Origin: Candidatus Epulonipiscium sp.
Lineage (GTDB): Bacteria; Bacillota; Clostridia; Lachnospirales; Defluviitaleaceae
Length of the DNA: 64,000 nucleotides
Assembly: GCA_012519205.1 (NCBI GenBank)
Contig: JAAYQR010000010.1
Location: forward strand, 124,001-188,000
Direction: 5' to 3'
Shown here: positions 1 to 64,000 of the stretch, piece by piece
Layout of the letters: each line of letters starts with the position of its first letter
Numbering within the stretch: position 1 is the first letter of the stretch
Translations under genes and position numbers: made by a program
The notes under the pieces: model-generated
What the model was told of the DNA's origin: nothing
What the model saw: the letters and a program-made list of their open reading frames with translations, nothing else
Databases searched by the model: none

Positions 1-1165
1 AGAAGGGGAAAAAAGCACCTTATCCTATCCCCAAGATGTATTTGTAAAGGAAAATGGAGATATTTATATTTGTGATACCAATAATCAAAGGGTTTTACAT
101 TTGGACAAAAACTTAAACTTTATTAAGCAGATTGCAAAGCCTAAAGATGAAACCATAGAAGGAACATCGGAGTTTTTGGTACAAAAATTAGTAGTCGATG
201 ATGCAAATAGAGTTTATGTGCTGGTGAAGAATGTGAACAAAGGATTGATGGAATTTGATTCGGAAGGCACCTTTACAGGATATATAGGAGCAAACAAAGT
301 AATCGCAAATATTACAGACTATATTTGGAAGAGTATTTCAACAAAGGCTCAAAGGGCACAAATGGAGCTGTTTGTTCCGACAGAATATAATAATGTAGCC
401 TTAGATAAAGAAGGTTTTATTTATACCACAACTAGTACCCTTGATAATAAGGATATCTATACTGGGACAGCAACTCCTATCAGAAAGCTTAACTCCATGG
501 GGACGGATATTTTGATTAGAAATGGTTTTCATCCCCCTATAGGGGATATCTACTGGGGAAAAGCAGGAGGAATTAATGGGCCATCAAGACTTATAGATAT
601 TGTTCCCTTGGAAAACGATTCTTATAGTGCCATAGATAGGGTAAGAGGTAGGATTTTTACCTATGATTCCCAAGGAAACCTTTTGTATGCCTTTGGAGGT
701 TTGGGAAATAAAACAGGATATTTTCAATATCCTTCTGCCATAGAAGCCATGGGAGATTCCTTATTAGTTCTAGACTATAGATCGGGTACTATACAAGAAT
801 TACTCATTACTGAGTATGGAAAGTTAATCAATCAAGGTTTAGCACTATATCAAAAAGGAAGATATGAGGAATCGGCAGAAAAGTGGGAAGAAGTGCTAAA
901 ACTAAACGGCAATTATGATTTAGCATATGTGGGAATCGGCCGTTCCCTGCTACGCCAAGGGGAATATAAAAAGGCGATGGAATACTTTAAGCTGAAAATG
1001 GATTTTAAAAATTATTCGAAGGCCTATAAGTTTTATCGTAAGCAATGGATAGAAGAAAATATCGCCTGGATTATCTTAGGGTTAGTTTTATTATATATAC
1101 TCCCTAAAATCAAAAGATTAATCGTGAAAATCATTATGCTAAGGAAAACGGAGGTAGAGCGATGA
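1..1165 (+). CDS. NHL-repeat / TPR membrane protein (5' partial)
   Basis: The reading frame is open from base 2, so the gene starts before the window. The visible part begins with an NHL-type beta-propeller blade (GDIYICDTNNQRV, about bases 57-95) and continues with similar blades to about base 800. A TPR-like helical stretch follows (bases about 820-1040, GLALYQKGRYEESAEKWEE), then one hydrophobic helix (WIILGLVLLYILP) and a basic tail. The propeller and TPR are therefore probably extracytoplasmic and anchored by the C-terminal helix. Its stop overlaps the start of the Yip1-like gene by 4 bases, so the two are translationally coupled. It heads a run that leads into a DUF5696 lipoprotein and sugar permeases, which suggests a role in sensing or handling oligosaccharides. 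That role is inference; the molecular function is unknown. Confidence 0.8.
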   Translation, partial: EGEKSTLSYPQDVFVKENGDIYICDTNNQRVLHLDKNLNFIKQIAKPKDETIEGTSEFLVQKLVVDDANRVYVLVKNVNKGLMEFDSEGTFTGYIGANKVIANITDYIWKSISTKAQRAQMELFVPTEYNNVALDKEGFIYTTTSTLDNKDIYTGTATPIRKLNSMGTDILIRNGFHPPIGDIYWGKAGGINGPSRLIDIVPLENDSYSAIDRVRGRIFTYDSQGNLLYAFGGLGNKTGYFQYPSAIEAMGDSLLVLDYRSGTIQELLITEYGKLINQGLALYQKGRYEESAEKWEEVLKLNGNYDLAYVGIGRSLLRQGEYKKAMEYFKLKMDFKNYSKAYKFYRKQWIEENIAWIILGLVLLYILPKIKRLIVKIIMLRKTEVER

Positions 1166-1836
1166 GAGCAATGATGGAAAAGACAGAATCTCTAAACCAA
1201 AGCAAACTCCAAAACTTATTAAAATCCTTAAAGTTTTCCTTACATGTTATAGTTAGACCTTTTGATGGGTTTTGGGACTTGATCCACGAAAAAAGAGGTT
1301 CAATAGGGGCAGCCAATATTATTTTTATAATGGTACTGATTACAAATGTCTTAAAAATGCAGTTTACCAGTTTTCTTTTTTATAGGATTCAACTGGAATA
1401 TGTGAATATGTTTAAGGTGCTTTTGGGGATTATTGTCCCCTTTGGGATTTGGTGTGTTTCCAACTGGAGTTTAACTACCTTAATGGATGGAAAGGGTAGT
1501 TTAAAAGATATATATATGGCAACCGCTTACGCCTTTACCCCTTATGTTTTGATCAACCTTCCCATGACTGTGATAAGCAACCTAATCACCCTTGAAGAAG
1601 GGGCATTTTATCAGTACTTTATAGCATTTGCAATGTTATGGTGTATATTCCTTATCCTATGTGCCATGATGATGATCCATGATTATTCCATGGGAAAAGC
1701 CATATTTTCAAGCTTACTTACAATCGTTGGGATGGGAGTTATCATATTCTTAACATTACTCTTCTTTAGTCTGATAAGTGATGGAATCGGGTACCTTATC
1801 TCCTTGTATAAAGAAATCGTATTTAGGTTTTATTAA
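1162..1836 (+). CDS. Yip1-domain integral membrane protein
   Basis: The protein is 224 residues long with a soluble N-terminus of about 45 residues and then five or so hydrophobic helices. The pattern, including the polar start PFDGFWDLIHEKRGS before the first helix, is typical of the Yip1 family. The start ATG sits in an ATGA overlap with the upstream stop and has GGAGGT about 8 bases before it. Yip1-like proteins recur in Firmicutes between an NHL/TPR protein and a DUF5696 lipoprotein next to sugar ABC transporters, as here. No enzymatic motif is visible. It may help assemble or localise the neighbouring membrane proteins, but that is only inferred from the constant gene order. Confidence 0.75.
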   Translation: MRAMMEKTESLNQSKLQNLLKSLKFSLHVIVRPFDGFWDLIHEKRGSIGAANIIFIMVLITNVLKMQFTSFLFYRIQLEYVNMFKVLLGIIVPFGIWCVSNWSLTTLMDGKGSLKDIYMATAYAFTPYVLINLPMTVISNLITLEEGAFYQYFIAFAMLWCIFLILCAMMMIHDYSMGKAIFSSLLTIVGMGVIIFLTLLFFSLISDGIGYLISLYKEIVFRFY

Positions 1837-1866
1837 AATGGACCTGAAAGGAGGGGACTGGCGACT

Positions 1867-4401
1867 ATGAAATATAAGGTAATTCTATTATTGATGGTAC
1901 TGTCCATAGGTTTTACCGGATGCCAAAGTAAGGTCAGTAATAGTAATATTTCAGAAATTTATGGCTATGAAGCCACAGATGAAAAGGAAATACTTGTTGA
2001 AAACGATAAATTAAAGCTTCATTTTGATACGGAGACAACTCAATTTTATGTAAGAGATAAGGGCACAGGAGCTATCTGGTATTCTAATCCCCAGGATGTA
2101 ATGGATGACCCCTTAGCAGATAAAAGTATAAAGGATGCTCTTTTGTCAACCTTATCCATAGAATACAGCACAGCAGCTGGTGTAACAACCACCTTAAACA
2201 ATTATACCTATAGTATAAAAAATAGTTTGTATACCTATGAAAAACTTGATAATGGGATTAAGGTATCTTATTCGATTGGAAATATAGAAAAAACCTATAG
2301 CATACCACCGGCAGCACCGGAGAGTCGTTTTAAGGCATTTTACGATTTGATGGAAAGAGGGGAGCAAAAAAAGCTAGACCAATATTATAGAAGAATCGAT
2401 ATTAACTCCCTAAGAGCAACGGACAATAAAACAGAACTCCTTCAAAAATATCCTGATCTAGAGGAGGAAAGAGTTTATGTTCTTAGGGATAATACCCAGG
2501 AATATTTAAAAGCAAATATTGAAAAAATGTTTGAAAAAGTTGGCTATACCTATGAGGATTATGAAGAAGATGTCAATAGGTACAATACCTCTTTTAAATC
2601 GGAGAAACCTGTATTTAATGTATCCATCATATATGAATTAGATGGTGATAACTTGCTGGTTAGCATACCTATAGAGGAAATCAGCTATAAGAAAGAATAT
2701 CCTATCACAAAAATCAAACCCCTAGCTTATTTTGGGGCGGGGGGAGATAAGGAGGATGGATTCATCATCGTACCCGATGGCTCAGGAGGACTTATTAATT
2801 TTAATAACGGTAAGAATACGCAAAGTGCATACATCAATTCCGTCTATGGATGGGATAATTCCTTAAAAAGAACAGCACTTATTGATGAAAACAGAGCAGT
2901 ATTTCCAGTCTTTGGAATAAGTAAAAACAATGCTTCATTTTTATGTTTGTTAGAAGAAGGCGACGCTTATGCAGATATTGAAGCAGATGTAAGTGGGAGA
3001 CTTCATACTTATAACTACGCAGCAGCCAGTTATACCTTAATTCATGGGGAAGTCCTAGACATATCTGCTAAATCGGATAAAACAGTTAAGGTTTACCAAG
3101 AGAGCCTTCCTAAAGGGGTTATAACCCAGAGGTATCACTTTATAGATTCTCCAAGCTATGTAGATATGGCCATAGGATATAGAGAATATTTGATGGATAG
3201 ATACCCACAGCTAACAAAACTTGGAAATTCAAAAGTACCCCTTACTGTAGAAATTGTCGGGGCTATCGATAGGGTAAAGCAAAAATTTGGGGTTCCAATA
3301 AGTGTATCTGAGCCTCTTACAACATACAAAGAAGCCAAAACCATGACAAAGGAGCTATTAGATGCAGGATTTGACAATATGGATGTCAAATATAACGGTT
3401 GGTTTAATAAAGGGGTAGAACATAAAATTCCAAGTAAAATCAAGTTAATATCAGAATTAGGAAGTAAGAAGGATTTTATAGAAATGGTTGAATATATAGA
3501 AAGCCAAAATATTGATTTTTACGTTGAAGCGGATTTTTTATCTATGAGACATAACTCTTTATGGGATGATTTCTATACAAATCGTGACTCGGCAAAATTC
3601 ATAAACCGCGAATTGGTAAAGCTTACTCCTTTTAATCCTATTCATTTTGGAGAATCGAATTATCTAGACAGCTATTATATTGCAAAACCTGATTATTATT
3701 TAAGATTAATCGAAAAATTTTCCAATAACTTAAGCAAATTAAAAGTTAATAATATCGCTTTTAATGGTATAGGAACCCACTTGAACTCTGACTATAATCC
3801 AAAAGATACAACCCATCGTCAAGAGGTTGTAAAGCTTCAGCAAGATAAGGTGGCACAGATAAGGGAAAAAGGGACTAAAGTAATGATTCGTACTGGCAAT
3901 TCGTATATGTTACCTTATGTGGATTCCATAGTCGATATGAAATTAGATAGTAAAGGATTTATTATCATTGATGAGGAAATTCCTTTTTACCCAATTGCTC
4001 TTCATGGACTTATTCCCTATGCTGGGGAGGCAGTTAATTTAGCAGGAAATTATGAGAAAAACATACTAAAAACCCTAGAAACAGGGGCAGGTTTATATTT
4101 TGTTTTTATGGATGAACCCGTAGCCACCCTACAAGAAACCAATTACACCAGATATTTTGCAGCAGATTATTCTAAGTGGGTTGATTCCGGTTCAGAACTT
4201 AATTCTAAGATTAAAAAAGACCTAGGCCATACTTACAATCTTTTTATTGTGGATCATAAGAAAGTAGATGAAAAAGTATATTTGACAGAGTACGAAGATG
4301 GCACCCAAGTAATCGTCAATTATAATGCAACCCCGTATAACTATAAAGGCAGTGAGATTTCAGGGCTAAACTATAGGGTAGAAAGGGGAATAGACAGATG
4401 A
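1867..4401 (+). CDS. DUF5696 family lipoprotein
   Basis: This is an 844-residue secreted lipoprotein. The signal peptide ends in a lipobox with Cys19 (GFTGC). The ribosome site AAGGAGGGG precedes the ATG. The N-terminal part is beta-rich. The C-terminal half (from about residue 490) looks like a TIM-barrel fold, with segments such as DVKYNGWFNKG and FYVEADF that resemble glycoside-hydrolase strands, so a carbohydrate-active role is plausible but unproven. The family is known from Paenibacillus and Clostridia, next to oligosaccharide ABC transporters. The stop overlaps the start of the first permease by 4 bases, so it is produced with the importer. I cannot assign catalytic residues. Confidence 0.8.
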   Translation: MKYKVILLLMVLSIGFTGCQSKVSNSNISEIYGYEATDEKEILVENDKLKLHFDTETTQFYVRDKGTGAIWYSNPQDVMDDPLADKSIKDALLSTLSIEYSTAAGVTTTLNNYTYSIKNSLYTYEKLDNGIKVSYSIGNIEKTYSIPPAAPESRFKAFYDLMERGEQKKLDQYYRRIDINSLRATDNKTELLQKYPDLEEERVYVLRDNTQEYLKANIEKMFEKVGYTYEDYEEDVNRYNTSFKSEKPVFNVSIIYELDGDNLLVSIPIEEISYKKEYPITKIKPLAYFGAGGDKEDGFIIVPDGSGGLINFNNGKNTQSAYINSVYGWDNSLKRTALIDENRAVFPVFGISKNNASFLCLLEEGDAYADIEADVSGRLHTYNYAAASYTLIHGEVLDISAKSDKTVKVYQESLPKGVITQRYHFIDSPSYVDMAIGYREYLMDRYPQLTKLGNSKVPLTVEIVGAIDRVKQKFGVPISVSEPLTTYKEAKTMTKELLDAGFDNMDVKYNGWFNKGVEHKIPSKIKLISELGSKKDFIEMVEYIESQNIDFYVEADFLSMRHNSLWDDFYTNRDSAKFINRELVKLTPFNPIHFGESNYLDSYYIAKPDYYLRLIEKFSNNLSKLKVNNIAFNGIGTHLNSDYNPKDTTHRQEVVKLQQDKVAQIREKGTKVMIRTGNSYMLPYVDSIVDMKLDSKGFIIIDEEIPFYPIALHGLIPYAGEAVNLAGNYEKNILKTLETGAGLYFVFMDEPVATLQETNYTRYFAADYSKWVDSGSELNSKIKKDLGHTYNLFIVDHKKVDEKVYLTEYEDGTQVIVNYNATPYNYKGSEISGLNYRVERGIDR

Positions 4402-5300
4402 AATTTAAAAAAAGAACCTTAGCACAAAAAGATGCTATGGCGGGATATTTATTCATTCTACCATTTATAATCGGTTTTCTAGCCTTTATGGTTTTACCCC
4501 TTATAGAGTCATTTAAGATGAGCTTTTCTAATGTGACCTTCCCTACCGGGGGCTTTGAGATGAAATTTATCGGGCTCAAAAACTATATTAAGGTTTTTAC
4601 AGTGGACCCTGAATACAATAGGCTTTTATCTGAAGAAATTATAAAAATGGTGCTAGATGTCCCTATTACAATAATATTTAGTTTCTTTATTGCATTGATA
4701 TTAAATCAAAGATTTAAGGGAAGAGGTTTGGTAAGGGCTATCTTCTTCCTACCGGTTATATTGTCCTCTGGGGTGATGGTAGGTTTAGAGTACAATAATA
4801 CCTTATTGCAGGGCATGAAAGAAGTTATAGAAAAATCTTCTAATATCAATAGTATCACATCCACCTTAGAGGAAATATTACTATCTGGAAGTAGCATGGG
4901 TACTGGATTTATGAAATATATCTTTGATGCCGTAAATCATGTTTATGATATTGCCATAGCTTCTGGGATACAAATTATTATTTTTTTATCAGGGCTTCAA
5001 ACAATATCTAACAGTTTGTTTGAAGTGGCAAAAATAGAAGGGGCCACTGCCTGGGAAACATTTTGGAAGGTTACCGTGCCCATGATTAGTTCACTTATAT
5101 TAGTTAATGTGATTTATACCATCATCGATTTCTTTATCCGATCTGATAATAAGGTTATGGAAAAAATCAGCGATACAATGATTGCAAAATTAGATTATGG
5201 TTTTAGCTCGGCCATGGCGTGGATATATTTTATAGTAGTAATGATAATCATCGCTATTGTGTCAGCTATAATCTCAAAGAGGGTATATTACTATGAATAA
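4398..5300 (+). CDS. Sugar ABC transporter permease (MalF-type)
   Basis: This 300-residue inner-membrane protein has six predicted transmembrane helices. The cytoplasmic EAA coupling loop near residues 211-232 reads EVAKIEGATAWETFWKVT followed by PMI, typical of carbohydrate uptake (CUT1) permeases that dock an MsmX/MalK-type ATPase. Helix 1 (GYLFILPFIIGFLAFMVLP) carries the standard MalF-like start. A central extended loop (about residues 130-165) is longer than usual. The gene overlaps DUF5696 by 4 bases and the next permease by 8 bases, so it belongs to one operon. No ATPase gene is present here. Such CUT1 systems in Firmicutes usually share a distant MsmX-type ATPase. Confidence 0.9.
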   Translation: MKFKKRTLAQKDAMAGYLFILPFIIGFLAFMVLPLIESFKMSFSNVTFPTGGFEMKFIGLKNYIKVFTVDPEYNRLLSEEIIKMVLDVPITIIFSFFIALILNQRFKGRGLVRAIFFLPVILSSGVMVGLEYNNTLLQGMKEVIEKSSNINSITSTLEEILLSGSSMGTGFMKYIFDAVNHVYDIAIASGIQIIIFLSGLQTISNSLFEVAKIEGATAWETFWKVTVPMISSLILVNVIYTIIDFFIRSDNKVMEKISDTMIAKLDYGFSSAMAWIYFIVVMIIIAIVSAIISKRVYYYE

Positions 5301-6291
5301 ACTAAAAATAAAAATTAAAACTTTCATAGAAAAAAATAAAAAATCCAATGGATATCATCTAAAAAAGACTATGGGCAGTGGTATATATAGGTTTCTAAGA
5401 GCCATTTTGCTATTTGGCTTATGCTTTCTTATCATACAGCCTTTGTTAAATAAAATATCCGTAAGTTTTATGGCAGAAAAGGATTTATACGATGCAACGG
5501 TTATCAGCATTCCGCGGAATTTTACCCTTGATAACTATAAATTAACCAGCAGTCTAATCAACTATCCAAAGGCTTTATTTACTTCTGCTTGGGTAGCATT
5601 TATTGTAAGTTTACTTCAGATTGCATCCTGCACCCTAGTTGGATATGGATTTGCCAGATTTAAATTCCCCTTTAAGAACTTCTGGTTTGCCTGTGTTATT
5701 TTAGTAATAGTTATTCCCCCGCAGACCATCATGACATCACTATATTTGCATTTTAAGTTTTTCGATATTTTTGGGCTTTTTAAACTATTTACAGGAAACT
5801 CAATAAATCTCATTAACACAATGTTTCCGTACCTTATGATGGTCTTAGGCTGCATGGGATTAAAAAGCGGACTATATATATTTATGATTCGTCAATTCTT
5901 TAGGGGAGTTCCAAAGGATATAGAGGAAGCCGCTTATATCGACGGCTGTGGAAAATTCAAAACCTTCTATGCCATCATGCTTCCAGATGCTAAACCTATT
6001 ATTACTTCATGTTTCTTATTTGCATATGTATGGCAGTGGACAGATTCTTTCTACTCGAATATGTTCCTGAGACATTTAACTCTTTTACCCGGAGGATTGC
6101 GTTCTATTTCAGAAAGATTAAGTGACTGGGTGGTATCGACCATGGGAACCGGGTATCTTCCTTCCATAGGATACACCCAAGCCATGATATCTACAGGGAT
6201 TTTGATGACGATAGTGCCTTTATTTATCATATATCTCATTGCACAAAAAGGTTTTGTAGAAAGCATTAGTCAATCAGGAATCAAAATGTAA
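5293..6291 (+). CDS. Sugar ABC transporter permease (MalG-type)
   Basis: This 332-residue permease is the partner of the preceding MalF-type protein. It has a polar N-terminal extension of about 40 residues, then six membrane helices. The EAA loop (EEAAYIDGCGKFKTFYAIML, then PDAKP) lies at about residues 215-240. The 8-base overlap with the upstream gene implies coupled translation. The substrate is probably a xylo- or gluco-oligosaccharide, judging by the GH10 and GH3 genes downstream. This is inference from context, because permease sequences rarely reveal the sugar. Confidence 0.9.
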   Translation: MNKLKIKIKTFIEKNKKSNGYHLKKTMGSGIYRFLRAILLFGLCFLIIQPLLNKISVSFMAEKDLYDATVISIPRNFTLDNYKLTSSLINYPKALFTSAWVAFIVSLLQIASCTLVGYGFARFKFPFKNFWFACVILVIVIPPQTIMTSLYLHFKFFDIFGLFKLFTGNSINLINTMFPYLMMVLGCMGLKSGLYIFMIRQFFRGVPKDIEEAAYIDGCGKFKTFYAIMLPDAKPIITSCFLFAYVWQWTDSFYSNMFLRHLTLLPGGLRSISERLSDWVVSTMGTGYLPSIGYTQAMISTGILMTIVPLFIIYLIAQKGFVESISQSGIKM

Positions 6292-6358
6292 GTCTATCTC
6301 GTATAAAAATGGGGATTCTCATTTTTAGAATAAATATCAATTTAAAGGAGGAAATAAA

Positions 6359-7756
6359 ATGAAAGTATTAAAAAAAGCAGCAGCATTGTTATTGACTTTA
6401 TCAGTAATAGTAACAGCAGCAGGTTGCGGACAAAAGCCAGATGAAAATCCAACCGAGCCTACAACAAAAGTAGAGGATGAAATACCTAATGAAAAACAAG
6501 AAGCTGAGGAAGATGTAAGAGATTTGGGTGGAAGAGAAATTATAATTGGTAACTGGTGGGAACCAGAAAACCCCGCAGAACCTCAAAACCAATATGAAGA
6601 AGACCAGTTGGCATACCGTGAGGAAATCCAAAAGAAATATAATTTTAAAATCAAAACAGTAAACATCGGTGGTTGGGGAGAAATCCAAGAATTGTTTATG
6701 ACATCAGTTATGGCTGGAGACCCAGCGGCAGATGTATTTGTTCTTGATACAAGTTTTGTGGCACAACCACTTGCAGCAGGTTTATTTTATCCTGTTAGTG
6801 ATTTAGGGGAATTTGATTTTACAAACGACAAATGGAATAAACAAGTTGTTGACTCCATGACTTACAATGGTAAAGTTTATGGATTCAGCCCATCAAAGCG
6901 TCTTGAGCCAAGAACAGGGGTATTCTTTAATAAGAGATTATTTGAGGAAGCCGGTTTAAGCCCAGAATTGCCATATGAACTACAAAAAAATGGTGAATGG
7001 ACTTGGGATAAATTTAAAGAACTTTCTAAAACCTTAACAAGGGATAAAGATAACGATGGGGTTATGGATACCTATGCACTAGCAAGTTTCTCCAAGGATT
7101 TCTTTACTGCAGTAGCATTTGCTAACGATGCAAAATATATTGGAAAAGATGACAGCGGGCTATTTTACAATGCAACAGGAGAGCCAAATTTCTTAGAAGC
7201 TATGCAATGGGCAAGAAGTCTATACGATGAAGGTTATACAATGCCTCAACCTGAAGACAGCGAATGGAACTGGTTTGAAGCTGCATTCCATGATGGTCAA
7301 GTGGCAATGCGTGTAGCAGAAGAATATGTAAAGGGTAGCTTAGGAGATATGGAAGATGATTGGGGCTTTGTTTTATTCCCAGCAGGACCAAAAGGAAAGA
7401 TGACAACTGTATTTAGAGAAAATATCCTTGTTATTCCTTCTTCTGCAAAAAATCCTGAAGAAATAGCATTTGCATTCAATCTTTGGAATGAACCTATTCC
7501 TGGATACGATGATAGCGAAGACTGGAAAAACAGCTTCTACCCTGCATATAGAGATGAAAGAGCAGTTGATGAAACCCTTAGTATGATGCACGATGGATAT
7601 GGAATCCTAAGATTAGACCCTTATGTATACGGATTAGAAACTGGAGATATCTGTTATGGTCTTGATGCAGGAACTAAGACTCCAGCAGAAGCTATCGAAG
7701 GAGTTAAACAAACTTGGCAGGCATTAATCGATGATGCCAATGGTACTTTTAAATAA
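6359..7756 (+). CDS. Extracellular sugar-binding lipoprotein of the ABC importer
   Basis: The protein has 465 residues and a lipoprotein signal peptide with Cys23 (VTAAGC), followed by a Pro/Glu-rich linker. The body resembles family 1 extracellular solute-binding proteins. Aromatic residues such as GNWWEPENP and WTWDKFKELSKTL are as expected for an oligosaccharide pocket. A 67-base gap with AAAGGAGG separates it from the permease genes; no terminator is seen in the gap, so it is probably in the same transcript. The transcript most likely ends at the hairpin at 7788-7845. The substrate is not determinable from sequence; xylo-oligosaccharides are suggested by the neighbouring GH10 and GH3 genes. 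Confidence 0.88.
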   Translation: MKVLKKAAALLLTLSVIVTAAGCGQKPDENPTEPTTKVEDEIPNEKQEAEEDVRDLGGREIIIGNWWEPENPAEPQNQYEEDQLAYREEIQKKYNFKIKTVNIGGWGEIQELFMTSVMAGDPAADVFVLDTSFVAQPLAAGLFYPVSDLGEFDFTNDKWNKQVVDSMTYNGKVYGFSPSKRLEPRTGVFFNKRLFEEAGLSPELPYELQKNGEWTWDKFKELSKTLTRDKDNDGVMDTYALASFSKDFFTAVAFANDAKYIGKDDSGLFYNATGEPNFLEAMQWARSLYDEGYTMPQPEDSEWNWFEAAFHDGQVAMRVAEEYVKGSLGDMEDDWGFVLFPAGPKGKMTTVFRENILVIPSSAKNPEEIAFAFNLWNEPIPGYDDSEDWKNSFYPAYRDERAVDETLSMMHDGYGILRLDPYVYGLETGDICYGLDAGTKTPAEAIEGVKQTWQALIDDANGTFK

Positions 7757-7787
7757 GATAAAAATTAATGGGTTATAGGTAGTAGTC

Positions 7788-7845
7788 AAGACTGCCTTAA
7801 GATACAATATTTGTCTTTAATGTGTTTTAAGGTAGTCTTTTTTTT
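7788..7845 (+). terminator. Rho-independent terminator after the sugar-binding protein
   Basis: A 13-bp stem (7788-7800 with 7827-7839, one G-U pair) is followed by a run of eight T (7838-7845). It ends the importer operon 23 bases before the GH10 start, so the xylanase gene is reached by read-through or by a promoter inside this short gap. Confidence 0.85.
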
Positions 7846-7867
7846 GAACAAGAAAAGGAGTCCATCC

Positions 7868-9607
7868 ATGAAAAAAAGAGTTCTATTTGATTATTTTGCA
7901 TTATTAACATTCGTTTTTATTTTATTAAGCGGATGTGCATCAAAAAACAATAACCTTTCCCCTAAGGAATCTACCAAAAATCCCCCGGTAGAAAATCAGG
8001 ACAAACAAGAACAAAAAGAACACCCAAGGGAAGATGAAATATCCTTAAGGGTGGAACTTGAAAAACCTAAGATAGTAAATAAGCTTATCCTAAGGGAAGA
8101 TTTTGAAAATGGGAATCCGGGGTTTTCTCCTAGGGGCAGTGAAACCATCGAAATAATAAATAATCTATCATATCAAGGAAATAAATCCCTAAGGGTAGCC
8201 AATCGAAAGGAAACTTGGAACGGACCCATAATAGACTTGACAGATTCAATGATCCCAGGGGAAAAATATCATATCTCTGCGTGGCTAAAGTATGAGAATG
8301 CCGATGTAAACGAATTGATTATAGATTGTAAAGTAGAAAAAAATGGTAATGAATACCTTGATTTTGGGACGATTAAATTAACCCATGGAAAATGGGACAA
8401 TCTCATAGGGGATATTGAACTTCCTAAGGATACAACTACTGCTGCAATATATTTTGAAACCATTTGGAAAACAAATCCCTCAAAAGAGGATTTAGTTGAT
8501 TTTTATTTAGATACCATCGAACTGAATAAATTAGAGATAGAAACAAGTAAAATTCAACTTCCCAGTTTGGCAGAGGCGTATAAAGACTGCTTTAGTATGG
8601 GAATCTCCATCGTTAATGAAGACTTAAAAGATGAAGTTAAAAGAGAATTAATTACTGAACAATTTAACAGCATAACCATGGGAAATGAATTAAAACCAGA
8701 TTATTTATTGGACTACAATGCTAGTATTTCTGACTCTAAGCATAATGAATCCCCAGTACTTAAATTTGATACTGCTAAGCCAGGGTTAGATTTTGCAAAA
8801 GAAAATGGACTAAAGTTCAGGGGGCATACCCTTATATGGCATAGCCAAACTCCCCGTTGGCTTTTCACAGAAGGATATTCTAAAAAAGAAGATGCTCCTT
8901 TGGTTTCTAGGGAAATTATGCTCAAGCGTATGGAAAATTATATAAGGCAAGTATTTGAATATACTAATGAAAACTATCCCGATTTAATCTATGGATGGGA
9001 TGTGGTTAATGAAGCTATAAATCCCGATGATGGGGCCCAAAAAGGTTATCGTTCTAAGGATAGCCTATGGTACCAGGTCATAGGGGAAGACTATGTAGAA
9101 AAAGCCTTTGAGTATACTAGAAAATATGCGCCAAAAAACGTTAAGCTTTTTTACAATGACTATAATACCTATGAACCAGCCAGAAGAGTGGCCATCTACA
9201 ACCTAGCCCAAGAATTAAAAGAAAAGGGATTAATAGATGGGATAGGGATGCAAAGCCATATTACAATAGACTATCCTTCTTTGGTGGATTATGAAGCAAC
9301 TATAAAAAAATTTGCCCAGCTGGATTTAGAAATTCACATTACGGAACTGGATATGAACCTTCAATCCAATGGGGAGGAAGATTTCTTAAAACAAGCAAAA
9401 CGCTATAAAAGATTATTTACTACTTTTAAAAGAATAAATGAGGAAAAAACAGCTAATATTACAAATGTTACCTTTTGGGGAATCAGCGATGAATACTCAT
9501 GGCTCAATAAAGATGGACCTAATTATCCCCTTTTATTTAACAAATACTTACAACCTAAGGAAGCTTTTTGGGGAGTACTTAGGGATGTATCTGTACCATT
9601 ATACTAA
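7868..9607 (+). CDS. GH10 endo-beta-1,4-xylanase, lipoprotein with CBM22-like domain
   Basis: This 579-residue lipoprotein has its lipobox at Cys23 (LLSGC). An N-terminal carbohydrate-binding domain of CBM22/CBM4-9 type covers about residues 65-215 (LREDFENG, YQGNKSLRVANR). The GH10 barrel covers about 225-570. The acid/base is Glu382 in DVVNEAIN and the nucleophile is Glu493 in HITELDMN, both in family-typical context. I chose ATG 7868 because AAAAGGAG lies just ahead and the signal peptide starts there; an upstream in-frame TTG at 7811 lies within the terminator. The enzyme should cut xylan backbone at the cell surface and feed the ABC importer upstream. Confidence 0.92.
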   Translation: MKKRVLFDYFALLTFVFILLSGCASKNNNLSPKESTKNPPVENQDKQEQKEHPREDEISLRVELEKPKIVNKLILREDFENGNPGFSPRGSETIEIINNLSYQGNKSLRVANRKETWNGPIIDLTDSMIPGEKYHISAWLKYENADVNELIIDCKVEKNGNEYLDFGTIKLTHGKWDNLIGDIELPKDTTTAAIYFETIWKTNPSKEDLVDFYLDTIELNKLEIETSKIQLPSLAEAYKDCFSMGISIVNEDLKDEVKRELITEQFNSITMGNELKPDYLLDYNASISDSKHNESPVLKFDTAKPGLDFAKENGLKFRGHTLIWHSQTPRWLFTEGYSKKEDAPLVSREIMLKRMENYIRQVFEYTNENYPDLIYGWDVVNEAINPDDGAQKGYRSKDSLWYQVIGEDYVEKAFEYTRKYAPKNVKLFYNDYNTYEPARRVAIYNLAQELKEKGLIDGIGMQSHITIDYPSLVDYEATIKKFAQLDLEIHITELDMNLQSNGEEDFLKQAKRYKRLFTTFKRINEEKTANITNVTFWGISDEYSWLNKDGPNYPLLFNKYLQPKEAFWGVLRDVSVPLY

Positions 9608-9629
9608 ATAGATAACAGGAGGTATCAAC

Positions 9630-11792
9630 ATGGGAGAGTACATGGCATATAAAGATGAAAGTCTAAGCTTTGAGGAAAGGGCAAGGGACTTGGTATCTAG
9701 GATGACCCTAGAAGAAAAGGTATTTCAGACCCTTCATGGGGCTGCAGCCATTAAAAGATTAGGAGTAAAGGCATACAATTGGTGGAATGAGGCGCTACAC
9801 GGGGTAGCAAGGGCAGGGGTAGCTACCGTATTTCCCCAAGCTATAGGATTAGGAGCAACTTTTGATGAAGACCTAATTGAGGAAATAGCAGATGTTATTT
9901 CTACTGAAGGAAGAGCCAAATTTAATATGCAACAAAAGTATAGTGATTTTGATATATACAAAGGCCTTACCTTTTGGTCCCCTAATGTCAATATCTTCCG
10001 TGACCCTAGATGGGGTAGGGGGCACGAAACCTTTGGGGAAGACCCCTATCTTAGCGGTAGATTAGGTTCAAGATTTGTCCAAGGCCTACAGGGCCACCAT
10101 GAAAAATATATGAAGAGCGCAGCCTGTGCAAAGCATTTTGCGGTCCATAGCGGACCAGAGAATCTTCGACATAGTTTTAATGCCATTACATCTACCAAGG
10201 ATTTATACGAGACCTATCTTCCAGCCTTTAAAACCTGCGTAGAAGAGGCAAAGGTAGAAGCCATCATGGGTGCTTACAACCGTACCAATGATGAGCCTTG
10301 CTGCGGTAGTAAGGCCCTACTGGTAGATATTCTAAGAGGGGAGTGGGAATTTGAAGGTCATGTGGTTTCTGACTGCTGGGCAATCAAAGACTTCCACGAA
10401 TATCATATGGTTACATCTACAGCAGTAGAGTCCGTTGCCCTTGCCATGAATAACGGCTGCGACCTTAACTGTGGAAACATATACGGCAATTTACTAATAG
10501 CTCTAAGGGAAAATATGGTTTCTGAAGAAACCATAGATAAGGCAGTAACAAGGCTCATGACCACTAGGATGAAGCTTGGACTATTTGATGCCGAGGATAA
10601 GGTGCCCTATAATACTATAGGCTATGAAAAGGTAGATTGTAAGGAACATAAAGAACTAAACCTAAGGGCAGCTAGAAAATCCCTAGTACTTCTTAAAAAT
10701 CAAGATAGTCTATTGCCACTTGATAAGAAAAAACTTAAAACAGTAGGTGTAATTGGTCCTAATGCCAATAACCGCAAGGCCCTTGTTGGTAATTATGAAG
10801 GAACAGCTTCAGAATATATCACAGTTTTAGAAGGCCTTAAGAATTATTTAGAAGAGGATGTAAGGGTGCTTTATTCTGAGGGCTGTCACTTATTTAAAGA
10901 AAAAGTATCGGGTTTAGCAGAAAAAAATGATAGAATAGCAGAGGCAAAAGCCGTGGCAGATGCCAGTGATATCGTCATTGTCTGCATGGGATTAGACCCT
11001 GGATTAGAAGGGGAAGAAGGAGATCAAGGCAATGAATTCGCCAGTGGAGATAAAAAGGATCTAAACCTTCCGGGGATTCAAGAAGAAGTGCTAAAGGAAA
11101 TCTACAATATGGGCAAACCAGTCGTATTGGTGTTATTATCCGGAAGTGCCCTAGCTGTTACTTGGGCAGATAAAAATATTCCAGCTATTATCCAGGGCTG
11201 GTATCCCGGAGCCCAAGGTGGAAGGGCCATTGCTGAGATGATATTTGGTGAATATAGTCCCGAAGGAAAACTACCGGTTACTTTTTACCGCACCACAGAG
11301 GAACTGCCTGAATTTACGGATTATTCCATGGAAAACAGAACCTATAGATATATGGAGCAAGAAGCCCTATATCCCTTTGGTTATGGACTTGGCTACACGG
11401 GGTTTACCTTTAAAAATCTTGAAATCAAAACAAAAGGCAAGAAAAAAATATTGAAAACCTTAGATTTGGACGAAGATATCCTATGCAGTATCGATGTGAA
11501 AAACATCGGGGACTTAGAAGGTGCCGAAACCGTACAAGTATATATAGAAGTTGAGGGGGAAGATACTCCTAACTGGCAATTAAAAGGGCTTAAAAAGATT
11601 CACCTTAAGCCCCAAGAAGAAACCACCATTACGATTCAACTCCCAAAAGAAGCCTTTGGACTATATGACGAAGAAGGCAAACTGACCTATAAGAAGGGGC
11701 AGTACAAAATCCATATGGGAGGATCCCAACCGGATAAAAGAAGTATTGCCTTAACAGGACAAAAACCCCTAAGTAAAACCCTCCAATACTAA
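9630..11792 (+). CDS. GH3 beta-glycosidase (beta-xylosidase / beta-glucosidase)
   Basis: The protein has 720 residues and no signal peptide, so it is cytoplasmic. It has the GH3 N-terminal barrel (TLEEKVFQTLHGAAAIKRLG, YNWWNEALHGVA), the alpha/beta second domain, and a C-terminal fibronectin-III-like domain from about residue 600. The catalytic nucleophile is Asp248 in VVSDCWA. The start has AGGAGG 8 bases upstream. The WWNEALHGVA motif and length fit xylan beta-xylosidases and broad beta-glucosidases of Clostridia. Next to GH10 it most likely splits imported xylo-oligosaccharides; glucose versus xylose specificity cannot be settled from sequence. Confidence 0.9.
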   Translation: MGEYMAYKDESLSFEERARDLVSRMTLEEKVFQTLHGAAAIKRLGVKAYNWWNEALHGVARAGVATVFPQAIGLGATFDEDLIEEIADVISTEGRAKFNMQQKYSDFDIYKGLTFWSPNVNIFRDPRWGRGHETFGEDPYLSGRLGSRFVQGLQGHHEKYMKSAACAKHFAVHSGPENLRHSFNAITSTKDLYETYLPAFKTCVEEAKVEAIMGAYNRTNDEPCCGSKALLVDILRGEWEFEGHVVSDCWAIKDFHEYHMVTSTAVESVALAMNNGCDLNCGNIYGNLLIALRENMVSEETIDKAVTRLMTTRMKLGLFDAEDKVPYNTIGYEKVDCKEHKELNLRAARKSLVLLKNQDSLLPLDKKKLKTVGVIGPNANNRKALVGNYEGTASEYITVLEGLKNYLEEDVRVLYSEGCHLFKEKVSGLAEKNDRIAEAKAVADASDIVIVCMGLDPGLEGEEGDQGNEFASGDKKDLNLPGIQEEVLKEIYNMGKPVVLVLLSGSALAVTWADKNIPAIIQGWYPGAQGGRAIAEMIFGEYSPEGKLPVTFYRTTEELPEFTDYSMENRTYRYMEQEALYPFGYGLGYTGFTFKNLEIKTKGKKKILKTLDLDEDILCSIDVKNIGDLEGAETVQVYIEVEGEDTPNWQLKGLKKIHLKPQEETTITIQLPKEAFGLYDEEGKLTYKKGQYKIHMGGSQPDKRSIALTGQKPLSKTLQY

Positions 11793-11822
11793 AATCATAC
11801 CAATACAGATACCCCCCTCATA

Positions 11823-11850
11823 GGGCAGGCATAAAAGCCTGCCCAAGTTT
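11823..11850 (+). terminator. Terminator after the GH3 gene
   Basis: A perfect 8-bp GC-rich stem (GGGCAGGC / GCCTGCCC, 11823-11830 and 11837-11844) with a 6-base loop is followed by AAGTTTTA. It closes the xylan cluster. Confidence 0.8.
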
Positions 11851-11875
11851 TATGCAATAAAATATATAGATTGCC

Positions 11876-11904
11876 TTGACTATTGTTCTTGTAAAAGCTA
11901 CTAT
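11876..11904 (+). promoter_or_regulatory. Sigma-A promoter of the ABC exporter operon
   Basis: TTGACT (11876-11881) and TACTAT (11899-11904) are separated by 17 bases and lie about 60 bases before the exporter start. A MarR-type operator is common before such exporters, but I see no clear palindrome. Confidence 0.6.
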
Positions 11905-11961
11905 TGCAAATGAAAGATAACTTATATCAAGCAAATAAAACCAACTCATTAGGAGGTCGCA

Positions 11962-14175
11962 ATGATAAAAATAATTAAAGAATTAAAACCATTCACTCTA
12001 TCGGTTATGGTCATTATCGCCTTGCTTTTTATGCAGGCCATCACCGAACTTGCTCTCCCTGATTATATGTCTAATATCGTCAATGTAGGAATACAGCAAA
12101 ACGGTATCGAAAACACCGCTCCTAGGGTGATTAGAGTCAGGGAAATGGACAAGATTAAGCTATTTTTAAACGATGAAGAAAGAACCATCATCGACGAAAA
12201 TTATAAGGTAATAAGTAAGAGTACCCTTAAAGGGAAGGACTATAATCTGTATATCAAAAAATATCCCATCCTCAGAAAGGACGATTTATATGTTTTAAAT
12301 CCCTCTTCAAAGGATACAATAGAAGCCCTTGCCTCCTTTCTGAGCAAGCCCATGCTTATAGTGGAGACCATAGAAAAAGGGGTTTTTAGTGAAAAAATGT
12401 CGCTACCCGAGGGGGCGGATCCGTTTGTTGCGCTATCTAAATTATCCCAGGAGCAGGTAGATATCATAAAAACTAAAGCTAATGAACAATTTAAATCCCT
12501 GCCTGAATCCATGATAAGCCAAGGTGCCACTAATTATATTAAATCTGAATACGAGGCCATAGGGATAAACATAAATAAACTTCAATCCAATTATATCCTA
12601 TCTATTGGAGGAATTATGCTGCTTATATCCTTATTAAGTATGGGAGCAGCCATATCCGTTGGATTTTTATCAGCTAGAACTTCTGCAGGACTTGGGAAAA
12701 ACCTCAGGGATAAGGTGTTCAAAAAAGTCACCACCTTTTCTAATAGTGAATTTGATGACTTTTCTACAGCTTCTTTAATTACTAGAAGCACCAATGATAT
12801 ACAGCAGGTTCAGATGTTTACAGTAATGCTTCTTAGAATGGTATTTTACGCCCCTATTATAGGAATCGGTGGGGTTATCAGAGCCCTAAGGACAAACACT
12901 TCCATGGCTTGGATAGTGGGGGTTGGGGTTTTGGCAATACTGACCTTGGTGATACTTCTTTTTTCTGTAACAATGCCCAAGTTTAAAATTCTACAAAAGC
13001 TTGTAGATAAGGTAAATAGGGTAATGAGAGAATCCCTTAATGGGATGCTTGTCATAAGGGCCTTTAATACCCAAAAGATAGAAGAAAATAAATTTGATAA
13101 GGCCAATAAAAACTTAACAAAAACTAACCTTTTTGTATCTAGAATGATGACCTTTATGATGCCTACTATGATGTTCATTATGAATGGAATCATTTTACTT
13201 ATCATATGGGTAGGAGCTCATGAAATAGAAAATGGTACCATACAAGTAGGGGATATGATGGCATTTATGCAGTATTCCATGCAAATTATCATGGCTTTCC
13301 TTATGATATCCTTGGTTTCTATTATCCTGCCCAGGGCTTCTGTATCAGCCCAAAGAATTTCTGAGGTACTAGATAAGAATACTTTGATAAACGACCCTGA
13401 AAACCCTATGAAGGTTACAGGTAATAAGGGCTTATTAGAATTTAGAAATGTAAGTTTTAGATATCCTAATGCTGAAGAATGTGTTCTTCAAGATATATCT
13501 TTTGTAGCAAAACCAGGGCAAACCACTGCCTTTATTGGAAGTACAGGCAGTGGAAAATCCACATTAATTAATCTTATTCCAAGATTTTATGATGTAACCA
13601 AGGGGGAAATTCTCCTTAACGGAGTTGATATAAGACATATGAAACTCCATGATATAAGGGAAAGAATTGGATATGTTCCCCAAAAAAGCATCTTGTTTTC
13701 CGGAACAATAGAAAGCAATCTAAAGTACGGTAAAAATGCCAATGTAGAAGATGAAGCTATAAAAAGAGCCATAAGAATAGCCCAGGCTAAAGAGTTTATC
13801 GATACAAAAGAAGAAGGGTTTTCTTCTGAAATATCCCAAGGGGGTACTAATGTATCCGGAGGCCAAAGACAAAGATTGTCCATTGCAAGAGCCTTGGCAA
13901 AAAGTCCTGAACTATTTATCTTCGATGATAGTTTTTCAGCCCTAGACTTTAGAACCGATGCCACCCTTAGAAAGGCTATGAAGGAAGAACTAAAAGACAG
14001 AACCATCTTAATCGTTGCTCAAAGAATCAATACCATAAGAAATGCCGAAAATATCATCGTTTTAGACGAAGGAAAAGTAGTAGGCATGGGTAGCCATAAG
14101 GAACTTCTTAAAACTTGCGATGTATATAAACAAATTGCACTATCTCAGCTATCAGAGGAGGAACTGGCAATATGA
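11962..14175 (+). CDS. Heterodimeric ABC exporter, subunit with degenerate ATP site
   Basis: This 737-residue type IV exporter half has a membrane domain followed by an ATPase domain. A hydrophilic insert of about 150 residues lies between helix 1 and helix 2 (about residues 45-195), which would form an extracytoplasmic domain. The ATPase has Walker A GSTGSGKST and an intact signature VSGGQRQR. The Walker B end reads FDDSFSALD, with Asp in place of the catalytic Glu, and the H-loop reads VAQRI, with Gln instead of His. These are the hallmarks of the non-catalytic partner in TM287/288- and BmrCD-type heterodimers. Its stop overlaps the partner's start by 4 bases. The substrate is unknown; drugs or peptides are typical. 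Confidence 0.9.
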   Translation: MIKIIKELKPFTLSVMVIIALLFMQAITELALPDYMSNIVNVGIQQNGIENTAPRVIRVREMDKIKLFLNDEERTIIDENYKVISKSTLKGKDYNLYIKKYPILRKDDLYVLNPSSKDTIEALASFLSKPMLIVETIEKGVFSEKMSLPEGADPFVALSKLSQEQVDIIKTKANEQFKSLPESMISQGATNYIKSEYEAIGININKLQSNYILSIGGIMLLISLLSMGAAISVGFLSARTSAGLGKNLRDKVFKKVTTFSNSEFDDFSTASLITRSTNDIQQVQMFTVMLLRMVFYAPIIGIGGVIRALRTNTSMAWIVGVGVLAILTLVILLFSVTMPKFKILQKLVDKVNRVMRESLNGMLVIRAFNTQKIEENKFDKANKNLTKTNLFVSRMMTFMMPTMMFIMNGIILLIIWVGAHEIENGTIQVGDMMAFMQYSMQIIMAFLMISLVSIILPRASVSAQRISEVLDKNTLINDPENPMKVTGNKGLLEFRNVSFRYPNAEECVLQDISFVAKPGQTTAFIGSTGSGKSTLINLIPRFYDVTKGEILLNGVDIRHMKLHDIRERIGYVPQKSILFSGTIESNLKYGKNANVEDEAIKRAIRIAQAKEFIDTKEEGFSSEISQGGTNVSGGQRQRLSIARALAKSPELFIFDDSFSALDFRTDATLRKAMKEELKDRTILIVAQRINTIRNAENIIVLDEGKVVGMGSHKELLKTCDVYKQIALSQLSEEELAI

Positions 14176-16010
14176 GTGAAAAAAATATAAAAACTCCTAG
14201 ACCAATGAGGGGCCCCATGGGCCGTGGGGGAAATTTTGAAAAACCCAAGGACTTTAAGGGCACTTTTTCAAAACTTTTGGCTTATCTAAGGCCTTACAAT
14301 ATAAAACTTATAATTGTTATGCTATTTGCCGTAGGAAGCACCGTTTTTTCTATAGCAGGGCCTAAAATACTCGGTAAAGTCACGACCAAAATATTTGAAG
14401 GATTGATCTTGAAGGTAACAGGAGCCGGTGCTGGCATGGATTTCATATATATCCGAAATATCGTTTTTATTTTACTGGGATTGTATTTTATCTCTGCGGT
14501 ATTTTCCTATATACAAGGCTTTATCGTAACTGGGGTATCCCAAAAGATATCCTATAATCTAAGAAAAGAAATATCCATAAAAATCAATAAACTCCCCCTA
14601 AAGTATTTTGATACCATCTCCCATGGAGATGTATTATCTAGGGTTACCAATGATGTTGATACCATTAGCCAAACCCTAAACCAAAGCATGAGCCAAATCA
14701 TTACATCGACAGTCACTCTTTTTGGAGTACTAATTATGATGCTCTCCATAAGCTGGCAGATGACTATTGTTGCTGTTTTGATACTGCCTATTTCTATGGT
14801 TTTGGTTATGGGAATCATTAAAAAATCACAAAAATACTTTAAAGCCCAACAGGAATTTTTGGGTAAGGTAAATGGCCATATAGAAGAAGTTTACGGAGGC
14901 CATAATATTATGAAGGCATTTAACGCTGAAGAAAAAGTAATCGACGCATTCGAAAAAATCAACGATAAGCTTTATGGTTCTGCATGGAAATCTCAATTTC
15001 TTTCTGGAATGATGATGCCTCTTATGGGTTTTGTAGGAAACCTAGGGTATGTGGCCGTTTCGATTTTAGGGGGTTGGTTTGCCATTAGAAAAACCATAGA
15101 AGTGGGAGATATCCTTTCTTTTATCCAATACATCAGAAGCTTTACCCAACCCATAGGACAAGTAGCCCAAATCAGTAATGTCCTTCAATCCACAGTAGCT
15201 GCTGCTGAGAGGGTATTCGAGTTCTTGGAAGAAGAGGAAGAAATAAAAGAAACCACAGATCCAATAAAATTAGAAAAAGTTGAAGGAAGGGTAACCTTTA
15301 AGAATGTCAAGTTTGGATATGACCCGGATAAAATAATAATCAATGATTTTTCTGCAGATATCAAACCAGGGCAAAAAGTCGCTATAGTAGGACCTACAGG
15401 AGCAGGAAAAACCACAATCGTTAAACTTCTTATGAGATTCTACGAATTAAACGAAGGGCAGATTTTCGTAGATGGAAAAGACATCAAAGACTTCACTAGG
15501 GAAGATCTCCGAGATGATTTTGGTATGGTACTACAAGATACCTGGCTCTTTTCGGGGACCATCGAAGAAAATATAGGGTACGGAAAGCCCAATTCCACTA
15601 AGCAAGAGGTGGTACAGGCAGCCAAAGCCGCCCATACCCATAGATTTATTAAAACCTTGCCTGAAGGATATAATATGCTCATAAATGAAGAAGCCAGCAA
15701 TATCTCTCAAGGTCAAAAACAACTCCTAACCATAGCAAGGGCCATACTCAAAGATCCAAAAATCCTAATACTGGACGAAGCTACTTCCTCCGTAGATACA
15801 AGGACAGAGGTGCTCATACAAAGGGCTATGGAAAACCTAATGAAAGGCAGAACCTCCTTTATCATCGCCCACAGACTTTCTACCATAAAGGATGCCGATT
15901 TGATTCTCGTTATGAAAGAAGGAGACATCATCGAGCAAGGCAGCCATAAGGAACTTCTCGAAAAGAACGGTTTTTATGCAGAACTATATAATAGCCAGTT
16001 TACAGCATAA
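14172..16010 (+). CDS. Heterodimeric ABC exporter, catalytic partner subunit
   Basis: This 612-residue exporter half begins with a cytoplasmic stretch rich in Pro, Arg and Gly (RPMRGPMGRGG), usual in this subfamily, then six membrane helices and an ATPase domain. Walker A is GPTGAGKTT, Walker B ends in LILDEATSSVD with the catalytic Glu, and the H-loop His is present (IIAHRLST). The signature is altered to ISQGQKQ. Together with the upstream subunit this gives one consensus and one degenerate ATP site. The ATGA overlap couples the two subunits one to one. Confidence 0.9.
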   Translation: MSEKNIKTPRPMRGPMGRGGNFEKPKDFKGTFSKLLAYLRPYNIKLIIVMLFAVGSTVFSIAGPKILGKVTTKIFEGLILKVTGAGAGMDFIYIRNIVFILLGLYFISAVFSYIQGFIVTGVSQKISYNLRKEISIKINKLPLKYFDTISHGDVLSRVTNDVDTISQTLNQSMSQIITSTVTLFGVLIMMLSISWQMTIVAVLILPISMVLVMGIIKKSQKYFKAQQEFLGKVNGHIEEVYGGHNIMKAFNAEEKVIDAFEKINDKLYGSAWKSQFLSGMMMPLMGFVGNLGYVAVSILGGWFAIRKTIEVGDILSFIQYIRSFTQPIGQVAQISNVLQSTVAAAERVFEFLEEEEEIKETTDPIKLEKVEGRVTFKNVKFGYDPDKIIINDFSADIKPGQKVAIVGPTGAGKTTIVKLLMRFYELNEGQIFVDGKDIKDFTREDLRDDFGMVLQDTWLFSGTIEENIGYGKPNSTKQEVVQAAKAAHTHRFIKTLPEGYNMLINEEASNISQGQKQLLTIARAILKDPKILILDEATSSVDTRTEVLIQRAMENLMKGRTSFIIAHRLSTIKDADLILVMKEGDIIEQGSHKELLEKNGFYAELYNSQFTA

Positions 16011-16032
16011 AAGATTCCTCAGTCCATTCGAA

Positions 16033-16061
16033 GTGACAATGAGATAGATTAGTGATATAAT
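16033..16061 (+). promoter_or_regulatory. Sigma-A promoter before the DUF2339 gene
   Basis: GTGACA (16033-16038) and TATAAT (16056-16061) have a 17-base spacer and lie about 50 bases before the start of the DUF2339 gene. They separate this pair from the exporter operon. Confidence 0.55.
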
Positions 16062-16112
16062 TAGGGCATTTCAAAATAATTTTATTATACCACCAAATCT
16101 AGGGGGATTTAT

Positions 16113-17939
16113 ATGAATGAAAACGAAATAATCATCAAAAAACTATACGATATGGATAAAAGATTGACCAAATTAGAAGAAGAAATATATAAGGATAAGA
16201 AATCAACATTGCAGACTACCTTAGTACAAGGGACAAAGAAGCCAACAGTAACCCCTACTGTTCATCCAAAAAATATTATTCCTCAGACCACCCCTAAGCC
16301 ATCAGAACCTCCTATAATAGTCAAAAAGGAACCCAAAAATCTAGAAATGGAGCTAGGGGGCAAATGGATTAATAGGGTAGGTATTATGGCCTTAATCCTT
16401 GCTGCAGCCTTTTTCCTTAAGTATTCCTTTGATAACAATCTAATAGGACCTCAGGGAAGGATTCTTATAGGGGTATTGTTTGGGGTTTCTATGCTTATAT
16501 CTGGGGACTTACTCTTTAAGAAATACCGCATTCCTTCCGAGGGGCTAATGGGTGGTGGGATTGCCATACTTTGTTTTACCGTATTTGCAGCCTTTGCTTT
16601 TTATAATTTAATTGGGCAAAGTATTACCTTTATCTTATTTGTCCTTATTATCTTAGCAAGTACATTCCTAGCCATAAAAAACGATACTGTAACCATTATG
16701 CATCTGGGGGTTTTGACTGGATTTCTAACCCCATTTCTATTATCTAGTGGGGAAACTAACGATGTGTTTTTCTTAGCCTATTTAGTTATTTTAAATCTTG
16801 GAATTGTTATTATTTCATATTATAAGAACTGGAAGTCCCTGTTTAACTTTGCTTTTTTTGCTACCCATTTTTGTTTTTTGGGATGGCTAATTGGCAGATT
16901 TGTAATTGATGTAGCTGGGGTAGAAAAGATTCAGTTCTTTACAGGGTTTTTGCCTTTGATTGTGATATTTGCTGAGTTTTTAGTGATATCGATTTTAATG
17001 AACCTAAACCTAAAAAACAAGAAAACCCATTTGAAATTTGATTTCTTTTTAATATTTATAAATGCCATAGTCTTTTATGCCGAAGGCTACAAAATGCTGT
17101 TAAAGTATAACGATAGCCTTTTAGGTATCTTTACCATTGTTATCGCCCTATTATATCTTGGGATTTACTTTGGAATCCGAAAATTTATTGATGCGTATAA
17201 GAACTTCCTTACTTTTTTACTTTTGGTTTCTCTAACCTTTATTACCATAGCCATACCCGTACAATTAGAGGGGAGATTTTTATCCTTGGCATGGGCAATA
17301 GAAGCCTTTGCCCTCTCCTATTTATCTACCAAAACGGAATATATAAAGATTTATTTTTCTTATATTATCGTAATGATAATTGCCTTAATTAGTTTATGGG
17401 TTAATTTGATTTATATAGGAAATGATATAACCAAGATACCTTTTTTAAACATCAATTCCATAATATATATTACTTCCATTGTTGTTCTTTTTGGATCATT
17501 ATGGGCAAATCGAAAGGATAAATCCGGTATTAATATCATTTTTACAGTGATTCTCAACCTATTCTTAATAGGTTTCTTCCTGGCGGATACCTCCAATATT
17601 TTTGGAAGATTGATAGAAAAAGCCCAGTCCCTAGGGCAACAGGAAAAAATCGAAAAATATATCTATATGGAAAATCTTATCGGATCATTGGTTGTTCTTT
17701 TATATTCAATTATTTTAATCTTTATAGGCTTTATCAAAAATAGCAAGTCCATGAGGATACTTTCCCTTTGTTTGTTTATTTTAGTTATTTTTAAAGTGTT
17801 TCTATTTGATCTTTCTTCATTAATAGGCATATATAGGATACTGTCCTTTATGGTATTGGGAGTTATACTAATTGGTATATCCTTCATATACCAAAAATAT
17901 AAAAATCTCATTTTGGGGGAGGATGCTGATGAAGCTTAA
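16113..17939 (+). CDS. DUF2339 polytopic membrane protein
   Basis: This 608-residue protein has an N-terminal coiled coil (KLYDMDKRLTKLEEEIYKD), a Pro/Thr-rich linker to about residue 80, and then some 15 or more hydrophobic helices. The entry GGKWINRVGIMALILAAAFFL is characteristic of the DUF2339 family. The coiled coil followed by many helices is the usual architecture, and the function of the family is unknown. A ribosome site AGGGGGA precedes the ATG. The last 11 bases overlap the start of the next gene, a pairing that recurs in other bacteria. Confidence 0.8.
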   Translation: MNENEIIIKKLYDMDKRLTKLEEEIYKDKKSTLQTTLVQGTKKPTVTPTVHPKNIIPQTTPKPSEPPIIVKKEPKNLEMELGGKWINRVGIMALILAAAFFLKYSFDNNLIGPQGRILIGVLFGVSMLISGDLLFKKYRIPSEGLMGGGIAILCFTVFAAFAFYNLIGQSITFILFVLIILASTFLAIKNDTVTIMHLGVLTGFLTPFLLSSGETNDVFFLAYLVILNLGIVIISYYKNWKSLFNFAFFATHFCFLGWLIGRFVIDVAGVEKIQFFTGFLPLIVIFAEFLVISILMNLNLKNKKTHLKFDFFLIFINAIVFYAEGYKMLLKYNDSLLGIFTIVIALLYLGIYFGIRKFIDAYKNFLTFLLLVSLTFITIAIPVQLEGRFLSLAWAIEAFALSYLSTKTEYIKIYFSYIIVMIIALISLWVNLIYIGNDITKIPFLNINSIIYITSIVVLFGSLWANRKDKSGINIIFTVILNLFLIGFFLADTSNIFGRLIEKAQSLGQQEKIEKYIYMENLIGSLVVLLYSIILIFIGFIKNSKSMRILSLCLFILVIFKVFLFDLSSLIGIYRILSFMVLGVILIGISFIYQKYKNLILGEDADEA

Positions 17940-19179
17940 AAAAACCTTGGGTTTAATGGGAATGCTTATACTTTTTTTAAATCCGATAAATGATGGTTTT
18001 GCCCAGGATATTACCCCTAATAAATTTCAATATTTCAAGAAAATACCTCAAATGGGAAAGGGCTTAAGCTCCATAAAGCTAGATGCTCAGGTATATGACT
18101 CTGCCGGTCATTTAGTTCCAGATATACGAATATTTGATCAAGATGGAGTAGAGGTGCCGTACCATAAATATAATGGATTTTCTAAGGAAAATGTAGAAAC
18201 AATAGATTTTCGCATACTCAACCTTTCCGAAGATCAGGAGATTCTTAGGGCAGATTTTATTAGGGAATCCTCTTTAGTAGAAACCTATGATCAAATTACC
18301 ATAGATATAGCTAGCCGTAACTTTTTACTATCTCCCAATCTCTATGGAAGTACGGACGGAAGGGACTTTTTTCCCATCCACACAAAGGGGTATATTTATA
18401 GTTTTGATGATATAAATAAAGGGCATAATAACATTATTGCCTTTGATGAGGTAAATTACAATTACCTAAGGGCAGAATTTGAAATAGCCATGGGAAGGGT
18501 ATCCCCTAAAGATATAAGTAAGGTATCCTATACTAAAAACCTGCCCTATATTCCTATGGAAAAACAAATAGAATCCGACATTGTATCCCTTACTCAGATT
18601 GAAAAGACCACAGAAATAGTTCTTGATATGCACTATACAAATCTCCCCCTATCCGCCATAACGATAAACGCAGATGGCAAAAACTACTATAGGGTAGTAA
18701 AGATTTTAACAGGTGATGAGATAAAGAAAATGAACCTAATTGCAGAGGACGTTATTTCTTCCTTTGATATAGGGGATTATAAAGTGGATAACAATAAAAT
18801 AAAAATTGACACTACCTGTCAAAGATATGTAAAACTCATCATCAATAATGAAGACAATGCTTCCCTAAAGATTGGGGGGATAGATTTCTTTTATCTGCCA
18901 GATACCTTAGTATTTGAGACAGAACTTGATAAAACTTATAGCCTGTATTATGGCAGTAAGGCCTATAGGGCTCCGATATACGATATCTCCTATATAGCAG
19001 CCCATATAGATGAAAAAACCCTCCAAGAATCCCAATTAGGGCAAGAAAATATCAATCAAAATTACAAAAAACAAGACATTCCCTTTACTGAAAGAAATCC
19101 TTATATTACAACGATTTCCATCGCGCTGGCTGTAGGGGTATTAGGACTTATAGTAGCAAAAAACTTAAGGGATAAATAA
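17929..19179 (+). CDS. DUF3999-like exported protein with C-terminal membrane anchor
   Basis: The 416-residue protein has a signal peptide ending near DGFAQD, a beta-rich extracytoplasmic body, and a single C-terminal helix (ISIALAVGVLGLIVA). Placement beside DUF2339 and the overall layout match the DUF3999 family, but I assign this from architecture and context more than from motifs. I chose ATG 17929 because GGGGGAGG lies about 7 bases before it. An in-frame ATG at 17923 would abut that site, and a TTG at 17872 would add an uncleavable extension. The two proteins probably form a membrane complex of unknown role. Confidence 0.65.
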   Translation: MKLKKTLGLMGMLILFLNPINDGFAQDITPNKFQYFKKIPQMGKGLSSIKLDAQVYDSAGHLVPDIRIFDQDGVEVPYHKYNGFSKENVETIDFRILNLSEDQEILRADFIRESSLVETYDQITIDIASRNFLLSPNLYGSTDGRDFFPIHTKGYIYSFDDINKGHNNIIAFDEVNYNYLRAEFEIAMGRVSPKDISKVSYTKNLPYIPMEKQIESDIVSLTQIEKTTEIVLDMHYTNLPLSAITINADGKNYYRVVKILTGDEIKKMNLIAEDVISSFDIGDYKVDNNKIKIDTTCQRYVKLIINNEDNASLKIGGIDFFYLPDTLVFETELDKTYSLYYGSKAYRAPIYDISYIAAHIDEKTLQESQLGQENINQNYKKQDIPFTERNPYITTISIALAVGVLGLIVAKNLRDK

Positions 19180-19199
19180 TTTTATTTATCCCTTAAGTT
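19158..19199 (-). terminator. Minus-strand terminator with perfect 16-bp stem
   Basis: Bases 19162-19177 and 19184-19199 are perfect inverted repeats with a 6-base loop. On the minus strand the stem is followed by six T, so it terminates the cupin gene. On the plus strand no T run follows. The left arm lies inside the last codons of the DUF3999-like gene. Confidence 0.75.
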
Positions 19200-19206
19200 A
19201 TAACCC

Positions 19207-19788
19207 CTAATAATGATGTTCTTCAGCAGCCTCAGCCTTGGTTCTATGAACTGTTCCAAAAGGATGTTCAGGAGGTGCATAGATGGAATAGAGTTTAATG
19301 GGTTTATGTCCCGTATTAATTAGATTATGCCATGTTCCCGCAGGTATAATAAAAGCATAATCATCTTTTACCCTAGCTTGGAAATTTAGATTGTCTCTAC
19401 TAGGGCCCATCATCACAAGACCTTCCCCGTCTTCAATCCGTATAAATTGATCAAGATCGGAATGGACCTCTAACCCTATATCTTCTCCAACATCGATACT
19501 CATTAACGTTACTTGCAAATGATTACCGGTCCATAAAGCAGTTCTAAAGGTATCATTTTCCTCAGTAGCATCTTCGATATCCACCACAAAGGGCTCAGGA
19601 CCATAATCCCTTAAATGGATTCTGGAAAAGTCCTTATTATAATCATATTCTGCCCCATTATAAAATGGATACAGAAACTGACTTTCCATTGGCTGTTTAG
19701 GCCAGGTGGGGTAAGGACTGTTGCCGTAATACATATTATTGGGGTTATACATGGATGCATTTCCGTAGTAAGGATAACCATTGTTCAT
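19207..19788 (-). CDS. Cupin-domain protein
   Basis: The product of 193 residues has a Tyr/Asn/Pro-rich N-terminus of about 40 residues, then a single cupin barrel. Metal-site residues are seen in EVHSDLDQFIRIEDGEG (cupin motif 1) and IPAGTWHNLINTG (motif 2). The sequence GTWHNLINTGHKPIKLYSIY is close to the mannose-6-phosphate isomerase-like cupins found in spore-forming Firmicutes. Starts at ATG 19797 or GTG 19806 are also open; 19788 has AGAGGA at a proper 9-base distance. The Tyr/Asn-rich head recalls spore surface proteins, but that is speculation. The enzymatic role is unknown. Confidence 0.8.
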   Translation of the reverse strand: MNNGYPYYGNASMYNPNNMYYGNSPYPTWPKQPMESQFLYPFYNGAEYDYNKDFSRIHLRDYGPEPFVVDIEDATEENDTFRTALWTGNHLQVTLMSIDVGEDIGLEVHSDLDQFIRIEDGEGLVMMGPSRDNLNFQARVKDDYAFIIPAGTWHNLINTGHKPIKLYSIYAPPEHPFGTVHRTKAEAAEEHHY

Positions 19789-19999
19789 AAATCTCATTCC
19801 TCTCACAAAAAATTTGAATCCTACAACACCATAATATGATTTTAAGACAAAATAAGTGTCATCTTGAGTGTAAGCGAAAGATCTTTACAAACCATCCTTT
19901 TTATATTGTAAAATAACTCCTAATAAACTATACTATTATCTAATAATACAAAAATATACAATATAATACTTTATCTGACGATAACCTTTATTTACATAG

Positions 20000-20200
20000 A
20001 AAGAAACTAAAAAACTAGAGAAAGGTGAAGTTTTTCTAGTTAAAGATCTATTTAAGGGATATCTTTGGAATAGAATTCCTAGGAAAGATAGAATTTTACT
20101 TGGAACATTATTTCTCAATCAGGTAAATAAGATGGATGGTGGAGGAATCAAAGCAATAGAAAAAACATCTTCTAACCAACAAAGATACATGAAGCTTTAA
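20000..20200 (+). pseudogene. DUF1413-like remnant lacking a start codon
   Basis: Between the cupin gene and mcrB an open stretch encodes EVFLVKDLFKGYLWNRIPRK and LLGTLFLNQVNK and ends at TAA 20198-20200. This resembles the short DUF1413 domain (hydrophobic core FLVKDLFKGY..WN). A stop codon lies just upstream (19997-19999) and there is no usable start or ribosome site, so I read it as the 3' remnant of a lost gene. The rest of 19807-20247 is AT-rich, and I see nothing else coding in it. Family assignment is from memory of the motif and is only moderately sure. Confidence 0.5.
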
Positions 20201-20247
20201 GATTAATATAAATATGTACAGTTATTTGAATATAAGGAGTGAGTAAA

Positions 20248-22638
20248 ATGGAACGGGAAGTATTTGAAAAATGGCTAAAAAATAATACTGATTTGAAAAT
20301 TGGTATAATTAATTCGTATGGTTCTGCTATAAATACAATTAGTAAATTTGGAAAACTAAACAATCTATTTAGTGAAGACATATATCAAATTAAGAATTTA
20401 AATAAATTGAATGAGAAAATAAATTTGCTGGAAGGGTCTGATTTATATATAGAAAAAAATCAAGAGTCTAATAGAAGATGGAGCTCGGCTTTAGAACACT
20501 ATAAACAATATATTAGCTCTGAAGAGGAGACAGAGGGTAAAGATAAGGATAAGTCAAGAACATGGTTTGTAGGCGCAGCTATAAATAGGCAAGATCAGAC
20601 GCAGAAATTTATTGAGGAAGGTATATGGCAAAATGGCTATAGTAACAAATACATAGATTTAGTAAATTCTATTAAGATTGGAGATTTGATAGCTATAAAG
20701 TCCTCTTATACACGAAAATATGATTTACCCTTTGATAATGAAGGGGATAGTATTTCTGTTATGGGAATTAAAGCTATTGGAAAAGTTGTAGATAACTTAA
20801 AAGATGGTCGTAATTTAAAGGTTGATTGGAAAGAGATAGATCCGATACGAGAATGGTATTTTTTCACCAATAGAAGTACAGTTTGGCAATTAAATAGAGA
20901 AGAGGGCTGGCGAGAAGAAGCTTTAATTGACTTTACCTTTAAAGGAAAGGAGCAATATTATAATAAATTTCTGGATTATTATTATGAAGAGGACTATCAA
21001 TTAGAGGAAAATGAACAGTATGGATGGATAAGTTTTTATGAAGTTTTTGCTAATAAGTTATTAGAATATAAAAATAAAAGGGAAGAATTATTAGAAATTA
21101 TTAATCAAATTTTTAATGACATTGGCATGAAAAATCCAATGGTAAAAAAATCAGGAGATGGAAAAGATGAAATCCTAGATGATATATGTCCCTTCACTGT
21201 TATAGGTTTGTTCAACAAGGGAATTACAGATAAGAATAGAATAAAAATCATGGAAAAGTTTTCAGAGTATCTAGAAATTGAGGAAATCATACCAGATTCA
21301 TTTGAAGGAATACCTGTCCTTAATAATATGAAGTCTTGGTTTTTCGGGGATAAAAAGCATAGGAAAGATGGAGACATTGATAATCTATGGAAACTTTTTG
21401 AATTAGCACTAAAGCTAGCAGATGATTATACAGAAACAAATAAAGAACTTTTCATAGATATATACGATAAGGTAATCCAGCAACATGGAGTACAATGGAA
21501 TATTACTTTTGCTTTATATTGGATAAGACCCTGGGATTATTTAACTTTAGATAATAATACAAGAACTGGTTTAGTAGAAAAATTAAAGATAAAGATTCCT
21601 CTAAACTCAACTAAAAAAACATGTACAGCTTTAGATTATTTAAGTTTAATAGAATTGTTAAAAATGAAATTTGAGGAAGATGATTATCCAGTTCATTCTT
21701 TCCCCGAATTATCATATAAGGCTTGGAGTGGAGAAATAAAAACAGAGGGAAAAGTTAGTGAAGATATAGAATTGCCAAGAGATAGGGAATATGAGCCTTA
21801 TACTAAGGAAGACTTTTTAAAAGAAGTTTTTATGGATGAAGAAAAATATATGACTATAAAATCCTTGCTAGAAAGGAAGAAAAATTTAATTTTACAAGGT
21901 GCACCGGGTGTAGGGAAAACATTTATAGCCAAGAGGCTTGTTTCATCTCTTATGGGTATAAGAGATGAAACAAGGGTGAAGATTTTGCAGTTCCATCAGT
22001 CATATTCATATGAGGATTTTATTATGGGCTATAGACCCAACGGCAGCGGTTTTGAATTAAAAGAGGGACCTTTTTATGAATTTTGTAAACTAGCAGCAGA
22101 AAATATAGATGAAGAATATTTCTTTATTATAGATGAAATTAACAGGGGAAATATGAGTAAAATATTTGGAGAACTTATGATGTTAATAGAATCTGACAAG
22201 CGTGGTGAAGAAATTAGCCTTATATATTCAGATGAACCTTTCTATATACCTAAAAACTTATATATTATTGGAATGATGAATACGGCAGATAGAAGTTTAG
22301 CCATAATTGATTATGCCTTAAGGCGAAGGTTTTCCTTTGTAGATTTAGAGCCAGCATTTGAAAAAGAAATATTCAAAAATCACCTTTTATCCCAAGGAGC
22401 AGATTTAAATTTAATAGATAAAATAGTTAAGAAAATGAAAAAACTTAATCAGGAAATTGAGAAGGATCTATCTCTTGGTAAAGGTTTTAGGGTAGGGCAT
22501 AGCTATTTTTGTGATTATGTAAGTTCTGAAAATTGGTATGAAGAAATTATTAGATATGAGATAGCCCCACTGATTGAAGAGTATTGGTTTGATGATGAAG
22601 AAAAGGGGCAAACCCTTGTTGAAGAGTTATTAAGGTGA
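20248..22638 (+). CDS. McrB-like AAA+ restriction subunit with EVE-like reader domain
   Basis: The 796-residue protein has an N-terminal helical region, an EVE/PUA-like segment at about residues 105-230 (RTWFVGAAINRQDQ, WQNGYSNKYIDLVNSIKIGD) likely to read modified bases, and a C-terminal McrB-type AAA+ domain. Walker A is GAPGVGKT from Gly551, Walker B is FFIIDEINRGN with Asp629, and the MMNTADRS sensor and RRRF finger follow. ATG 20248 has AAGGAG 8 bases before it; a GTG at 20239 overlaps that site. The start of McrC follows this gene directly. The pair should cut DNA carrying foreign base modifications, with this subunit as motor and reader. Confidence 0.9.
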   Translation: MEREVFEKWLKNNTDLKIGIINSYGSAINTISKFGKLNNLFSEDIYQIKNLNKLNEKINLLEGSDLYIEKNQESNRRWSSALEHYKQYISSEEETEGKDKDKSRTWFVGAAINRQDQTQKFIEEGIWQNGYSNKYIDLVNSIKIGDLIAIKSSYTRKYDLPFDNEGDSISVMGIKAIGKVVDNLKDGRNLKVDWKEIDPIREWYFFTNRSTVWQLNREEGWREEALIDFTFKGKEQYYNKFLDYYYEEDYQLEENEQYGWISFYEVFANKLLEYKNKREELLEIINQIFNDIGMKNPMVKKSGDGKDEILDDICPFTVIGLFNKGITDKNRIKIMEKFSEYLEIEEIIPDSFEGIPVLNNMKSWFFGDKKHRKDGDIDNLWKLFELALKLADDYTETNKELFIDIYDKVIQQHGVQWNITFALYWIRPWDYLTLDNNTRTGLVEKLKIKIPLNSTKKTCTALDYLSLIELLKMKFEEDDYPVHSFPELSYKAWSGEIKTEGKVSEDIELPRDREYEPYTKEDFLKEVFMDEEKYMTIKSLLERKKNLILQGAPGVGKTFIAKRLVSSLMGIRDETRVKILQFHQSYSYEDFIMGYRPNGSGFELKEGPFYEFCKLAAENIDEEYFFIIDEINRGNMSKIFGELMMLIESDKRGEEISLIYSDEPFYIPKNLYIIGMMNTADRSLAIIDYALRRRFSFVDLEPAFEKEIFKNHLLSQGADLNLIDKIVKKMKKLNQEIEKDLSLGKGFRVGHSYFCDYVSSENWYEEIIRYEIAPLIEEYWFDDEEKGQTLVEELLR

Positions 22639-22643
22639 CAACT

Positions 22644-23693
22644 ATGGGGAGTAGACCTAAAATTCCAATTAAAAATATATACTACATGCTATCCTATGCT
22701 TGGGGTATATTGGAAGAGTCAGAAACTATAAATGTAGGAAGCGAAGAATTTGATAATATTTATAATTTACTTTCTAGGATATATATAAATGGGATAATCA
22801 ACCTTAAAAAAAGAGGTTTTTCAAGATATTATATAGACAAAAAAGAACTTACATCTACTTTAAGGGGAAAGATTGATATAACCTCATCAATAAAAAACCA
22901 GTCCCTTCAACATGGTAAGATGTTATGTTCTTTCGATGAATTTTCTGAAAATATTATCTTAAATCAAATAATAAAAACAACTATTGGACTATTAATAAAA
23001 GCACCAGATTTAGATAACAGCTTAAGAAAGCAACTATTAAGACAAAGGATGTATTTTACAGGTATTAGTGAAATAGTCCTATCTGATTCTTTATTTTCTT
23101 TATTGCGTTACAATAGAAATAACAAACATTATCAGCTGCTAATAAATATTAGTGAATTAATATTTAAGGGTCTTATAACGAAAGAAAAAGAAAATGAATA
23201 TATATTTTTAGATTTTATCAGAGATGAACAAATGGCAAATTTATATGAGAAGTTTGTTTTGAATTTCTACAAATTACACTTAGATAACTCAATCTATAAA
23301 GTGCATGCTCCAAAATTAAATTGGGATATTGAAGCTGAGGTTAAGGAGGATGACTTACTACTTCTTCCTGAAATGAGAACAGACATAGTGGTTGAGAACA
23401 AGGCTGAAAAAACACAAATGATAATTGATACTAAATATTATTCTAAAACATTAGTCAAAGGCAATAGAAGTGATATTGAAAAGCTTAGAACAAGTCACCT
23501 TTATCAAATTTTTGCCTATCTTTCCAATAGCCAATATGAGGGAAAAAAGGAAGGGATATTATTATATCCAACTATAGATAAGGATATTGATGCAATTTTT
23601 CCAATAACCAATAAAAGAATAATGATTAAAACTTTAAACTTAAATACAGAGTGGAATAATATTGAAAAGAGGTTAATGTCTATTATAGATTAA
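22644..23693 (+). CDS. McrC-like nuclease subunit
   Basis: The 349-residue partner of the McrB-like motor. The N-terminal part (IPIKNIYYMLSYAWGILEE) matches the 5-methylcytosine restriction McrC family. The C-terminal PD-(D/E)XK nuclease core is visible as Asp247 (MRTDIVVE) and Asp262-x-Lys264 (MIIDTKYY). ATG 22644 has AAGGTG at 7 bases, and a GTG at 22635 would overlap the mcrB stop; either start is possible. Tight spacing shows one operon. It shows no damage, so the restriction system appears intact. Confidence 0.88.
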   Translation: MGSRPKIPIKNIYYMLSYAWGILEESETINVGSEEFDNIYNLLSRIYINGIINLKKRGFSRYYIDKKELTSTLRGKIDITSSIKNQSLQHGKMLCSFDEFSENIILNQIIKTTIGLLIKAPDLDNSLRKQLLRQRMYFTGISEIVLSDSLFSLLRYNRNNKHYQLLINISELIFKGLITKEKENEYIFLDFIRDEQMANLYEKFVLNFYKLHLDNSIYKVHAPKLNWDIEAEVKEDDLLLLPEMRTDIVVENKAEKTQMIIDTKYYSKTLVKGNRSDIEKLRTSHLYQIFAYLSNSQYEGKKEGILLYPTIDKDIDAIFPITNKRIMIKTLNLNTEWNNIEKRLMSIID

Positions 23694-23761
23694 ACTTGGA
23701 GCATAATTAAAAGATTTGATTTAGAAATGGAGTTTAATAAGAATTAAAGGAGTGGGCTTTA

Positions 23762-24473
23762 ATGGACTTAATAAATATGAAAGTAAGCCATAAGATTTTT
23801 GGGGCTGGAATTATTATAGATAAGGTTGATTCATATATAACAGTTAAATTTTCTGAAGGCGAAAAAAAAGTTTGGATACCCTAATGCTTTTGACAGATAT
23901 TTATCTACAGAAGATACAGAATTTAATAATAAGGTTAAAGAAGAAATAGAAGCCATAAAAAGACTAGAAGAAGAAAAGAAGGAAGAATCAGCTAGGAAAG
24001 AAAAAGAAAATTTAAAAGTAGCCCCTACTAAAGAAGAGAAAAAAGAAAGAAAAGCAAAAATTTACCCAAGAGAAAATATTGCCTTTAAATGTAATTATTG
24101 TGATGGTGGTAAGTCTGACAAAGAAATAGGTTTTAATGGAGTTTGTAGCGATGAGATTATAAAAAATAATATAGAGATAGAACAGAGAACTTGGTGTTCC
24201 TCAAAAGAATCTGATTGCTTATCCTACTTAAATGGAGATATTTCTCGACTGGAATTAGATGATATACATAATGGTGGAGCTTATGTTTATTATGAGAGCC
24301 AGATGTTAAGAGAGTGGAAGGCAATGGCTGGCATAGTCCAAAGGGGCGAGAGGGCAGGACAACCTATGAAACTTAACAAGGTGCAAAACAATAGCCTATG
24401 TGTTCTAACTACTAGACTTCCGAACACTAGAGAAGAGGACAGATTTATAATCATTGGGGACGGTTCTTTTTGA
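23762..24473 (+). pseudogene. Frameshifted SH3-like / Cys-rich protein of the McrBC operon
   Basis: An ATG with AAAGGAG upstream opens a small beta domain (KVSHKIFGAGIIIDKVDSYI) that stops after 39 codons. Removing one A from the eight-A run at 23862-23869 restores EKKFGYPNAFDRYL and a frame open to TGA 24471-24473. The downstream part has a charged coiled coil, then a Cys-rich module (CNYCDGG..GVC..WCSSKESDC) and a conserved-looking end (REWKAMAGIVQRGE). The last codons come from the inverted-repeat element at 24452, so the natural C-terminus is lost as well. I do not recognise a named family. Position directly after mcrC suggests an accessory defence gene. Confidence 0.65.
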
Positions 24474-24702
24474 TTTTAATGAAAAAGGAATCATTGATTT
24501 AAGACAGATAAAGGGTAATGATATGTATATGAAGGAGCTTATCATAAGACTAATAAAAAGAAGCAAGTTATCCTTAAGAAAGATTGCTAGTCTCCTATAA
24601 ATATCTTAAAGCCTAAATAAATCAAAGGCAAATCAAAAAGAACCGTCCCCAATGGTTAAAAAAGAACCGTCCCCAATGGTTACCCAATGGTTACCCAATG
24701 GT
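24452..24702 (+). mobile_element. Remnant element bounded by perfect 24-bp inverted repeats
   Basis: Bases 24452-24475 and 24631-24654 are exact inverted repeats of 24 bp (core CATTGGGGACGGTTCTTTTT). A second copy of the right end follows at about 24658-24680, then an 11-bp tandem repeat (ACCCAATGGTT) to 24702. The 155 bases between the arms encode the tail of a transposase-like protein (see 24472-24600). Sequences of the form GGGGACGGTTCT flank Y1-type (IS200/REP-associated) transposase genes in many Clostridia; this link is from memory. Confidence 0.6.
24472..24600 (+). pseudogene. C-terminal fragment of a transposase (helix-turn-helix tail)
   Basis: A 42-codon open stretch between the inverted repeats encodes MKELIIRLIKRSKLSLRKIA followed by SLL and a stop. 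The pattern is a helix-turn-helix like the C-terminal tail of Y1-type transposases. It has no start and no catalytic part. It is only a remnant. Confidence 0.4.
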
Positions 24703-24705
24703 TAA

Positions 24706-24903
24706 TATGATTTAATTCAATATGGTATGGAAAGGGGAGAATTTAATAATATAGATAAGAAGGCAGTAGCAAGAACTATCTTGTTCTTACTAGAAGGATT
24801 AAGAGTTTCATCAGAAGTAATGGAGATTACAGAGGGGCTAGTAGACGAACAGTTTAATTATATTAAAAACCTATTGATAAATAAGACTAATATAAAATAT
24901 TAG
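24706..24903 (+). pseudogene. C-terminal fragment of a TetR/AcrR-family regulator
   Basis: The frame is open from the repeat boundary to TAG 24901-24903 and encodes YGMERGEFNNIDKKAVARTI and then LFLLEGLRVSSEVMEITEGL. This is the usual ligand-domain end of TetR regulators (ERGEF, ARTILFLLEGL). The DNA-binding N-terminus is absent, apparently removed where the repeat element sits. The following reductase gene starts 11 bases later, so the regulator probably once controlled it. Confidence 0.65.
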
Positions 24904-24914
24904 GAGGAATAGTT

Positions 24915-26015
24915 ATGAGAATACTAATTTTAGGAGTAGGTGTTATTGGTACTACTTATGGTTATGTCTTTAAAAAAGCAGGTTACTATACAGAGCATTT
25001 TATAAGAGATGAAAGAAAAAATAATTATCCAAGCACAGTTAAGATAAATATTCTCGATGGACGTTACAAGCGCAAAGGTAAAGAATATAAAGATAAGTAT
25101 GATGTAAATATAGCTAAAGACGGTAGTGAGTACGATTTTATATTAATAAGTGTATCAAGTGGAAAGTTAGAAGGTGCTATAAAATCTTTGAAAGAAAAAG
25201 GAATAAAAGGTACTTTAATTTTATTTTCCAACTTTTGGAGTACCCGAGATGAGGTTATTAAAATGGTTCATGATTACCCTTATATTATTGGGTTTCCAAC
25301 TGCAGGCGGAAATATAAGCGGCAATAAACTAGATTGCGTGCTTTTTGATCACATAATGATTGAAAAGGAGGGGAAGACAGATTTAAAAAACTATATCCAA
25401 TTAGAAAATTTGTTTAAAAACAGTGGAATAAAAACTGAAAAACCTTACGATATGATTGAGTGGATATGGATACATATGGCTATTAATGCAGGAGTCACAA
25501 CAACTGCAGGTAAAAAAGGTGAGTTAGAAGACTCCAGACAGTTGGCTATTGATTTGATGGATAATCCTAAAGCATTAACAGAAGCTGTAATCACAATTAG
25601 AGAAACTTTAAAAATTGTAAAAGCTCGTGGAGTACATATGAGAAACTATATTAGTGAGATTTTACCTTATAAAATACAACGTAATTTAGCGGGAAGGCTG
25701 ATGAAACAATTGTTTAAAAATAATGAACTTACTAGACGCATTATGACCCTTCACAATGATATTAATGATATTTCATATGGGTGTAAGTCTGTATATCAAG
25801 CTGGTATAGACTTAGGAGTGGAAGCACCTACTTTTTATAATAATATGAACAATGTATTAAAATATATAGATAGATGGATAGATAAGAAACTTTTAAGGAT
25901 TTGTTTCCACTTACCTATAACTAAAATGGGAATCATTTGGGACGGTTCTTCTGGGCTCTTTCTTTGTTTCCACATATTGACAAATGATATTTTAAATTGT
26001 ACAATATTCACATAA
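24915..26015 (+). CDS. Ketopantoate reductase-like (ApbA/PanE) oxidoreductase with altered C-terminus
   Basis: The N-terminus shows a Rossmann nucleotide site (ILGVGVIGTTYG, residues about 5-16). The middle (FSNFWSTRDEV, GFPTAGGNISGN) and the C-terminal helical domain (AINAGVTTTAGKKG) fit the ApbA/PanE superfamily. Many members outside pantothenate synthesis act on unknown keto acids, so I do not name it panE. A TAGGAGG site precedes the ATG. The last 30 or so codons run through a copy of the GGGACGGTTCT repeat (25934-25950) and into the promoter of the next operon, so the native C-terminus has been replaced or the gene is no longer fully functional. Confidence 0.65.
   Translation: MRILILGVGVIGTTYGYVFKKAGYYTEHFIRDERKNNYPSTVKINILDGRYKRKGKEYKDKYDVNIAKDGSEYDFILISVSSGKLEGAIKSLKEKGIKGTLILFSNFWSTRDEVIKMVHDYPYIIGFPTAGGNISGNKLDCVLFDHIMIEKEGKTDLKNYIQLENLFKNSGIKTEKPYDMIEWIWIHMAINAGVTTTAGKKGELEDSRQLAIDLMDNPKALTEAVITIRETLKIVKARGVHMRNYISEILPYKIQRNLAGRLMKQLFKNNELTRRIMTLHNDINDISYGCKSVYQAGIDLGVEAPTFYNNMNNVLKYIDRWIDKKLLRICFHLPITKMGIIWDGSSGLFLCFHILTNDILNCTIFT
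25934..25950 (+). repeat. Further copy of the GGGACGGTTCT repeat end
   Basis: CATTTGGGACGGTTCTT resembles the left arm at 24452 (CATTGGGGACGGTTCTT) with one substitution. It lies inside the 3' end of the reductase gene and marks the other side of the eroded region. Confidence 0.5.
25977..26005 (+). promoter_or_regulatory. Sigma-A promoter of the XRE/ImmA operon
   Basis: TTGACA (25977-25982) and TACAAT (26000-26005) with a 17-base spacer form a near-consensus promoter. Transcription would start near 26012, giving a leader of about 90 bases before the XRE start. Confidence 0.75.
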
Positions 26016-26029
26016 GCTATTATGCTTAC
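26012..26029 (+). promoter_or_regulatory. Inverted-repeat operator 1 of the XRE/ImmA-Mor module
   Basis: The 18-base sequence ATAAGCTATTATGCTTAC has TAAGC/GCTTA arms and covers the expected transcription start. It matches 15 of 18 positions of the repeat at 27252-27269 before the Mor operon. It is a likely binding site for the XRE repressor. Confidence 0.6.
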
Positions 26030-26101
26030 AGAATTACATATCGCCATCCAACGTTGCAGAAATCAACCTTAAACCAAAATTTTATAGAATGGGTGAAAAA
26101 C

Positions 26102-26476
26102 ATGAGCAAACGATATCAGAACTTTGGTGACTTTATTACTCAAAAAAGAGAAGAAAAAAAGATAACACTTAGAGAAATGGCGAAAAGACTTGGGATAACC
26201 CCACCATATTTAAGCGATGTAGAAAAAGACAGACGAAATCCCTTTGATTTAGGAAAGCTAGAACTTCTTTCCAGCATTTTGATGTTATCGGAAGATGAGA
26301 AGATAATTATGCTTGATTTAGCAGGAAAGAAGAGAAATGAAGTAGCGCCAGACCTTCCAAAGTACATTATGGAAAGGGACTATGTCAGTGCCGCACTTCG
26401 TACAGCCAGGGATTTAGACGCAGGAGAGGAGGAATGGCTTAGATTTGTCGATGAACTAAAGAAAAGAAAGGGGTAA
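26102..26476 (+). CDS. XRE-family helix-turn-helix regulator
   Basis: The 124-residue protein has a lambda-repressor-like HTH at about residues 5-65 (FGDFITQKREEKKITLREMA, then RLGITPPYLSDVEKDRR). A C-terminal helical part (YVSAALRTARDLDAGEEEW) follows. ATG 26102 is chosen because translation upstream of it would run into the promoter; the ribosome site is weak. ImmA follows after 8 bases. In ICEBs1 and related phages an XRE repressor is inactivated by ImmA cleavage, so an analogous switch is likely. The operator at its own promoter suggests autoregulation. Confidence 0.85.
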   Translation: MSKRYQNFGDFITQKREEKKITLREMAKRLGITPPYLSDVEKDRRNPFDLGKLELLSSILMLSEDEKIIMLDLAGKKRNEVAPDLPKYIMERDYVSAALRTARDLDAGEEEWLRFVDELKKRKG

Positions 26477-26484
26477 ATTTATTC

Positions 26485-27219
26485 ATGTATTTCCCATCGT
26501 ACAGAATAAAAAGAAATGGTGTACCTATTTTAAGCAAAATAGAAATTGATAACATAGCAGAAGCCTATCTACAGGATTTTTGCCCGAAAGCAATGAAAAC
26601 TCCCATGGAGTTGGATATTGATTCATTTATTCAGAATTACTTGGGCTTAAAACAAGACTTCCAGTATCTATCCCATAATGGAATATATCTTGGAATGACC
26701 GTCTTTAATGATACAAACAAATTACCGGTCTATGACCCAATAACCCAACAGGCAGAATACATCAGCACCAAGGCAGGAACTATCATTATTGATAATAGCC
26801 TTCTAGCTTTAGGCCAAGAACATAGATATAGGTATACCATGGGCCATGAGGGGGGCCACAATATCTTTCATAAACATTATTTTACCTGTCTTTCTAGTCA
26901 GTCCATTGTATTTGGCAGGGAACTTGGGGCCATGGTCCAGTGTAGGGCACTGCCTATCGCGTCTAAGACAAAGCCCGTATCCCAGTGGGATGATGGGGAT
27001 AGAATGGAATGGCAGGCGAATTATATGTCTTCTGCATTGCTTATGCCAAAGACCATGGTATACCACTTAATCAAATCCCTCCTTCCTAATAAAGACGATG
27101 AAATAAGGTATAAGGATTATATCTATAAAATCGTTAGAACCTTCAATGTATCTAAACAAGCTGCGGAGTATCGCCTAAAGCAATTAGGGATTATTTCCAA
27201 CAATAATTTCACAAAATAA
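26485..27219 (+). CDS. ImmA/IrrE-family metallopeptidase
   Basis: The 244-residue protein has the zinc-protease motif HEGGH (His121-Glu122 and His125) in YTMGHEGGHNIFHKH, and a downstream glutamate in MEWQANYMSSALLMPK, as in ImmA/IrrE peptidases. These enzymes cleave a partner XRE repressor during stress. Here the partner is the gene 8 bases upstream. Bulk and motif order are normal for the family, so it should be active. Confidence 0.88.
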   Translation: MYFPSYRIKRNGVPILSKIEIDNIAEAYLQDFCPKAMKTPMELDIDSFIQNYLGLKQDFQYLSHNGIYLGMTVFNDTNKLPVYDPITQQAEYISTKAGTIIIDNSLLALGQEHRYRYTMGHEGGHNIFHKHYFTCLSSQSIVFGRELGAMVQCRALPIASKTKPVSQWDDGDRMEWQANYMSSALLMPKTMVYHLIKSLLPNKDDEIRYKDYIYKIVRTFNVSKQAAEYRLKQLGIISNNNFTK

Positions 27220-27239
27220 GCCCCACCAGGGGCGTTATT
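27215..27239 (+). terminator. Hairpin after immA, possible weak terminator
   Basis: GCCCC/GGGGC (27220-27224, 27229-27233) is extended by AATAA/TTATT with one bulge. No T run follows, so termination would be weak. It separates the XRE/ImmA genes from the Mor operon. Confidence 0.4.
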
Positions 27240-27251
27240 AATAAACATTCT

Positions 27252-27269
27252 GTAAGCTATTCAGCTTAC
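27252..27269 (+). promoter_or_regulatory. Inverted-repeat operator 2, before the Mor operon
   Basis: GTAAGCTATTCAGCTTAC has 6-bp arms (GTAAGC/GCTTAC) and 15 of 18 identities with the operator at 26012-26029. It lies 11 bases ahead of the putative -35 box at 27281. Confidence 0.6.
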
Positions 27270-27280
27270 TAGATAAGGTT

Positions 27281-27309
27281 TTGGGCCTTGTTAGGATCCA
27301 AGATAGTAT
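27281..27309 (+). promoter_or_regulatory. Putative promoter of the Mor-amidase operon
   Basis: TTGGGC (27281-27286) and TAGTAT (27304-27309) are 17 bases apart, 41 bases before the GTG start of the Mor-like gene. The match is moderate. Confidence 0.4.
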
Positions 27310-27350
27310 GCTCAAAATGAAGTACAATTTTTATTTTCAGGAGGTACAAA

Positions 27351-27632
27351 GTGAAAGTAGAACAAAAGCTTTTAAAAAACTGTATTATAAAAGACCTGCC
27401 GGAACCCTACAATCAATACGCCCAAATCATTGGCATAGAAAACCTATATCTGCTCACAAAAGAACTAGGGGGAACATCCATCTACATCCCCAAACCTCAA
27501 TTTTTGCTAAAAGAAACCCTAGGCAATGTCTTAAGCAGTGAGTTTGACGGAAGTAATTATAAGACCTTAGCCCAAAAATACAATGTTTGTGAACGCACCA
27601 TCAGAAATTGGTTAAGGAAAAAAACCAAATGA
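27351..27632 (+). CDS. Mor transcription activator-like protein
   Basis: The 93-residue product starts at GTG with CAGGAGGT ahead. The pattern GIENLYLLTKELGGTSIYIP followed by K fits the Mor/C (phage Mu middle-operon activator) family. A C-terminal helix-turn-helix (YKTLAQKYNVCERTIRNWLR) follows. Such proteins are found in Clostridia near amidase and YvrJ-type cassettes. It most likely activates the amidase-DUF1659-DUF2922 genes that begin 13 bases downstream. Confidence 0.75.
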   Translation: MKVEQKLLKNCIIKDLPEPYNQYAQIIGIENLYLLTKELGGTSIYIPKPQFLLKETLGNVLSSEFDGSNYKTLAQKYNVCERTIRNWLRKKTK

Positions 27633-27645
27633 AAGGAGTCTTAAA

Positions 27646-28359
27646 ATGGAAGAATACAAAATAATCTGGAGGGGGAATGAACATACCAATCATTCGTCCC
27701 GGGAAGAAAATATCCCAATAATCATTGTCAATCATATCGTAGCTGGATCTGCAAAAAGCTGTGATAGCTGGTTTCGTACCCCAAACAACAGACAGTCCTC
27801 AGCCCACTTTTTAGTAACTTTTGAAGGAGAAATATTTCAGTATGTAAGGATAGAAGATATGGCATGGGCAAACGGACTCAAACTATACGATATTCCCAAA
27901 GCAAAAAGCCCTCTAATTCGAAGTATAACTATCAACCCAAACCTTTACTCCGTATCCATCGAACATGAGGGAACCACGGGAAAATTAACTCAAAGCCAAT
28001 TTATGGCCACCCTCTGGCTTCACAAATATATCGCAAATTACATAAAAAAAACTTGGAAAAAAGAATTTCCTATGGACCGCAATCATATTTTAGGCCACTG
28101 CGAAATCGACCCCATAGGAAAGCCAAATTGCCCGGGAGTGGATTTTCCCTGGGAAAGGCTCATGGAAGAACTGAAAGAAGCCCCAAAACCAGAGGTAAAA
28201 TGGCGATATGATGGGGTAGAATTTCTAAATAATCAAGGCCTTCTCAATGATCTTCAGGGTTGGAAGGATAAAATCCATGAACCAATGCCTGTTTGGGCAG
28301 TATGCCTTTTGATGAAACGGGTAGTGGAAAAATTCTTAGAAAATTCCCCTGAACCATAA
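27646..28359 (+). CDS. N-acetylmuramoyl-L-alanine amidase (Amidase_2)
   Basis: The 237-residue amidase has zinc-ligand candidates in IIVNHIVAG (His), ILGHCEIDP (His) and KPNCPG (Cys), the standard Amidase_2 set. Other family motifs are QSSAHFLVTFEGEIFQYV and SIEHEGTTG. There is no signal peptide or cell-wall-binding repeat, which fits a phage-type endolysin needing a holin or a lysis event for release. GAAAGGAG precedes the ATG. The C-terminal 50 residues (EFLNNQGLL..PMPVWAVCLLMKR) look like a short helical domain found in cytoplasmic amidases of this cassette type. Confidence 0.88.
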   Translation: MEEYKIIWRGNEHTNHSSREENIPIIIVNHIVAGSAKSCDSWFRTPNNRQSSAHFLVTFEGEIFQYVRIEDMAWANGLKLYDIPKAKSPLIRSITINPNLYSVSIEHEGTTGKLTQSQFMATLWLHKYIANYIKKTWKKEFPMDRNHILGHCEIDPIGKPNCPGVDFPWERLMEELKEAPKPEVKWRYDGVEFLNNQGLLNDLQGWKDKIHEPMPVWAVCLLMKRVVEKFLENSPEP

Positions 28360-28424
28360 TCCTATTTGTTTCCCACCAAATGAATTACCATAAAGAAGAA
28401 TTCAAAAGATGGGAGGTGAAACAT

Positions 28425-28631
28425 ATGGCAGTAGTGGGATCTGTAGTAGGCACAAAATTAAGCTTACAATTCAAAGACGGAGACAAAACAGTTTCAAAGA
28501 CTTACAGCAATCTAAAGACATCTGCAAAAGATCAAGACATATTCAATGCGGCTGGAACGATTGCATCCCTTTCAGAAAGACCTGTAGAAATGGTTAAGAA
28601 AATCGTAGAAACAGAACTTGAAGACATCTAA
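28425..28631 (+). CDS. DUF1659 family small protein
   Basis: A 68-residue protein starting at ATG 28425 with GGGAGGTGA 6 bases upstream. The sequence LQFKDGDKTVSKTYSNLKTS and the C-terminal KIVETELEDI are typical of DUF1659. No function is established. It always travels with DUF2922 and often YvrJ, as here. Confidence 0.85.
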   Translation: MAVVGSVVGTKLSLQFKDGDKTVSKTYSNLKTSAKDQDIFNAAGTIASLSERPVEMVKKIVETELEDI

Positions 28632-28668
28632 TCAACAAAAAACTTAGAAAAAAGGAGGTGTATACAAA

Positions 28669-28893
28669 GTGGAAACCAACAAATCATTAGAAATGACTTT
28701 TGTAGCCGATGATGGCAAAAAAGTGACTATTTCCGTACCTTCTCCAAGGGCGAACATGACCGAATCAGAAGTTAATAATGCCATGAATCAACTCATCGCT
28801 GCAGACATCTTTAGCGATAACCATGGCAGCCTAATAGAAAAATCTGGAGCTAGAACCGTAACTAGAACAATAGAAACAATCCAAGTAGCATAA
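28669..28893 (+). CDS. DUF2922 family small protein
   Basis: A 74-residue protein with a GTG start and a strong AAAGGAGGTG site. It shows the DUF2922 pattern LEMTFVADDGKKVTISVPSP and VNNAMNQLIAADIF. Like DUF1659 it is small, soluble and of unknown function. A strong terminator follows two bases after the stop. Confidence 0.85.
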   Translation: METNKSLEMTFVADDGKKVTISVPSPRANMTESEVNNAMNQLIAADIFSDNHGSLIEKSGARTVTRTIETIQVA

Positions 28894-28894
28894 G

Positions 28895-28920
28895 AAAAAG
28901 GCAGGGAAACCTGCCTTTTA
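28895..28920 (+). terminator. Terminator after the DUF2922 gene
   Basis: A 10-bp stem AAAAGGCAGG/CCTGCCTTTT (28896-28905, 28910-28919) with a GAAA loop. The short T run overlaps the stem. YvrJ downstream would need read-through or its own promoter. Confidence 0.75.
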
Positions 28921-28947
28921 TGGTGTTAAAAAGGAAGGAGGCATTAG

Positions 28948-29097
28948 ATGGAAGAGATACTAAATTATATAAGCAATATAGGCTTCCCTATAGTCGTATC
29001 CGTATACCTACTGGTACGATTTGAAAAGAAGATAGATGTGCTAACAAAAAGCATCGACCAGCTAGGAGATGCCGTAGGCAATTTGATAAGATTATAG
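28948..29097 (+). CDS. YvrJ family small membrane protein
   Basis: A 49-residue protein with AAGGAAGGAGG just before ATG 28948. One hydrophobic helix (ISNIGFPIVVSVYLLVRF) is followed by an amphipathic stretch (KKIDVLTKSIDQLGDAVGNL). This is the YvrJ/BhlA-like layout, which resembles small holin-like proteins. Beside an amidase it may help release the enzyme, but this is inference. The following 150 bases to 29250 are AT-rich with no gene seen. Confidence 0.8.
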   Translation: MEEILNYISNIGFPIVVSVYLLVRFEKKIDVLTKSIDQLGDAVGNLIRL

Positions 29098-29250
29098 GTA
29101 TTAGGTATTAGGTATTACAATTATTCATTATAGATTCTTTGATACACTCAGAATAACATATAAGATAACATAAAAATTTTCCCCGCATACAATATGTAAT
29201 AGATACTGGGCATTGTGGTTATCCAGTTATTAAGTTGAGGGGGAAATATA

Positions 29251-30150
29251 ATGGAGAAGGAAACATTAAGAAATAAAGAGGCCAAAAAAATAACCCTAAT
29301 TGGTTTTTGGGTAAACACCCTGTTGACTGTATTTAAGATATATGCTGGAATCCTTGGGGGGAGTGGTGCTATGATTGCAGATAGCATACACTCCCTATCG
29401 GATTTTTTAACAGATATGGTTGTTTTATTAGGGTTTAAGTTTTCCGAAAAACCAGAAGATGATTGCCATAATTATGGCCATGGAAAATATGAAACTTTGG
29501 CAACAGCTGTTATAGGCGTCCTTTTATTTTTTGTTGGCTTCGAAATCATAAAATCAGGGATAAGAAATATTGGAGCTTTTATAAAAGGGGAGTCCTTAGC
29601 CGTTCCGGGGATTATTGCACTGGTGGCTGCCTTACTATCCATCCTGTCAAAAGAAATCTTATATCACTACACCATAATAGTGGGCAATAAAATAAAAAGC
29701 CCCTCCATCATAGCAAATGCATGGCATCACCGTTCCGACGCCTTCTCCTCCATTGGTACCTTACTAGGAATTGGTGGAGCAATTATACTAGGACGAAGGG
29801 GGGCTATTCTTGATCCCATTGCCTCCATAATAGTTGGTCTCTTTATTTTCAAAATCGCCTATCGAATCCTAACCCCAGCTATCAACGAGCTTATGGAAGC
29901 CTCCCTTAATAAGGAAGATAAATCAAAAATCAAGGAGGTCATTGGTTCAAATAAGGAAGTTAAGGATTTTCACCATCTGAGGGCACGAAAGATAGGAAGT
30001 GGTACAGCCATTGAGTTTCATATCCTAGTCAACGACAATCTAAATATAAAAGATGCCCATCAGGTATGCGATGCCCTAGAAGGGCAGTTAAGGAGCTCCT
30101 TTGGAGAATCCTCCATCATAACAATCCATGTCGAACCCTTTAACAGCTAG
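29251..30150 (+). CDS. Cation diffusion facilitator (CDF) metal efflux protein
   Basis: The 299-residue protein has six predicted membrane helices and a cytoplasmic C-terminal domain (from about 210). Metal-site motifs are ADSIHSLSDFLTD in helix 2 and AWHHRSDAFSS in helix 5, as in Zn/Mn/Fe exporters. The His-rich loop CHNYGHGKYET is also typical. The C-terminal HHLRARKIGSG segment matches the CDF dimerisation domain. It stands alone with TTGAGGGGGA before the ATG. The metal cannot be decided from sequence. Confidence 0.9.
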   Translation: MEKETLRNKEAKKITLIGFWVNTLLTVFKIYAGILGGSGAMIADSIHSLSDFLTDMVVLLGFKFSEKPEDDCHNYGHGKYETLATAVIGVLLFFVGFEIIKSGIRNIGAFIKGESLAVPGIIALVAALLSILSKEILYHYTIIVGNKIKSPSIIANAWHHRSDAFSSIGTLLGIGGAIILGRRGAILDPIASIIVGLFIFKIAYRILTPAINELMEASLNKEDKSKIKEVIGSNKEVKDFHHLRARKIGSGTAIEFHILVNDNLNIKDAHQVCDALEGQLRSSFGESSIITIHVEPFNS

Positions 30151-30265
30151 TACCGAGTATTGCAATTATATGATAAAATATATAAGTGTTCTAGTCCTAA
30201 GATGATTTGACTAAATATTTATCTTAAAATACCTTAATTTATTGATTACAGAAGGAGGAAATATC

Positions 30266-30763
30266 ATGAATCTACGGAGGGCCACCATAAGTGATGTATC
30301 CCTTTTAATAAAACTTCGGATGGATTTTCTAAATACTTACACGGGACAGTTATCCGATGGTGAAATAAGGGCAATACAACCACAATTATCCGATTATTAT
30401 ATAAAACATATTCCCCTAGGAGATTTTATAGCAGTTATTGTTGAAATAGATGAAAACGTGGCAGCTACAGCTTTTATGACCATAGAGGAAAGGCCTGCCA
30501 ATACAAGCTATATTACAGGAAAGACCGCCATGATACATAATGTTTTGACTTATCCCGATTATCGCAGAAGGGGTATATCCTCTAGGATACTATCAGAGCT
30601 TATAAGAGAAGCCAAAAATGCCGATGTTTCAGCCATTGACTTATTGGCTGCAGAAGATGCTATGCCCCTCTACCAAAAATTTGGCTTCACGCAACCAAAA
30701 AATACTTATATGCGCCTTAAACTAAATTTAGCAGACATAGGGGAGAATACCAATGAGTTTTAA
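30266..30763 (+). CDS. GNAT family N-acetyltransferase
   Basis: The 165-residue protein has the GNAT acetyl-CoA loop YRRRGISSRILSELI and a C-terminal LYQKFGF motif. ATG 30266 has GAAGGAGGAA ahead; an in-frame TTG at 30242 lies upstream of that site. Its last 11 bases overlap the start of the chromate transporter gene, so they are co-transcribed. The substrate is unknown. Confidence 0.85.
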   Translation: MNLRRATISDVSLLIKLRMDFLNTYTGQLSDGEIRAIQPQLSDYYIKHIPLGDFIAVIVEIDENVAATAFMTIEERPANTSYITGKTAMIHNVLTYPDYRRRGISSRILSELIREAKNADVSAIDLLAAEDAMPLYQKFGFTQPKNTYMRLKLNLADIGENTNEF

Positions 30764-31313
30764 AGAATATCTTGAATTGTTTTTAGTGTTTCTAAAGATC
30801 GGCAGTTTTACATTTGGGGGTGGTTTTGCCATGATCCCCCTTATTGAAAAGGAATTAGTAACCGATAAAAAATGGCTCAAGAAGGACGAAATTATTAATT
30901 TATTTGCCGTTTCCCAGTCCATACCCGGAGCTATTGCAATCAATACGGCTACCTTGGTTGGATACAAAGTAGGAGGTAAAAGAGGTGCGCTGGTTTCTAC
31001 CTTAGGAGTTGTACTGCCTTCCTTCTTCATTATTTTACTTATAGCAGCTTTTTTTGAGAAAATATCTGATTATAAAATAACTGAAGCTATTTTCACAGGA
31101 ATAAATGGAGCTGTTATCATTATGATTTTAATAGCTGCCATAGGAATGCTCAAGGCCAGTATCAAGGGAAAACTAACCTTAGGTATTGGGACTTTAACCG
31201 TAATAGGGATATCCTTTTTGAATATTAGTCCTATTTATATCATTGTACTGGGAATAGTAATAGGCATTATTAAGTATATAGCAGCCGCAAAGAAGGGAGA
31301 GGATTCTAAGTGA
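30753..31313 (+). CDS. Chromate transporter family protein, first half-size subunit
   Basis: A 186-residue membrane protein with the CHR-domain motifs GSFTFGGGFAMIPLIEKELV and VSQSIPGAIAINTATLVGY. It is a short CHR protein (single domain) whose partner is the next gene. Short CHR pairs may transport chromate or sulfate, but many have no proven substrate. The start overlaps the GNAT gene by 11 bases. Confidence 0.85.
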   Translation: MSFKEYLELFLVFLKIGSFTFGGGFAMIPLIEKELVTDKKWLKKDEIINLFAVSQSIPGAIAINTATLVGYKVGGKRGALVSTLGVVLPSFFIILLIAAFFEKISDYKITEAIFTGINGAVIIMILIAAIGMLKASIKGKLTLGIGTLTVIGISFLNISPIYIIVLGIVIGIIKYIAAAKKGEDSK

Positions 31314-31876
31314 TTTATCTAGAACTGTTTTTAGCTTTCTTTAAGATAGGACTTTTTAGCTTTGGCGGAGGCTATGCCATGATATCTTTGATATCCGAAG
31401 AAGTGGTCAAGCACCAATGGCTCTTAGAGTCTGAATTCATACAAATCATAGGCATAGCTGAGATGACTCCCGGACCCATTGCTGTTAATTCTGCCACCTA
31501 TCTCGGATATAGGGCAGCGGGAATTTTGGGGGCGACCTTTGCCACAATCGGTGTGGCTATGCCCTCTTTAATTATTATCCTTTTTTTGTCTCCGATTCTT
31601 TTTAAGAATGTTGACCATCCGCTAGTAAGGCAAATTTTTTATTGTATAAGACCAATTATCGCGGGGTTGATTGTTTCCGCAGCAATAAATGTTTCAAAAT
31701 CAACCCTTTTCATAAAAAATATATCGGATGGCGATTTTTCTTTTAATTATTATACCCTTATCATTGCTATTATTATATTGGGTATACAATTATGGAAAAA
31801 ACCCCATCCGATTTTACTAATTGTACTATCTGCCATATTAGGAGCAGGCACGCTGTTCTTTCCTTTGATAAAATAA
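31310..31876 (+). CDS. Chromate transporter family protein, second half-size subunit
   Basis: The 188-residue second CHR protein starts with GTG overlapping the previous stop by 4 bases. It has the same motifs (GLFSFGGGYAMISLISEEVV and MTPGPIAVNSATYLGYRAAG). The two opposite-topology halves would make one transporter. The 3' end overlaps the convergent CPBP gene by 39 bases. Confidence 0.85.
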   Translation: MIYLELFLAFFKIGLFSFGGGYAMISLISEEVVKHQWLLESEFIQIIGIAEMTPGPIAVNSATYLGYRAAGILGATFATIGVAMPSLIIILFLSPILFKNVDHPLVRQIFYCIRPIIAGLIVSAAINVSKSTLFIKNISDGDFSFNYYTLIIAIIILGIQLWKKPHPILLIVLSAILGAGTLFFPLIK

Positions 31877-32677
31877 AATAAACACAAAAATAGCCGCACA
31901 TAGACTAAGGGAAATTGTTATAAGATAATATATTGTAGTCATGTCCTTATCCTTAAACAGCTGTCCTATGATAAGGGATGTACCATTAAAGGATAAATGA
32001 AGTAAAATTGCATTCCATAAGGAATCCCCCCATAAACATACCACTCCCGCTGCAATCCCTAAAATGAAGGCATACATTCCTTGTAGAACATTAAAATGAT
32101 ATAATCCAAAAAGCAATGACTGAATAATCACTGCAACGATTATAGGAAAGGACTTCTTCATTTGTCCTAATATTAATCCGCGAAATACGATTTCTTCAAA
32201 AAAAGGTGCCGTGATAACCACTGCCAAAAAGGTCACAATAAGAGAGGTTTCCCCCACCAGCAGTTCTGAAATTTTTTGATGTTCTGGAAAAAACCGTTGG
32301 ATATCTGTGATGTTAATAATCCCAGATATAATAAAGTTTAGTGTTATCCCAAGAATTATAGAAAAAATCAAATATAAACCCTTTCCCTTAACAAGTCCTG
32401 TACCTGCAATAAAGCTCTTTTTTGCAATTTTAAAGACTAATAAATAGATAAGAAGGGAAAACCCTGCAGATATAATTATCATCCAAGTAGTAGCTTTCGT
32501 AACAAATTCTAGTATTAAGTCCATAGGTACTTCTTCTGTGGGATTATTTATAGCATGTTTGACTGCAATAATAATTCCCCCCACGATACCAATGATTGCC
32601 CCCACCAATACTTGCCCCCCTACAGCATTTAAAAAATACAAAATACTAATTCCAAAATCTCTCCACTTTGATCGCAA
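31838..32677 (-). CDS. CPBP intramembrane metalloprotease
   Basis: This 279-residue protein has about eight hydrophobic helices and the CPBP/CAAX-protease motifs FFEEIVFRGLILGQ (Glu-Glu and Arg), LYHFNVLQG, and HLSFNGTS. It begins with TTG at 32677, supported by AGGAGG 8 bases upstream. Members cut membrane peptides or bacteriocin precursors; the target is not evident from the neighbours. The tail overlaps the converging chromate gene. Confidence 0.85.
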   Translation of the reverse strand: MRSKWRDFGISILYFLNAVGGQVLVGAIIGIVGGIIIAVKHAINNPTEEVPMDLILEFVTKATTWMIIISAGFSLLIYLLVFKIAKKSFIAGTGLVKGKGLYLIFSIILGITLNFIISGIINITDIQRFFPEHQKISELLVGETSLIVTFLAVVITAPFFEEIVFRGLILGQMKKSFPIIVAVIIQSLLFGLYHFNVLQGMYAFILGIAAGVVCLWGDSLWNAILLHLSFNGTSLIIGQLFKDKDMTTIYYLITISLSLCAAIFVFILFYQRKEQRACS

Positions 32678-32823
32678 ATTATTTTCCTCCTTTAAATATT
32701 TTCATATATGGTGAATAGTATAAACAATGTAAAATATGGTGTCAATTAAAACAATGGGGTTTATTTTTATTTAAAAAATTGTATAATGATATAATAGGTT
32801 TATTAAAACAAAGGAGTGGTATG

Positions 32824-33507
32824 ATGAACTTGATTTTTACAGGAAAAACAAAAGATGTATACAGCTTGGAAGATGGGAACTATCTACTGAAATTCAAGGA
32901 CGATGTAACCGGTGAAAATGGGGTTTTTGATCCTGGAGCTAATACAGTAGGATTAACGATAGAAGGTGCAGGTAAGGCAGGATTAAGGCTTACAAAGATG
33001 TTCTTTGAGATTCTAAAAGAAGAGGGCATTCCTACCCATTATATCGATGCAGATATCGATGCTGCAACCATGAAGGTTATTCCCGCTAAGGCCTTTGGAA
33101 ATGGTCTAGAGGTAATATGTCGATACAAAGCTGTAGGAAGCTTTTTAAGGCGTTATGGAATGTATGCAAAAACAGGGCAGCCCCTAGATGCATTTATAGA
33201 AATAACCCTAAAAGATGATTCCCGTCAAGACCCACCAATTACTGAGGATGCCCTACATATGTTAGGAATTTTAACCACCGATGAATACAAAATAATCAAA
33301 GAGCAAACCAAGAAAATATCAGAAATCATCAAAAGAGAATTAAGCAAAAAAGGAATTGAGTTATACGATATCAAACTTGAGTTCGGCAGGGATAGCAATT
33401 CCGGAAAAATTATTTTAATCGATGAAATTTCCGGGGGCAATATGAGGGCCTATAAAGATGGAGTTTATATTGAGCCTTTACTTTTGGAAGAAATAATGAC
33501 GAACTAA
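32824..33507 (+). CDS. purC: SAICAR synthetase (purine synthesis)
   Basis: The 227-residue enzyme joins aspartate to CAIR with ATP. Its start NLIFTGKTKDVYSLEDG and segments VFDPGANTVG, RYKAVGSFLRRYG and IDEISGGNMR are those of the clostridial PurC variety. AAGGAG lies 7 bases before ATG 32824; the ATG at 32821 is possible but closer. It is separate from other pur genes in this window, and a terminator follows it at 33517-33557. Confidence 0.9.
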   Translation: MNLIFTGKTKDVYSLEDGNYLLKFKDDVTGENGVFDPGANTVGLTIEGAGKAGLRLTKMFFEILKEEGIPTHYIDADIDAATMKVIPAKAFGNGLEVICRYKAVGSFLRRYGMYAKTGQPLDAFIEITLKDDSRQDPPITEDALHMLGILTTDEYKIIKEQTKKISEIIKRELSKKGIELYDIKLEFGRDSNSGKIILIDEISGGNMRAYKDGVYIEPLLLEEIMTN

Positions 33508-33516
33508 AACCATATT

Positions 33517-33557
33517 AACTTCGAAAAGCTAGTATATAGCACTTTTCGGAGTTTTTT
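33517..33557 (+). terminator. Terminator after purC
   Basis: A 12-bp stem (33517-33528 with 33542-33553, one G-U pair) leads into six T (33552-33557). Confidence 0.85.
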
Positions 33558-33662
33558 GTTGCTTACAAACTGCAAAATATTATAATATTATTATAGGAAA
33601 ACCCATGAAAGATTTGTTATAATTATAATTGATGTTAAGAATAAACAAAAAGAGGTGAGCTT

Positions 33663-34781
33663 TTGATTCATCTAAAAAACCTAAGTAGGATATCCATTGC
33701 AATTATAGCAGCACTTGTACTAAGCTCCACTTCCATAATTATAGCTAACCCTAAGGAGGATGTTTTTTCACAGACAGAGGAAAAACTTACCACCATCGAT
33801 GAAAAGGAAAAAGAAGTTCTCCAAAAGCTATTCTTTATTTTACAAGATATAGAAGAAATGGAGCGCCAAGAAGAAGAAATACAAAAGGACATAAAAACAA
33901 TTCAGGGACAAATCCAGCACCTTACCCCAAATATACAAAGAGAAAAAATTTCCTACGAAAGGAAAAAGATGGCCTTAAAGGAGGTTCTAAGTATTTATCA
34001 AAAAAGAGGAGTAACTTCTTATTTAGAAATTCTCCTTGCGTCTGAAAACCTTTCTTCTTTAGTAAAAAGGATTAATATAATAAGGGATTTATCAAAAAAC
34101 ACAGGAAATCTCCTAGAAGAGCTAGATGAAAAAAGAAAAATACTAGAGGAGGAAAAAAAGGAACTAGACGATACATTGTACACCCTAGGGAAAAAACAAG
34201 AGGAACTTTTAGGGACATTAATTAAAAATAAAAAACTAAGAGATGATATGCAAGAATATCTTACCACCTTAGATTCTGAGCGTTCCTATTATGAAGGACA
34301 ATTAAACCAAATAGCCAATGCTTGGAATAAGGCTAGAACTGCCCTTTCGGATTCAGTTTCTAAGTTTTTTGAGGTCTTGGAAAAGGGAGATTTACCCTTT
34401 GAGAAGGTTGATATCAAAATTACCCTAGGTGGGGTTAGGGCTTCCATTGACGAAATAACCTTTAATGAAATTGCTAAGGAATATCTTGTAGATAAGGACA
34501 TAAGATTTTGCTTCTCTAAAGATAAGATGCTGGTAGAAGTGCCCAGCACGCAATTTTCATTATCTGGATCATTTGTTATTGTAGATGATTACACCCTAGA
34601 ATTTAGGGCAGAAGAGGGAACATTCTATGGCATGTCCCTTACTAAAGAGTCCATCCATGACATATTCAAAAACGGCCATTTAAGGTTAAATCTAAAACCA
34701 GTCCTATATGGGGGCAAATTAGACAAAATCACCATTAAGGAAGGTGCCTTAGAGATAAGCAGTAAACTCCCTTTGTTTTAG
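33663..34781 (+). CDS. Exported coiled-coil protein linked to FtsEX, without hydrolase domain
   Basis: The 372-residue protein begins with a hydrophobic signal/anchor (ISIAIIAALVLSSTSIIIA) and a long coiled coil (about residues 35-230) like those of EnvC and PcsB. It contains RGVTSYLEILLASENLSSLV, a typical PcsB/EnvC-like element. The C-terminal 130 residues are a beta-rich domain (VDIKITLGGVRASIDEITF) and not LytM, CHAP or NlpC/P60. TTG 33663 has AGAGGTGA ahead. The gene sits directly before ftsE-ftsX, which usually control a cell-wall hydrolase through such a coiled coil. Here the protein may be an adaptor for a hydrolase encoded elsewhere. Confidence 0.75.
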   Translation: MIHLKNLSRISIAIIAALVLSSTSIIIANPKEDVFSQTEEKLTTIDEKEKEVLQKLFFILQDIEEMERQEEEIQKDIKTIQGQIQHLTPNIQREKISYERKKMALKEVLSIYQKRGVTSYLEILLASENLSSLVKRINIIRDLSKNTGNLLEELDEKRKILEEEKKELDDTLYTLGKKQEELLGTLIKNKKLRDDMQEYLTTLDSERSYYEGQLNQIANAWNKARTALSDSVSKFFEVLEKGDLPFEKVDIKITLGGVRASIDEITFNEIAKEYLVDKDIRFCFSKDKMLVEVPSTQFSLSGSFVIVDDYTLEFRAEEGTFYGMSLTKESIHDIFKNGHLRLNLKPVLYGGKLDKITIKEGALEISSKLPLF

Positions 34782-34801
34782 GAAGAATTAGGAGGATTAT
34801 T

Positions 34802-35497
34802 ATGATAGAAGCAAGGAAGGTATATCTAGAATATCCCGATGGGACAAAAGCCCTAAATAATATAGAACTAAGAATACGCAAGGGGGAAGTCGTCTATATA
34901 ATAGGTCCTAGTGGTTCGGGGAAAACCAGCCTATTAAAGCTTTTGATGGGCATAGAGCAACCCACCTTAGGAGAGTTAGTAGTATTAGGCAGACAAATCC
35001 AAAAAGGCTCCAAAAAAAGTATCCGTGAAATAAGAAGACAGATAGGCCCAGTTTTCCAAGAATTTAAGCTAATTCAGGGAAGAACAGCAATGGAAAATGT
35101 CATTATGGCCATGAGGGTTTTAGGTATGCCCAAGGGATTATTAAATAAAAATGCCTTAGATTCCTTAGAAAAGGTTGGGTTAACCCATAAGGCCTTTCAG
35201 AAAGTAGAGCATCTTTCCTGGGGAGAAAGACAAAGGGTTGCTATTGCTAGGGCAGTAGCAAGGAAGCCAGCTCTTATAATTGCCGATGAGCCAACGGGTA
35301 ATCTTGATATAAAAAACGCCTTAAATATCATGGATCTTTTACGCTCCTTTAAGGATGAGGAAACGACAGTTATCATTACCACCCATGCCACCCATTTGAT
35401 AGAAGATATTAAGGAAGGCACATTATTTAAAGTAAATAGTGGACATATCGTTCGCGAGTCCATGGGAGGGATGCATCATGAAAAACATTATTTATAA
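34802..35497 (+). CDS. ftsE: FtsE-like ATPase of the FtsEX complex
   Basis: The 231-residue ABC ATPase has Walker A GPSGSGKTS, FQEFKLIQGRT in the Q-loop region, and Walker B ALIIADEPTGNLD. The signature is LSWGERQR, with Trp replacing the usual first Gly of LSGGE. GGAGG precedes the ATG. It is followed by FtsX with a 20-base overlap. The complex drives periplasmic-side hydrolase control through conformational change. The gene symbol is from family, length and neighbour. Confidence 0.88.
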   Translation: MIEARKVYLEYPDGTKALNNIELRIRKGEVVYIIGPSGSGKTSLLKLLMGIEQPTLGELVVLGRQIQKGSKKSIREIRRQIGPVFQEFKLIQGRTAMENVIMAMRVLGMPKGLLNKNALDSLEKVGLTHKAFQKVEHLSWGERQRVAIARAVARKPALIIADEPTGNLDIKNALNIMDLLRSFKDEETTVIITTHATHLIEDIKEGTLFKVNSGHIVRESMGGMHHEKHYL

Positions 35498-36356
35498 TAT
35501 AGGATATTTCATAAGAGAAGCAAAAACGATTTTTAAGCTAAGTACTTGGTCAAATATTCTCTCTCTTTTTAGTATAGGTCTAATTTTATTTATTCTATCC
35601 TTGGTGATTTCCGGCTGGTGGGTCAGTACCGAAATAATCACTATGATTCATGGGGAAGCAGAGGTCAATATATATACCAAAGAAAATATCGATGAAACCA
35701 AACGAAATCAGGTTATAGAAAAAATTAAAGATATAGAGGGCATCCTAGAAACACGAATAATCGAAAAAGACGAAGCCTATCGTAGAATGGTTGATATTCT
35801 GGGTGAAGATGCCAGGGTTTTAGAGTACTTCGATGACAATCCCTTTAGCACCTTTATAGAAGCAAAAATAGATATAGAAAAAACGGTATCAATTTACAAA
35901 GAATTAAAACTCATTCCAGATATAGAGTACATCAGGGACAATAAGGAAGTATTAGAACATCTACGAAATATTACAAAAGTCTTATACATTATTGGAACCT
36001 TATTTATCACGGCAGTGGGGATTTCAACGGTGGTTATCATCTCCCATATTATTAGACAGGGCATATATAATAATAGGGACGAAATAAATACTTTAAGATT
36101 ACTTGGGGCTTCAGAGTTTTTTATATCCTTGCCATTTTTGATGGTAGGGCTAGTACTAACCATAGGTGGAGGCATATTGGCATCCATTTTTCTAAGCCTT
36201 ATCCTGATTAATATCTACTCCCAAATGACCGCTCCTATTCCTTTTCTCCCTTTGCCGCCCCTAAGGCTTATGGTTCAAAGTCTTATTTCAATTATAGTAG
36301 CCATCAGTGTAGCCCTAGGGACCATAGGGAGCCTAATAGGCATCAGATTCGATTAA
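35478..36356 (+). CDS. ftsX: FtsX-like membrane subunit
   Basis: The 292-residue protein has an N-terminal helix, a large extracellular loop (about residues 60-170), and three C-terminal helices, the FtsX topology. ATG 35478 has GGGAGGG ahead and overlaps the end of ftsE. The motif TLRLLGASEFFISLPFLMVG is typical. The extracellular loop should bind the coiled-coil protein encoded upstream. Confidence 0.88.
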   Translation: MKNIIYNIGYFIREAKTIFKLSTWSNILSLFSIGLILFILSLVISGWWVSTEIITMIHGEAEVNIYTKENIDETKRNQVIEKIKDIEGILETRIIEKDEAYRRMVDILGEDARVLEYFDDNPFSTFIEAKIDIEKTVSIYKELKLIPDIEYIRDNKEVLEHLRNITKVLYIIGTLFITAVGISTVVIISHIIRQGIYNNRDEINTLRLLGASEFFISLPFLMVGLVLTIGGGILASIFLSLILINIYSQMTAPIPFLPLPPLRLMVQSLISIIVAISVALGTIGSLIGIRFD

Positions 36357-36357
36357 T

Positions 36358-36846
36358 TTAGAATACGGGATAAATTATTCCACAAGCAAGTCTTTTACCT
36401 GCATCCCCTGCTGGCTGACTTCTATAATCATCAGGATTTTGATGGATAATGATACTTTTTCCTAAAATATCCTCGACTTTAAACTTATTAGTAAAAAAAG
36501 TCATTATAGCCAACCCATCATTAGAAAATAATACTGGAAAATCCCCAGCATGATTTCCATGGGGTTGGTTATAAGGATTCCAATGTCCTCCGGCAGATTG
36601 AAAGGGGTCCTTAGGGTCTCCTATCTCACAATTCCCAAACTCATGGATATGAAATCCATGGGGACCTATGGGTGGATTATTATTTTCTGCGGATTTATAT
36701 GGTGGTAGACCTGTAATATATACATAAACCTGGGAACCACCGGAAACATCTCTAAATACTACCTTCCCTCTAATTTGAGAAGCAAGGGGCCCTCCTTTAA
36801 TATTAGCCTGTGCCATCCTTACTAATCCCTTATTATTATAAAACAT
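36358..36846 (-). CDS. Cu/Zn superoxide dismutase-like protein
   Basis: The 162-residue product has the SodC copper/zinc ligands in GFHIHEFGNC, GGHWNPYNQPHGNHAGDFP and IIHQNPDD, and the active-site region ends with GDAGKRLACG. No signal peptide is seen, which is unusual because SodC proteins are normally exported. AAGAGGTGA precedes the ATG. Only one base separates its 3' end from that of the convergent ftsX. Confidence 0.85.
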   Translation of the reverse strand: MFYNNKGLVRMAQANIKGGPLASQIRGKVVFRDVSGGSQVYVYITGLPPYKSAENNNPPIGPHGFHIHEFGNCEIGDPKDPFQSAGGHWNPYNQPHGNHAGDFPVLFSNDGLAIMTFFTNKFKVEDILGKSIIIHQNPDDYRSQPAGDAGKRLACGIIYPVF

Positions 36847-36931
36847 TTTTTCACCTCTTAAATGAATATATAGTAAAAATCACAATATATATTATGGTGA
36901 ATAAATTAGATTAGTGACTATTATATACTTA

Positions 36932-37802
36932 TTAATAAATATATTTACTGGGAGAACAACCAATTGCTTTTTTGAATTCCCTATTAAAATAACTGATATT
37001 ATTAAAACCAACCCTTCTTGCAATATCCGCTATTTTAGAATCCGTTGTCATAAGCAGGGTACAGCTTTTTAAGATTCTATATCTTATTACATAGGCAATG
37101 GGGGATATATTCATAATTTCTTTAAAAGCCTGGCAAAAAATAGCCCTCACTCATAGGAATTATTTTTGCTAGAGAAGATAAGCTTATTTCCTCTGCATAA
37201 TTATTATGTATATAGTCTAAAATCGGTTGTATTCTTTTAAGTTCGTAATCTTTCTTCTTTTTATAATTTGAAATTATCTTTGAGTTTTTATAGCATATAT
37301 CCCATATTCCAAAGATTCTACTTTTTAAGAAAAGCTCGTTTTCCGCAATATCTTCATATCTTAGCTTAGATATTTCTCTAAGAAGCTCTAATACTGATTT
37401 TTGCCATTTTGTTTCCCTTTTCAACAATTTTTCAAACTCTATATCTCCATTTATTATCGGATATACGAATTTGGAATAAGATGCAAGTTTTGCATTATAA
37501 CCAAATAAATTAGGGTGAAATAACACTACGGATGCTTCACAGGGCATTCCTTTATATGACCTAGCAGCATGGAGAGCGTTGGATGGGATAAATAATCCTT
37601 CCCCCGATTTGATGCAATATTCCCTATCTTCAATGGTATAAACCATTGCCCCTTTCAAAACAATTATAAATTCAAATTCATAATGCCAATGGAGATAAAA
37701 AAAGTTGCCCACATTAGGACCATAGCTTAAACGATGGATGGCGATAGGTATTAGGATTGTTCCATGAACTGCCTTTTCTTTTAAATATATTTTTGATTTC
37801 AA
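36932..37802 (-). pseudogene. AraC-family regulator, frameshifted in the HTH region
   Basis: The N-terminal cupin-like sensing domain (HWHYEFEFIIVLKGAMVYTI) and the first half of the HTH (EEISLSSLAKIIPMSEGYF) are in one frame. The second half (CQAFKEIMNISPIAYVIRYR and GFNNISYFNREFKKAIGCSP) is in another. Six T in a row on the coding strand (plus-strand A at 37135-37140) appear one too many; five would restore SEGYFCQAFKEIM. GGAGGAC supports TTG 37802 as start. It lies divergent from GH31 and presumably senses xyloglucan sugars. It is an inactive gene or a sequencing error. Confidence 0.8.
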
Positions 37803-37945
37803 TATAGTCCTCCAATCCATATGAATATTGTGTTAGAAGTCATGAATTTACTTATAGTACTTAGTACAAATAGTGAATATAATACAATTATAGACTTAAA
37901 ATATCTTATATTCAATAAAATCTAAAAAATTTAAGGAGGAATAAG

Positions 37946-40012
37946 ATGAGATTTACACAAGAGGGAAATCGTTTGATAGGAAAAAGTGGCAGCGAAATGA
38001 TTTGGATTGAACCCTGGGGTGAAAATTCATTAAGAGTCCGTATGACAAGGGAAGCCCTTATGGATCCTAATGATTGGGCTCTTATGGATGCCCCAAAAAA
38101 GACAAAAACTAAAATCACCATCGAAGATATTAGCCTTGTGGAACCTTGGATTACTGAATCCAAAAAGGAAAAAAAGGCCTACAAAACCCAAATAGCTTCC
38201 ATCCAAAATGGCGAAATCATAGCTTCTTTTAATGGAGAGGGTTGGCTAAGTTTTAAAAATAAGGATGGAAAAATCTTAACAGAAGAATATTGGCGGGATA
38301 GGAACCGTATAGACAGATACTGTGTACCCCTTAGGATTGAAGGAAGAGAATTAAAACCTATTATAGGAACTAGTGATTATGCCCTTACTGCTCGTTTTGA
38401 AGCTTATGAAGATGAGCAGATTTTTGGCATGGGACAATACCAAGAAAAGAATTTAAATAAAAAAGGGGCTACCCTAGAACTTGCCCACCGCAATACTCAA
38501 GCTAGTGTACCTTTTATGTTATCCAGCCGTGGCTACGGATTTTTGTGGAATAATCCTGCCATAGGAACTGCTACTTTTGGTACGAACCGTACAGAATGGA
38601 TAGCCAAAAGCACAAAGAAGCTTGATTATTTTATCACTGCCGGTAAGACCCCAGCCCAGATTGAAGAACAATATGTATCAGCTGTAGGAAAAGCACCCAT
38701 GATGCCGGAATACGGTATGGGTTTTTGGCAGTGTAAATTAAGATACCGAAATCAAGAAGAGCTTCTTAATGTGGCAAGGGAATACAAACGTCGCGAAATA
38801 CCCCTAGATGTTATCGTAGTCGACTTTTTTCACTGGACAAGGCAGGGGGACTTTAAGTTTGAACCTAGGGACTGGCCAGACCCTGATGCCATGATAAAAG
38901 AACTAAAAGAAATGGGTGTAGAGCTTATGGTATCTGTATGGCCAACCATAGATAGCCGCTCGGAAAACTTTGAACATATGTCTAAGGAAGGCTATTTGAT
39001 TTCTGCCGATAGAGGGATGAATATCAATATGAATTGGATGGGAGAAACCGTATTCTTTGATGCCACCAACCCCGATGCCAGGGAATATGTATGGCAGGTA
39101 TGTAAGAAAAATTATTATGATAAGGGTGTTCGACTATTTTGGTTGGATGAGGCTGAACCTGAATTTGGTCCTTATGATTTTGATAACTATAGATATCATC
39201 AGGGCCCAGCCCTACAATGTTCCAATATATATCCCGTCCTATACGCCAAGGGATATTATGACGGCATGAAAAAAGAGGGGCAGGAAGAGGTGTGTAATCT
39301 GGTAAGGGCGGCTTGGGTAGGGAGCCAAAGATATGGTGCCCTTACTTGGTCCGGTGACGTATCCTCTAGCTTTAGAGCCATGAGAGAGCAGCTGCAAGCC
39401 GGCCTTAATATGGGCATAGCAGGAATACCTTGGTGGACAACGGATATAGGCGGATTTTTGGGAGGGTATGTAGAAGATAAAGATTTCCATGAACTGCTCC
39501 TGCGATGGTTTGGTTTTGGAGTATTTTCCCCTGTATTCCGCCTTCATGGTGAAAGGGTTCCCCATATAGAGCCTAAGGAAGAAGTTATTGGTGGAGTAGC
39601 CCAAATGATGAGCGGTAGTCCTAATGAAATCTGGAGTTACGGTGAAAAAAACTATAAAATAATGAAGAAATATATATTAATGAGGGAAAGACTCCGCCCA
39701 TACATAAGGGAGTGCATGAAAGAGGCCCATGAAAAGGGAACCCCTATAATGCGCACCATGTTTTACGAATTCCCCGAAGATCCCCTTTGCTGGAATATGA
39801 ATGCCCAATATATGTTTGGGCCGGATATCCTAGTAGCCCCCATATTTGAATTGGGCATGCGAAGCCGGGAGGTTTATCTTCCTAAATGTGACACTTGGAA
39901 AAATGCTAAAACTGGAGAAATCCTAGTGGGCGGACAATTTATTACCGTTGATGCTCCCATTGATGAAATCCCCTTATTCCTAAGAGCCGAAAAAAATCAT
40001 CCTGTTTATTAA
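37946..40012 (+). CDS. GH31 alpha-xylosidase
   Basis: The 688-residue cytoplasmic enzyme shows the GH31 catalytic nucleophile Asp401 in LFWLDEAEPE and the acid/base Asp471 in TWSGDVSSSF. The segment IPLDVIVVDFFHWTRQGDFK (Trp-containing pocket) resembles alpha-xylosidases (YicI-type). AAGGAGG lies before the ATG. Next to GH74 it should remove xylose from the non-reducing end of xyloglucan oligosaccharides. Signal peptide absent, so it acts after import. Confidence 0.92.
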   Translation: MRFTQEGNRLIGKSGSEMIWIEPWGENSLRVRMTREALMDPNDWALMDAPKKTKTKITIEDISLVEPWITESKKEKKAYKTQIASIQNGEIIASFNGEGWLSFKNKDGKILTEEYWRDRNRIDRYCVPLRIEGRELKPIIGTSDYALTARFEAYEDEQIFGMGQYQEKNLNKKGATLELAHRNTQASVPFMLSSRGYGFLWNNPAIGTATFGTNRTEWIAKSTKKLDYFITAGKTPAQIEEQYVSAVGKAPMMPEYGMGFWQCKLRYRNQEELLNVAREYKRREIPLDVIVVDFFHWTRQGDFKFEPRDWPDPDAMIKELKEMGVELMVSVWPTIDSRSENFEHMSKEGYLISADRGMNINMNWMGETVFFDATNPDAREYVWQVCKKNYYDKGVRLFWLDEAEPEFGPYDFDNYRYHQGPALQCSNIYPVLYAKGYYDGMKKEGQEEVCNLVRAAWVGSQRYGALTWSGDVSSSFRAMREQLQAGLNMGIAGIPWWTTDIGGFLGGYVEDKDFHELLLRWFGFGVFSPVFRLHGERVPHIEPKEEVIGGVAQMMSGSPNEIWSYGEKNYKIMKKYILMRERLRPYIRECMKEAHEKGTPIMRTMFYEFPEDPLCWNMNAQYMFGPDILVAPIFELGMRSREVYLPKCDTWKNAKTGEILVGGQFITVDAPIDEIPLFLRAEKNHPVY

Positions 40013-40057
40013 TTATTAACGAATGGTTTAAGATTAAGTACTAGTAAGGAGGTTAAT

Positions 40058-42447
40058 ATGAACAAATCCTATAATACAAGAGAAAAATACACATACAAAC
40101 CCATCTCCGTTCCAGGCGGTGGTTTTGTCACAGGTTTTGTTTTTCACCCTGAAGTCCCTGATATCCTATATTGTAGAACCGACATAGGAGGGACCTATAG
40201 ATATGATTTTGATACTAATTCTTGGATGTCCCTTATAGATCATGCTACAGATATCGACGTCTGGGAAACTTACCCCCTATCCATAGCCCTAGATAGGCAA
40301 AACCCCAGTTATATATACATAATGGTAGGCCTTTACCCCAATCATAAAATTGCTTTTTCTAAAGACTATGGGGCAAATTTCATATATTTTAATCCTCCTA
40401 TCATTGACGAAAAGGGTAATACAACTACAATCCACGGAAATGCTCCCGGCCGTTCTACGGGGGAAAGGCTAGTAGTTGACCCCCATGACTCTAACACCTT
40501 ATATATGGGAACCATGGAAGACGGACTTTGGAAAACCATCGATAGATGCAAAACATGGACAAGACTTAATATTCAATACCCCGGCAAGGAATCCGAAAAA
40601 GGAATATCTTTTATAGAAATTGACCCCATCTCAAAAAGGATTGCCGTAGCAACCAGTGGAGAAATGGGCTCTTTAGGTAAAGATATAAGGGGACAAAGTG
40701 TTTATATAAGCAGTGATGGCGGGTTAAGTTTTAAACCCCTAAAAGGGGAACCTGCTCCTGTTTTAGGGGGACCTAAGGATCATCCAGGATATGTAGGGCA
40801 AAGGGCTGCTTTTTTAGATAAATATTTATTTGTATCCTATACTGCATACAATATCGGGTGGTCCAATTGGAATACTTATGGTTGTGATACGGGCAAATCC
40901 TATGATGGCGCCCTTTTTAGATTTGAATTAGATGATGGGGGAGAAGTCATTGAGGCTTTAGATATTACCCCCCCAATATAATAAACCCCACATTTTATGA
41001 TGAACAGGCCCCTGAACGAAGATTGGGATATGGGATAAGTGGTATCGGTATTGATAAACAAAACCCAGGTACTATCCTTTGTACTACCATTACGGCTTCC
41101 CCAGATACGATTTATCATTCAAGGAATTTTGGACTTACTTGGAAACCTATTATGTCGGGACTTAATATAGGAAAAATCGACTTTAATGTTTCATACCAAA
41201 AACCTGAGTACAATGGCAATGACTCTCTCATACACTGGATGTCAGATATAAAAATAAATCCATTTAATAGGGATATGGCGCTTTTTAACACTGGAGCCGG
41301 AATATTTATGACAAATGATTTGACGAGGGCTAATGAAAATAAAACAGTTACCTGGGCATGCTGCAATAAGGGATTAGAAGAAACAGTGCACCTAAATATC
41401 TATTCCCCTCCCTCAGGAGATGTCAAACTGATAGATATTATAGGGGATTATGGGGGATTTGTATTCTCCGATTTAGATCAACCTGCCGAAAATACCTTTG
41501 CTAATCATAATAAGGATCGCTGGATTACTGCAATGAACGCCGATTATCCCGATAGCAATCCCTATATGATAGTGACTGCCCCTAGAGGAAACTGGACTGG
41601 CAAAACAAAAGGCGGCATTATCCTATCCATTGACCAAGGGAAAACATGGAATCAACTTCAGGATCCCCTAGGTATAAATAAGGATATTGACCAATTAATC
41701 GGCTATATAAAAACCCCCAATGTTACTTCGGGATGGGTGGCAGTATCTGCCGATGGGGAAGCTATACTTTGGAATATCGGATTTCCCATATACGCTTTTA
41801 GACTCGTATATACCTATGATTTAGGCAAAACCTGGGGAAAATCTAAAATATACGATTTTAATAATCAGCTTATAACCAAAGAAAACTTGCCCCTTAAGGT
41901 TATGGCAGATAGGGTGAATCCTAATGTCTTTTATGGCTTTGGTGAAAACCTAGAAGGCAAGGGCTTTTTTGTAAGTCTTGATAAGGGCCTAAGCTTTCAT
42001 CAAGTAAAGGCTCCAGAAAACTTTCCCTTTGTTAATCTTGCGGGAATAGACAGCGAGCAAGAGTATGAAATTAGGGTGGAAAGCGGCAAGGAAGGACTCC
42101 TATGGATTGCCTTAAATGAATACGGCCTTTGGAAAATAAAATACGATAGTGTACATAATGTTTTTATGGGTAACCAAGTTTCCAAAACAGGGGATTATAT
42201 TAAAAGAATTGGTCTTGGAAAGCCCAAAGAAGAAAGTGAAGTAAAAACCCTTTTTACCAGTGGAACTATTAATGGAGAATATGGATTTTATCGCTCCCAT
42301 GATGAAGGTGTCAATTGGATAAGAATCAATGATGATTACAATCAATATGGGGATATTCGCTCCATATCCGGTGACCCTAGGGTCTTTGGTAGGATATACA
42401 TTGCCACTGGCACTAAGGGATTGATATATGGGGATATTACCTCGTAG
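40058..42447 (+). pseudogene. GH74 xyloglucanase, frameshifted
   Basis: Two frames together give an intact GH74 double beta-propeller. The first (40058-40981) opens with ISVPGGGFVTGFVFHPEVPD and the catalytic-type Asp in CRTDIGGTYR; the second, to 42447, carries the other Asp in WMSDIKINPFNRD. The break is at the seven C at 40968-40974; eight would join ITPP to NIINPTFYDEQAPERRLGYG. No signal peptide is visible, so the enzyme may be cytoplasmic. Its 3' end overlaps the convergent HxlR gene by 11 bases. Confidence 0.85.
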
Positions 42448-42859
42448 CTATATCCTTTTTGTCAATAATTTTTTTGCAGTGGGGACAATGGTATTGAAGT
42501 TCTACTTTATGATTACATGAACTGTGTACAAGCTCTTTATGACATTCCTTAAGATGTTTTTCCCCCCATATTATAATACTATTAAAAACATCATCTAAAT
42601 CTTCTCCGCTTTCGGTTAGGATATACCTATAGCGGGGAGGATGTTTTTGATATAAGGCAGGGGTTATAATTCCATCTTTTTCTAAATCCTTTAGGCGATT
42701 AGAAAGAAGGTTACTAGATATGCCTTCAAGATTTTCCATTAAAGCGCTATAGGTATCTTGCCCTTTTGATAATTGCCGCAGTATTAGTAGTGTCCATTTA
42801 TCTCCGATTATATTTAAGGTTTGTGCAATATTACAGGGTATATTATATTGGTTTTTCAT
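42437..42859 (-). CDS. HxlR-family transcriptional regulator
   Basis: A 140-residue MarR-like winged helix (NIIGDKWTLLILRQLSKGQD, GISSNLLSNRLKDLEKDGII) with a C-terminal CPHCKK segment that could bind metal or thiol. A paired CxxC/His set (SSCNHK..YHCPHC) suggests a redox or zinc sensor. It lies 21 bases downstream of the TlpA-type gene on the same strand and may belong to that operon. The target is unknown; redox genes upstream are candidates. Confidence 0.85.
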   Translation of the reverse strand: MKNQYNIPCNIAQTLNIIGDKWTLLILRQLSKGQDTYSALMENLEGISSNLLSNRLKDLEKDGIITPALYQKHPPRYRYILTESGEDLDDVFNSIIIWGEKHLKECHKELVHSSCNHKVELQYHCPHCKKIIDKKDIATR

Positions 42860-42880
42860 AACAATTACTCCTTATATTCT

Positions 42881-43804
42881 TTAATTGACCCCTATGAGTT
42901 TTTCTATAGTATTTATCATGATATCCTTAGTAATCCTTCCGGGGGCATATCCATAAATATTTCCCTCTTTATCAATGAAGAAAGATGTGGGTAATGCCGA
43001 AATACTATAAGTTGAATATACACTTCCAGTTTCATCAAAAACTACAGGGAATATAATATCATTATCTTTAAGATAATCTATAACCCCTTCTTTTTCCACT
43101 TCCCGAGTATATATATTTTCCGAAGTTTTAGGACTTGATATCCCTAAGATAATAACATCCCCTTGATTTTTATCATATTTATTATAAAGGGCTTCGATAT
43201 CAGGCATTTCTTCTCGGCAAGGTGGGCACCAAGTTGCCCAAAAGTTAAGAAAGACTACTTTTCCCTTATAATCCGATAGGGTATGTTCATCCCCATATTG
43301 ATCTACTAATGTAAAATCAAAGGCAGGAAAAGTTTTTTCATTCCCTTCTTTATCTATAGGTTTTTCTTCGTTTCCTGTTAGTTTTTCATTTTCATCTAAG
43401 TCTTCTTCTACCAGCCTTTCCTGGGTATTATTTTCAGCAGTCGTTCCCGGAACAAAGGAATTAAGATACCTAGATATATTATTAAGCCAACCGGTAAAGG
43501 TCATAAACCCAATAAGAATTAGAATAACCCCACCGATTTTTACTGTATATTTTATAAAGTTCTGATTTTTATCTAAAAAGTTTAATGCTTGGGTGGTAAA
43601 TAACCCCAGTAATAAGAAGGGAATGATAAACCCTAAAGTATAAATCAATACCAAAATATATCCCATAAAGGAGCTCTTGGCGCTTGATGCCAATATTAGT
43701 ACAGAAGAAAGGGCAGGGCCTACACAAGGGGTCCATGCAAAACTAAAGGTAAATCCCAATATAAAGGCAATAAATGGGGTTATTTTTTTCTTATTTAGGT
43801 TCAA
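42881..43804 (-). CDS. CcdA second half fused to TlpA/ResA thioredoxin
   Basis: The 307-residue product starts with three CcdA-like helices (TPFIAFILGFTFSFAWTPCV, a conserved Cys helix). A Glu-rich linker follows (about residues 120-160), then an extracytoplasmic thioredoxin domain with WCPPC (FWATWCPPCREEMP). CcdA would pass electrons from cytoplasmic thioredoxin to this domain. The start is TTG 43804 in a TTGA overlap with the stop of the first half; no ribosome site is seen. The two pieces are probably one ccdA-tlpA gene split by a 1-base change. Confidence 0.8.
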   Translation of the reverse strand: MNLNKKKITPFIAFILGFTFSFAWTPCVGPALSSVLILASSAKSSFMGYILVLIYTLGFIIPFLLLGLFTTQALNFLDKNQNFIKYTVKIGGVILILIGFMTFTGWLNNISRYLNSFVPGTTAENNTQERLVEEDLDENEKLTGNEEKPIDKEGNEKTFPAFDFTLVDQYGDEHTLSDYKGKVVFLNFWATWCPPCREEMPDIEALYNKYDKNQGDVIILGISSPKTSENIYTREVEKEGVIDYLKDNDIIFPVVFDETGSVYSTYSISALPTSFFIDKEGNIYGYAPGRITKDIMINTIEKLIGVN

Positions 43805-44181
43805 CCGTATTTTCTTTCCCTATTAAGAAAGCTAAAATCTATAAATCCCAGCTGAAATAATCCAAGAAAAACAATCAATATGCCTCCAATACGGGTAAAT
43901 AGAAGCTGATGTCTTTGAAAAAATGAACCTACTACTGTAAAAGCCATGGCTAAAATAAAAAAAGCAAAGGAAATACCCAATACGAAAATTAAAGTGTAAA
44001 AAAACACGCTTTTCCTATTGTATCTGACTTTTCCATCTTCTTTGTTCCTATCTGGATTGCCAGCCAAATAACTCATGTATACAGGAATTATAGGGATAAT
44101 GCAAGGGGAAAAGAAAGATACAATTCCCTCGATAAACACCAATAAAAAACTTATATTACTTGCAGATACCAAAGATCCCAT
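43801..44181 (-). CDS. CcdA first half (N-terminal three helices)
   Basis: The 126-residue product carries the first conserved CcdA helix with FFSPCIIPIIPVYMSYLAG. It ends shortly after the third helix (FSFLNRERKYG, stop). Full CcdA proteins continue directly into the helices now found in the next frame. ATG 44181 has AAGGAG 8 bases upstream. Two separate half-CcdA proteins are possible, but most relatives I know are one chain. Confidence 0.75.
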   Translation of the reverse strand: MGSLVSASNISFLLVFIEGIVSFFSPCIIPIIPVYMSYLAGNPDRNKEDGKVRYNRKSVFFYTLIFVLGISFAFFILAMAFTVVGSFFQRHQLLFTRIGGILIVFLGLFQLGFIDFSFLNRERKYG

Positions 44182-44285
44182 ACAAATCACTCCTTATTTT
44201 TTAGAAATTATACCATGGTAACTTCATGTTTTCAAGTTAGTTCATAAATTAAAGCCGTCAAGGCATTTTGCTATTTGTTTGCAAT

Positions 44286-44300
44286 TGATAATATTTATCA
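44286..44300 (+). promoter_or_regulatory. Fur-type 7-1-7 box
   Basis: TGATAATATTTATCA differs at one position from the B. subtilis Fur consensus TGATAATNATTATCA. It abuts the -35 of the promoter for the S4 paralogue and lies about 105 bases before the ccdA start on the other strand. Confidence 0.6.
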
Positions 44301-44329
44301 TTTACAAATTTATATTTATATGTTATTAT
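44301..44329 (+). promoter_or_regulatory. Promoter of the S4 paralogue
   Basis: TTTACA (44301-44306) and TATTAT (44324-44329) are 17 bases apart. The adjacent Fur-type box would let a repressor block RNA polymerase. Confidence 0.6.
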
Positions 44330-44399
44330 ATTTTTAGGCTGACTGGCGCCAAATTATTATCGCATACTATTTATTTTTTAAAAAAATGGGAGGAATAAT

Positions 44400-44978
44400 A
44401 TGGCAAGGTTCACAGGACCTAGATTTAAACTATCGAGACGTCTTGGGGTTGATGTTTTTAACCATCCTAAGGCATTAAATAGAGGAGTAAAAAATCAAAA
44501 ACTCTCCGAATATGGAGAACAGCTTCTAGAAAAGCAAAAATTAAAAGCATACTATGGTATGTTAGAAAAGCAATTTAAAAAAGAAGTGCAAAATGCCCTA
44601 AAATCAAGGGAAAAATCAGATGATATTTTGGCACAAAGCCTTGAAAGAAGGCTGGATAACATGGTATATAGACTGGGATTTAGCTCGACTTTAAGGCAAG
44701 CTAGACAGATGGTCAATCATGGGCACATCCTTGTAAATGGCAGTAAGGTGGATATTCCGTCTTATAAAATAAATATAGGGGATATCATTTCCCTAAAAGA
44801 AAAATCAAGATCCATAGAAATTTTTGTTTCAAACTTTACTGAAACGGATTTGCCTGTAGACTATATCGAAAAAGATAAGGATACATTTTCAGGTAAATTA
44901 ATACGAATACCCGAATTAGGGGAAATTCCCGTGGAAGTAAAATTTCTCAAGGTGCTGGAATATTACTCCAAACACTAA
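44400..44978 (+). CDS. rpsD: Ribosomal protein S4, zinc-free (C-minus) form
   Basis: The 192-residue protein begins [19 protein letters not shown] and has the S4 RNA-binding domain ([20 protein letters not shown] and [10 protein letters not shown]). The N-terminal Cys residues that bind zinc in the C-plus form are absent. It stands outside the alpha operon, as secondary S4 copies do. GGGAGGA precedes the ATG. It might replace a zinc-containing S4 under metal limitation, an inference strengthened by the Fur-type box at its promoter. Confidence 0.9.
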
Positions 44979-45007
44979 TTGGCAACTAATATCCTAGTAA
45001 ATTGATT

Positions 45008-45040
45008 AAGCCGGATTCATTTTTTGAATCCGGCTTTTTT
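45008..45040 (+). terminator. Terminator after the S4 paralogue
   Basis: A 12-bp stem AAGCCGGATTCA/TGAATCCGGCTT (45008-45019, 45025-45036) is followed by a run of T. Confidence 0.88.
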
Positions 45041-46166
45041 ATGATAATCTTGTTTTAAATTCTTCGTATCCAAACCGACGGATAATTCGGCAGTTTCCCT
45101 CCTTGTCTTTGATTGCTATGGAAGGGAGGGGCATACCATTGAAGGTGTTGTTTTTGACCATGGAGTATATTGCCATATCTCCAAAAATCAATTTATCCCC
45201 TGGTTCTAGGGGCTTATCAAAGGAGTAATCCCCTATGGTATCCCCGGCAAGACAGGTGTTGCCACCGAGCCTATACATATATGGTTTTTCCCCTATATTA
45301 CCTGAATGAAGTAGAGGAGGGCGATAGGGCATTTCTAGGACATCGGGCATATGGCAGGCGGCAGAAGTATCTAGTATGGCAATGTCCATTTCATTTTGTA
45401 CAATGTCAAGTACGGTTGTAATGAGATACCCTGCATTAAGGGCGATTGCCTCCCCGGGTTCTAGATAAACTTCTAAATTGTATCTATTTTGCATTCTCTT
45501 GATACAATTTTCTAATATCTCCATATCGTAGTCTTCCCTTGTAATATGATGCCCACCGCCCATGTTGATCCATTCCATCTGTGGCAGCCATTGTCCAAAT
45601 CTCTTTTCGACTTCCTCGAGAGTCTTTTCTAAGTCATTGGAATTCTGCTGACAAAGAGTATGAAAATGAAAACCGGAAATCCCTTCAAGTAAGTCTGGAC
45701 GAAAATGATCTATAGTAACCCCAAATCTTGAGCCGGGGGAGCAAGGATCATATATGGCATGTTCCCCCTGGGTTGAGTGCTGGGGGTTAATACGAAGTCC
45801 GGCTTTTTTACCGGCTCTTAGGACTTTATCCTTGAATTTTTGGATCTGTAAAAAGGAGTTAAAGACAATGTAGTCACAAATTCCTATGATTTCATCGATT
45901 TCATCTTCTATATAGGCCGGAGAAAATATATGATTTTCTTTCCCCATTTCCTCATATCCTAAACGGGCCTCATATAATCCGCTGGCAGTGGTTCCATCTA
46001 GATATTCTCCGATCAGCGGATACATTTTGAACATGGAAAAGGCCTTTTGGGCTAATATTATTTTACATCCTGTTCTATCTATGACCCCTTTTAAGACTTC
46101 TAAGTTCTTTTTTATAAGCCCTTCATCTACTACATAGCAGGGGGTAGGCAGCTGAGTTATCTTCAT
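45039..46166 (-). CDS. nspC: Carboxynorspermidine decarboxylase
   Basis: The 375-residue PLP enzyme is of the alanine-racemase-fold decarboxylase group. Lys41 in ILAQKAFSMF should bind PLP. The motifs SGFHFHTLCQQN, MGGGHHITR and the catalytic Cys in LGGNTCLAGDTIGDY fit NspC. It removes the carboxyl group from carboxynorspermidine or carboxyspermidine. It is one base downstream of the synthase gene and shares its leader. Confidence 0.9.
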   Translation of the reverse strand: MKITQLPTPCYVVDEGLIKKNLEVLKGVIDRTGCKIILAQKAFSMFKMYPLIGEYLDGTTASGLYEARLGYEEMGKENHIFSPAYIEDEIDEIIGICDYIVFNSFLQIQKFKDKVLRAGKKAGLRINPQHSTQGEHAIYDPCSPGSRFGVTIDHFRPDLLEGISGFHFHTLCQQNSNDLEKTLEEVEKRFGQWLPQMEWINMGGGHHITREDYDMEILENCIKRMQNRYNLEVYLEPGEAIALNAGYLITTVLDIVQNEMDIAILDTSAACHMPDVLEMPYRPPLLHSGNIGEKPYMYRLGGNTCLAGDTIGDYSFDKPLEPGDKLIFGDMAIYSMVKNNTFNGMPLPSIAIKDKEGNCRIIRRFGYEEFKTRLS

Positions 46167-46167
46167 C

Positions 46168-47367
46168 TTAATCCACCAGCTTTGGGTTAAAGCTTTCTTT
46201 CCATGGTAGCCCCCATTTATTTAAGGCTTCCATAAAAGGATCTGGATCAAATTCCTCTATATTGTATACGCCCTTATCATCCCATATTCCTTTCATTAAC
46301 ATCATAGCTCCTATCATAGCCGGTACCCCCGTGGTATAAGAAACCGCTTGGGAGCCCACTTCCTTATAACATTCTTCATGATCACAGACATTATATATAT
46401 AGTAAGTCCTATCTTTTCCGTCTTTTTTCCCCCTAAAAATACAGCCAATATTAGTTTTACCCTTTGTCCTTGGGCCTAAGGTGGAAGGATCAGGCAGTAC
46501 TGCCTTTAAAAATTGAAGGGGTATAATTTGTTTACCCTCGTATTCGATTGGCTCGATGGAGGTCATTCCTACATTTTCAAGGCATTTTAAATGGGTAAGA
46601 TAACTTTGTCCAAAGGTCATAAAGAAACGAATACGCTTAATCCCTGGAATATTAATAGCTAGGGATTCAATTTCTTCATGATGTATCAAGTACATATCTT
46701 TTTCTCCGATTTCTGGAAAATCATAAACCTTCTTAATCTCCATTGGCTCGGTTTCTATCCATTTTCCATTTTCCCAATAGCTTCCCTTAGCACTTACTTC
46801 ACGGATATTTATTTCAGGGTTAAAATTAGTTGCAAAAGGATATCCATGGTCCCCTGCATTGCAATCTAAAATATCTATATATTCGATTTCATCAAAATAA
46901 TGCTTAAATGCATAAGCTGCAAATACCCCTGTTACCCCAGGATCAAAACCGCTACCTAAAAGGGCTGTAATACCAGCTTCTTCAAATCGCTTTCTATACT
47001 CCCATTGCCATTTATACTCGAATTTTGCAGTATCTTCTGGTTCATAATTTGCAGTATCTAGATAATCTGTTTTTGTAGCAAGACAAGCTTCCATAATGCT
47101 TAAATTTTGATAGGGTAGAGCCAGATTCATCACAATATCTGGTTTTGTATCTTCAATCAAAGCAATCATTTCCTCCACATTATTAGCATCCACTTGGGCT
47201 GTTGTAACTTTTGTTTTTCCCCCATCTAATTTTGATTTTAGAGCATCACATTTTGACTTTGTACGGCTAGCAATACAAATTTCCTCAAACACCTCACTGT
47301 TTTGACAGCATTTATGGACTGCTACAGAGGCAACCCCACCACAACCAATAATAAGCGCTTTCCCCAT
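46168..47367 (-). CDS. Carboxynorspermidine synthase (saccharopine dehydrogenase family)
   Basis: The 399-residue NADPH-dependent enzyme starts with the nucleotide-binding loop ALIIGCGGVASVAVHKC. The family segments ALLGSGFDPGVTGVFAAYA and YTTGVPAMIGAMML are present. It condenses aspartate semialdehyde with a diamine and reduces the product, the first step of the alternative spermidine route. AAGGAG precedes the ATG. The gene lies 33 bases after a terminator, so expression depends on read-through. Confidence 0.88.
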   Translation of the reverse strand: MGKALIIGCGGVASVAVHKCCQNSEVFEEICIASRTKSKCDALKSKLDGGKTKVTTAQVDANNVEEMIALIEDTKPDIVMNLALPYQNLSIMEACLATKTDYLDTANYEPEDTAKFEYKWQWEYRKRFEEAGITALLGSGFDPGVTGVFAAYAFKHYFDEIEYIDILDCNAGDHGYPFATNFNPEINIREVSAKGSYWENGKWIETEPMEIKKVYDFPEIGEKDMYLIHHEEIESLAINIPGIKRIRFFMTFGQSYLTHLKCLENVGMTSIEPIEYEGKQIIPLQFLKAVLPDPSTLGPRTKGKTNIGCIFRGKKDGKDRTYYIYNVCDHEECYKEVGSQAVSYTTGVPAMIGAMMLMKGIWDDKGVYNIEEFDPDPFMEALNKWGLPWKESFNPKLVD

Positions 47368-47399
47368 TTGATCATCTCCTTATTAAATATTGTAATAAC

Positions 47400-47439
47400 A
47401 AAAAAGCAAGTGTCATGCATATTATGCACAATACTTGCT
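47400..47439 (-). terminator. Terminator (attenuator) before the polyamine genes
   Basis: On the minus strand AGCAAGT/ACTTGCT (47439-47433 and 47411-47405) with an inner TGCAT/ATGCA helix leads into six T (47405-47400). It ends 33 bases before the synthase ATG, with no room for another promoter. Confidence 0.85.
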
Positions 47440-47798
47440 CGGATATTGTATGAATATGAAAAAAGCAGAAATATCCCATAGTAAAACCATAGGGTATCCC
47501 TATCAAAACTAACCATGATAGAAAGCCTTCTCATAATACAATTACAATCTTTAGAGTCTATATAGCAAATAATTACTTTTACCACTCTTATTGACCGTTT
47601 CACAAGTTGATGTGCTTTTATGCACCGGTTGTAAAGTAACCAACTTATAAAATTTGAGCTTTTAACTCAATCAATAAGGCAAACTAAGTTGCCAATCGGC
47701 ACCTGACCCGGCTGTCCGTATGGCCTTAACATCCTAGGATGTGGTCAAAATTATCTGCTTGGAAAGACTCAAGATTTAAAAGCTTTCCAATCAATTAC
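47400..47798 (-). ncRNA. Structured leader RNA of the carboxynorspermidine operon
   Basis: From a strong promoter a leader of about 400 bases is made before the synthase gene. The first 200 bases are rich in pairing: GGAAAG/CTTTCC hairpin (47785-47760), a palindrome CCTAGG, GACC/GGTC helix, GGCAA/TTGCC hairpin (near 47693-47678), TTGAG/CTCAA hairpin, and a three-way junction closed by AAGTTG/CAACTT at about 47646-47604 with GGTT/AACC and GTGC/GCAC arms. The last part has a GGATATT/AATATCC hairpin and the terminator. I do not recognise the class with certainty; length and shape of the first part are near those of the raiA motif RNA. It is either an attenuating riboswitch or an independent RNA. 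Confidence 0.55.
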
Positions 47799-47804
47799 TT
47801 TAAT

Positions 47805-47833
47805 ATAATATCAGGATATAAAAATTTTTTCAA
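47805..47833 (-). promoter_or_regulatory. Sigma-A promoter of the leader RNA
   Basis: On the minus strand TTGAAA (47833-47828), a 17-base spacer and TATTAT (47810-47805). Transcription would start near 47798. Confidence 0.7.
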
Positions 47834-47951
47834 TAGAAAAATCAAATTTCTATATTTTTGTAATCTTTTATAACTAAAATTCCCGCTAACTTTAATAAAA
47901 CATTATGTTATAATTCTAATATATTAGTAATTTTATAGGGAGTGAAGTAAA

Positions 47952-48257
47952 ATGATTAGTTTAATCAGTGTTTTTTTTATGATTATTGTATTTGGAGGTA
48001 TATTTGCTTTGCAGATTTTCTTATCTATTAATGAAAGCCGATGGATTGGATTAATACTGCCCATTTTAAATCTTTCTTTTACAGGATTTATGATTATTCT
48101 TAGTACCTTATATGTGAAAGAGGCTTTTTTAAATTTCTCCGATAGAATCATCTACTTAACCTTATTATTTAATGTCCCCACCCTTGTGCTGCTGCTGATT
48201 TATTTTATTTGTAGATTTATCCGCAAAGCAAGATATAAAAACACTTTAGACCAATAA
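47952..48257 (+). CDS. Small membrane protein of unknown function
   Basis: A 101-residue protein with three hydrophobic helices (ISLISVFFMIIVFGGIFALQ, WIGLILPILNLSFTGFMIIL, LTLLFNVPTLVLLLIYFICR) and a basic C-terminus. AGGGAGTGA lies before the ATG. No domain is recognised. It ends one base before the 3' end of the convergent aconitase gene. Confidence 0.7.
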   Translation: MISLISVFFMIIVFGGIFALQIFLSINESRWIGLILPILNLSFTGFMIILSTLYVKEAFLNFSDRIIYLTLLFNVPTLVLLLIYFICRFIRKARYKNTLDQ

Positions 48258-50963
48258 TTATTTAGCCAAAAAGTTCCTTAAAACCATGTTCAAAATACCT
48301 CCATTAAGATAGTATTCTACCTCAATGCCACTATCTAATCTTGCAATTACTTCAAAATCAAAAAGGGTACCTTCTTGATTTTGGGCAGTAACTTTTAGTT
48401 TTTTATTAGGATAAATATTATCCGAAATCCCTGTTATGCTGAAGGTTTCATCACCTTTAATCCCTAAGGAGTCAGAGGTATCTCCCTCCAAAAATTGTAG
48501 GGGTAGTACCCCCATTCCTATCAAATTGCTCCTATGAATCCTCTCAAAACTTTGGGCGATAACTGCCTTTACTCCCAGGAGGACGGTTCCCTTGGCTGCC
48601 CAATCCCTAGAACTACCAGTACCATATTCCTTTCCTGCTATGACAATCAGGGGGGTATTGGTTTTCTTATATTCCATACAGGCCTTAAATATAGACATCA
48701 CTTTACCGCTGGGAATATGCCTTGTAAAACCACCCTCCACCTCAGGAAGCATTTTATTCCTGATTCTGATATTGGCAAAAGTCCCCCTCATCATCACTTC
48801 ATGGCTTCCTCTTCGGGAGCCATAGGAGTTAAAATGCTCTATACTAATGTTTTGGGATGTCAGATGATTGCCAGCATCGGAGGTTTCTGGGATGCTTCCT
48901 GCCGGGGATATATGGTCTGTGGTTACTGTATCTCCAAACATGGCTAAGACATTGGCATCTTTTATATCCTTAACCTTAGCAGGCTGTATTTCCATTTCAT
49001 CAAAAAATGGGGGTAGCTTGATATATGTCGATTCTTCCTTCCACTTATAGATTTTTTCATCGGTAACCGTTACGGCATTCCAAAGTTCATTAGCAGTAAA
49101 TACATCCTTATATTTTCCTATATACATATTAGGACTTATGCTAGTTCTTATGATTTCTTCTATTTCTGCATACTTAGGCCATATGTCCCTAAGATAAATC
49201 GGCTCTTTTTTATCATTATTTCCTATGGGTTCAGAGTCAAAATCTATATCGACGGTCCCTGCTAGGGCATAGGCTACCACCAAAATAGGGGAGGCTAGGT
49301 AATTCATCTTGGTTTGAGGGTGAACTCTGCCTTCAAAATTACGATTACCGCTTAAGACTGCCGCTACCGCTAAATCTTTTTCGTCGATTGCCCGGCTTAC
49401 TTCTTCTATAAGGGGACCACTGTTTCCTATGCAGGTCGCACACCCATAACCTACAACGTTAAATCCTAATTTTTCTAGATAGGGTAGAAGTCCAGATTTT
49501 GTCAAGTATTCGGTAACTACCAAAGAACCCGGTGCAAGACTGGTCTTAACATATTGGGGTCTTGTAAGACCTAATTTTACAGCTTTTTTAGCAAGAAGTC
49601 CGGCACCAATTATTACTGCGGGGTTGGAAGTATTGGTACAACTTGTAATCGAGGCAATAACCACTGCGCCGTTTTTTAGGTTTTCTTTACTTTTGTCTTT
49701 ATAACTTATTTTGGCATATTCATTTATCTTATCTTCTTTAAAGCCATATCCTCCCTCATCAAGGGGAGCTTTAATAGTTTTATGAAAGGATTTTTTCATG
49801 TCCTTGAGATTAATCCTATCCTGAGGCCTTTTAGGTCCTGCAAGACTTGGTTCTATGGTGCCTAAATCCAATTCTATATAACTTGAAAAATTAGGCTCTG
49901 GGGAGTCCTTGGTTCTAAACATTCCCTGGATTTTATGATATTTTTCCACAAGAGAAACCTGGTCCCTACTACGCCCTGTAGCCCTTAGGTATTCTAATGT
50001 CTTATCATCCACTGGAAAATAAGCCGCCGTGGCTCCATATTCCGGACACATATTCGATATGGTCGCCCTATCTTCAACGCTTATATTTCCTACGCCTTCT
50101 CCATAAAATTCAACAAACTTTCCTATAACCCCTTCTTTCCTTAAGATATTGGTTATGGTAAGTACCAAGTCTGTGGCAGTAGCTTCCTCTGGAAGTGTAC
50201 CCATGAGTTTAAAGCCTACCACCTCAGGGGTTAAAAAGTATAAGGGTTGTCCTAACATGCAAGCTTCGGCCTCTATGCCGCCTACACCCCAGCCCAATAC
50301 CCCTATGCCATTAATCATGGTTGTATGGGAATCGGTTCCCACTAAAGAATCTGGAAGCAGAACCTTTTCTCCATCAATAGTCCTTAAGGATGCTACGGTA
50401 GCTAAAAATTCTAGGTTTACCTGATGTATGATTCCGATGGAAGGGGGGAATACCCTAAAATTTGAAAAGGATTTTTGAGCCCATTTTAGAAGTTCGTATC
50501 TTTCCTCATTTCTTTCAAACTCTTTTTTAACATTGTATTTCATAGACTCACTACTTCCAAAGGAATCTATGATTAAAGAGTGGTCTATGACCAAATCTAC
50601 AGGGACTATGGGGTTAATTTTATCAGGATTTCCTCCTAGTTCATACATTTTGGTTCTCATTGCCGCCAAATCCACGACCACGGGAACCCCTGTAAAATCC
50701 TGCAAAACAATTCTAGAGGGGATAAAGGGAATTTCCCCGTTTTTGCTGTCTTCAATCCCTAATGCGATTCTTTTTATATGTTCCATGGTTACAAGGTTCT
50801 CATCATAGTTTCTTAGGGCAGATTCAAGGAGAATTTTTATAGAGTAGGGAAGTCTTGAGGTATCTTTTATCCCTAGTTGCCCTAGGGATGTGATATCGTA
50901 ATAAGAATATTTTTTCTCGCCTATAGACAGAAATTTTTTATTTATACCGGGCTTTTTATCCAT
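48258..50963 (-). CDS. acnA: Aconitate hydratase
   Basis: The 901-residue enzyme converts citrate to isocitrate with a [4Fe-4S] cluster. Cluster Cys residues are in ITSCTNTSNP and GYGCATCIGNSGP. The AcnA/IRP1 start FLSIGEKKYSYYDITSLGQL and the C-terminal swivel domain (YGTGSSRDWAAKG) are present. ATG 50963 has GTGAGGA 6 bases upstream; a GTG at 50975 overlaps that site. AcnA-type enzymes are uncommon in strict anaerobes without a full TCA cycle but serve glutamate synthesis. Confidence 0.92.
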   Translation of the reverse strand: MDKKPGINKKFLSIGEKKYSYYDITSLGQLGIKDTSRLPYSIKILLESALRNYDENLVTMEHIKRIALGIEDSKNGEIPFIPSRIVLQDFTGVPVVVDLAAMRTKMYELGGNPDKINPIVPVDLVIDHSLIIDSFGSSESMKYNVKKEFERNEERYELLKWAQKSFSNFRVFPPSIGIIHQVNLEFLATVASLRTIDGEKVLLPDSLVGTDSHTTMINGIGVLGWGVGGIEAEACMLGQPLYFLTPEVVGFKLMGTLPEEATATDLVLTITNILRKEGVIGKFVEFYGEGVGNISVEDRATISNMCPEYGATAAYFPVDDKTLEYLRATGRSRDQVSLVEKYHKIQGMFRTKDSPEPNFSSYIELDLGTIEPSLAGPKRPQDRINLKDMKKSFHKTIKAPLDEGGYGFKEDKINEYAKISYKDKSKENLKNGAVVIASITSCTNTSNPAVIIGAGLLAKKAVKLGLTRPQYVKTSLAPGSLVVTEYLTKSGLLPYLEKLGFNVVGYGCATCIGNSGPLIEEVSRAIDEKDLAVAAVLSGNRNFEGRVHPQTKMNYLASPILVVAYALAGTVDIDFDSEPIGNNDKKEPIYLRDIWPKYAEIEEIIRTSISPNMYIGKYKDVFTANELWNAVTVTDEKIYKWKEESTYIKLPPFFDEMEIQPAKVKDIKDANVLAMFGDTVTTDHISPAGSIPETSDAGNHLTSQNISIEHFNSYGSRRGSHEVMMRGTFANIRIRNKMLPEVEGGFTRHIPSGKVMSIFKACMEYKKTNTPLIVIAGKEYGTGSSRDWAAKGTVLLGVKAVIAQSFERIHRSNLIGMGVLPLQFLEGDTSDSLGIKGDETFSITGISDNIYPNKKLKVTAQNQEGTLFDFEVIARLDSGIEVEYYLNGGILNMVLRNFLAK

Positions 50964-51123
50964 TGTATTCCTCACTTTCCTTGTATAAGATTTAATTTAA
51001 TCATATGTCATGGAGAAAAATATTATACAGTTTAAATCTCAAAAATAAACTGTATTTAATATTTTTATAAGTATATAGTATAATAAGACTAAAATGCAAA
51101 CAGATTTGTTTGGAGGAATTCAA

Positions 51124-51657
51124 ATGATAACCAGAGCCATTATATTTGCCACCTTAGCCCACGAGAATCAAAAAAGAAAATGTACAGATGTTCCATATAT
51201 TCTTCATCCCTTAGAAGCAGGGATTATAACCTCTCAGTTAAAGTATGATGTGAATAACATCTGTGCAGCCCTTCTACACGATACCATAGAAGATGCTAAG
51301 GTAAGTTATGAAAGCTTAAAGTTAATGTTTAACGAAAGGATTGCAGACCTTGTAAAATCCCAAAGTGAAGACAAGTCAAAATCCTGGAAAGAAAGAAAAC
51401 AACACACCATTACATTTTTAAAAGAAGTGGAAGATGAGGATATTAAACTAATTTCCTTGGCGGATAAATTAGCTAATGCAAGGGCACTCCAAAGGGATTA
51501 TCTTATGATTAAAGATGCCCTTTGGGAAAGATTTAATGTCACAGATAAAAATGAGCATAAGTGGTACTATGAGGAATTGGTAAAAAGCCTTGAAAGTTTA
51601 TCAAAATATGCTTTGTATCAAGAATTTAAAGCACTGGTTTTAAAGATTTTTGAATAA
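51124..51657 (+). CDS. HD-domain protein, probable small alarmone (ppGpp) hydrolase
   Basis: The 177-residue protein has the RelA/SpoT-type HD core (YILHPLEAGIITSQLKYD and AALLHDTIEDAKVSYESL). No synthetase or TGS domain is present, so it resembles the MESH1/SAH single-domain hydrolases. SLADKLANARALQRDY is the second metal-site segment. ATG 51124 has GGAGGA ahead; the more upstream ATG lacks a site. Substrate (p)ppGpp is inferred from the family. Confidence 0.85.
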   Translation: MITRAIIFATLAHENQKRKCTDVPYILHPLEAGIITSQLKYDVNNICAALLHDTIEDAKVSYESLKLMFNERIADLVKSQSEDKSKSWKERKQHTITFLKEVEDEDIKLISLADKLANARALQRDYLMIKDALWERFNVTDKNEHKWYYEELVKSLESLSKYALYQEFKALVLKIFE

Positions 51658-51664
51658 TTCATAA

Positions 51665-51683
51665 AATATTGTCGAACAATATT
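51665..51683 (+). repeat. AT-rich inverted repeat before the Gly-rich gene
   Basis: AATATTGT and ACAATATT flank a three-base centre CGA. It could be an operator or a weak hairpin after the HD gene; no T run follows. Confidence 0.4.
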
Positions 51684-51756
51684 AAAAATCGTCACATTTT
51701 TCTCCTATAGGAATAGTATATATTGTAACAAATATATTATGAAAGGAGAAAACCAT

Positions 51757-52191
51757 ATGGCTAACGGAATTGGAGCAGGTGCTGGAAGAACTTTCACCGG
51801 TGGAAACTTCGGTGCATTATTAGCAAACTATGTTGGCGAAACCGTAACAATTTTTACAAGTAGCGGAGGACAATCGGGTTCCGGATTTACCGGAGTTGTT
51901 TTACTTGTTAACGATTGTTTTGTAAGACTTATTTCTAGAATAGGACCCCCTCCAGGATGCGCTTTAGGAAATGCCTGCACAGGATTTGGTGTAGGAGGGT
52001 ATGGCTATGGCACAGGCTATGGAGCTGGGATTGGTGCTGGGGGATATGGCGGCTTTGGTCCTGTACAACCGGCTAATGAAATTGGGGCAATTACTGCTGG
52101 TGGCTGGAATGGATACCCAGTTTATACAGTAGGTTCTGTAACCGACATTCCCATTTCTAATATCGTATCCTTTGTTCACAATGCTGTATAA
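51757..52191 (+). CDS. Gly-rich protein of unknown function, possibly a spore-surface protein
   Basis: The 144-residue product combines a compact beta segment (GALLANYVGETVTIFTSSGG and GFTGVVLLVNDCFVRLIS), a Cys pair (PGCALGNAC), a Gly/Tyr-rich repeat region (VGGYGYGTGYGAGIGAGGYG), and a second beta segment (IPISNIVSFVHNAV). The beta parts resemble the small Sm/DUF2642-like fold of spore coat proteins that set a loop on the surface. AAAGGAG precedes ATG 51757. A strong terminator follows. No close family is recognised. Confidence 0.7.
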   Translation: MANGIGAGAGRTFTGGNFGALLANYVGETVTIFTSSGGQSGSGFTGVVLLVNDCFVRLISRIGPPPGCALGNACTGFGVGGYGYGTGYGAGIGAGGYGGFGPVQPANEIGAITAGGWNGYPVYTVGSVTDIPISNIVSFVHNAV

Positions 52192-52210
52192 ACAGTAATA
52201 GCGAAAGATT

Positions 52211-52244
52211 AAAAGGGGCAGATTATAAAATCTGCCCCTTTTAC
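52211..52244 (+). terminator. Terminator after the Gly-rich gene
   Basis: A perfect 14-bp stem AAAAGGGGCAGATT/AATCTGCCCCTTTT (52211-52224, 52229-52242) with an ATAA loop. Either strand could use it. Confidence 0.85.
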
Positions 52245-52313
52245 TTATTCGGGATACTATTCGCGAAACACAACTTTAACGAAGTGTAATCCTTCTAAAT
52301 GATATAAAGAACC

Positions 52314-53774
52314 CTAAAAAATCTTTTCTTCCATAAAATCCATACTTTTAACCTTTTGGATGATTTCATTTAACATCTTAATAATCCCTTGGGATAATTG
52401 ATTTGCCTCACTATATAATTGTATAGCCCTTTTTGAATCTTTTTTACGAATAGCCTCTATAACTTCATGTCCCTTATTATGTAAGTCTATATGTAAACGA
52501 TCAATCTTCGCCCAACAATCCTTGATTTCAGGATGGCTAATTTGTATAGAATAATAAAAATGTCCAAACTTACACTTCTTACCATCTGTCTGTATGGGCA
52601 TTAATGTCTCTTCGTCAATCATCTTTTTTAATATATCCTGCCATGCCTTGTGGGATATGATTGCCTCTTCTATGGTAGCAATAAAATCTTCATTGGTCAA
52701 AGGGTGGGTGCTATCATTAACCGTTTCCATTAGTTGTTTTACTATATCGGATATATTGTCATCTACCCTTCCTATATGATTAGAATAATCAAGGGCTTTT
52801 TGTGAATCCCCAGCAACCCGAGTTGTCATATGACTGATTTTTTCTGATTCACTGGCCACTACATTCATAGCAGCAGTGATTTCCTCCGAGGAGGCGTTTA
52901 TTTCTTCCATCATACTTGCCAGTTCCGAAACACTATTAACTACCATCTCTAGATAATTCCCATTATCCCTAAAGGAACGATTGACTGTTTCAATTTTTTC
53001 GGTCATATCCGTCATAGATACAATTGTACTATTTACACTGTCCATGCCCTCTTTTGTTGCATTTCTTATATCTTCTGTAAATACTTGCATATCCTCTAAT
53101 TTATTTTTAGTATCCGATGCCAACTTTCTTATTTCCTCTGCAACCACAGAAAAACCTCTCCCATGTTCGCCGGCCCGCGCTGCTTCTATACTGGCATTAA
53201 GCGCTAATAAATTTGTTTGTTCTGCTATGGTACTGACTCCAGCAACGATATCATCCATCTTTCTAGATATTTCTTCTAAAAAACCTATCTTTTGAGACAT
53301 TATTTCTGAATCCTTTAGAACAATAATCTTTATATGATTAATATCTTCTAGAAGCTTCATATTATCCCTATTGCCACTCATAAGATCATTGGATTTAATC
53401 GATAAATCCTCTAATATATGAGCATGACTATCAATGGCCTGCCCTACCTCATTCATGCTTGCTGTGGTCTCTTCTACCACTGCCATATTAGATTGACTAG
53501 ACTGGGCCAATTCCCCAGCAAATCTACTTAATCCCGAAGATATAAATGACATATTCACATCGAAATCACTTAAACTGGCTGATTCATTAATCAATTTCCT
53601 AAGCAGTTCATTATTCGACATTCCCATCTTTAACAACTTTTCAAACAAATCCAAAATAATTTTATGAGGTTCATGGTTTATAATAGGATACGGTGGATTA
53701 TTCCCCCTCAATTTTTCTTCTACATAATCTGTAACCAAGCCTACCTCTTTGCATCTTCCCCTTGCAGCTAGCAT
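52314..53774 (-). CDS. Soluble methyl-accepting chemotaxis protein with zinc-binding CZB domain
   Basis: The 486-residue cytoplasmic receptor has no membrane helix. An N-terminal CxxV-type stretch ([20 protein letters not shown]) precedes the signalling domain, whose tip is [20 protein letters not shown]. The C-terminal CZB domain shows [19 protein letters not shown] and [12 protein letters not shown], i.e. His-Cys-His-His zinc ligands as in zinc- or HOCl-sensing receptors. ATG 53774 has GAGGAGG 7 bases upstream. It links redox or zinc status to motility. Confidence 0.9.
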
Positions 53775-54010
53775 TCTATCCCTCCTCAATAACAATCCCA
53801 TTCCTCTTATTTAAATCACCATATATATATGTTTATTACATATTATATCATGAATATTGACACAAAAAAATTATATTCGAATATTTATTTTTTTGAGAAG
53901 TTATAATTATATTTAAGCTTTTATTTTATTCCATGAATTTTTCTTGATTCTTTTCCCAGAACTCTATATAATAAATAATGCTAAATTCATTGACTTGGAA
54001 GGAAGATATC

Positions 54011-54724
54011 ATGAAATTACAAAAACTTCTTAGCTATGTTCGTCGTGCAGTAGATGATTATCATATGATAGAAGACGGTGACAGGATTGCTGTAGGAATA
54101 TCCGGAGGCAAGGATAGCTTGGCTCTTTTATTATCCTTGAGGGGACTTCAAAGATTCTATCCAAAAAAATTCGAGCTAGAAGCCATTACAGTATCCCTAG
54201 GTTTTGATAATTTTGACACTACCGGTGTGCAAAAGCTATGTGACGAAATCGAAGTCCCCTATACTGTTCATAAAACCGATATCGGACAAATTGTATTTAA
54301 TGAGCGAAAAGAAAAAAACCCCTGTTCTCTTTGCTCCAAAATGAGAAAAGGGGCCCTAAATGAAGTTGCCAAAGGACTTAACTGTAATAAAATTGCCCTG
54401 GGCCATAATAAGGATGATGTCATTCAAACCCTTCTTCTTTGCATGTTTTATGAAGGACGAATGTATACATTTGCTCCGGTTAGCTATTTGGATAGAATGG
54501 ATTTATATTCGATTAGACCCCTAATCTATGTACCAGAAAAAGAAATCATAACCCTTGCAGAAATCGAAAAGTTCCCTATTATAAAAAGCCCCTGTCCTGC
54601 AGATGGCAATACAAAACGTGAAGATATGAAAAACCTAATAGAAAACCTTCGCAAACGCTACGATAACCTAGACAATCATCTTTTCGGAGCTATCCAAAGA
54701 TCCTCCATCAAAGGCTGGGAATAA
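54011..54724 (+). CDS. TtcA-like ATP-pyrophosphatase (tRNA thiolation type)
   Basis: The 237-residue enzyme has the PP-loop GISGGKDSLALLLS and a CxxC pair in NPCSLCSKMRKGAL, with LGHNKDDVIQTLLL. These match TtcA and relatives, which thiolate tRNA cytidine 32 through an iron-sulfur cluster. A third Cys in KSPCPADGN is the probable additional ligand. ATG 54011 has AGGAAG ahead. The exact tRNA target is not assured for Clostridia. Confidence 0.85.
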   Translation: MKLQKLLSYVRRAVDDYHMIEDGDRIAVGISGGKDSLALLLSLRGLQRFYPKKFELEAITVSLGFDNFDTTGVQKLCDEIEVPYTVHKTDIGQIVFNERKEKNPCSLCSKMRKGALNEVAKGLNCNKIALGHNKDDVIQTLLLCMFYEGRMYTFAPVSYLDRMDLYSIRPLIYVPEKEIITLAEIEKFPIIKSPCPADGNTKREDMKNLIENLRKRYDNLDNHLFGAIQRSSIKGWE

Positions 54725-54754
54725 GGCAAATACGTTGATAGATAAAGCTTTAGC

Positions 54755-55000
54755 TTAATCTTTGTATATATCTATGAATAAAACAACCGTTTTAAAGAGT
54801 TCTTTAGAATTTGTTATCACCCCCAAATCACCTAAGGTTGGGGTATTTTTATCCTCATATTTCATAATGCTTAGGACTCCGTTAGTTTTTATGATTGCGT
54901 ATTTTACCTCATTAATATCAAATACATTCCCTATCCTAAGCTGCCCTAATAAGTCATTGATACCCTTACATAAAAAAGGTTTTTCTACCCATAATATACC
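54755..55000 (-). pseudogene. DUF421 (YetF-type) C-terminal remnant
   Basis: On the minus strand 81 codons without a start encode KPFLCKGINDLLGQLRIGNV and FDINEVKYAIIKTNGVLSIM, the cytoplasmic domain of DUF421 membrane proteins. A stop codon lies just upstream and the N-terminal helices are missing. It is what remains of a deleted gene. Confidence 0.6.
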
Positions 55001-55035
55001 TTAAACCATTTTATTTTATGCGGAGATAGAATATT

Positions 55036-55170
55036 ATGAACTTATGGATTCAGGTCCTTTTAACTATGGCTTTCATAATAACATCTATCATTACTATTTA
55101 TTATCTTCAAAAAAGAAAAAGATATGATTTTAAGATATTAGATTGCTATCTAGAACATATATTTGTATAA
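55036..55170 (+). CDS. Small hypothetical membrane protein
   Basis: A 44-residue reading frame with one hydrophobic helix (VLLTMAFIITSIITIYYLQ) followed by a basic stretch (KRKRY). The ribosome site CGGAGA is weak. It may be a real small membrane protein or chance; nothing else covers the stretch between the DUF421 remnant and the recombinase. Confidence 0.35.
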   Translation: MNLWIQVLLTMAFIITSIITIYYLQKRKRYDFKILDCYLEHIFV

Positions 55171-55200
55171 TGGTTTTATAACCATTATAGGGGTGATTGT

Positions 55201-56271
55201 ATGGCTGAAACTAATTATTTTGAACAACAAAAGCAAAAAAACGCACTAAGACTCCGCGCCCTTCTTTCTTCTTTGCCCCCCTTTGCCTTTGAGTTTTTTC
55301 GGGGCATCGAACCTACCACCTCCTCTAAGACAAGGATAGGATATGCCTATGATTTGAGGATTTTCTTCGAATATATATTGGATATTCACCCAACCTTAAA
55401 GGATAAAAATATGGGGGAATTAGACATAAAGGATTTAGAGGCTATAACACCGGATCATATTGAAATGTTTTTAGAATATTTATCTTATTATCAAAAACCC
55501 CATCCTCAAAATCCAAATAAAACCATCGAGTACCAAAACGATGAACGGGGAAAAGCCAGGAAGTTGGCGGCTCTTCGCAAATTCTATACATACTTTTATA
55601 AAAAGCGAAAAATTAAGGTGAATCCCTCTAGCCTAGTAGAAATGCCGAAAATCCATGAAAAAAATATTATTAGATTAGAAATTAATGAAGTTGCTAGGCT
55701 TTTAGATGAAATCGAAAATGGAGATAAATTAACGGATGCCCAAAAAAGATACCATCAGTATACAAAGTCTAGGGATTTAGCTCTTATTTCCGTGCTTTTA
55801 GGAACAGGTATTCGTGTATCCGAATGTGTAGGACTAAATATTACGGACATAGATTTTGATTTAAATGGATTGAAAATTACCCGCAAAGGCGGGGATGAAA
55901 TGGTGATATATTTTGGTGATGAGGTAGAAGAAGCCCTGATGGACTACTTAGAAGAACGGGTAAAAAAACAGCCTAATGAAGGGCATGAAGAGGCATTGTT
56001 CCTATCTCTTCAAAACCGCCGTCTGACTGTTCGCTCTGTTCAAAACTTAGTTAAAAAATATTCTTCCCTTGTGACCACTTTAAAAAAGATAACTCCACAT
56101 AAGTTAAGAAGTACCTACGGCACTAACTTATATCAAGAAACAGGAGATATATACCTTGTAGCCGATGTGTTGGGTCATAAAGACGTAAACACAACTAGAA
56201 AGCATTATGCACAAATCGACGATCAAAGAAGACGCTCCGCCGCTAATGCCGTAAAGCTGAGGAAAATATAA
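55201..56271 (+). CDS. Tyrosine recombinase (Xer-like)
   Basis: The 356-residue integrase has an N-terminal SAM-like domain (about residues 15-155) and a catalytic domain with Arg in LLGTGIRVSE, HKLR in PHKLRSTYGT, His in LGHKDVNTT and nucleophile Tyr in RKHYAQI. The extended N-terminal part resembles XerS-type chromosome-dimer resolvases of Firmicutes. It lies beside lexA, a common place in Clostridia, so it is probably a housekeeping protein and not a mobile-element integrase. A GGGGTGAT site precedes the ATG. Confidence 0.85.
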   Translation: MAETNYFEQQKQKNALRLRALLSSLPPFAFEFFRGIEPTTSSKTRIGYAYDLRIFFEYILDIHPTLKDKNMGELDIKDLEAITPDHIEMFLEYLSYYQKPHPQNPNKTIEYQNDERGKARKLAALRKFYTYFYKKRKIKVNPSSLVEMPKIHEKNIIRLEINEVARLLDEIENGDKLTDAQKRYHQYTKSRDLALISVLLGTGIRVSECVGLNITDIDFDLNGLKITRKGGDEMVIYFGDEVEEALMDYLEERVKKQPNEGHEEALFLSLQNRRLTVRSVQNLVKKYSSLVTTLKKITPHKLRSTYGTNLYQETGDIYLVADVLGHKDVNTTRKHYAQIDDQRRRSAANAVKLRKI

Positions 56272-56299
56272 AAATTATAAAAACTAATGCCATAAATCT

Positions 56300-56617
56300 T
56301 TAATATTCATGTGGCTTATAAATAGGGATTATAATGCTATCTCCGGCATAGAGTTCATTAGATTTTAGATGATTGAACTCTTTTATGTAAGCTACATATT
56401 TACTTGTGCTAAGGTCTTGGGGCTTGTGGTTTTGGGCTATCTTCCAAAGGGAATCCCCTCTTCGGATGCTTATTTGTTCGTATCTTTCAATTGGGGAATT
56501 TCTTTGGTTACCTGTGGAACTGTAAATGAAAACAATAGAAAATATCTGAATGCTACATATAAACAGTACAACCAGTAGGATAAAACGATATCTTGCTAAT
56601 ATTTTTTTCTTTTGCAT
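56300..56617 (-). CDS. LysM-domain SOS cell-division suppressor, YneA-like
   Basis: The 105-residue protein has one N-terminal membrane helix (FILLVVLFICSIQIFSIVFI) and a LysM domain (IRRGDSLWKIAQ). It is divergent from lexA exactly like yneA in Bacillus and carries LexA boxes in its promoter, so it should delay division during DNA damage. AAGGGGTG lies before the ATG. Confidence 0.85.
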   Translation of the reverse strand: MQKKKILARYRFILLVVLFICSIQIFSIVFIYSSTGNQRNSPIERYEQISIRRGDSLWKIAQNHKPQDLSTSKYVAYIKEFNHLKSNELYAGDSIIIPIYKPHEY

Positions 56618-56630
56618 AGGAACACCCCTT

Positions 56631-56644
56631 AGAACATTTGTTTG
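56631..56644. promoter_or_regulatory. LexA (SOS) box 1
   Basis: AGAACATTTGTTTG resembles the Gram-positive LexA box CGAACN4GTTCG. It is in the leader of the LysM gene. Confidence 0.6.
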
Positions 56645-56649
56645 TACCT

Positions 56650-56678
56650 ATTATATACGAACATATATTCCTAGTCAA
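56650..56678 (-). promoter_or_regulatory. Promoter of the LysM gene with LexA box 2
   Basis: On the minus strand TTGACT (56678-56673), 17 bases, TATAAT (56655-56650). A LexA-like CGAACATATATTCC (56658-56671) fills the spacer. Confidence 0.7.
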
Positions 56679-56708
56679 GGGTTTTTGGCAAAATATTCGT
56701 TCCTATGT

Positions 56709-56748
56709 CGAACATAAGTTTGATAATATAGAAATTATGTGGTATAAT
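56709..56748 (+). promoter_or_regulatory. lexA promoter with LexA box 3
   Basis: TTGATA (56720-56725), 17-base spacer, TATAAT (56743-56748). The LexA box CGAACATAAGTTTG (56709-56722) overlaps the -35 element, giving autoregulation. Confidence 0.7.
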
Positions 56749-56776
56749 AAACCATATTATATAGCGAGGTGACTAT

Positions 56777-57388
56777 ATGAGTAAGCGAATTGGAGATAAA
56801 CAATTAGAAATCTTAGAATATCTTAAAAAAGAAATTTTAGAGAAGGGCTACCCCCCTTCAGTTAGAGAAATCTGTGATGCGGTAGGGCTTAAATCAACCT
56901 CAACTGTTCACGGCCATTTAAACCGCCTAGAGAAAAAAGGAATGATTCGTCGGGACCCTACCAAACCAAGGGCCATTGAGATTTTAGATACAACATTTTA
57001 TAATACCCGTCAGGAGCTGGTTAATGTTCCCATAGTAGGAAATGTTACTGCTGGGCAACCTATACTTGCGGTAGAAAATATAGACGATTATTTCCCTCTT
57101 CCTGTAGACTATGTTAGAAACGACACCGTATATATGCTCCACGTTCAAGGTGAAAGTATGATTGAAGCTGGAATATTCGATAACGATTTGGTTCTAGTTC
57201 GCAAACAAAGCACCGCTGAAAATGGTGATATTGTGGTAGCTATGTTAGAAGATTCCGCAACCGTAAAGCGATTTTTTAGAGAAAAGGAACATATCCGATT
57301 ACAGCCGGAAAACTCTACCATGAACCCCATTATAGTCAAGGACGTAAGCATCCTAGGGAAAGTGATTGGTTTGTTTAGGAAGTTTTAA
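56777..57388 (+). CDS. lexA: LexA repressor
   Basis: The 203-residue SOS repressor has a winged HTH ([20 protein letters not shown]). The self-cleavage site is Ala92-Gly93 (VTAGQP), with catalytic Ser127 (GESMIE) and Lys164 (ATVKRF). All are intact. The SOS boxes in the divergent region are its targets. Confidence 0.95.
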
Positions 57389-57415
57389 CAAAAGAATAAT
57401 GCAGAGGTTGATAAT

Positions 57416-59365
57416 ATGAATAATGGATTTATAAGAGTTGGGGGAGCCGTCCCCGAAATATCTGTTTCCGATTGTAAAAAAAATGTTGACAACATTCTTG
57501 AACTTATAAAGGAAGCCCAAAAAAATCATGTCCAAGTCCTGGGATTTCCTGAGTTATGTATTACCGGATATACCTGCGGAGATTTATTTTCCCAACAACT
57601 TCTTTTAGAACAAGCAAATACCGAGCTGCAGAGGATTGTAAATTATTCTCTTAACCTTGATATGCTGATATTAGTCGGCCTACCCATTGCCGCCGATGAA
57701 CAACTGTTTAATTGTGCTGTCCTCATTCTTAATGGGAAAATCTTAGGGGTAATCCCTAAAACCTCCATTCCGAATTATTGTGAGTTTTATGAAAAAAGAT
57801 GGTTTTCCCCATCTTCCAGTGCAATCAGCAATCAAATCAATCTATGCAACCAAATAGTTCCTTTTGGTTCCGATATTTTATTTAAGGATATTCGTAGCAA
57901 TCTTTGTATTGGTGTCGAAATATGTGAAGATTTATGGCTCCCTATTGCCCCAAGTTCCTATTTATCCCTTTATGGGGCAAATATTATCTTAAATCTTTCC
58001 ACAAGTAATGAATCCGCAGGTAAAAGAAGCTATAGGAAGACATTAGTAGAACATCAATCGGCAAAATGCATCTGCGGATATATCTATGTATCTTCAGGTT
58101 ATGGTGAATCTACTACAGATTTTGCCTTTGGCGGCCACTCTATGATCTGCGAAAACGGAACAACTCTCAGTGAAAAACAACCCTTTTCTGAGGATAGCTA
58201 TTTAATTTATAATGAATTCGATTTGGATCGCTTAAGGGCTAATCGTAGAAAAAGCACAAGTTTTTCACAGGTCATCGGCAATAGCGGGGATTACTCTAAA
58301 AATTTTAGGATGGTTCCTTTTACCCTTAACATCAACACCCCTGATTCTTTAACAAGGCCCATTAAGCCCCATCCTTTTGTGCCCTCTAAGCAAAATCTCT
58401 TAGCTGAAAGATGCAGCGAGATTTTTCCTATTCAAGTAAATGGACTTAAGAAACGTCTAGAACATACAGGAGCAAAAACCGCAGTAATAGGCATATCCGG
58501 TGGTTTAGACTCTACCCTTGCTTTATTGGTTTGTATTAGGGCTTTTGATGCTCTAAATCTAGATAGGAAAAATATCCTTGGCATTACCATGCCCGGCTTT
58601 GGAACCACCGATAGGACCTATAATAATTCCCTAGACTTAATGAAAAGCTTAAACATAACCTCCCGGGAAATCCCCATAGCCGATGCATGTATCCAGCATT
58701 TTAAGGATATAGGTCATGATAGGACCATTCATGATGCCACTTATGAAAACACCCAGGCCAGAGAACGGACTCAAATCCTTATGGATATAGCCAATAAGGA
58801 AAATGGCCTTGTAATAGGAACTGGTGACCTATCAGAATTGGCCCTTGGATGGGCCACTTATAATGGAGATCATATGTCCATGTATGGGGTCAATTCCGGA
58901 GTACCTAAGACCCTTATAGCACCCCTTATTTCTTGGATTGGAAACACTAACTTAGATGAAAACACCAATGGGATTTTGCAAGACATATTATCTACTCCTG
59001 TAAGCCCGGAACTACTGCCCCCTTCTAAAGATGGTGGAATTAATCAAAAGACGGAGGATATCGTAGGTCCTTATGAGCTCCATGACTTTTTCTTATATTA
59101 CATGATTCGTTTTGGATTTAGACCTTCCAAAATAGTCTATTTAGCAGAACTGGCATTTAAAGATAAATACGATAGGGTAACCATCCTAAAATGGATAAAG
59201 ATTTTTTACAAAAGATTTTTCTCCCAGCAATTTAAACGTTCCTGCCTCCCCGATGGACCAAAGGTGGGTTCCGTATCCTTATCCCCTAGGGGCGTTTGGC
59301 GAATGCCCAGCGATGCTTCTTCTAGGATATGGCTAGATGAAATTGAGGCAATGACCAATATATAA
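57416..59365 (+). CDS. nadE: Glutamine-dependent NAD+ synthetase
   Basis: The 649-residue two-domain enzyme makes NAD from nicotinate adenine dinucleotide. The N-terminal nitrilase-type glutaminase has Glu in GFPELCITGYT, Lys in IPKTSIPNY and Cys in GVEICEDLW. The C-terminal synthetase has the PP-loop GISGGLDSTLAL. AGAGGTTGA precedes the ATG. Length and motifs are normal. Confidence 0.93.
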   Translation: MNNGFIRVGGAVPEISVSDCKKNVDNILELIKEAQKNHVQVLGFPELCITGYTCGDLFSQQLLLEQANTELQRIVNYSLNLDMLILVGLPIAADEQLFNCAVLILNGKILGVIPKTSIPNYCEFYEKRWFSPSSSAISNQINLCNQIVPFGSDILFKDIRSNLCIGVEICEDLWLPIAPSSYLSLYGANIILNLSTSNESAGKRSYRKTLVEHQSAKCICGYIYVSSGYGESTTDFAFGGHSMICENGTTLSEKQPFSEDSYLIYNEFDLDRLRANRRKSTSFSQVIGNSGDYSKNFRMVPFTLNINTPDSLTRPIKPHPFVPSKQNLLAERCSEIFPIQVNGLKKRLEHTGAKTAVIGISGGLDSTLALLVCIRAFDALNLDRKNILGITMPGFGTTDRTYNNSLDLMKSLNITSREIPIADACIQHFKDIGHDRTIHDATYENTQARERTQILMDIANKENGLVIGTGDLSELALGWATYNGDHMSMYGVNSGVPKTLIAPLISWIGNTNLDENTNGILQDILSTPVSPELLPPSKDGGINQKTEDIVGPYELHDFFLYYMIRFGFRPSKIVYLAELAFKDKYDRVTILKWIKIFYKRFFSQQFKRSCLPDGPKVGSVSLSPRGVWRMPSDASSRIWLDEIEAMTNI

Positions 59366-59395
59366 AAAAGACTCTTTCTCATGAAAGAGTCTTCT
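59362..59395 (-). terminator. Bidirectional terminator between nadE and GH5
   Basis: An 11-bp stem AAGACTCTTTC/GAAAGAGTCTT (59368-59378, 59383-59393). On the minus strand it is followed by six T, serving the GH5 gene; the plus-strand tail is weaker. Confidence 0.75.
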
Positions 59396-59406
59396 TTATG
59401 GTTAAT

Positions 59407-60747
59407 TTACATCGAATACTTTATCAACGCCTCTAAAATTTCTGGGTATTTCCAAGTTACTGTTCTTCTATCTAGTAGACCGAAATTTTCGCCATTTCCT
59501 ACGAACGCATTATTATCCCACCAAAAACAAGTCATACCCCTAGCCCTAGCATAAGCTGTATAATAGGCTGCAAAATCCACCCTATCCTGGAGATTATTTT
59601 GTTTGTCCCTAGCTCCAAACTCCCCGATAATCACCGGTATTCCCTTGCTGATATACTTTTCATATAAACGATCCATAAAAAAATTAATATCTTTTTTACT
59701 GTTTAAAGATGTGGCATCGAAATTTGTTATACTTCCAGATTCATTAGGCGCCTGTAGGGCAAAATTATAAGGAGTATAGGCATGGACCGAGAGTATTATT
59801 TTATTATCGTTTTCTTTTAAATCTGTTGGTATCGTAAATTCATCAATAAGAACATTTTCCGGCGAAGCGCTATAGCCAGGAACCATAAGATATCTTGAAG
59901 TATTGTTCTTACCGGTCGACCTTACGGTATTTACAAAAACTTGATTAAGCCCATTGATGATTTCTACTGATTCTCTGCAGTCTTCCTTATTCATTTCCAG
60001 CCACCATTCGTTATTAGTCCCTACTAATCGCGGCTCGTTCACCGCTTCAAATATTAACTTTTCGTTATACTCCCCAAATCTATTGCCAATCTGTTTCCAT
60101 ATAGAAGCCATATATTTAGATGAGTTTTCCTCAAATTCCTTGCTGGGATAGTAGTAGTCTTTGGTAATGTCGTGGTGTATATTTAGGATGATGTATAAAT
60201 CTTGTTCCACGGCATAGTCCACTACTTCCTGTACCCTGTCCATCCAAGGTTCACTGATTGTAAAATTATCATCTGTTATATGATTATGCCAGGATACGGG
60301 AATCCTAATCGAGTGAAATCCAGATTCTTTTATTTCCTTAATCATTTCTTTGGTTGTTTTTACCCCACACCAGGATGACTCATACATAAGCTCATCACTA
60401 AAATTCGGGTTATCAAAGGCTGCGTCAAGGGTATTTCCTAGGTTCCAGCCCACTCTCATATCAGTAACAAGTCTCATGGCCTCGTTATCTGGAATCTCAT
60501 AGGTATCTATTTCTAATTTTGGAATCTTAATTTTTTCATCCTCCTTTGCAGGCTCTTCTGCAGGCTCTTCATTTTTTACTTCCTCCTTATCCTGTCCATC
60601 TAAATCCTTCATCTTCTCTAGTTCATGTTCTTCCCCAAACCTTTTTTCGGCTAATATAGTCTGGTCTATCGAATGATTACTGCATCCAAGTAGGAAGACC
60701 ACTCCAATAGATACCGTTAATAATAATACTACTAATTTTTTATTCAT
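59407..60747 (-). CDS. GH5 endoglucanase lipoprotein
   Basis: The 446-residue lipoprotein has a lipobox LLGCSN, an acidic linker (to about residue 75) and a GH5 barrel. MRVGWNLGNTLDA suggests subfamily GH5_4. The acid/base is Glu238 (FEAVNEPR) and the nucleophile Glu376 (IIGEFGA). The enzyme is likely to cut beta-glucan or xyloglucan on the cell surface. The site GGGGGGA is ahead of ATG. Confidence 0.92.
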   Translation of the reverse strand: MNKKLVVLLLTVSIGVVFLLGCSNHSIDQTILAEKRFGEEHELEKMKDLDGQDKEEVKNEEPAEEPAKEDEKIKIPKLEIDTYEIPDNEAMRLVTDMRVGWNLGNTLDAAFDNPNFSDELMYESSWCGVKTTKEMIKEIKESGFHSIRIPVSWHNHITDDNFTISEPWMDRVQEVVDYAVEQDLYIILNIHHDITKDYYYPSKEFEENSSKYMASIWKQIGNRFGEYNEKLIFEAVNEPRLVGTNNEWWLEMNKEDCRESVEIINGLNQVFVNTVRSTGKNNTSRYLMVPGYSASPENVLIDEFTIPTDLKENDNKIILSVHAYTPYNFALQAPNESGSITNFDATSLNSKKDINFFMDRLYEKYISKGIPVIIGEFGARDKQNNLQDRVDFAAYYTAYARARGMTCFWWDNNAFVGNGENFGLLDRRTVTWKYPEILEALIKYSM

Positions 60748-60771
60748 TGTATCCCCCCATTCATAATATTA

Positions 60772-62058
60772 TTACAGTTTGATTGACCCTTTATCCATTA
60801 CCCTTTGTAGGGCCATCATTATTCCTATCTTTGCATGATGCCAAGATAATCCCCCTTGCAAAAATACAGTATATGGCGGCTTAATGGGAGCATCTGCACT
60901 AAGCTCGATGGAAGAACCTTGTACAAAAGCCCCGGCCGCCATTATAACAGGGCTGTCATACCCCGGCATTTCCCAAGGTTCGGGGGTCACATAGCTATCC
61001 ACCGGCGAACCTGCTTGAATTCCTTGGCAAAATGCTATTACGTTTTCTGGTGTCTTCATTTGAATAGCTTGAATGATATCATGTCTTGCCTCGATAGAGG
61101 TAGGCATTACCAAAAATCCTGCTTTCTCAAATATCCTCGATGCAAAAACAGCTCCCTTAAGGCTTCCTGCCACCACCTGGGGTGAAAGGAAAAGTCCTTG
61201 AAGTATCGGTTGATTAAGGCCTAAGGTAGCTCCTACCTCTTTTCCCAGCCCTGGGGCTGTAAGACGAATTGCAGAGTTTTCAACATATTCCTCCTTCCCA
61301 ACTATATACCCTCCAATAGGGGCAATGCCTCCTCCTGGATTCTTGATTAAGGAACCCACAACCAAATCGGCCCCTACTTCTGCCGGCTCTATGTAATCTA
61401 CAAACTCCCCATAACAATTATCCACCATACATATTATGTCTTTTCTTATACCTTTAATAAACTCAATAAGTTCCCCTATTTGTTGTACTGATAGGGTAGG
61501 CCTCCACATGTACCCCTTAGAACGTTGAATGGTTACCATCTTTGTTTTTTTATTGATGGCTTCCTTGATGGCATTATAATCAAACTGGTTATCCTTTAGA
61601 TCCACCTGTCTATATGTAACCCCATGTTCTTTAAGGGAGCCCCTAACTTCTCTGATTCCAATGACTCCCTCTAAAGTATCATATGGTTTTCCCACGGGAG
61701 ATAATAATTCATCTCCTGCTCTTAGATTGCCGAATAAAGCTACTGTTAGTGCATGGGTCCCCGAAATTAACTGAGGCCTAACAAGCCCTGATTCTGTCTT
61801 AAATATATCGGCATAAATGCTTTCTATAGTGTCCCTTCCAAGATCATTATATCCATATCCTGTGGTTGCTGCAAAATGAATATCGCTTAATTTATTTTTC
61901 TGCATGGCATGGAGTATCTTTAATTGGTTGTATTCGGCTATGGTATCGATGTTTTTAAACTGTTCTTCCATTTCTTTTTCAATTTCCATACAAAATTCGA
62001 TGGTAGCTGGCTTAAGACCAAATTTATTTTGCATAATATCTATAATACTTTCTGTCAT
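60772..62058 (-). CDS. PLP-dependent lyase family protein (YnbB, aluminium-resistance type)
   Basis: The 428-residue fold-type I PLP enzyme resembles methionine gamma-lyase and cystathionine beta-lyase families named for aluminium resistance. The PLP lysine lies in VVGSLIKNPGGG and the Asp of the cofactor site in ICMVDNCYGEF. It lies beside hfq and miaA as in many Firmicutes. Its true reaction is unknown. Confidence 0.85.
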   Translation of the reverse strand: MTESIIDIMQNKFGLKPATIEFCMEIEKEMEEQFKNIDTIAEYNQLKILHAMQKNKLSDIHFAATTGYGYNDLGRDTIESIYADIFKTESGLVRPQLISGTHALTVALFGNLRAGDELLSPVGKPYDTLEGVIGIREVRGSLKEHGVTYRQVDLKDNQFDYNAIKEAINKKTKMVTIQRSKGYMWRPTLSVQQIGELIEFIKGIRKDIICMVDNCYGEFVDYIEPAEVGADLVVGSLIKNPGGGIAPIGGYIVGKEEYVENSAIRLTAPGLGKEVGATLGLNQPILQGLFLSPQVVAGSLKGAVFASRIFEKAGFLVMPTSIEARHDIIQAIQMKTPENVIAFCQGIQAGSPVDSYVTPEPWEMPGYDSPVIMAAGAFVQGSSIELSADAPIKPPYTVFLQGGLSWHHAKIGIMMALQRVMDKGSIKL

Positions 62059-62085
62059 AGTTTTGTCTCCTTATAGGTTCAATAT

Positions 62086-62112
62086 AAAAACTAAAACCAC
62101 CCCTAAGGTGGC
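62086..62112 (-). terminator. Probable terminator after hfq
   Basis: On the minus strand CCACC/GGTGG (62111-62107 and 62101-62097) with a 5-base loop is followed by TTTTAGTTTTT. It may only reduce read-through into the PLP-enzyme gene. Confidence 0.5.
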
Positions 62113-62121
62113 TATAGTCTT

Positions 62122-62367
62122 TTATTGTTCATCAGATTTTTCTTGATTATAGTTAAAATAGATTGGTTTGGCAGGAACAACGGTAGAAATAGCATGTTTA
62201 TATATCATTTGTTGTTTTCCTTCACTATCTAATATTACGATAAAATTATCAAAGCCTTTTATAAATCCCTTTAATTGAAATCCATTGGTTAAAAAAACTG
62301 TTACTGCTGTTTTTTCTTTGCGTACATGATTTAAAAATACATCCTGAAGATTAATAGTTTTGCTCAC
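62122..62367 (-). CDS. hfq: RNA chaperone Hfq
   Basis: The 81-residue Sm-like hexamer subunit has the Sm1 segment ([20 protein letters not shown]), [18 protein letters not shown], and the Sm2 YKHAIS motif. It binds A- and U-rich RNA. The order mutL-miaA-hfq is widely conserved. Confidence 0.95.
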
Positions 62368-62412
62368 CTTAATCCACTCCTCTTTTGAATTTTAATGTTA
62401 TCTAATTCTATT

Positions 62413-63360
62413 CTATATGATTATGCCAATTTCTTCAATATAATTTGTAATTTTTGTTACAATTTTATCCATATCAAAATTCAAGGCCTCTACATTTATC
62501 CAACAAGGATCTTCCCTGTGGCTAAACCAGGTCAGTTGCCTTTTAGCAAAACGTCTAGTATCCCTTTTGAGAGTATATATAGCTTCTTCAATGGTAAACT
62601 TCCCCTCAAGGTATCCAACAATCTCCTTATACCCTAAGCCTTGCATGGAAACTAAATCCTTAGAATAACCTCTATTAAGAAGGTCTTTTACCTCTTCTAC
62701 TAGTCCTGCCTTTATCATGGCATCCACCCTTTTATCAATCCTACTATAGAGCAACTCCCTATCCATGGTTAGAGAAAAAAAAGCTGTATGGTAAGGGCTT
62801 TTTCTTGTCCTTTCCTCTGCATTATGCTTAGAAATTGGTTCATTGGTTTGATTATAATATTCCAAGGCGCGGATAATCCTTTTTGTATTATTAGGATGAA
62901 TGGTTAGGGCAGAATCCGGATCAATTTTAGCAAGCATATCATGGATGTATTGATTTCCCTTTTTTGTAGCCAATTCCTGTAGGGTATTTCTGTATTCAAA
63001 ATCTGTATTAGTTTCCATAAAATTAATATCGTAAACCACTGATTGGATATAAAAACCTGTGCCTCCCGTGAGTATCGGGATTTTGCTTTTTTCATCAATC
63101 TTTTTTATGTATTCCTTAGCCTTTTTTTGAAAGATTGCCACACTGAAGACTTCCTTAGGGTCTATTTCATCTATGAGATAATGAAAAATCCCTTCCATTT
63201 CTTCCTGGGTAGGCTTAGCAGTACCAATGTCCATATACTTGTATACCTGCATAGAGTCTCCAGATATAATTTCCCCATTTATTCTTTTAGCCAGTTCGAT
63301 AGATACCTTGGTCTTACCCGATGCGGTGGGTCCAGCAATAATAATCAACGGTTTTTTCAT
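62413..63360 (-). CDS. miaA: tRNA dimethylallyltransferase
   Basis: The 315-residue enzyme puts an isopentenyl group on A37 of tRNAs reading UNN codons. The P-loop is AGPTASGKTK, the DSMQVY and TGGTGFYIQ motifs follow. ATG 63360 has GGAGG ahead; the in-frame ATG at 63372 overlaps that site. It follows mutL closely. Confidence 0.93.
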   Translation of the reverse strand: MKKPLIIIAGPTASGKTKVSIELAKRINGEIISGDSMQVYKYMDIGTAKPTQEEMEGIFHYLIDEIDPKEVFSVAIFQKKAKEYIKKIDEKSKIPILTGGTGFYIQSVVYDINFMETNTDFEYRNTLQELATKKGNQYIHDMLAKIDPDSALTIHPNNTKRIIRALEYYNQTNEPISKHNAEERTRKSPYHTAFFSLTMDRELLYSRIDKRVDAMIKAGLVEEVKDLLNRGYSKDLVSMQGLGYKEIVGYLEGKFTIEEAIYTLKRDTRRFAKRQLTWFSHREDPCWINVEALNFDMDKIVTKITNYIEEIGIII

Positions 63361-64000
63361 TTGCGCCTCCATTCTTATTGAACCCGCTTAAATTTTTTTC
63401 TAATTCATATTGGCTCATGGCTATTATAGTAGGTCTTCCATGGGGACAGGTATAAGGATTTTCTAAGGTAAGTAGGGTTTCAATTAAGGCTTTGCTTTCC
63501 GATATACTTAATTGATCCTTTGCTTTAACTGCCCCCTTACAAGAAAAAGTAGCTATTGTATTTAGTTTCATATCGTAGGCATTTTTAATATACTCGTCAT
63601 TCAAGAAAAGATCTACTATGTCTAGGAAAAACTTGCTTTCTACAGGACCATCAAAAAGAATAGGCAGCTCCCTGATAACATAGGCTAAATCTCCAAATTC
63701 TTCTATTAGAAATCCAAATCGCTTAAACAATTCCTTATTTTCTTCTATAGCTTCTTTCTCCTTGGGCGTAACTTCAAATACCAAGGGCCTTAGGAGGGCC
63801 TGAGAATAAATCTCGCCGGATTTAAAATCATTCATTAACTTTTCATAAAGCACCCTTTCATGGGCCGCATGCTGGTCTACTAGATACATATTGTTTTCTT
63901 TTTCCACTATCCAGTAGGTTCCAAAAATTTGTCCTATGATTTTATAATCTATTATTCTGGGTTTTGGTTCTTCTTTAGGAGGTTCATATTCTACCTTAAG
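63314..64000 (-). CDS. mutL: DNA mismatch repair protein MutL (3' part; N-terminal part beyond window)
   Basis: Only the C-terminal endonuclease domain is in the window; the frame is open to the edge. It shows IGQIFGTYWIVEKENN, the nuclease motif DQHAAHERVLYE, and CPHGRP near the end. The last 20 codons as written overrun into miaA. Seven T at 63393-63399 appear one short; with eight the protein would end ELEKKFKRVQ at 63375, 15 bases before the miaA start. The nuclease motif shows a B. subtilis-type nicking MutL. Confidence 0.88.
   Translation of the reverse strand, partial: LKVEYEPPKEEPKPRIIDYKIIGQIFGTYWIVEKENNMYLVDQHAAHERVLYEKLMNDFKSGEIYSQALLRPLVFEVTPKEKEAIEENKELFKRFGFLIEEFGDLAYVIRELPILFDGPVESKFFLDIVDLFLNDEYIKNAYDMKLNTIATFSCKGAVKAKDQLSISESKALIETLLTLENPYTCPHGRPTIIAMSQYELEKNLSGFNKNGGANEKTVDYYCWTHRIG

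Follow-up and report, generated by a model that had tools for sequence, protein, structure and literature searches.

A conserved pseudoknotted leader RNA of polyamine biosynthesis genes in Bacillota as a probable spermidine riboswitch

Polyamines, which bind heavily to RNA, belong to the most abundant cations of the cell. In the literature we found one rare class of validated bacterial polyamine riboswitches, whose authors expect that more exist (PMC10853860). This variant of the SAM-I riboswitch senses spermidine and is located before ldcC, speE and speB (PMC10853860, Cell Rep 2023). The odc1 and potE motifs are also structured RNAs tied to polyamine genes, but the first is a uORF-containing element upstream of ornithine decarboxylase genes and the second a weak candidate, and both are set apart from the RNA described here by their described genes and architecture (PMC8632094). 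From Streptococcus pneumoniae TIGR4 a transcript of 318 nt, equipped with promoter and terminator, is known between SP0915 and SP0916 (SN20, srn235 or F59), which a tiling-array study from 2010 took, because of a MEME motif, for a possible FMN switch (PMC2887815). Its Rfam family RF02440 is typed as sRNA and models 54 nt only, with no ligand, pseudoknot or expression platform given. The Rfam name 'ldcC RNA' suggests that the gene link had already been noticed by someone. The open-licence papers found call F59/SN20/srn235 an sRNA or make the FMN guess, and none of them describes it as a polyamine switch.

The leader RNA and its fold

We analysed a stretch of 64,000 nucleotides from Candidatus Epulonipiscium sp. 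(the window), in which a leader precedes two polyamine genes on the minus strand. The upstream gene (46168..47367, ATG at 47367) encodes CASDH, a carboxy(nor)spermidine synthase or carboxyspermidine dehydrogenase, which reached 430.7 bits with NCBIfam NF043000 and thus stays below the equivalog cut-off of 800. It is followed by nspC (45039..46166) for the carboxynorspermidine decarboxylase CANSDC (TIGR01047, 490.4 bits, above the cut-off of 409). The initial annotation had described a promoter with a 17-base spacer, a leader of about 400 nt and a strong terminator shortly before the start codon, and all three were recovered: a sigma-A-type promoter, recognised by consensus match only, with TTGAAA (47833-47828) and TATTAT (47810-47805; 47805..47833, minus strand) and a transcription start at about 47798; about 400 nt from there to the terminator; and an intrinsic terminator (47397..47440, minus strand; hairpin 47440-47404, T-run to 47397) of -16.9 kcal/mol about 30 bases from the ATG.

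Between promoter and terminator lies a conserved RNA of about 205 nt (47553..47758, minus strand), the putative aptamer, which was delimited from P1 to GACUCU by two alignments (A1 and A3) and the full-length covariance model R1. With R1 the window scores 241 bits (E 1.4e-63), being itself one of the 45 training sequences. RF02440 matches over its full length (model 1-54 of 54; 67.8 bits, gathering score 37.2) at 47696..47747 on the minus strand, which covers P2, P3, P4 and the CGGACAG...GCCGA stretch. This 54-nt core corresponds to the 5' third of the RNA, and the unit is far larger than the Rfam model. A further hairpin P0 (UUGGAAAG...CUUUCCAA; 47759..47790, minus strand) stands directly 5' of the putative aptamer, and P0-like hairpins were spotted by eye in other leaders.

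The fold is enclosed by the long-range helix P1 (47758-47749 with 47574-47565, minus strand), which shows covariation. Inside it follow P2 with hairpin P3 and helix P4, then hairpin P5, and in the 3' part P6 closes a junction of P7 and P8, with P9 and P10 completing a three-way junction (47598..47652, minus strand; alignments and fold). This agrees with the three-way junction proposed earlier at 47646-47604. P1 is crossed by P11 (47554..47587, minus strand), in which RNAalifold pairs GAGU (47587-47584) with ACUC (47557-47554) to a pseudoknot. The folded 5' region seen initially is a real structure but only part of the unit, which extends over 47758-47553 and includes P1 and P11.

Covariation among homologous leaders, suggested as a check at the outset, was found in both alignments. 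In A1 (45 sequences) 95.9% of the cells are paired and 19 pairs show double changes; none of 500 shuffles reached any of five measures, and shifting the partner by one to three columns lowered pairing to 33-46%. A3, whose alignment was fitted to the covariance model and whose 74 sequences include Streptococcus-like ones, is paired in 95.5% of cells, with double changes in 34 of 57 pairs and 301 double-change cells where shuffles gave 77; again not one of 500 shuffles reached any of the five measures. Without guidance RNAalifold recovered the greater part of the nested fold, namely P2-P9 and part of P10, and also P11. Since P6, P11 and the larger part of P8 are nearly invariant, covariation speaks neither for nor against them, and P11 lacks such support because it is invariant in A1.

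The possibility that the leader is a raiA motif or another standalone RNA did not hold up in the Rfam search. For raiA, T-box and c-di-GMP there was no match in the window, no SAM family matched the leader at gathering score or E<=1, so that the SAM-I fold was not encountered, and RF02440 was the sole meaningful match to the leader at E<=1. RF02440, although typed as sRNA, has the same gene association, so that this match does not speak against the initial reading; the copy in the window sits as a leader, with a terminator, before polyamine genes.

Gene association, distribution and natural variants

A DNA-pattern search over 84,980 species gave at least 120 loci, with L019, L069 and L119 being chance matches, and further loci were fetched with RF02440 and with our own covariance models. 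The pattern fixes GGACAGC...GCCGAT by construction, a bias from which the loci found by Rfam or our models are free; loci from Rfam and from the pattern share about 205 nt at very high identity. The full RNA is present in well over 100 genomes of Bacillota, ranging over Bacilli and many Clostridia, and named carriers include Paenibacillus, Neobacillus, Bacillus, Cohnella, Blautia, Gemmiger and Acetobacterium. R1 matched 25 of 398 evenly drawn Bacillota genomes (about 6%) and 38 of 379 genomes in the class of genome G066. A minimal model of the 3' core (R2) detected these 25 of the 398 genomes again, plus three chance-level matches, which argues against a hidden large branch in that sample, and no viral contig matched the 3' core pattern exactly.

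Among the matches listed, 113 loci could be evaluated; they had been selected solely by RNA sequence, and in every one of them the RNA is followed on the same strand, 107-473 nt downstream, by a gene of polyamine biosynthesis as its next gene. The first gene encodes CASDH in 68, SpeD in 28 and an arginine/lysine decarboxylase (ADC/LDC) in 17 of these 113 listed loci, and 54 of the 68 CASDH-first loci show only CASDH followed by CANSDC. The operon types vary accordingly: CASDH and CANSDC alone, SpeD with ADC/LDC, or ADC/LDC with SpeE, CASDH and CANSDC. The SpeD/SpeE and the CASDH/CANSDC routes both converge on spermidine, and the CASDH route does not use SAM. Since three different first enzymes converge on spermidine, the shared signal would be the product and not SAM or aspartate semialdehyde.

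All 25 R1 matches from the 398 Bacillota genomes precede polyamine biosynthesis genes, as do 26 of 27 Bacilli loci in one check and nine of ten loci in another, the exception in both cases being the genome of L226. The orphan leader L226 is a decayed exception to the gene link: its terminator is followed by a transposase-like ORF, and no polyamine gene was found over about 5.6 kb. At L223 the ADC/LDC match consists of two overlapping fragments downstream of a shortened leader, and this operon is possibly decaying.

Several natural variants were observed. L160 and L162 (genomes G220 and G195) are minimal forms before SpeD without the 5' domain P2-P10, which keep P1, CUUGUGAA, AAUAAGAGUAGUAAAAGU and GACUC as a natural core of about 100 nt; the regions downstream of them hold GCAAGU. 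A shortened type before ADC/LDC (L163, L224 and L225; G244, G511 and G576) differs in its 5' half and carries a lengthened P7-like hairpin. In a Streptococcus-like subtype (L217, L219, L220, L222 and L226), a label for family f127 and genus g219 that we infer from gene order and sequence, the pairs of P2, P4, P5 and P7 are changed and AAAGUACGUA replaces GAGURGUAAAAGU in the 3' core, an alteration that could reflect an altered ligand or platform. The Streptococcus-like versions precede ADC, SpeE, CASDH and CANSDC in this order.

In the window's own order CASDH occurs in 10 of 39 relatives, but the RNA in none, so that it is no fixed companion of the gene. In these relatives (L228-L234) CASDH often lies in a longer operon, 3' of SpeE or SpeB-like genes. 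The two-gene operon of the window (45039-47367) with its RNA leader resembles the arrangement in Bacillus and Paenibacillus, suggesting that operon and leader may have been acquired by horizontal transfer.

Terminator, antiterminator and the proposed switch

An intrinsic terminator was present between RNA and gene in all 113 leaders among the matches listed. Its 5' arm, AGCAAGUAUUGUGC in the window (47439-47426, minus strand), complements GCAC-AUCA-ACUUGUG, which holds the P10 and P8 3' strands, and coevolves with this switching strand, which makes it the proposed antiterminator partner. In the window the switching strand is GCACAUCAACUUGUG (47601..47615, minus strand) and consists of the P10 3' strand, the joining nucleotides and the P8 3' strand. 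Across 43 nonredundant leaders the duplex of arm and strand averages -15.3 kcal/mol with the own partner versus -12.1 kcal/mol with swapped ones, and none of 20000 permutations was as good. Scanning along the RNA gave a signal only at the P10-3'/P8-3' strand (z -6.8 to -8.8), with |z| at most 2.2 in the rest. CUUGUG alone as the partner proved too narrow, with z -2.6 versus about -9 when the P10 3' strand is included. The duplex of the window itself is a typical one but no better than with swapped partners (-13.3 versus -13.2 kcal/mol) because its clade shares the sequence, the signal coming from the comparison between clades. In L045 CGCAAGUCUGC pairs with GCAGACUUGUG, and the unusual P10 of L008 (AUAUAC) is matched by an altered terminator arm. 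In the Streptococcus-like leaders no equivalent antiterminator was seen. Between aptamer and terminator GAAUAAAUAA motifs recur around short hairpins (L010, L017, L022, L116, L124 and L126).

As the terminator arm pairs with the P10/P8 strand, aptamer and terminator on one side and antiterminator on the other would be mutually exclusive. In the model that we propose, the nascent leader would fold into the pseudoknotted aptamer (P1-P11), and bound ligand would stabilise this fold and hold GCACAUCAACUUGUG in P10 and P8. The terminator 5' arm would then be free, the terminator would form and RNA polymerase would stop short of the polyamine genes. With little ligand present, GCACAUCAACUUGUG would instead pair with the terminator 5' arm as antiterminator and the operon would be transcribed. 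In pneumococcus, deletion of potABCD (loss of polyamine uptake) lowers putrescine and spermidine and raises SP_0916 16.9-fold and SP_0918 14.4-fold, while many other genes change too (PMC8540371). The rise of this operon is consistent with an OFF switch, a sign of response that is also indicated by the function of the genes.

Conserved fold, gene link, universal terminator and coevolving antiterminator helix are supported by computation. The riboswitch or attenuator layout of the initial annotation has thus been borne out, with polyamine genes behind the RNA apart from one decayed exception, a terminator throughout the tested set and a coevolving arm. Computationally, the RNA shows a structured leader domain, a link to genes of one pathway and an expression platform that excludes the aptamer. 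A genuine widespread attenuator of polyamine genes is very likely on these comparative grounds, and it likely acts as a direct polyamine riboswitch; sensing of polyamines by the RNA itself is strongly suggested. As the genes are biosynthetic and the pathways converge on spermidine, the leader is most naturally read as an OFF switch that responds to the end product. We judge that it is, with good probability, a cis-acting, transcription-terminating OFF riboswitch for a polyamine end product, with spermidine as our favourite ligand.

The same attenuator might respond to another compound of the pathway, namely putrescine, agmatine, cadaverine, a carboxylated intermediate or norspermidine, and with the operons varying, the decarboxylase-first ones would fit a diamine too. 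This appears unlikely: CASDH comes first in 68 of the 113 loci among the matches listed, 54 of them with CASDH and CANSDC only, and since these two enzymes consume a diamine to make the triamine, one would expect induction by a diamine and not repression. SAM-derived signals do not fit the SAM-free CASDH route either. Control of the attenuator by an RNA-binding protein or other trans factor, without direct ligand binding, is less probable still; a protein site could account for the large size and the very high sequence conservation, but the span over Bacilli and many Clostridia and the complex pseudoknotted fold are rather as in metabolite riboswitches.

That short transcripts were detected in pneumococcus and that RF02440 (SpF59_sRNA) carries an sRNA label would also agree with a trans-acting small RNA placed before polyamine genes by incident. 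We regard this as very improbable, because the gene order is fixed in 113 of 113 loci among the matches listed, there is coevolution between the 5' arm of the terminator and a strand of the aptamer, and a terminated leader accounts for the short transcripts. Leader-peptide attenuation by the ribosome likewise uses terminator/antiterminator pairs, but it is hardly credible for a core with conserved stops in all three frames (UAUUGAUUGAGUUAAAAGCUCAAAUUUUAUAA), with helix and loop lengths that vary freely, and with a longest open stretch of 38 codons (median), in which no shared peptide was seen.

Comparison with known RNAs

The raiA motif is, like the present RNA, a large and highly conserved RNA of Bacillota, but its gene association is to our knowledge a different one. 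RF02440 shares the genomic place, lying before SP0916 in Streptococcus. The SAM-I-variant spermidine riboswitch is likewise a transcription-terminating OFF switch before polyamine genes, but it has the four-stem SAM-I fold and is rare, with 13 representatives (PMC10853860), whereas the RNA described here has a different, larger and pseudoknotted fold and a much wider distribution. If our reading is correct, it would be a second, common polyamine riboswitch class with a distinct fold, would explain the tuning of polyamine synthesis in many Gram-positive bacteria including pneumococcus, and would lead to a reclassification of the orphan sRNA RF02440. The RNA probably represents a new and widespread class, which has a large pseudoknotted aptamer of its own, bears no relation to the SAM-I variant and has been concealed in Rfam behind a 54-nt piece labelled 'sRNA'. 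The class would include minimal natural versions that lack the 5' domain and, as a diverged subtype, the Streptococcus-like RNAs.
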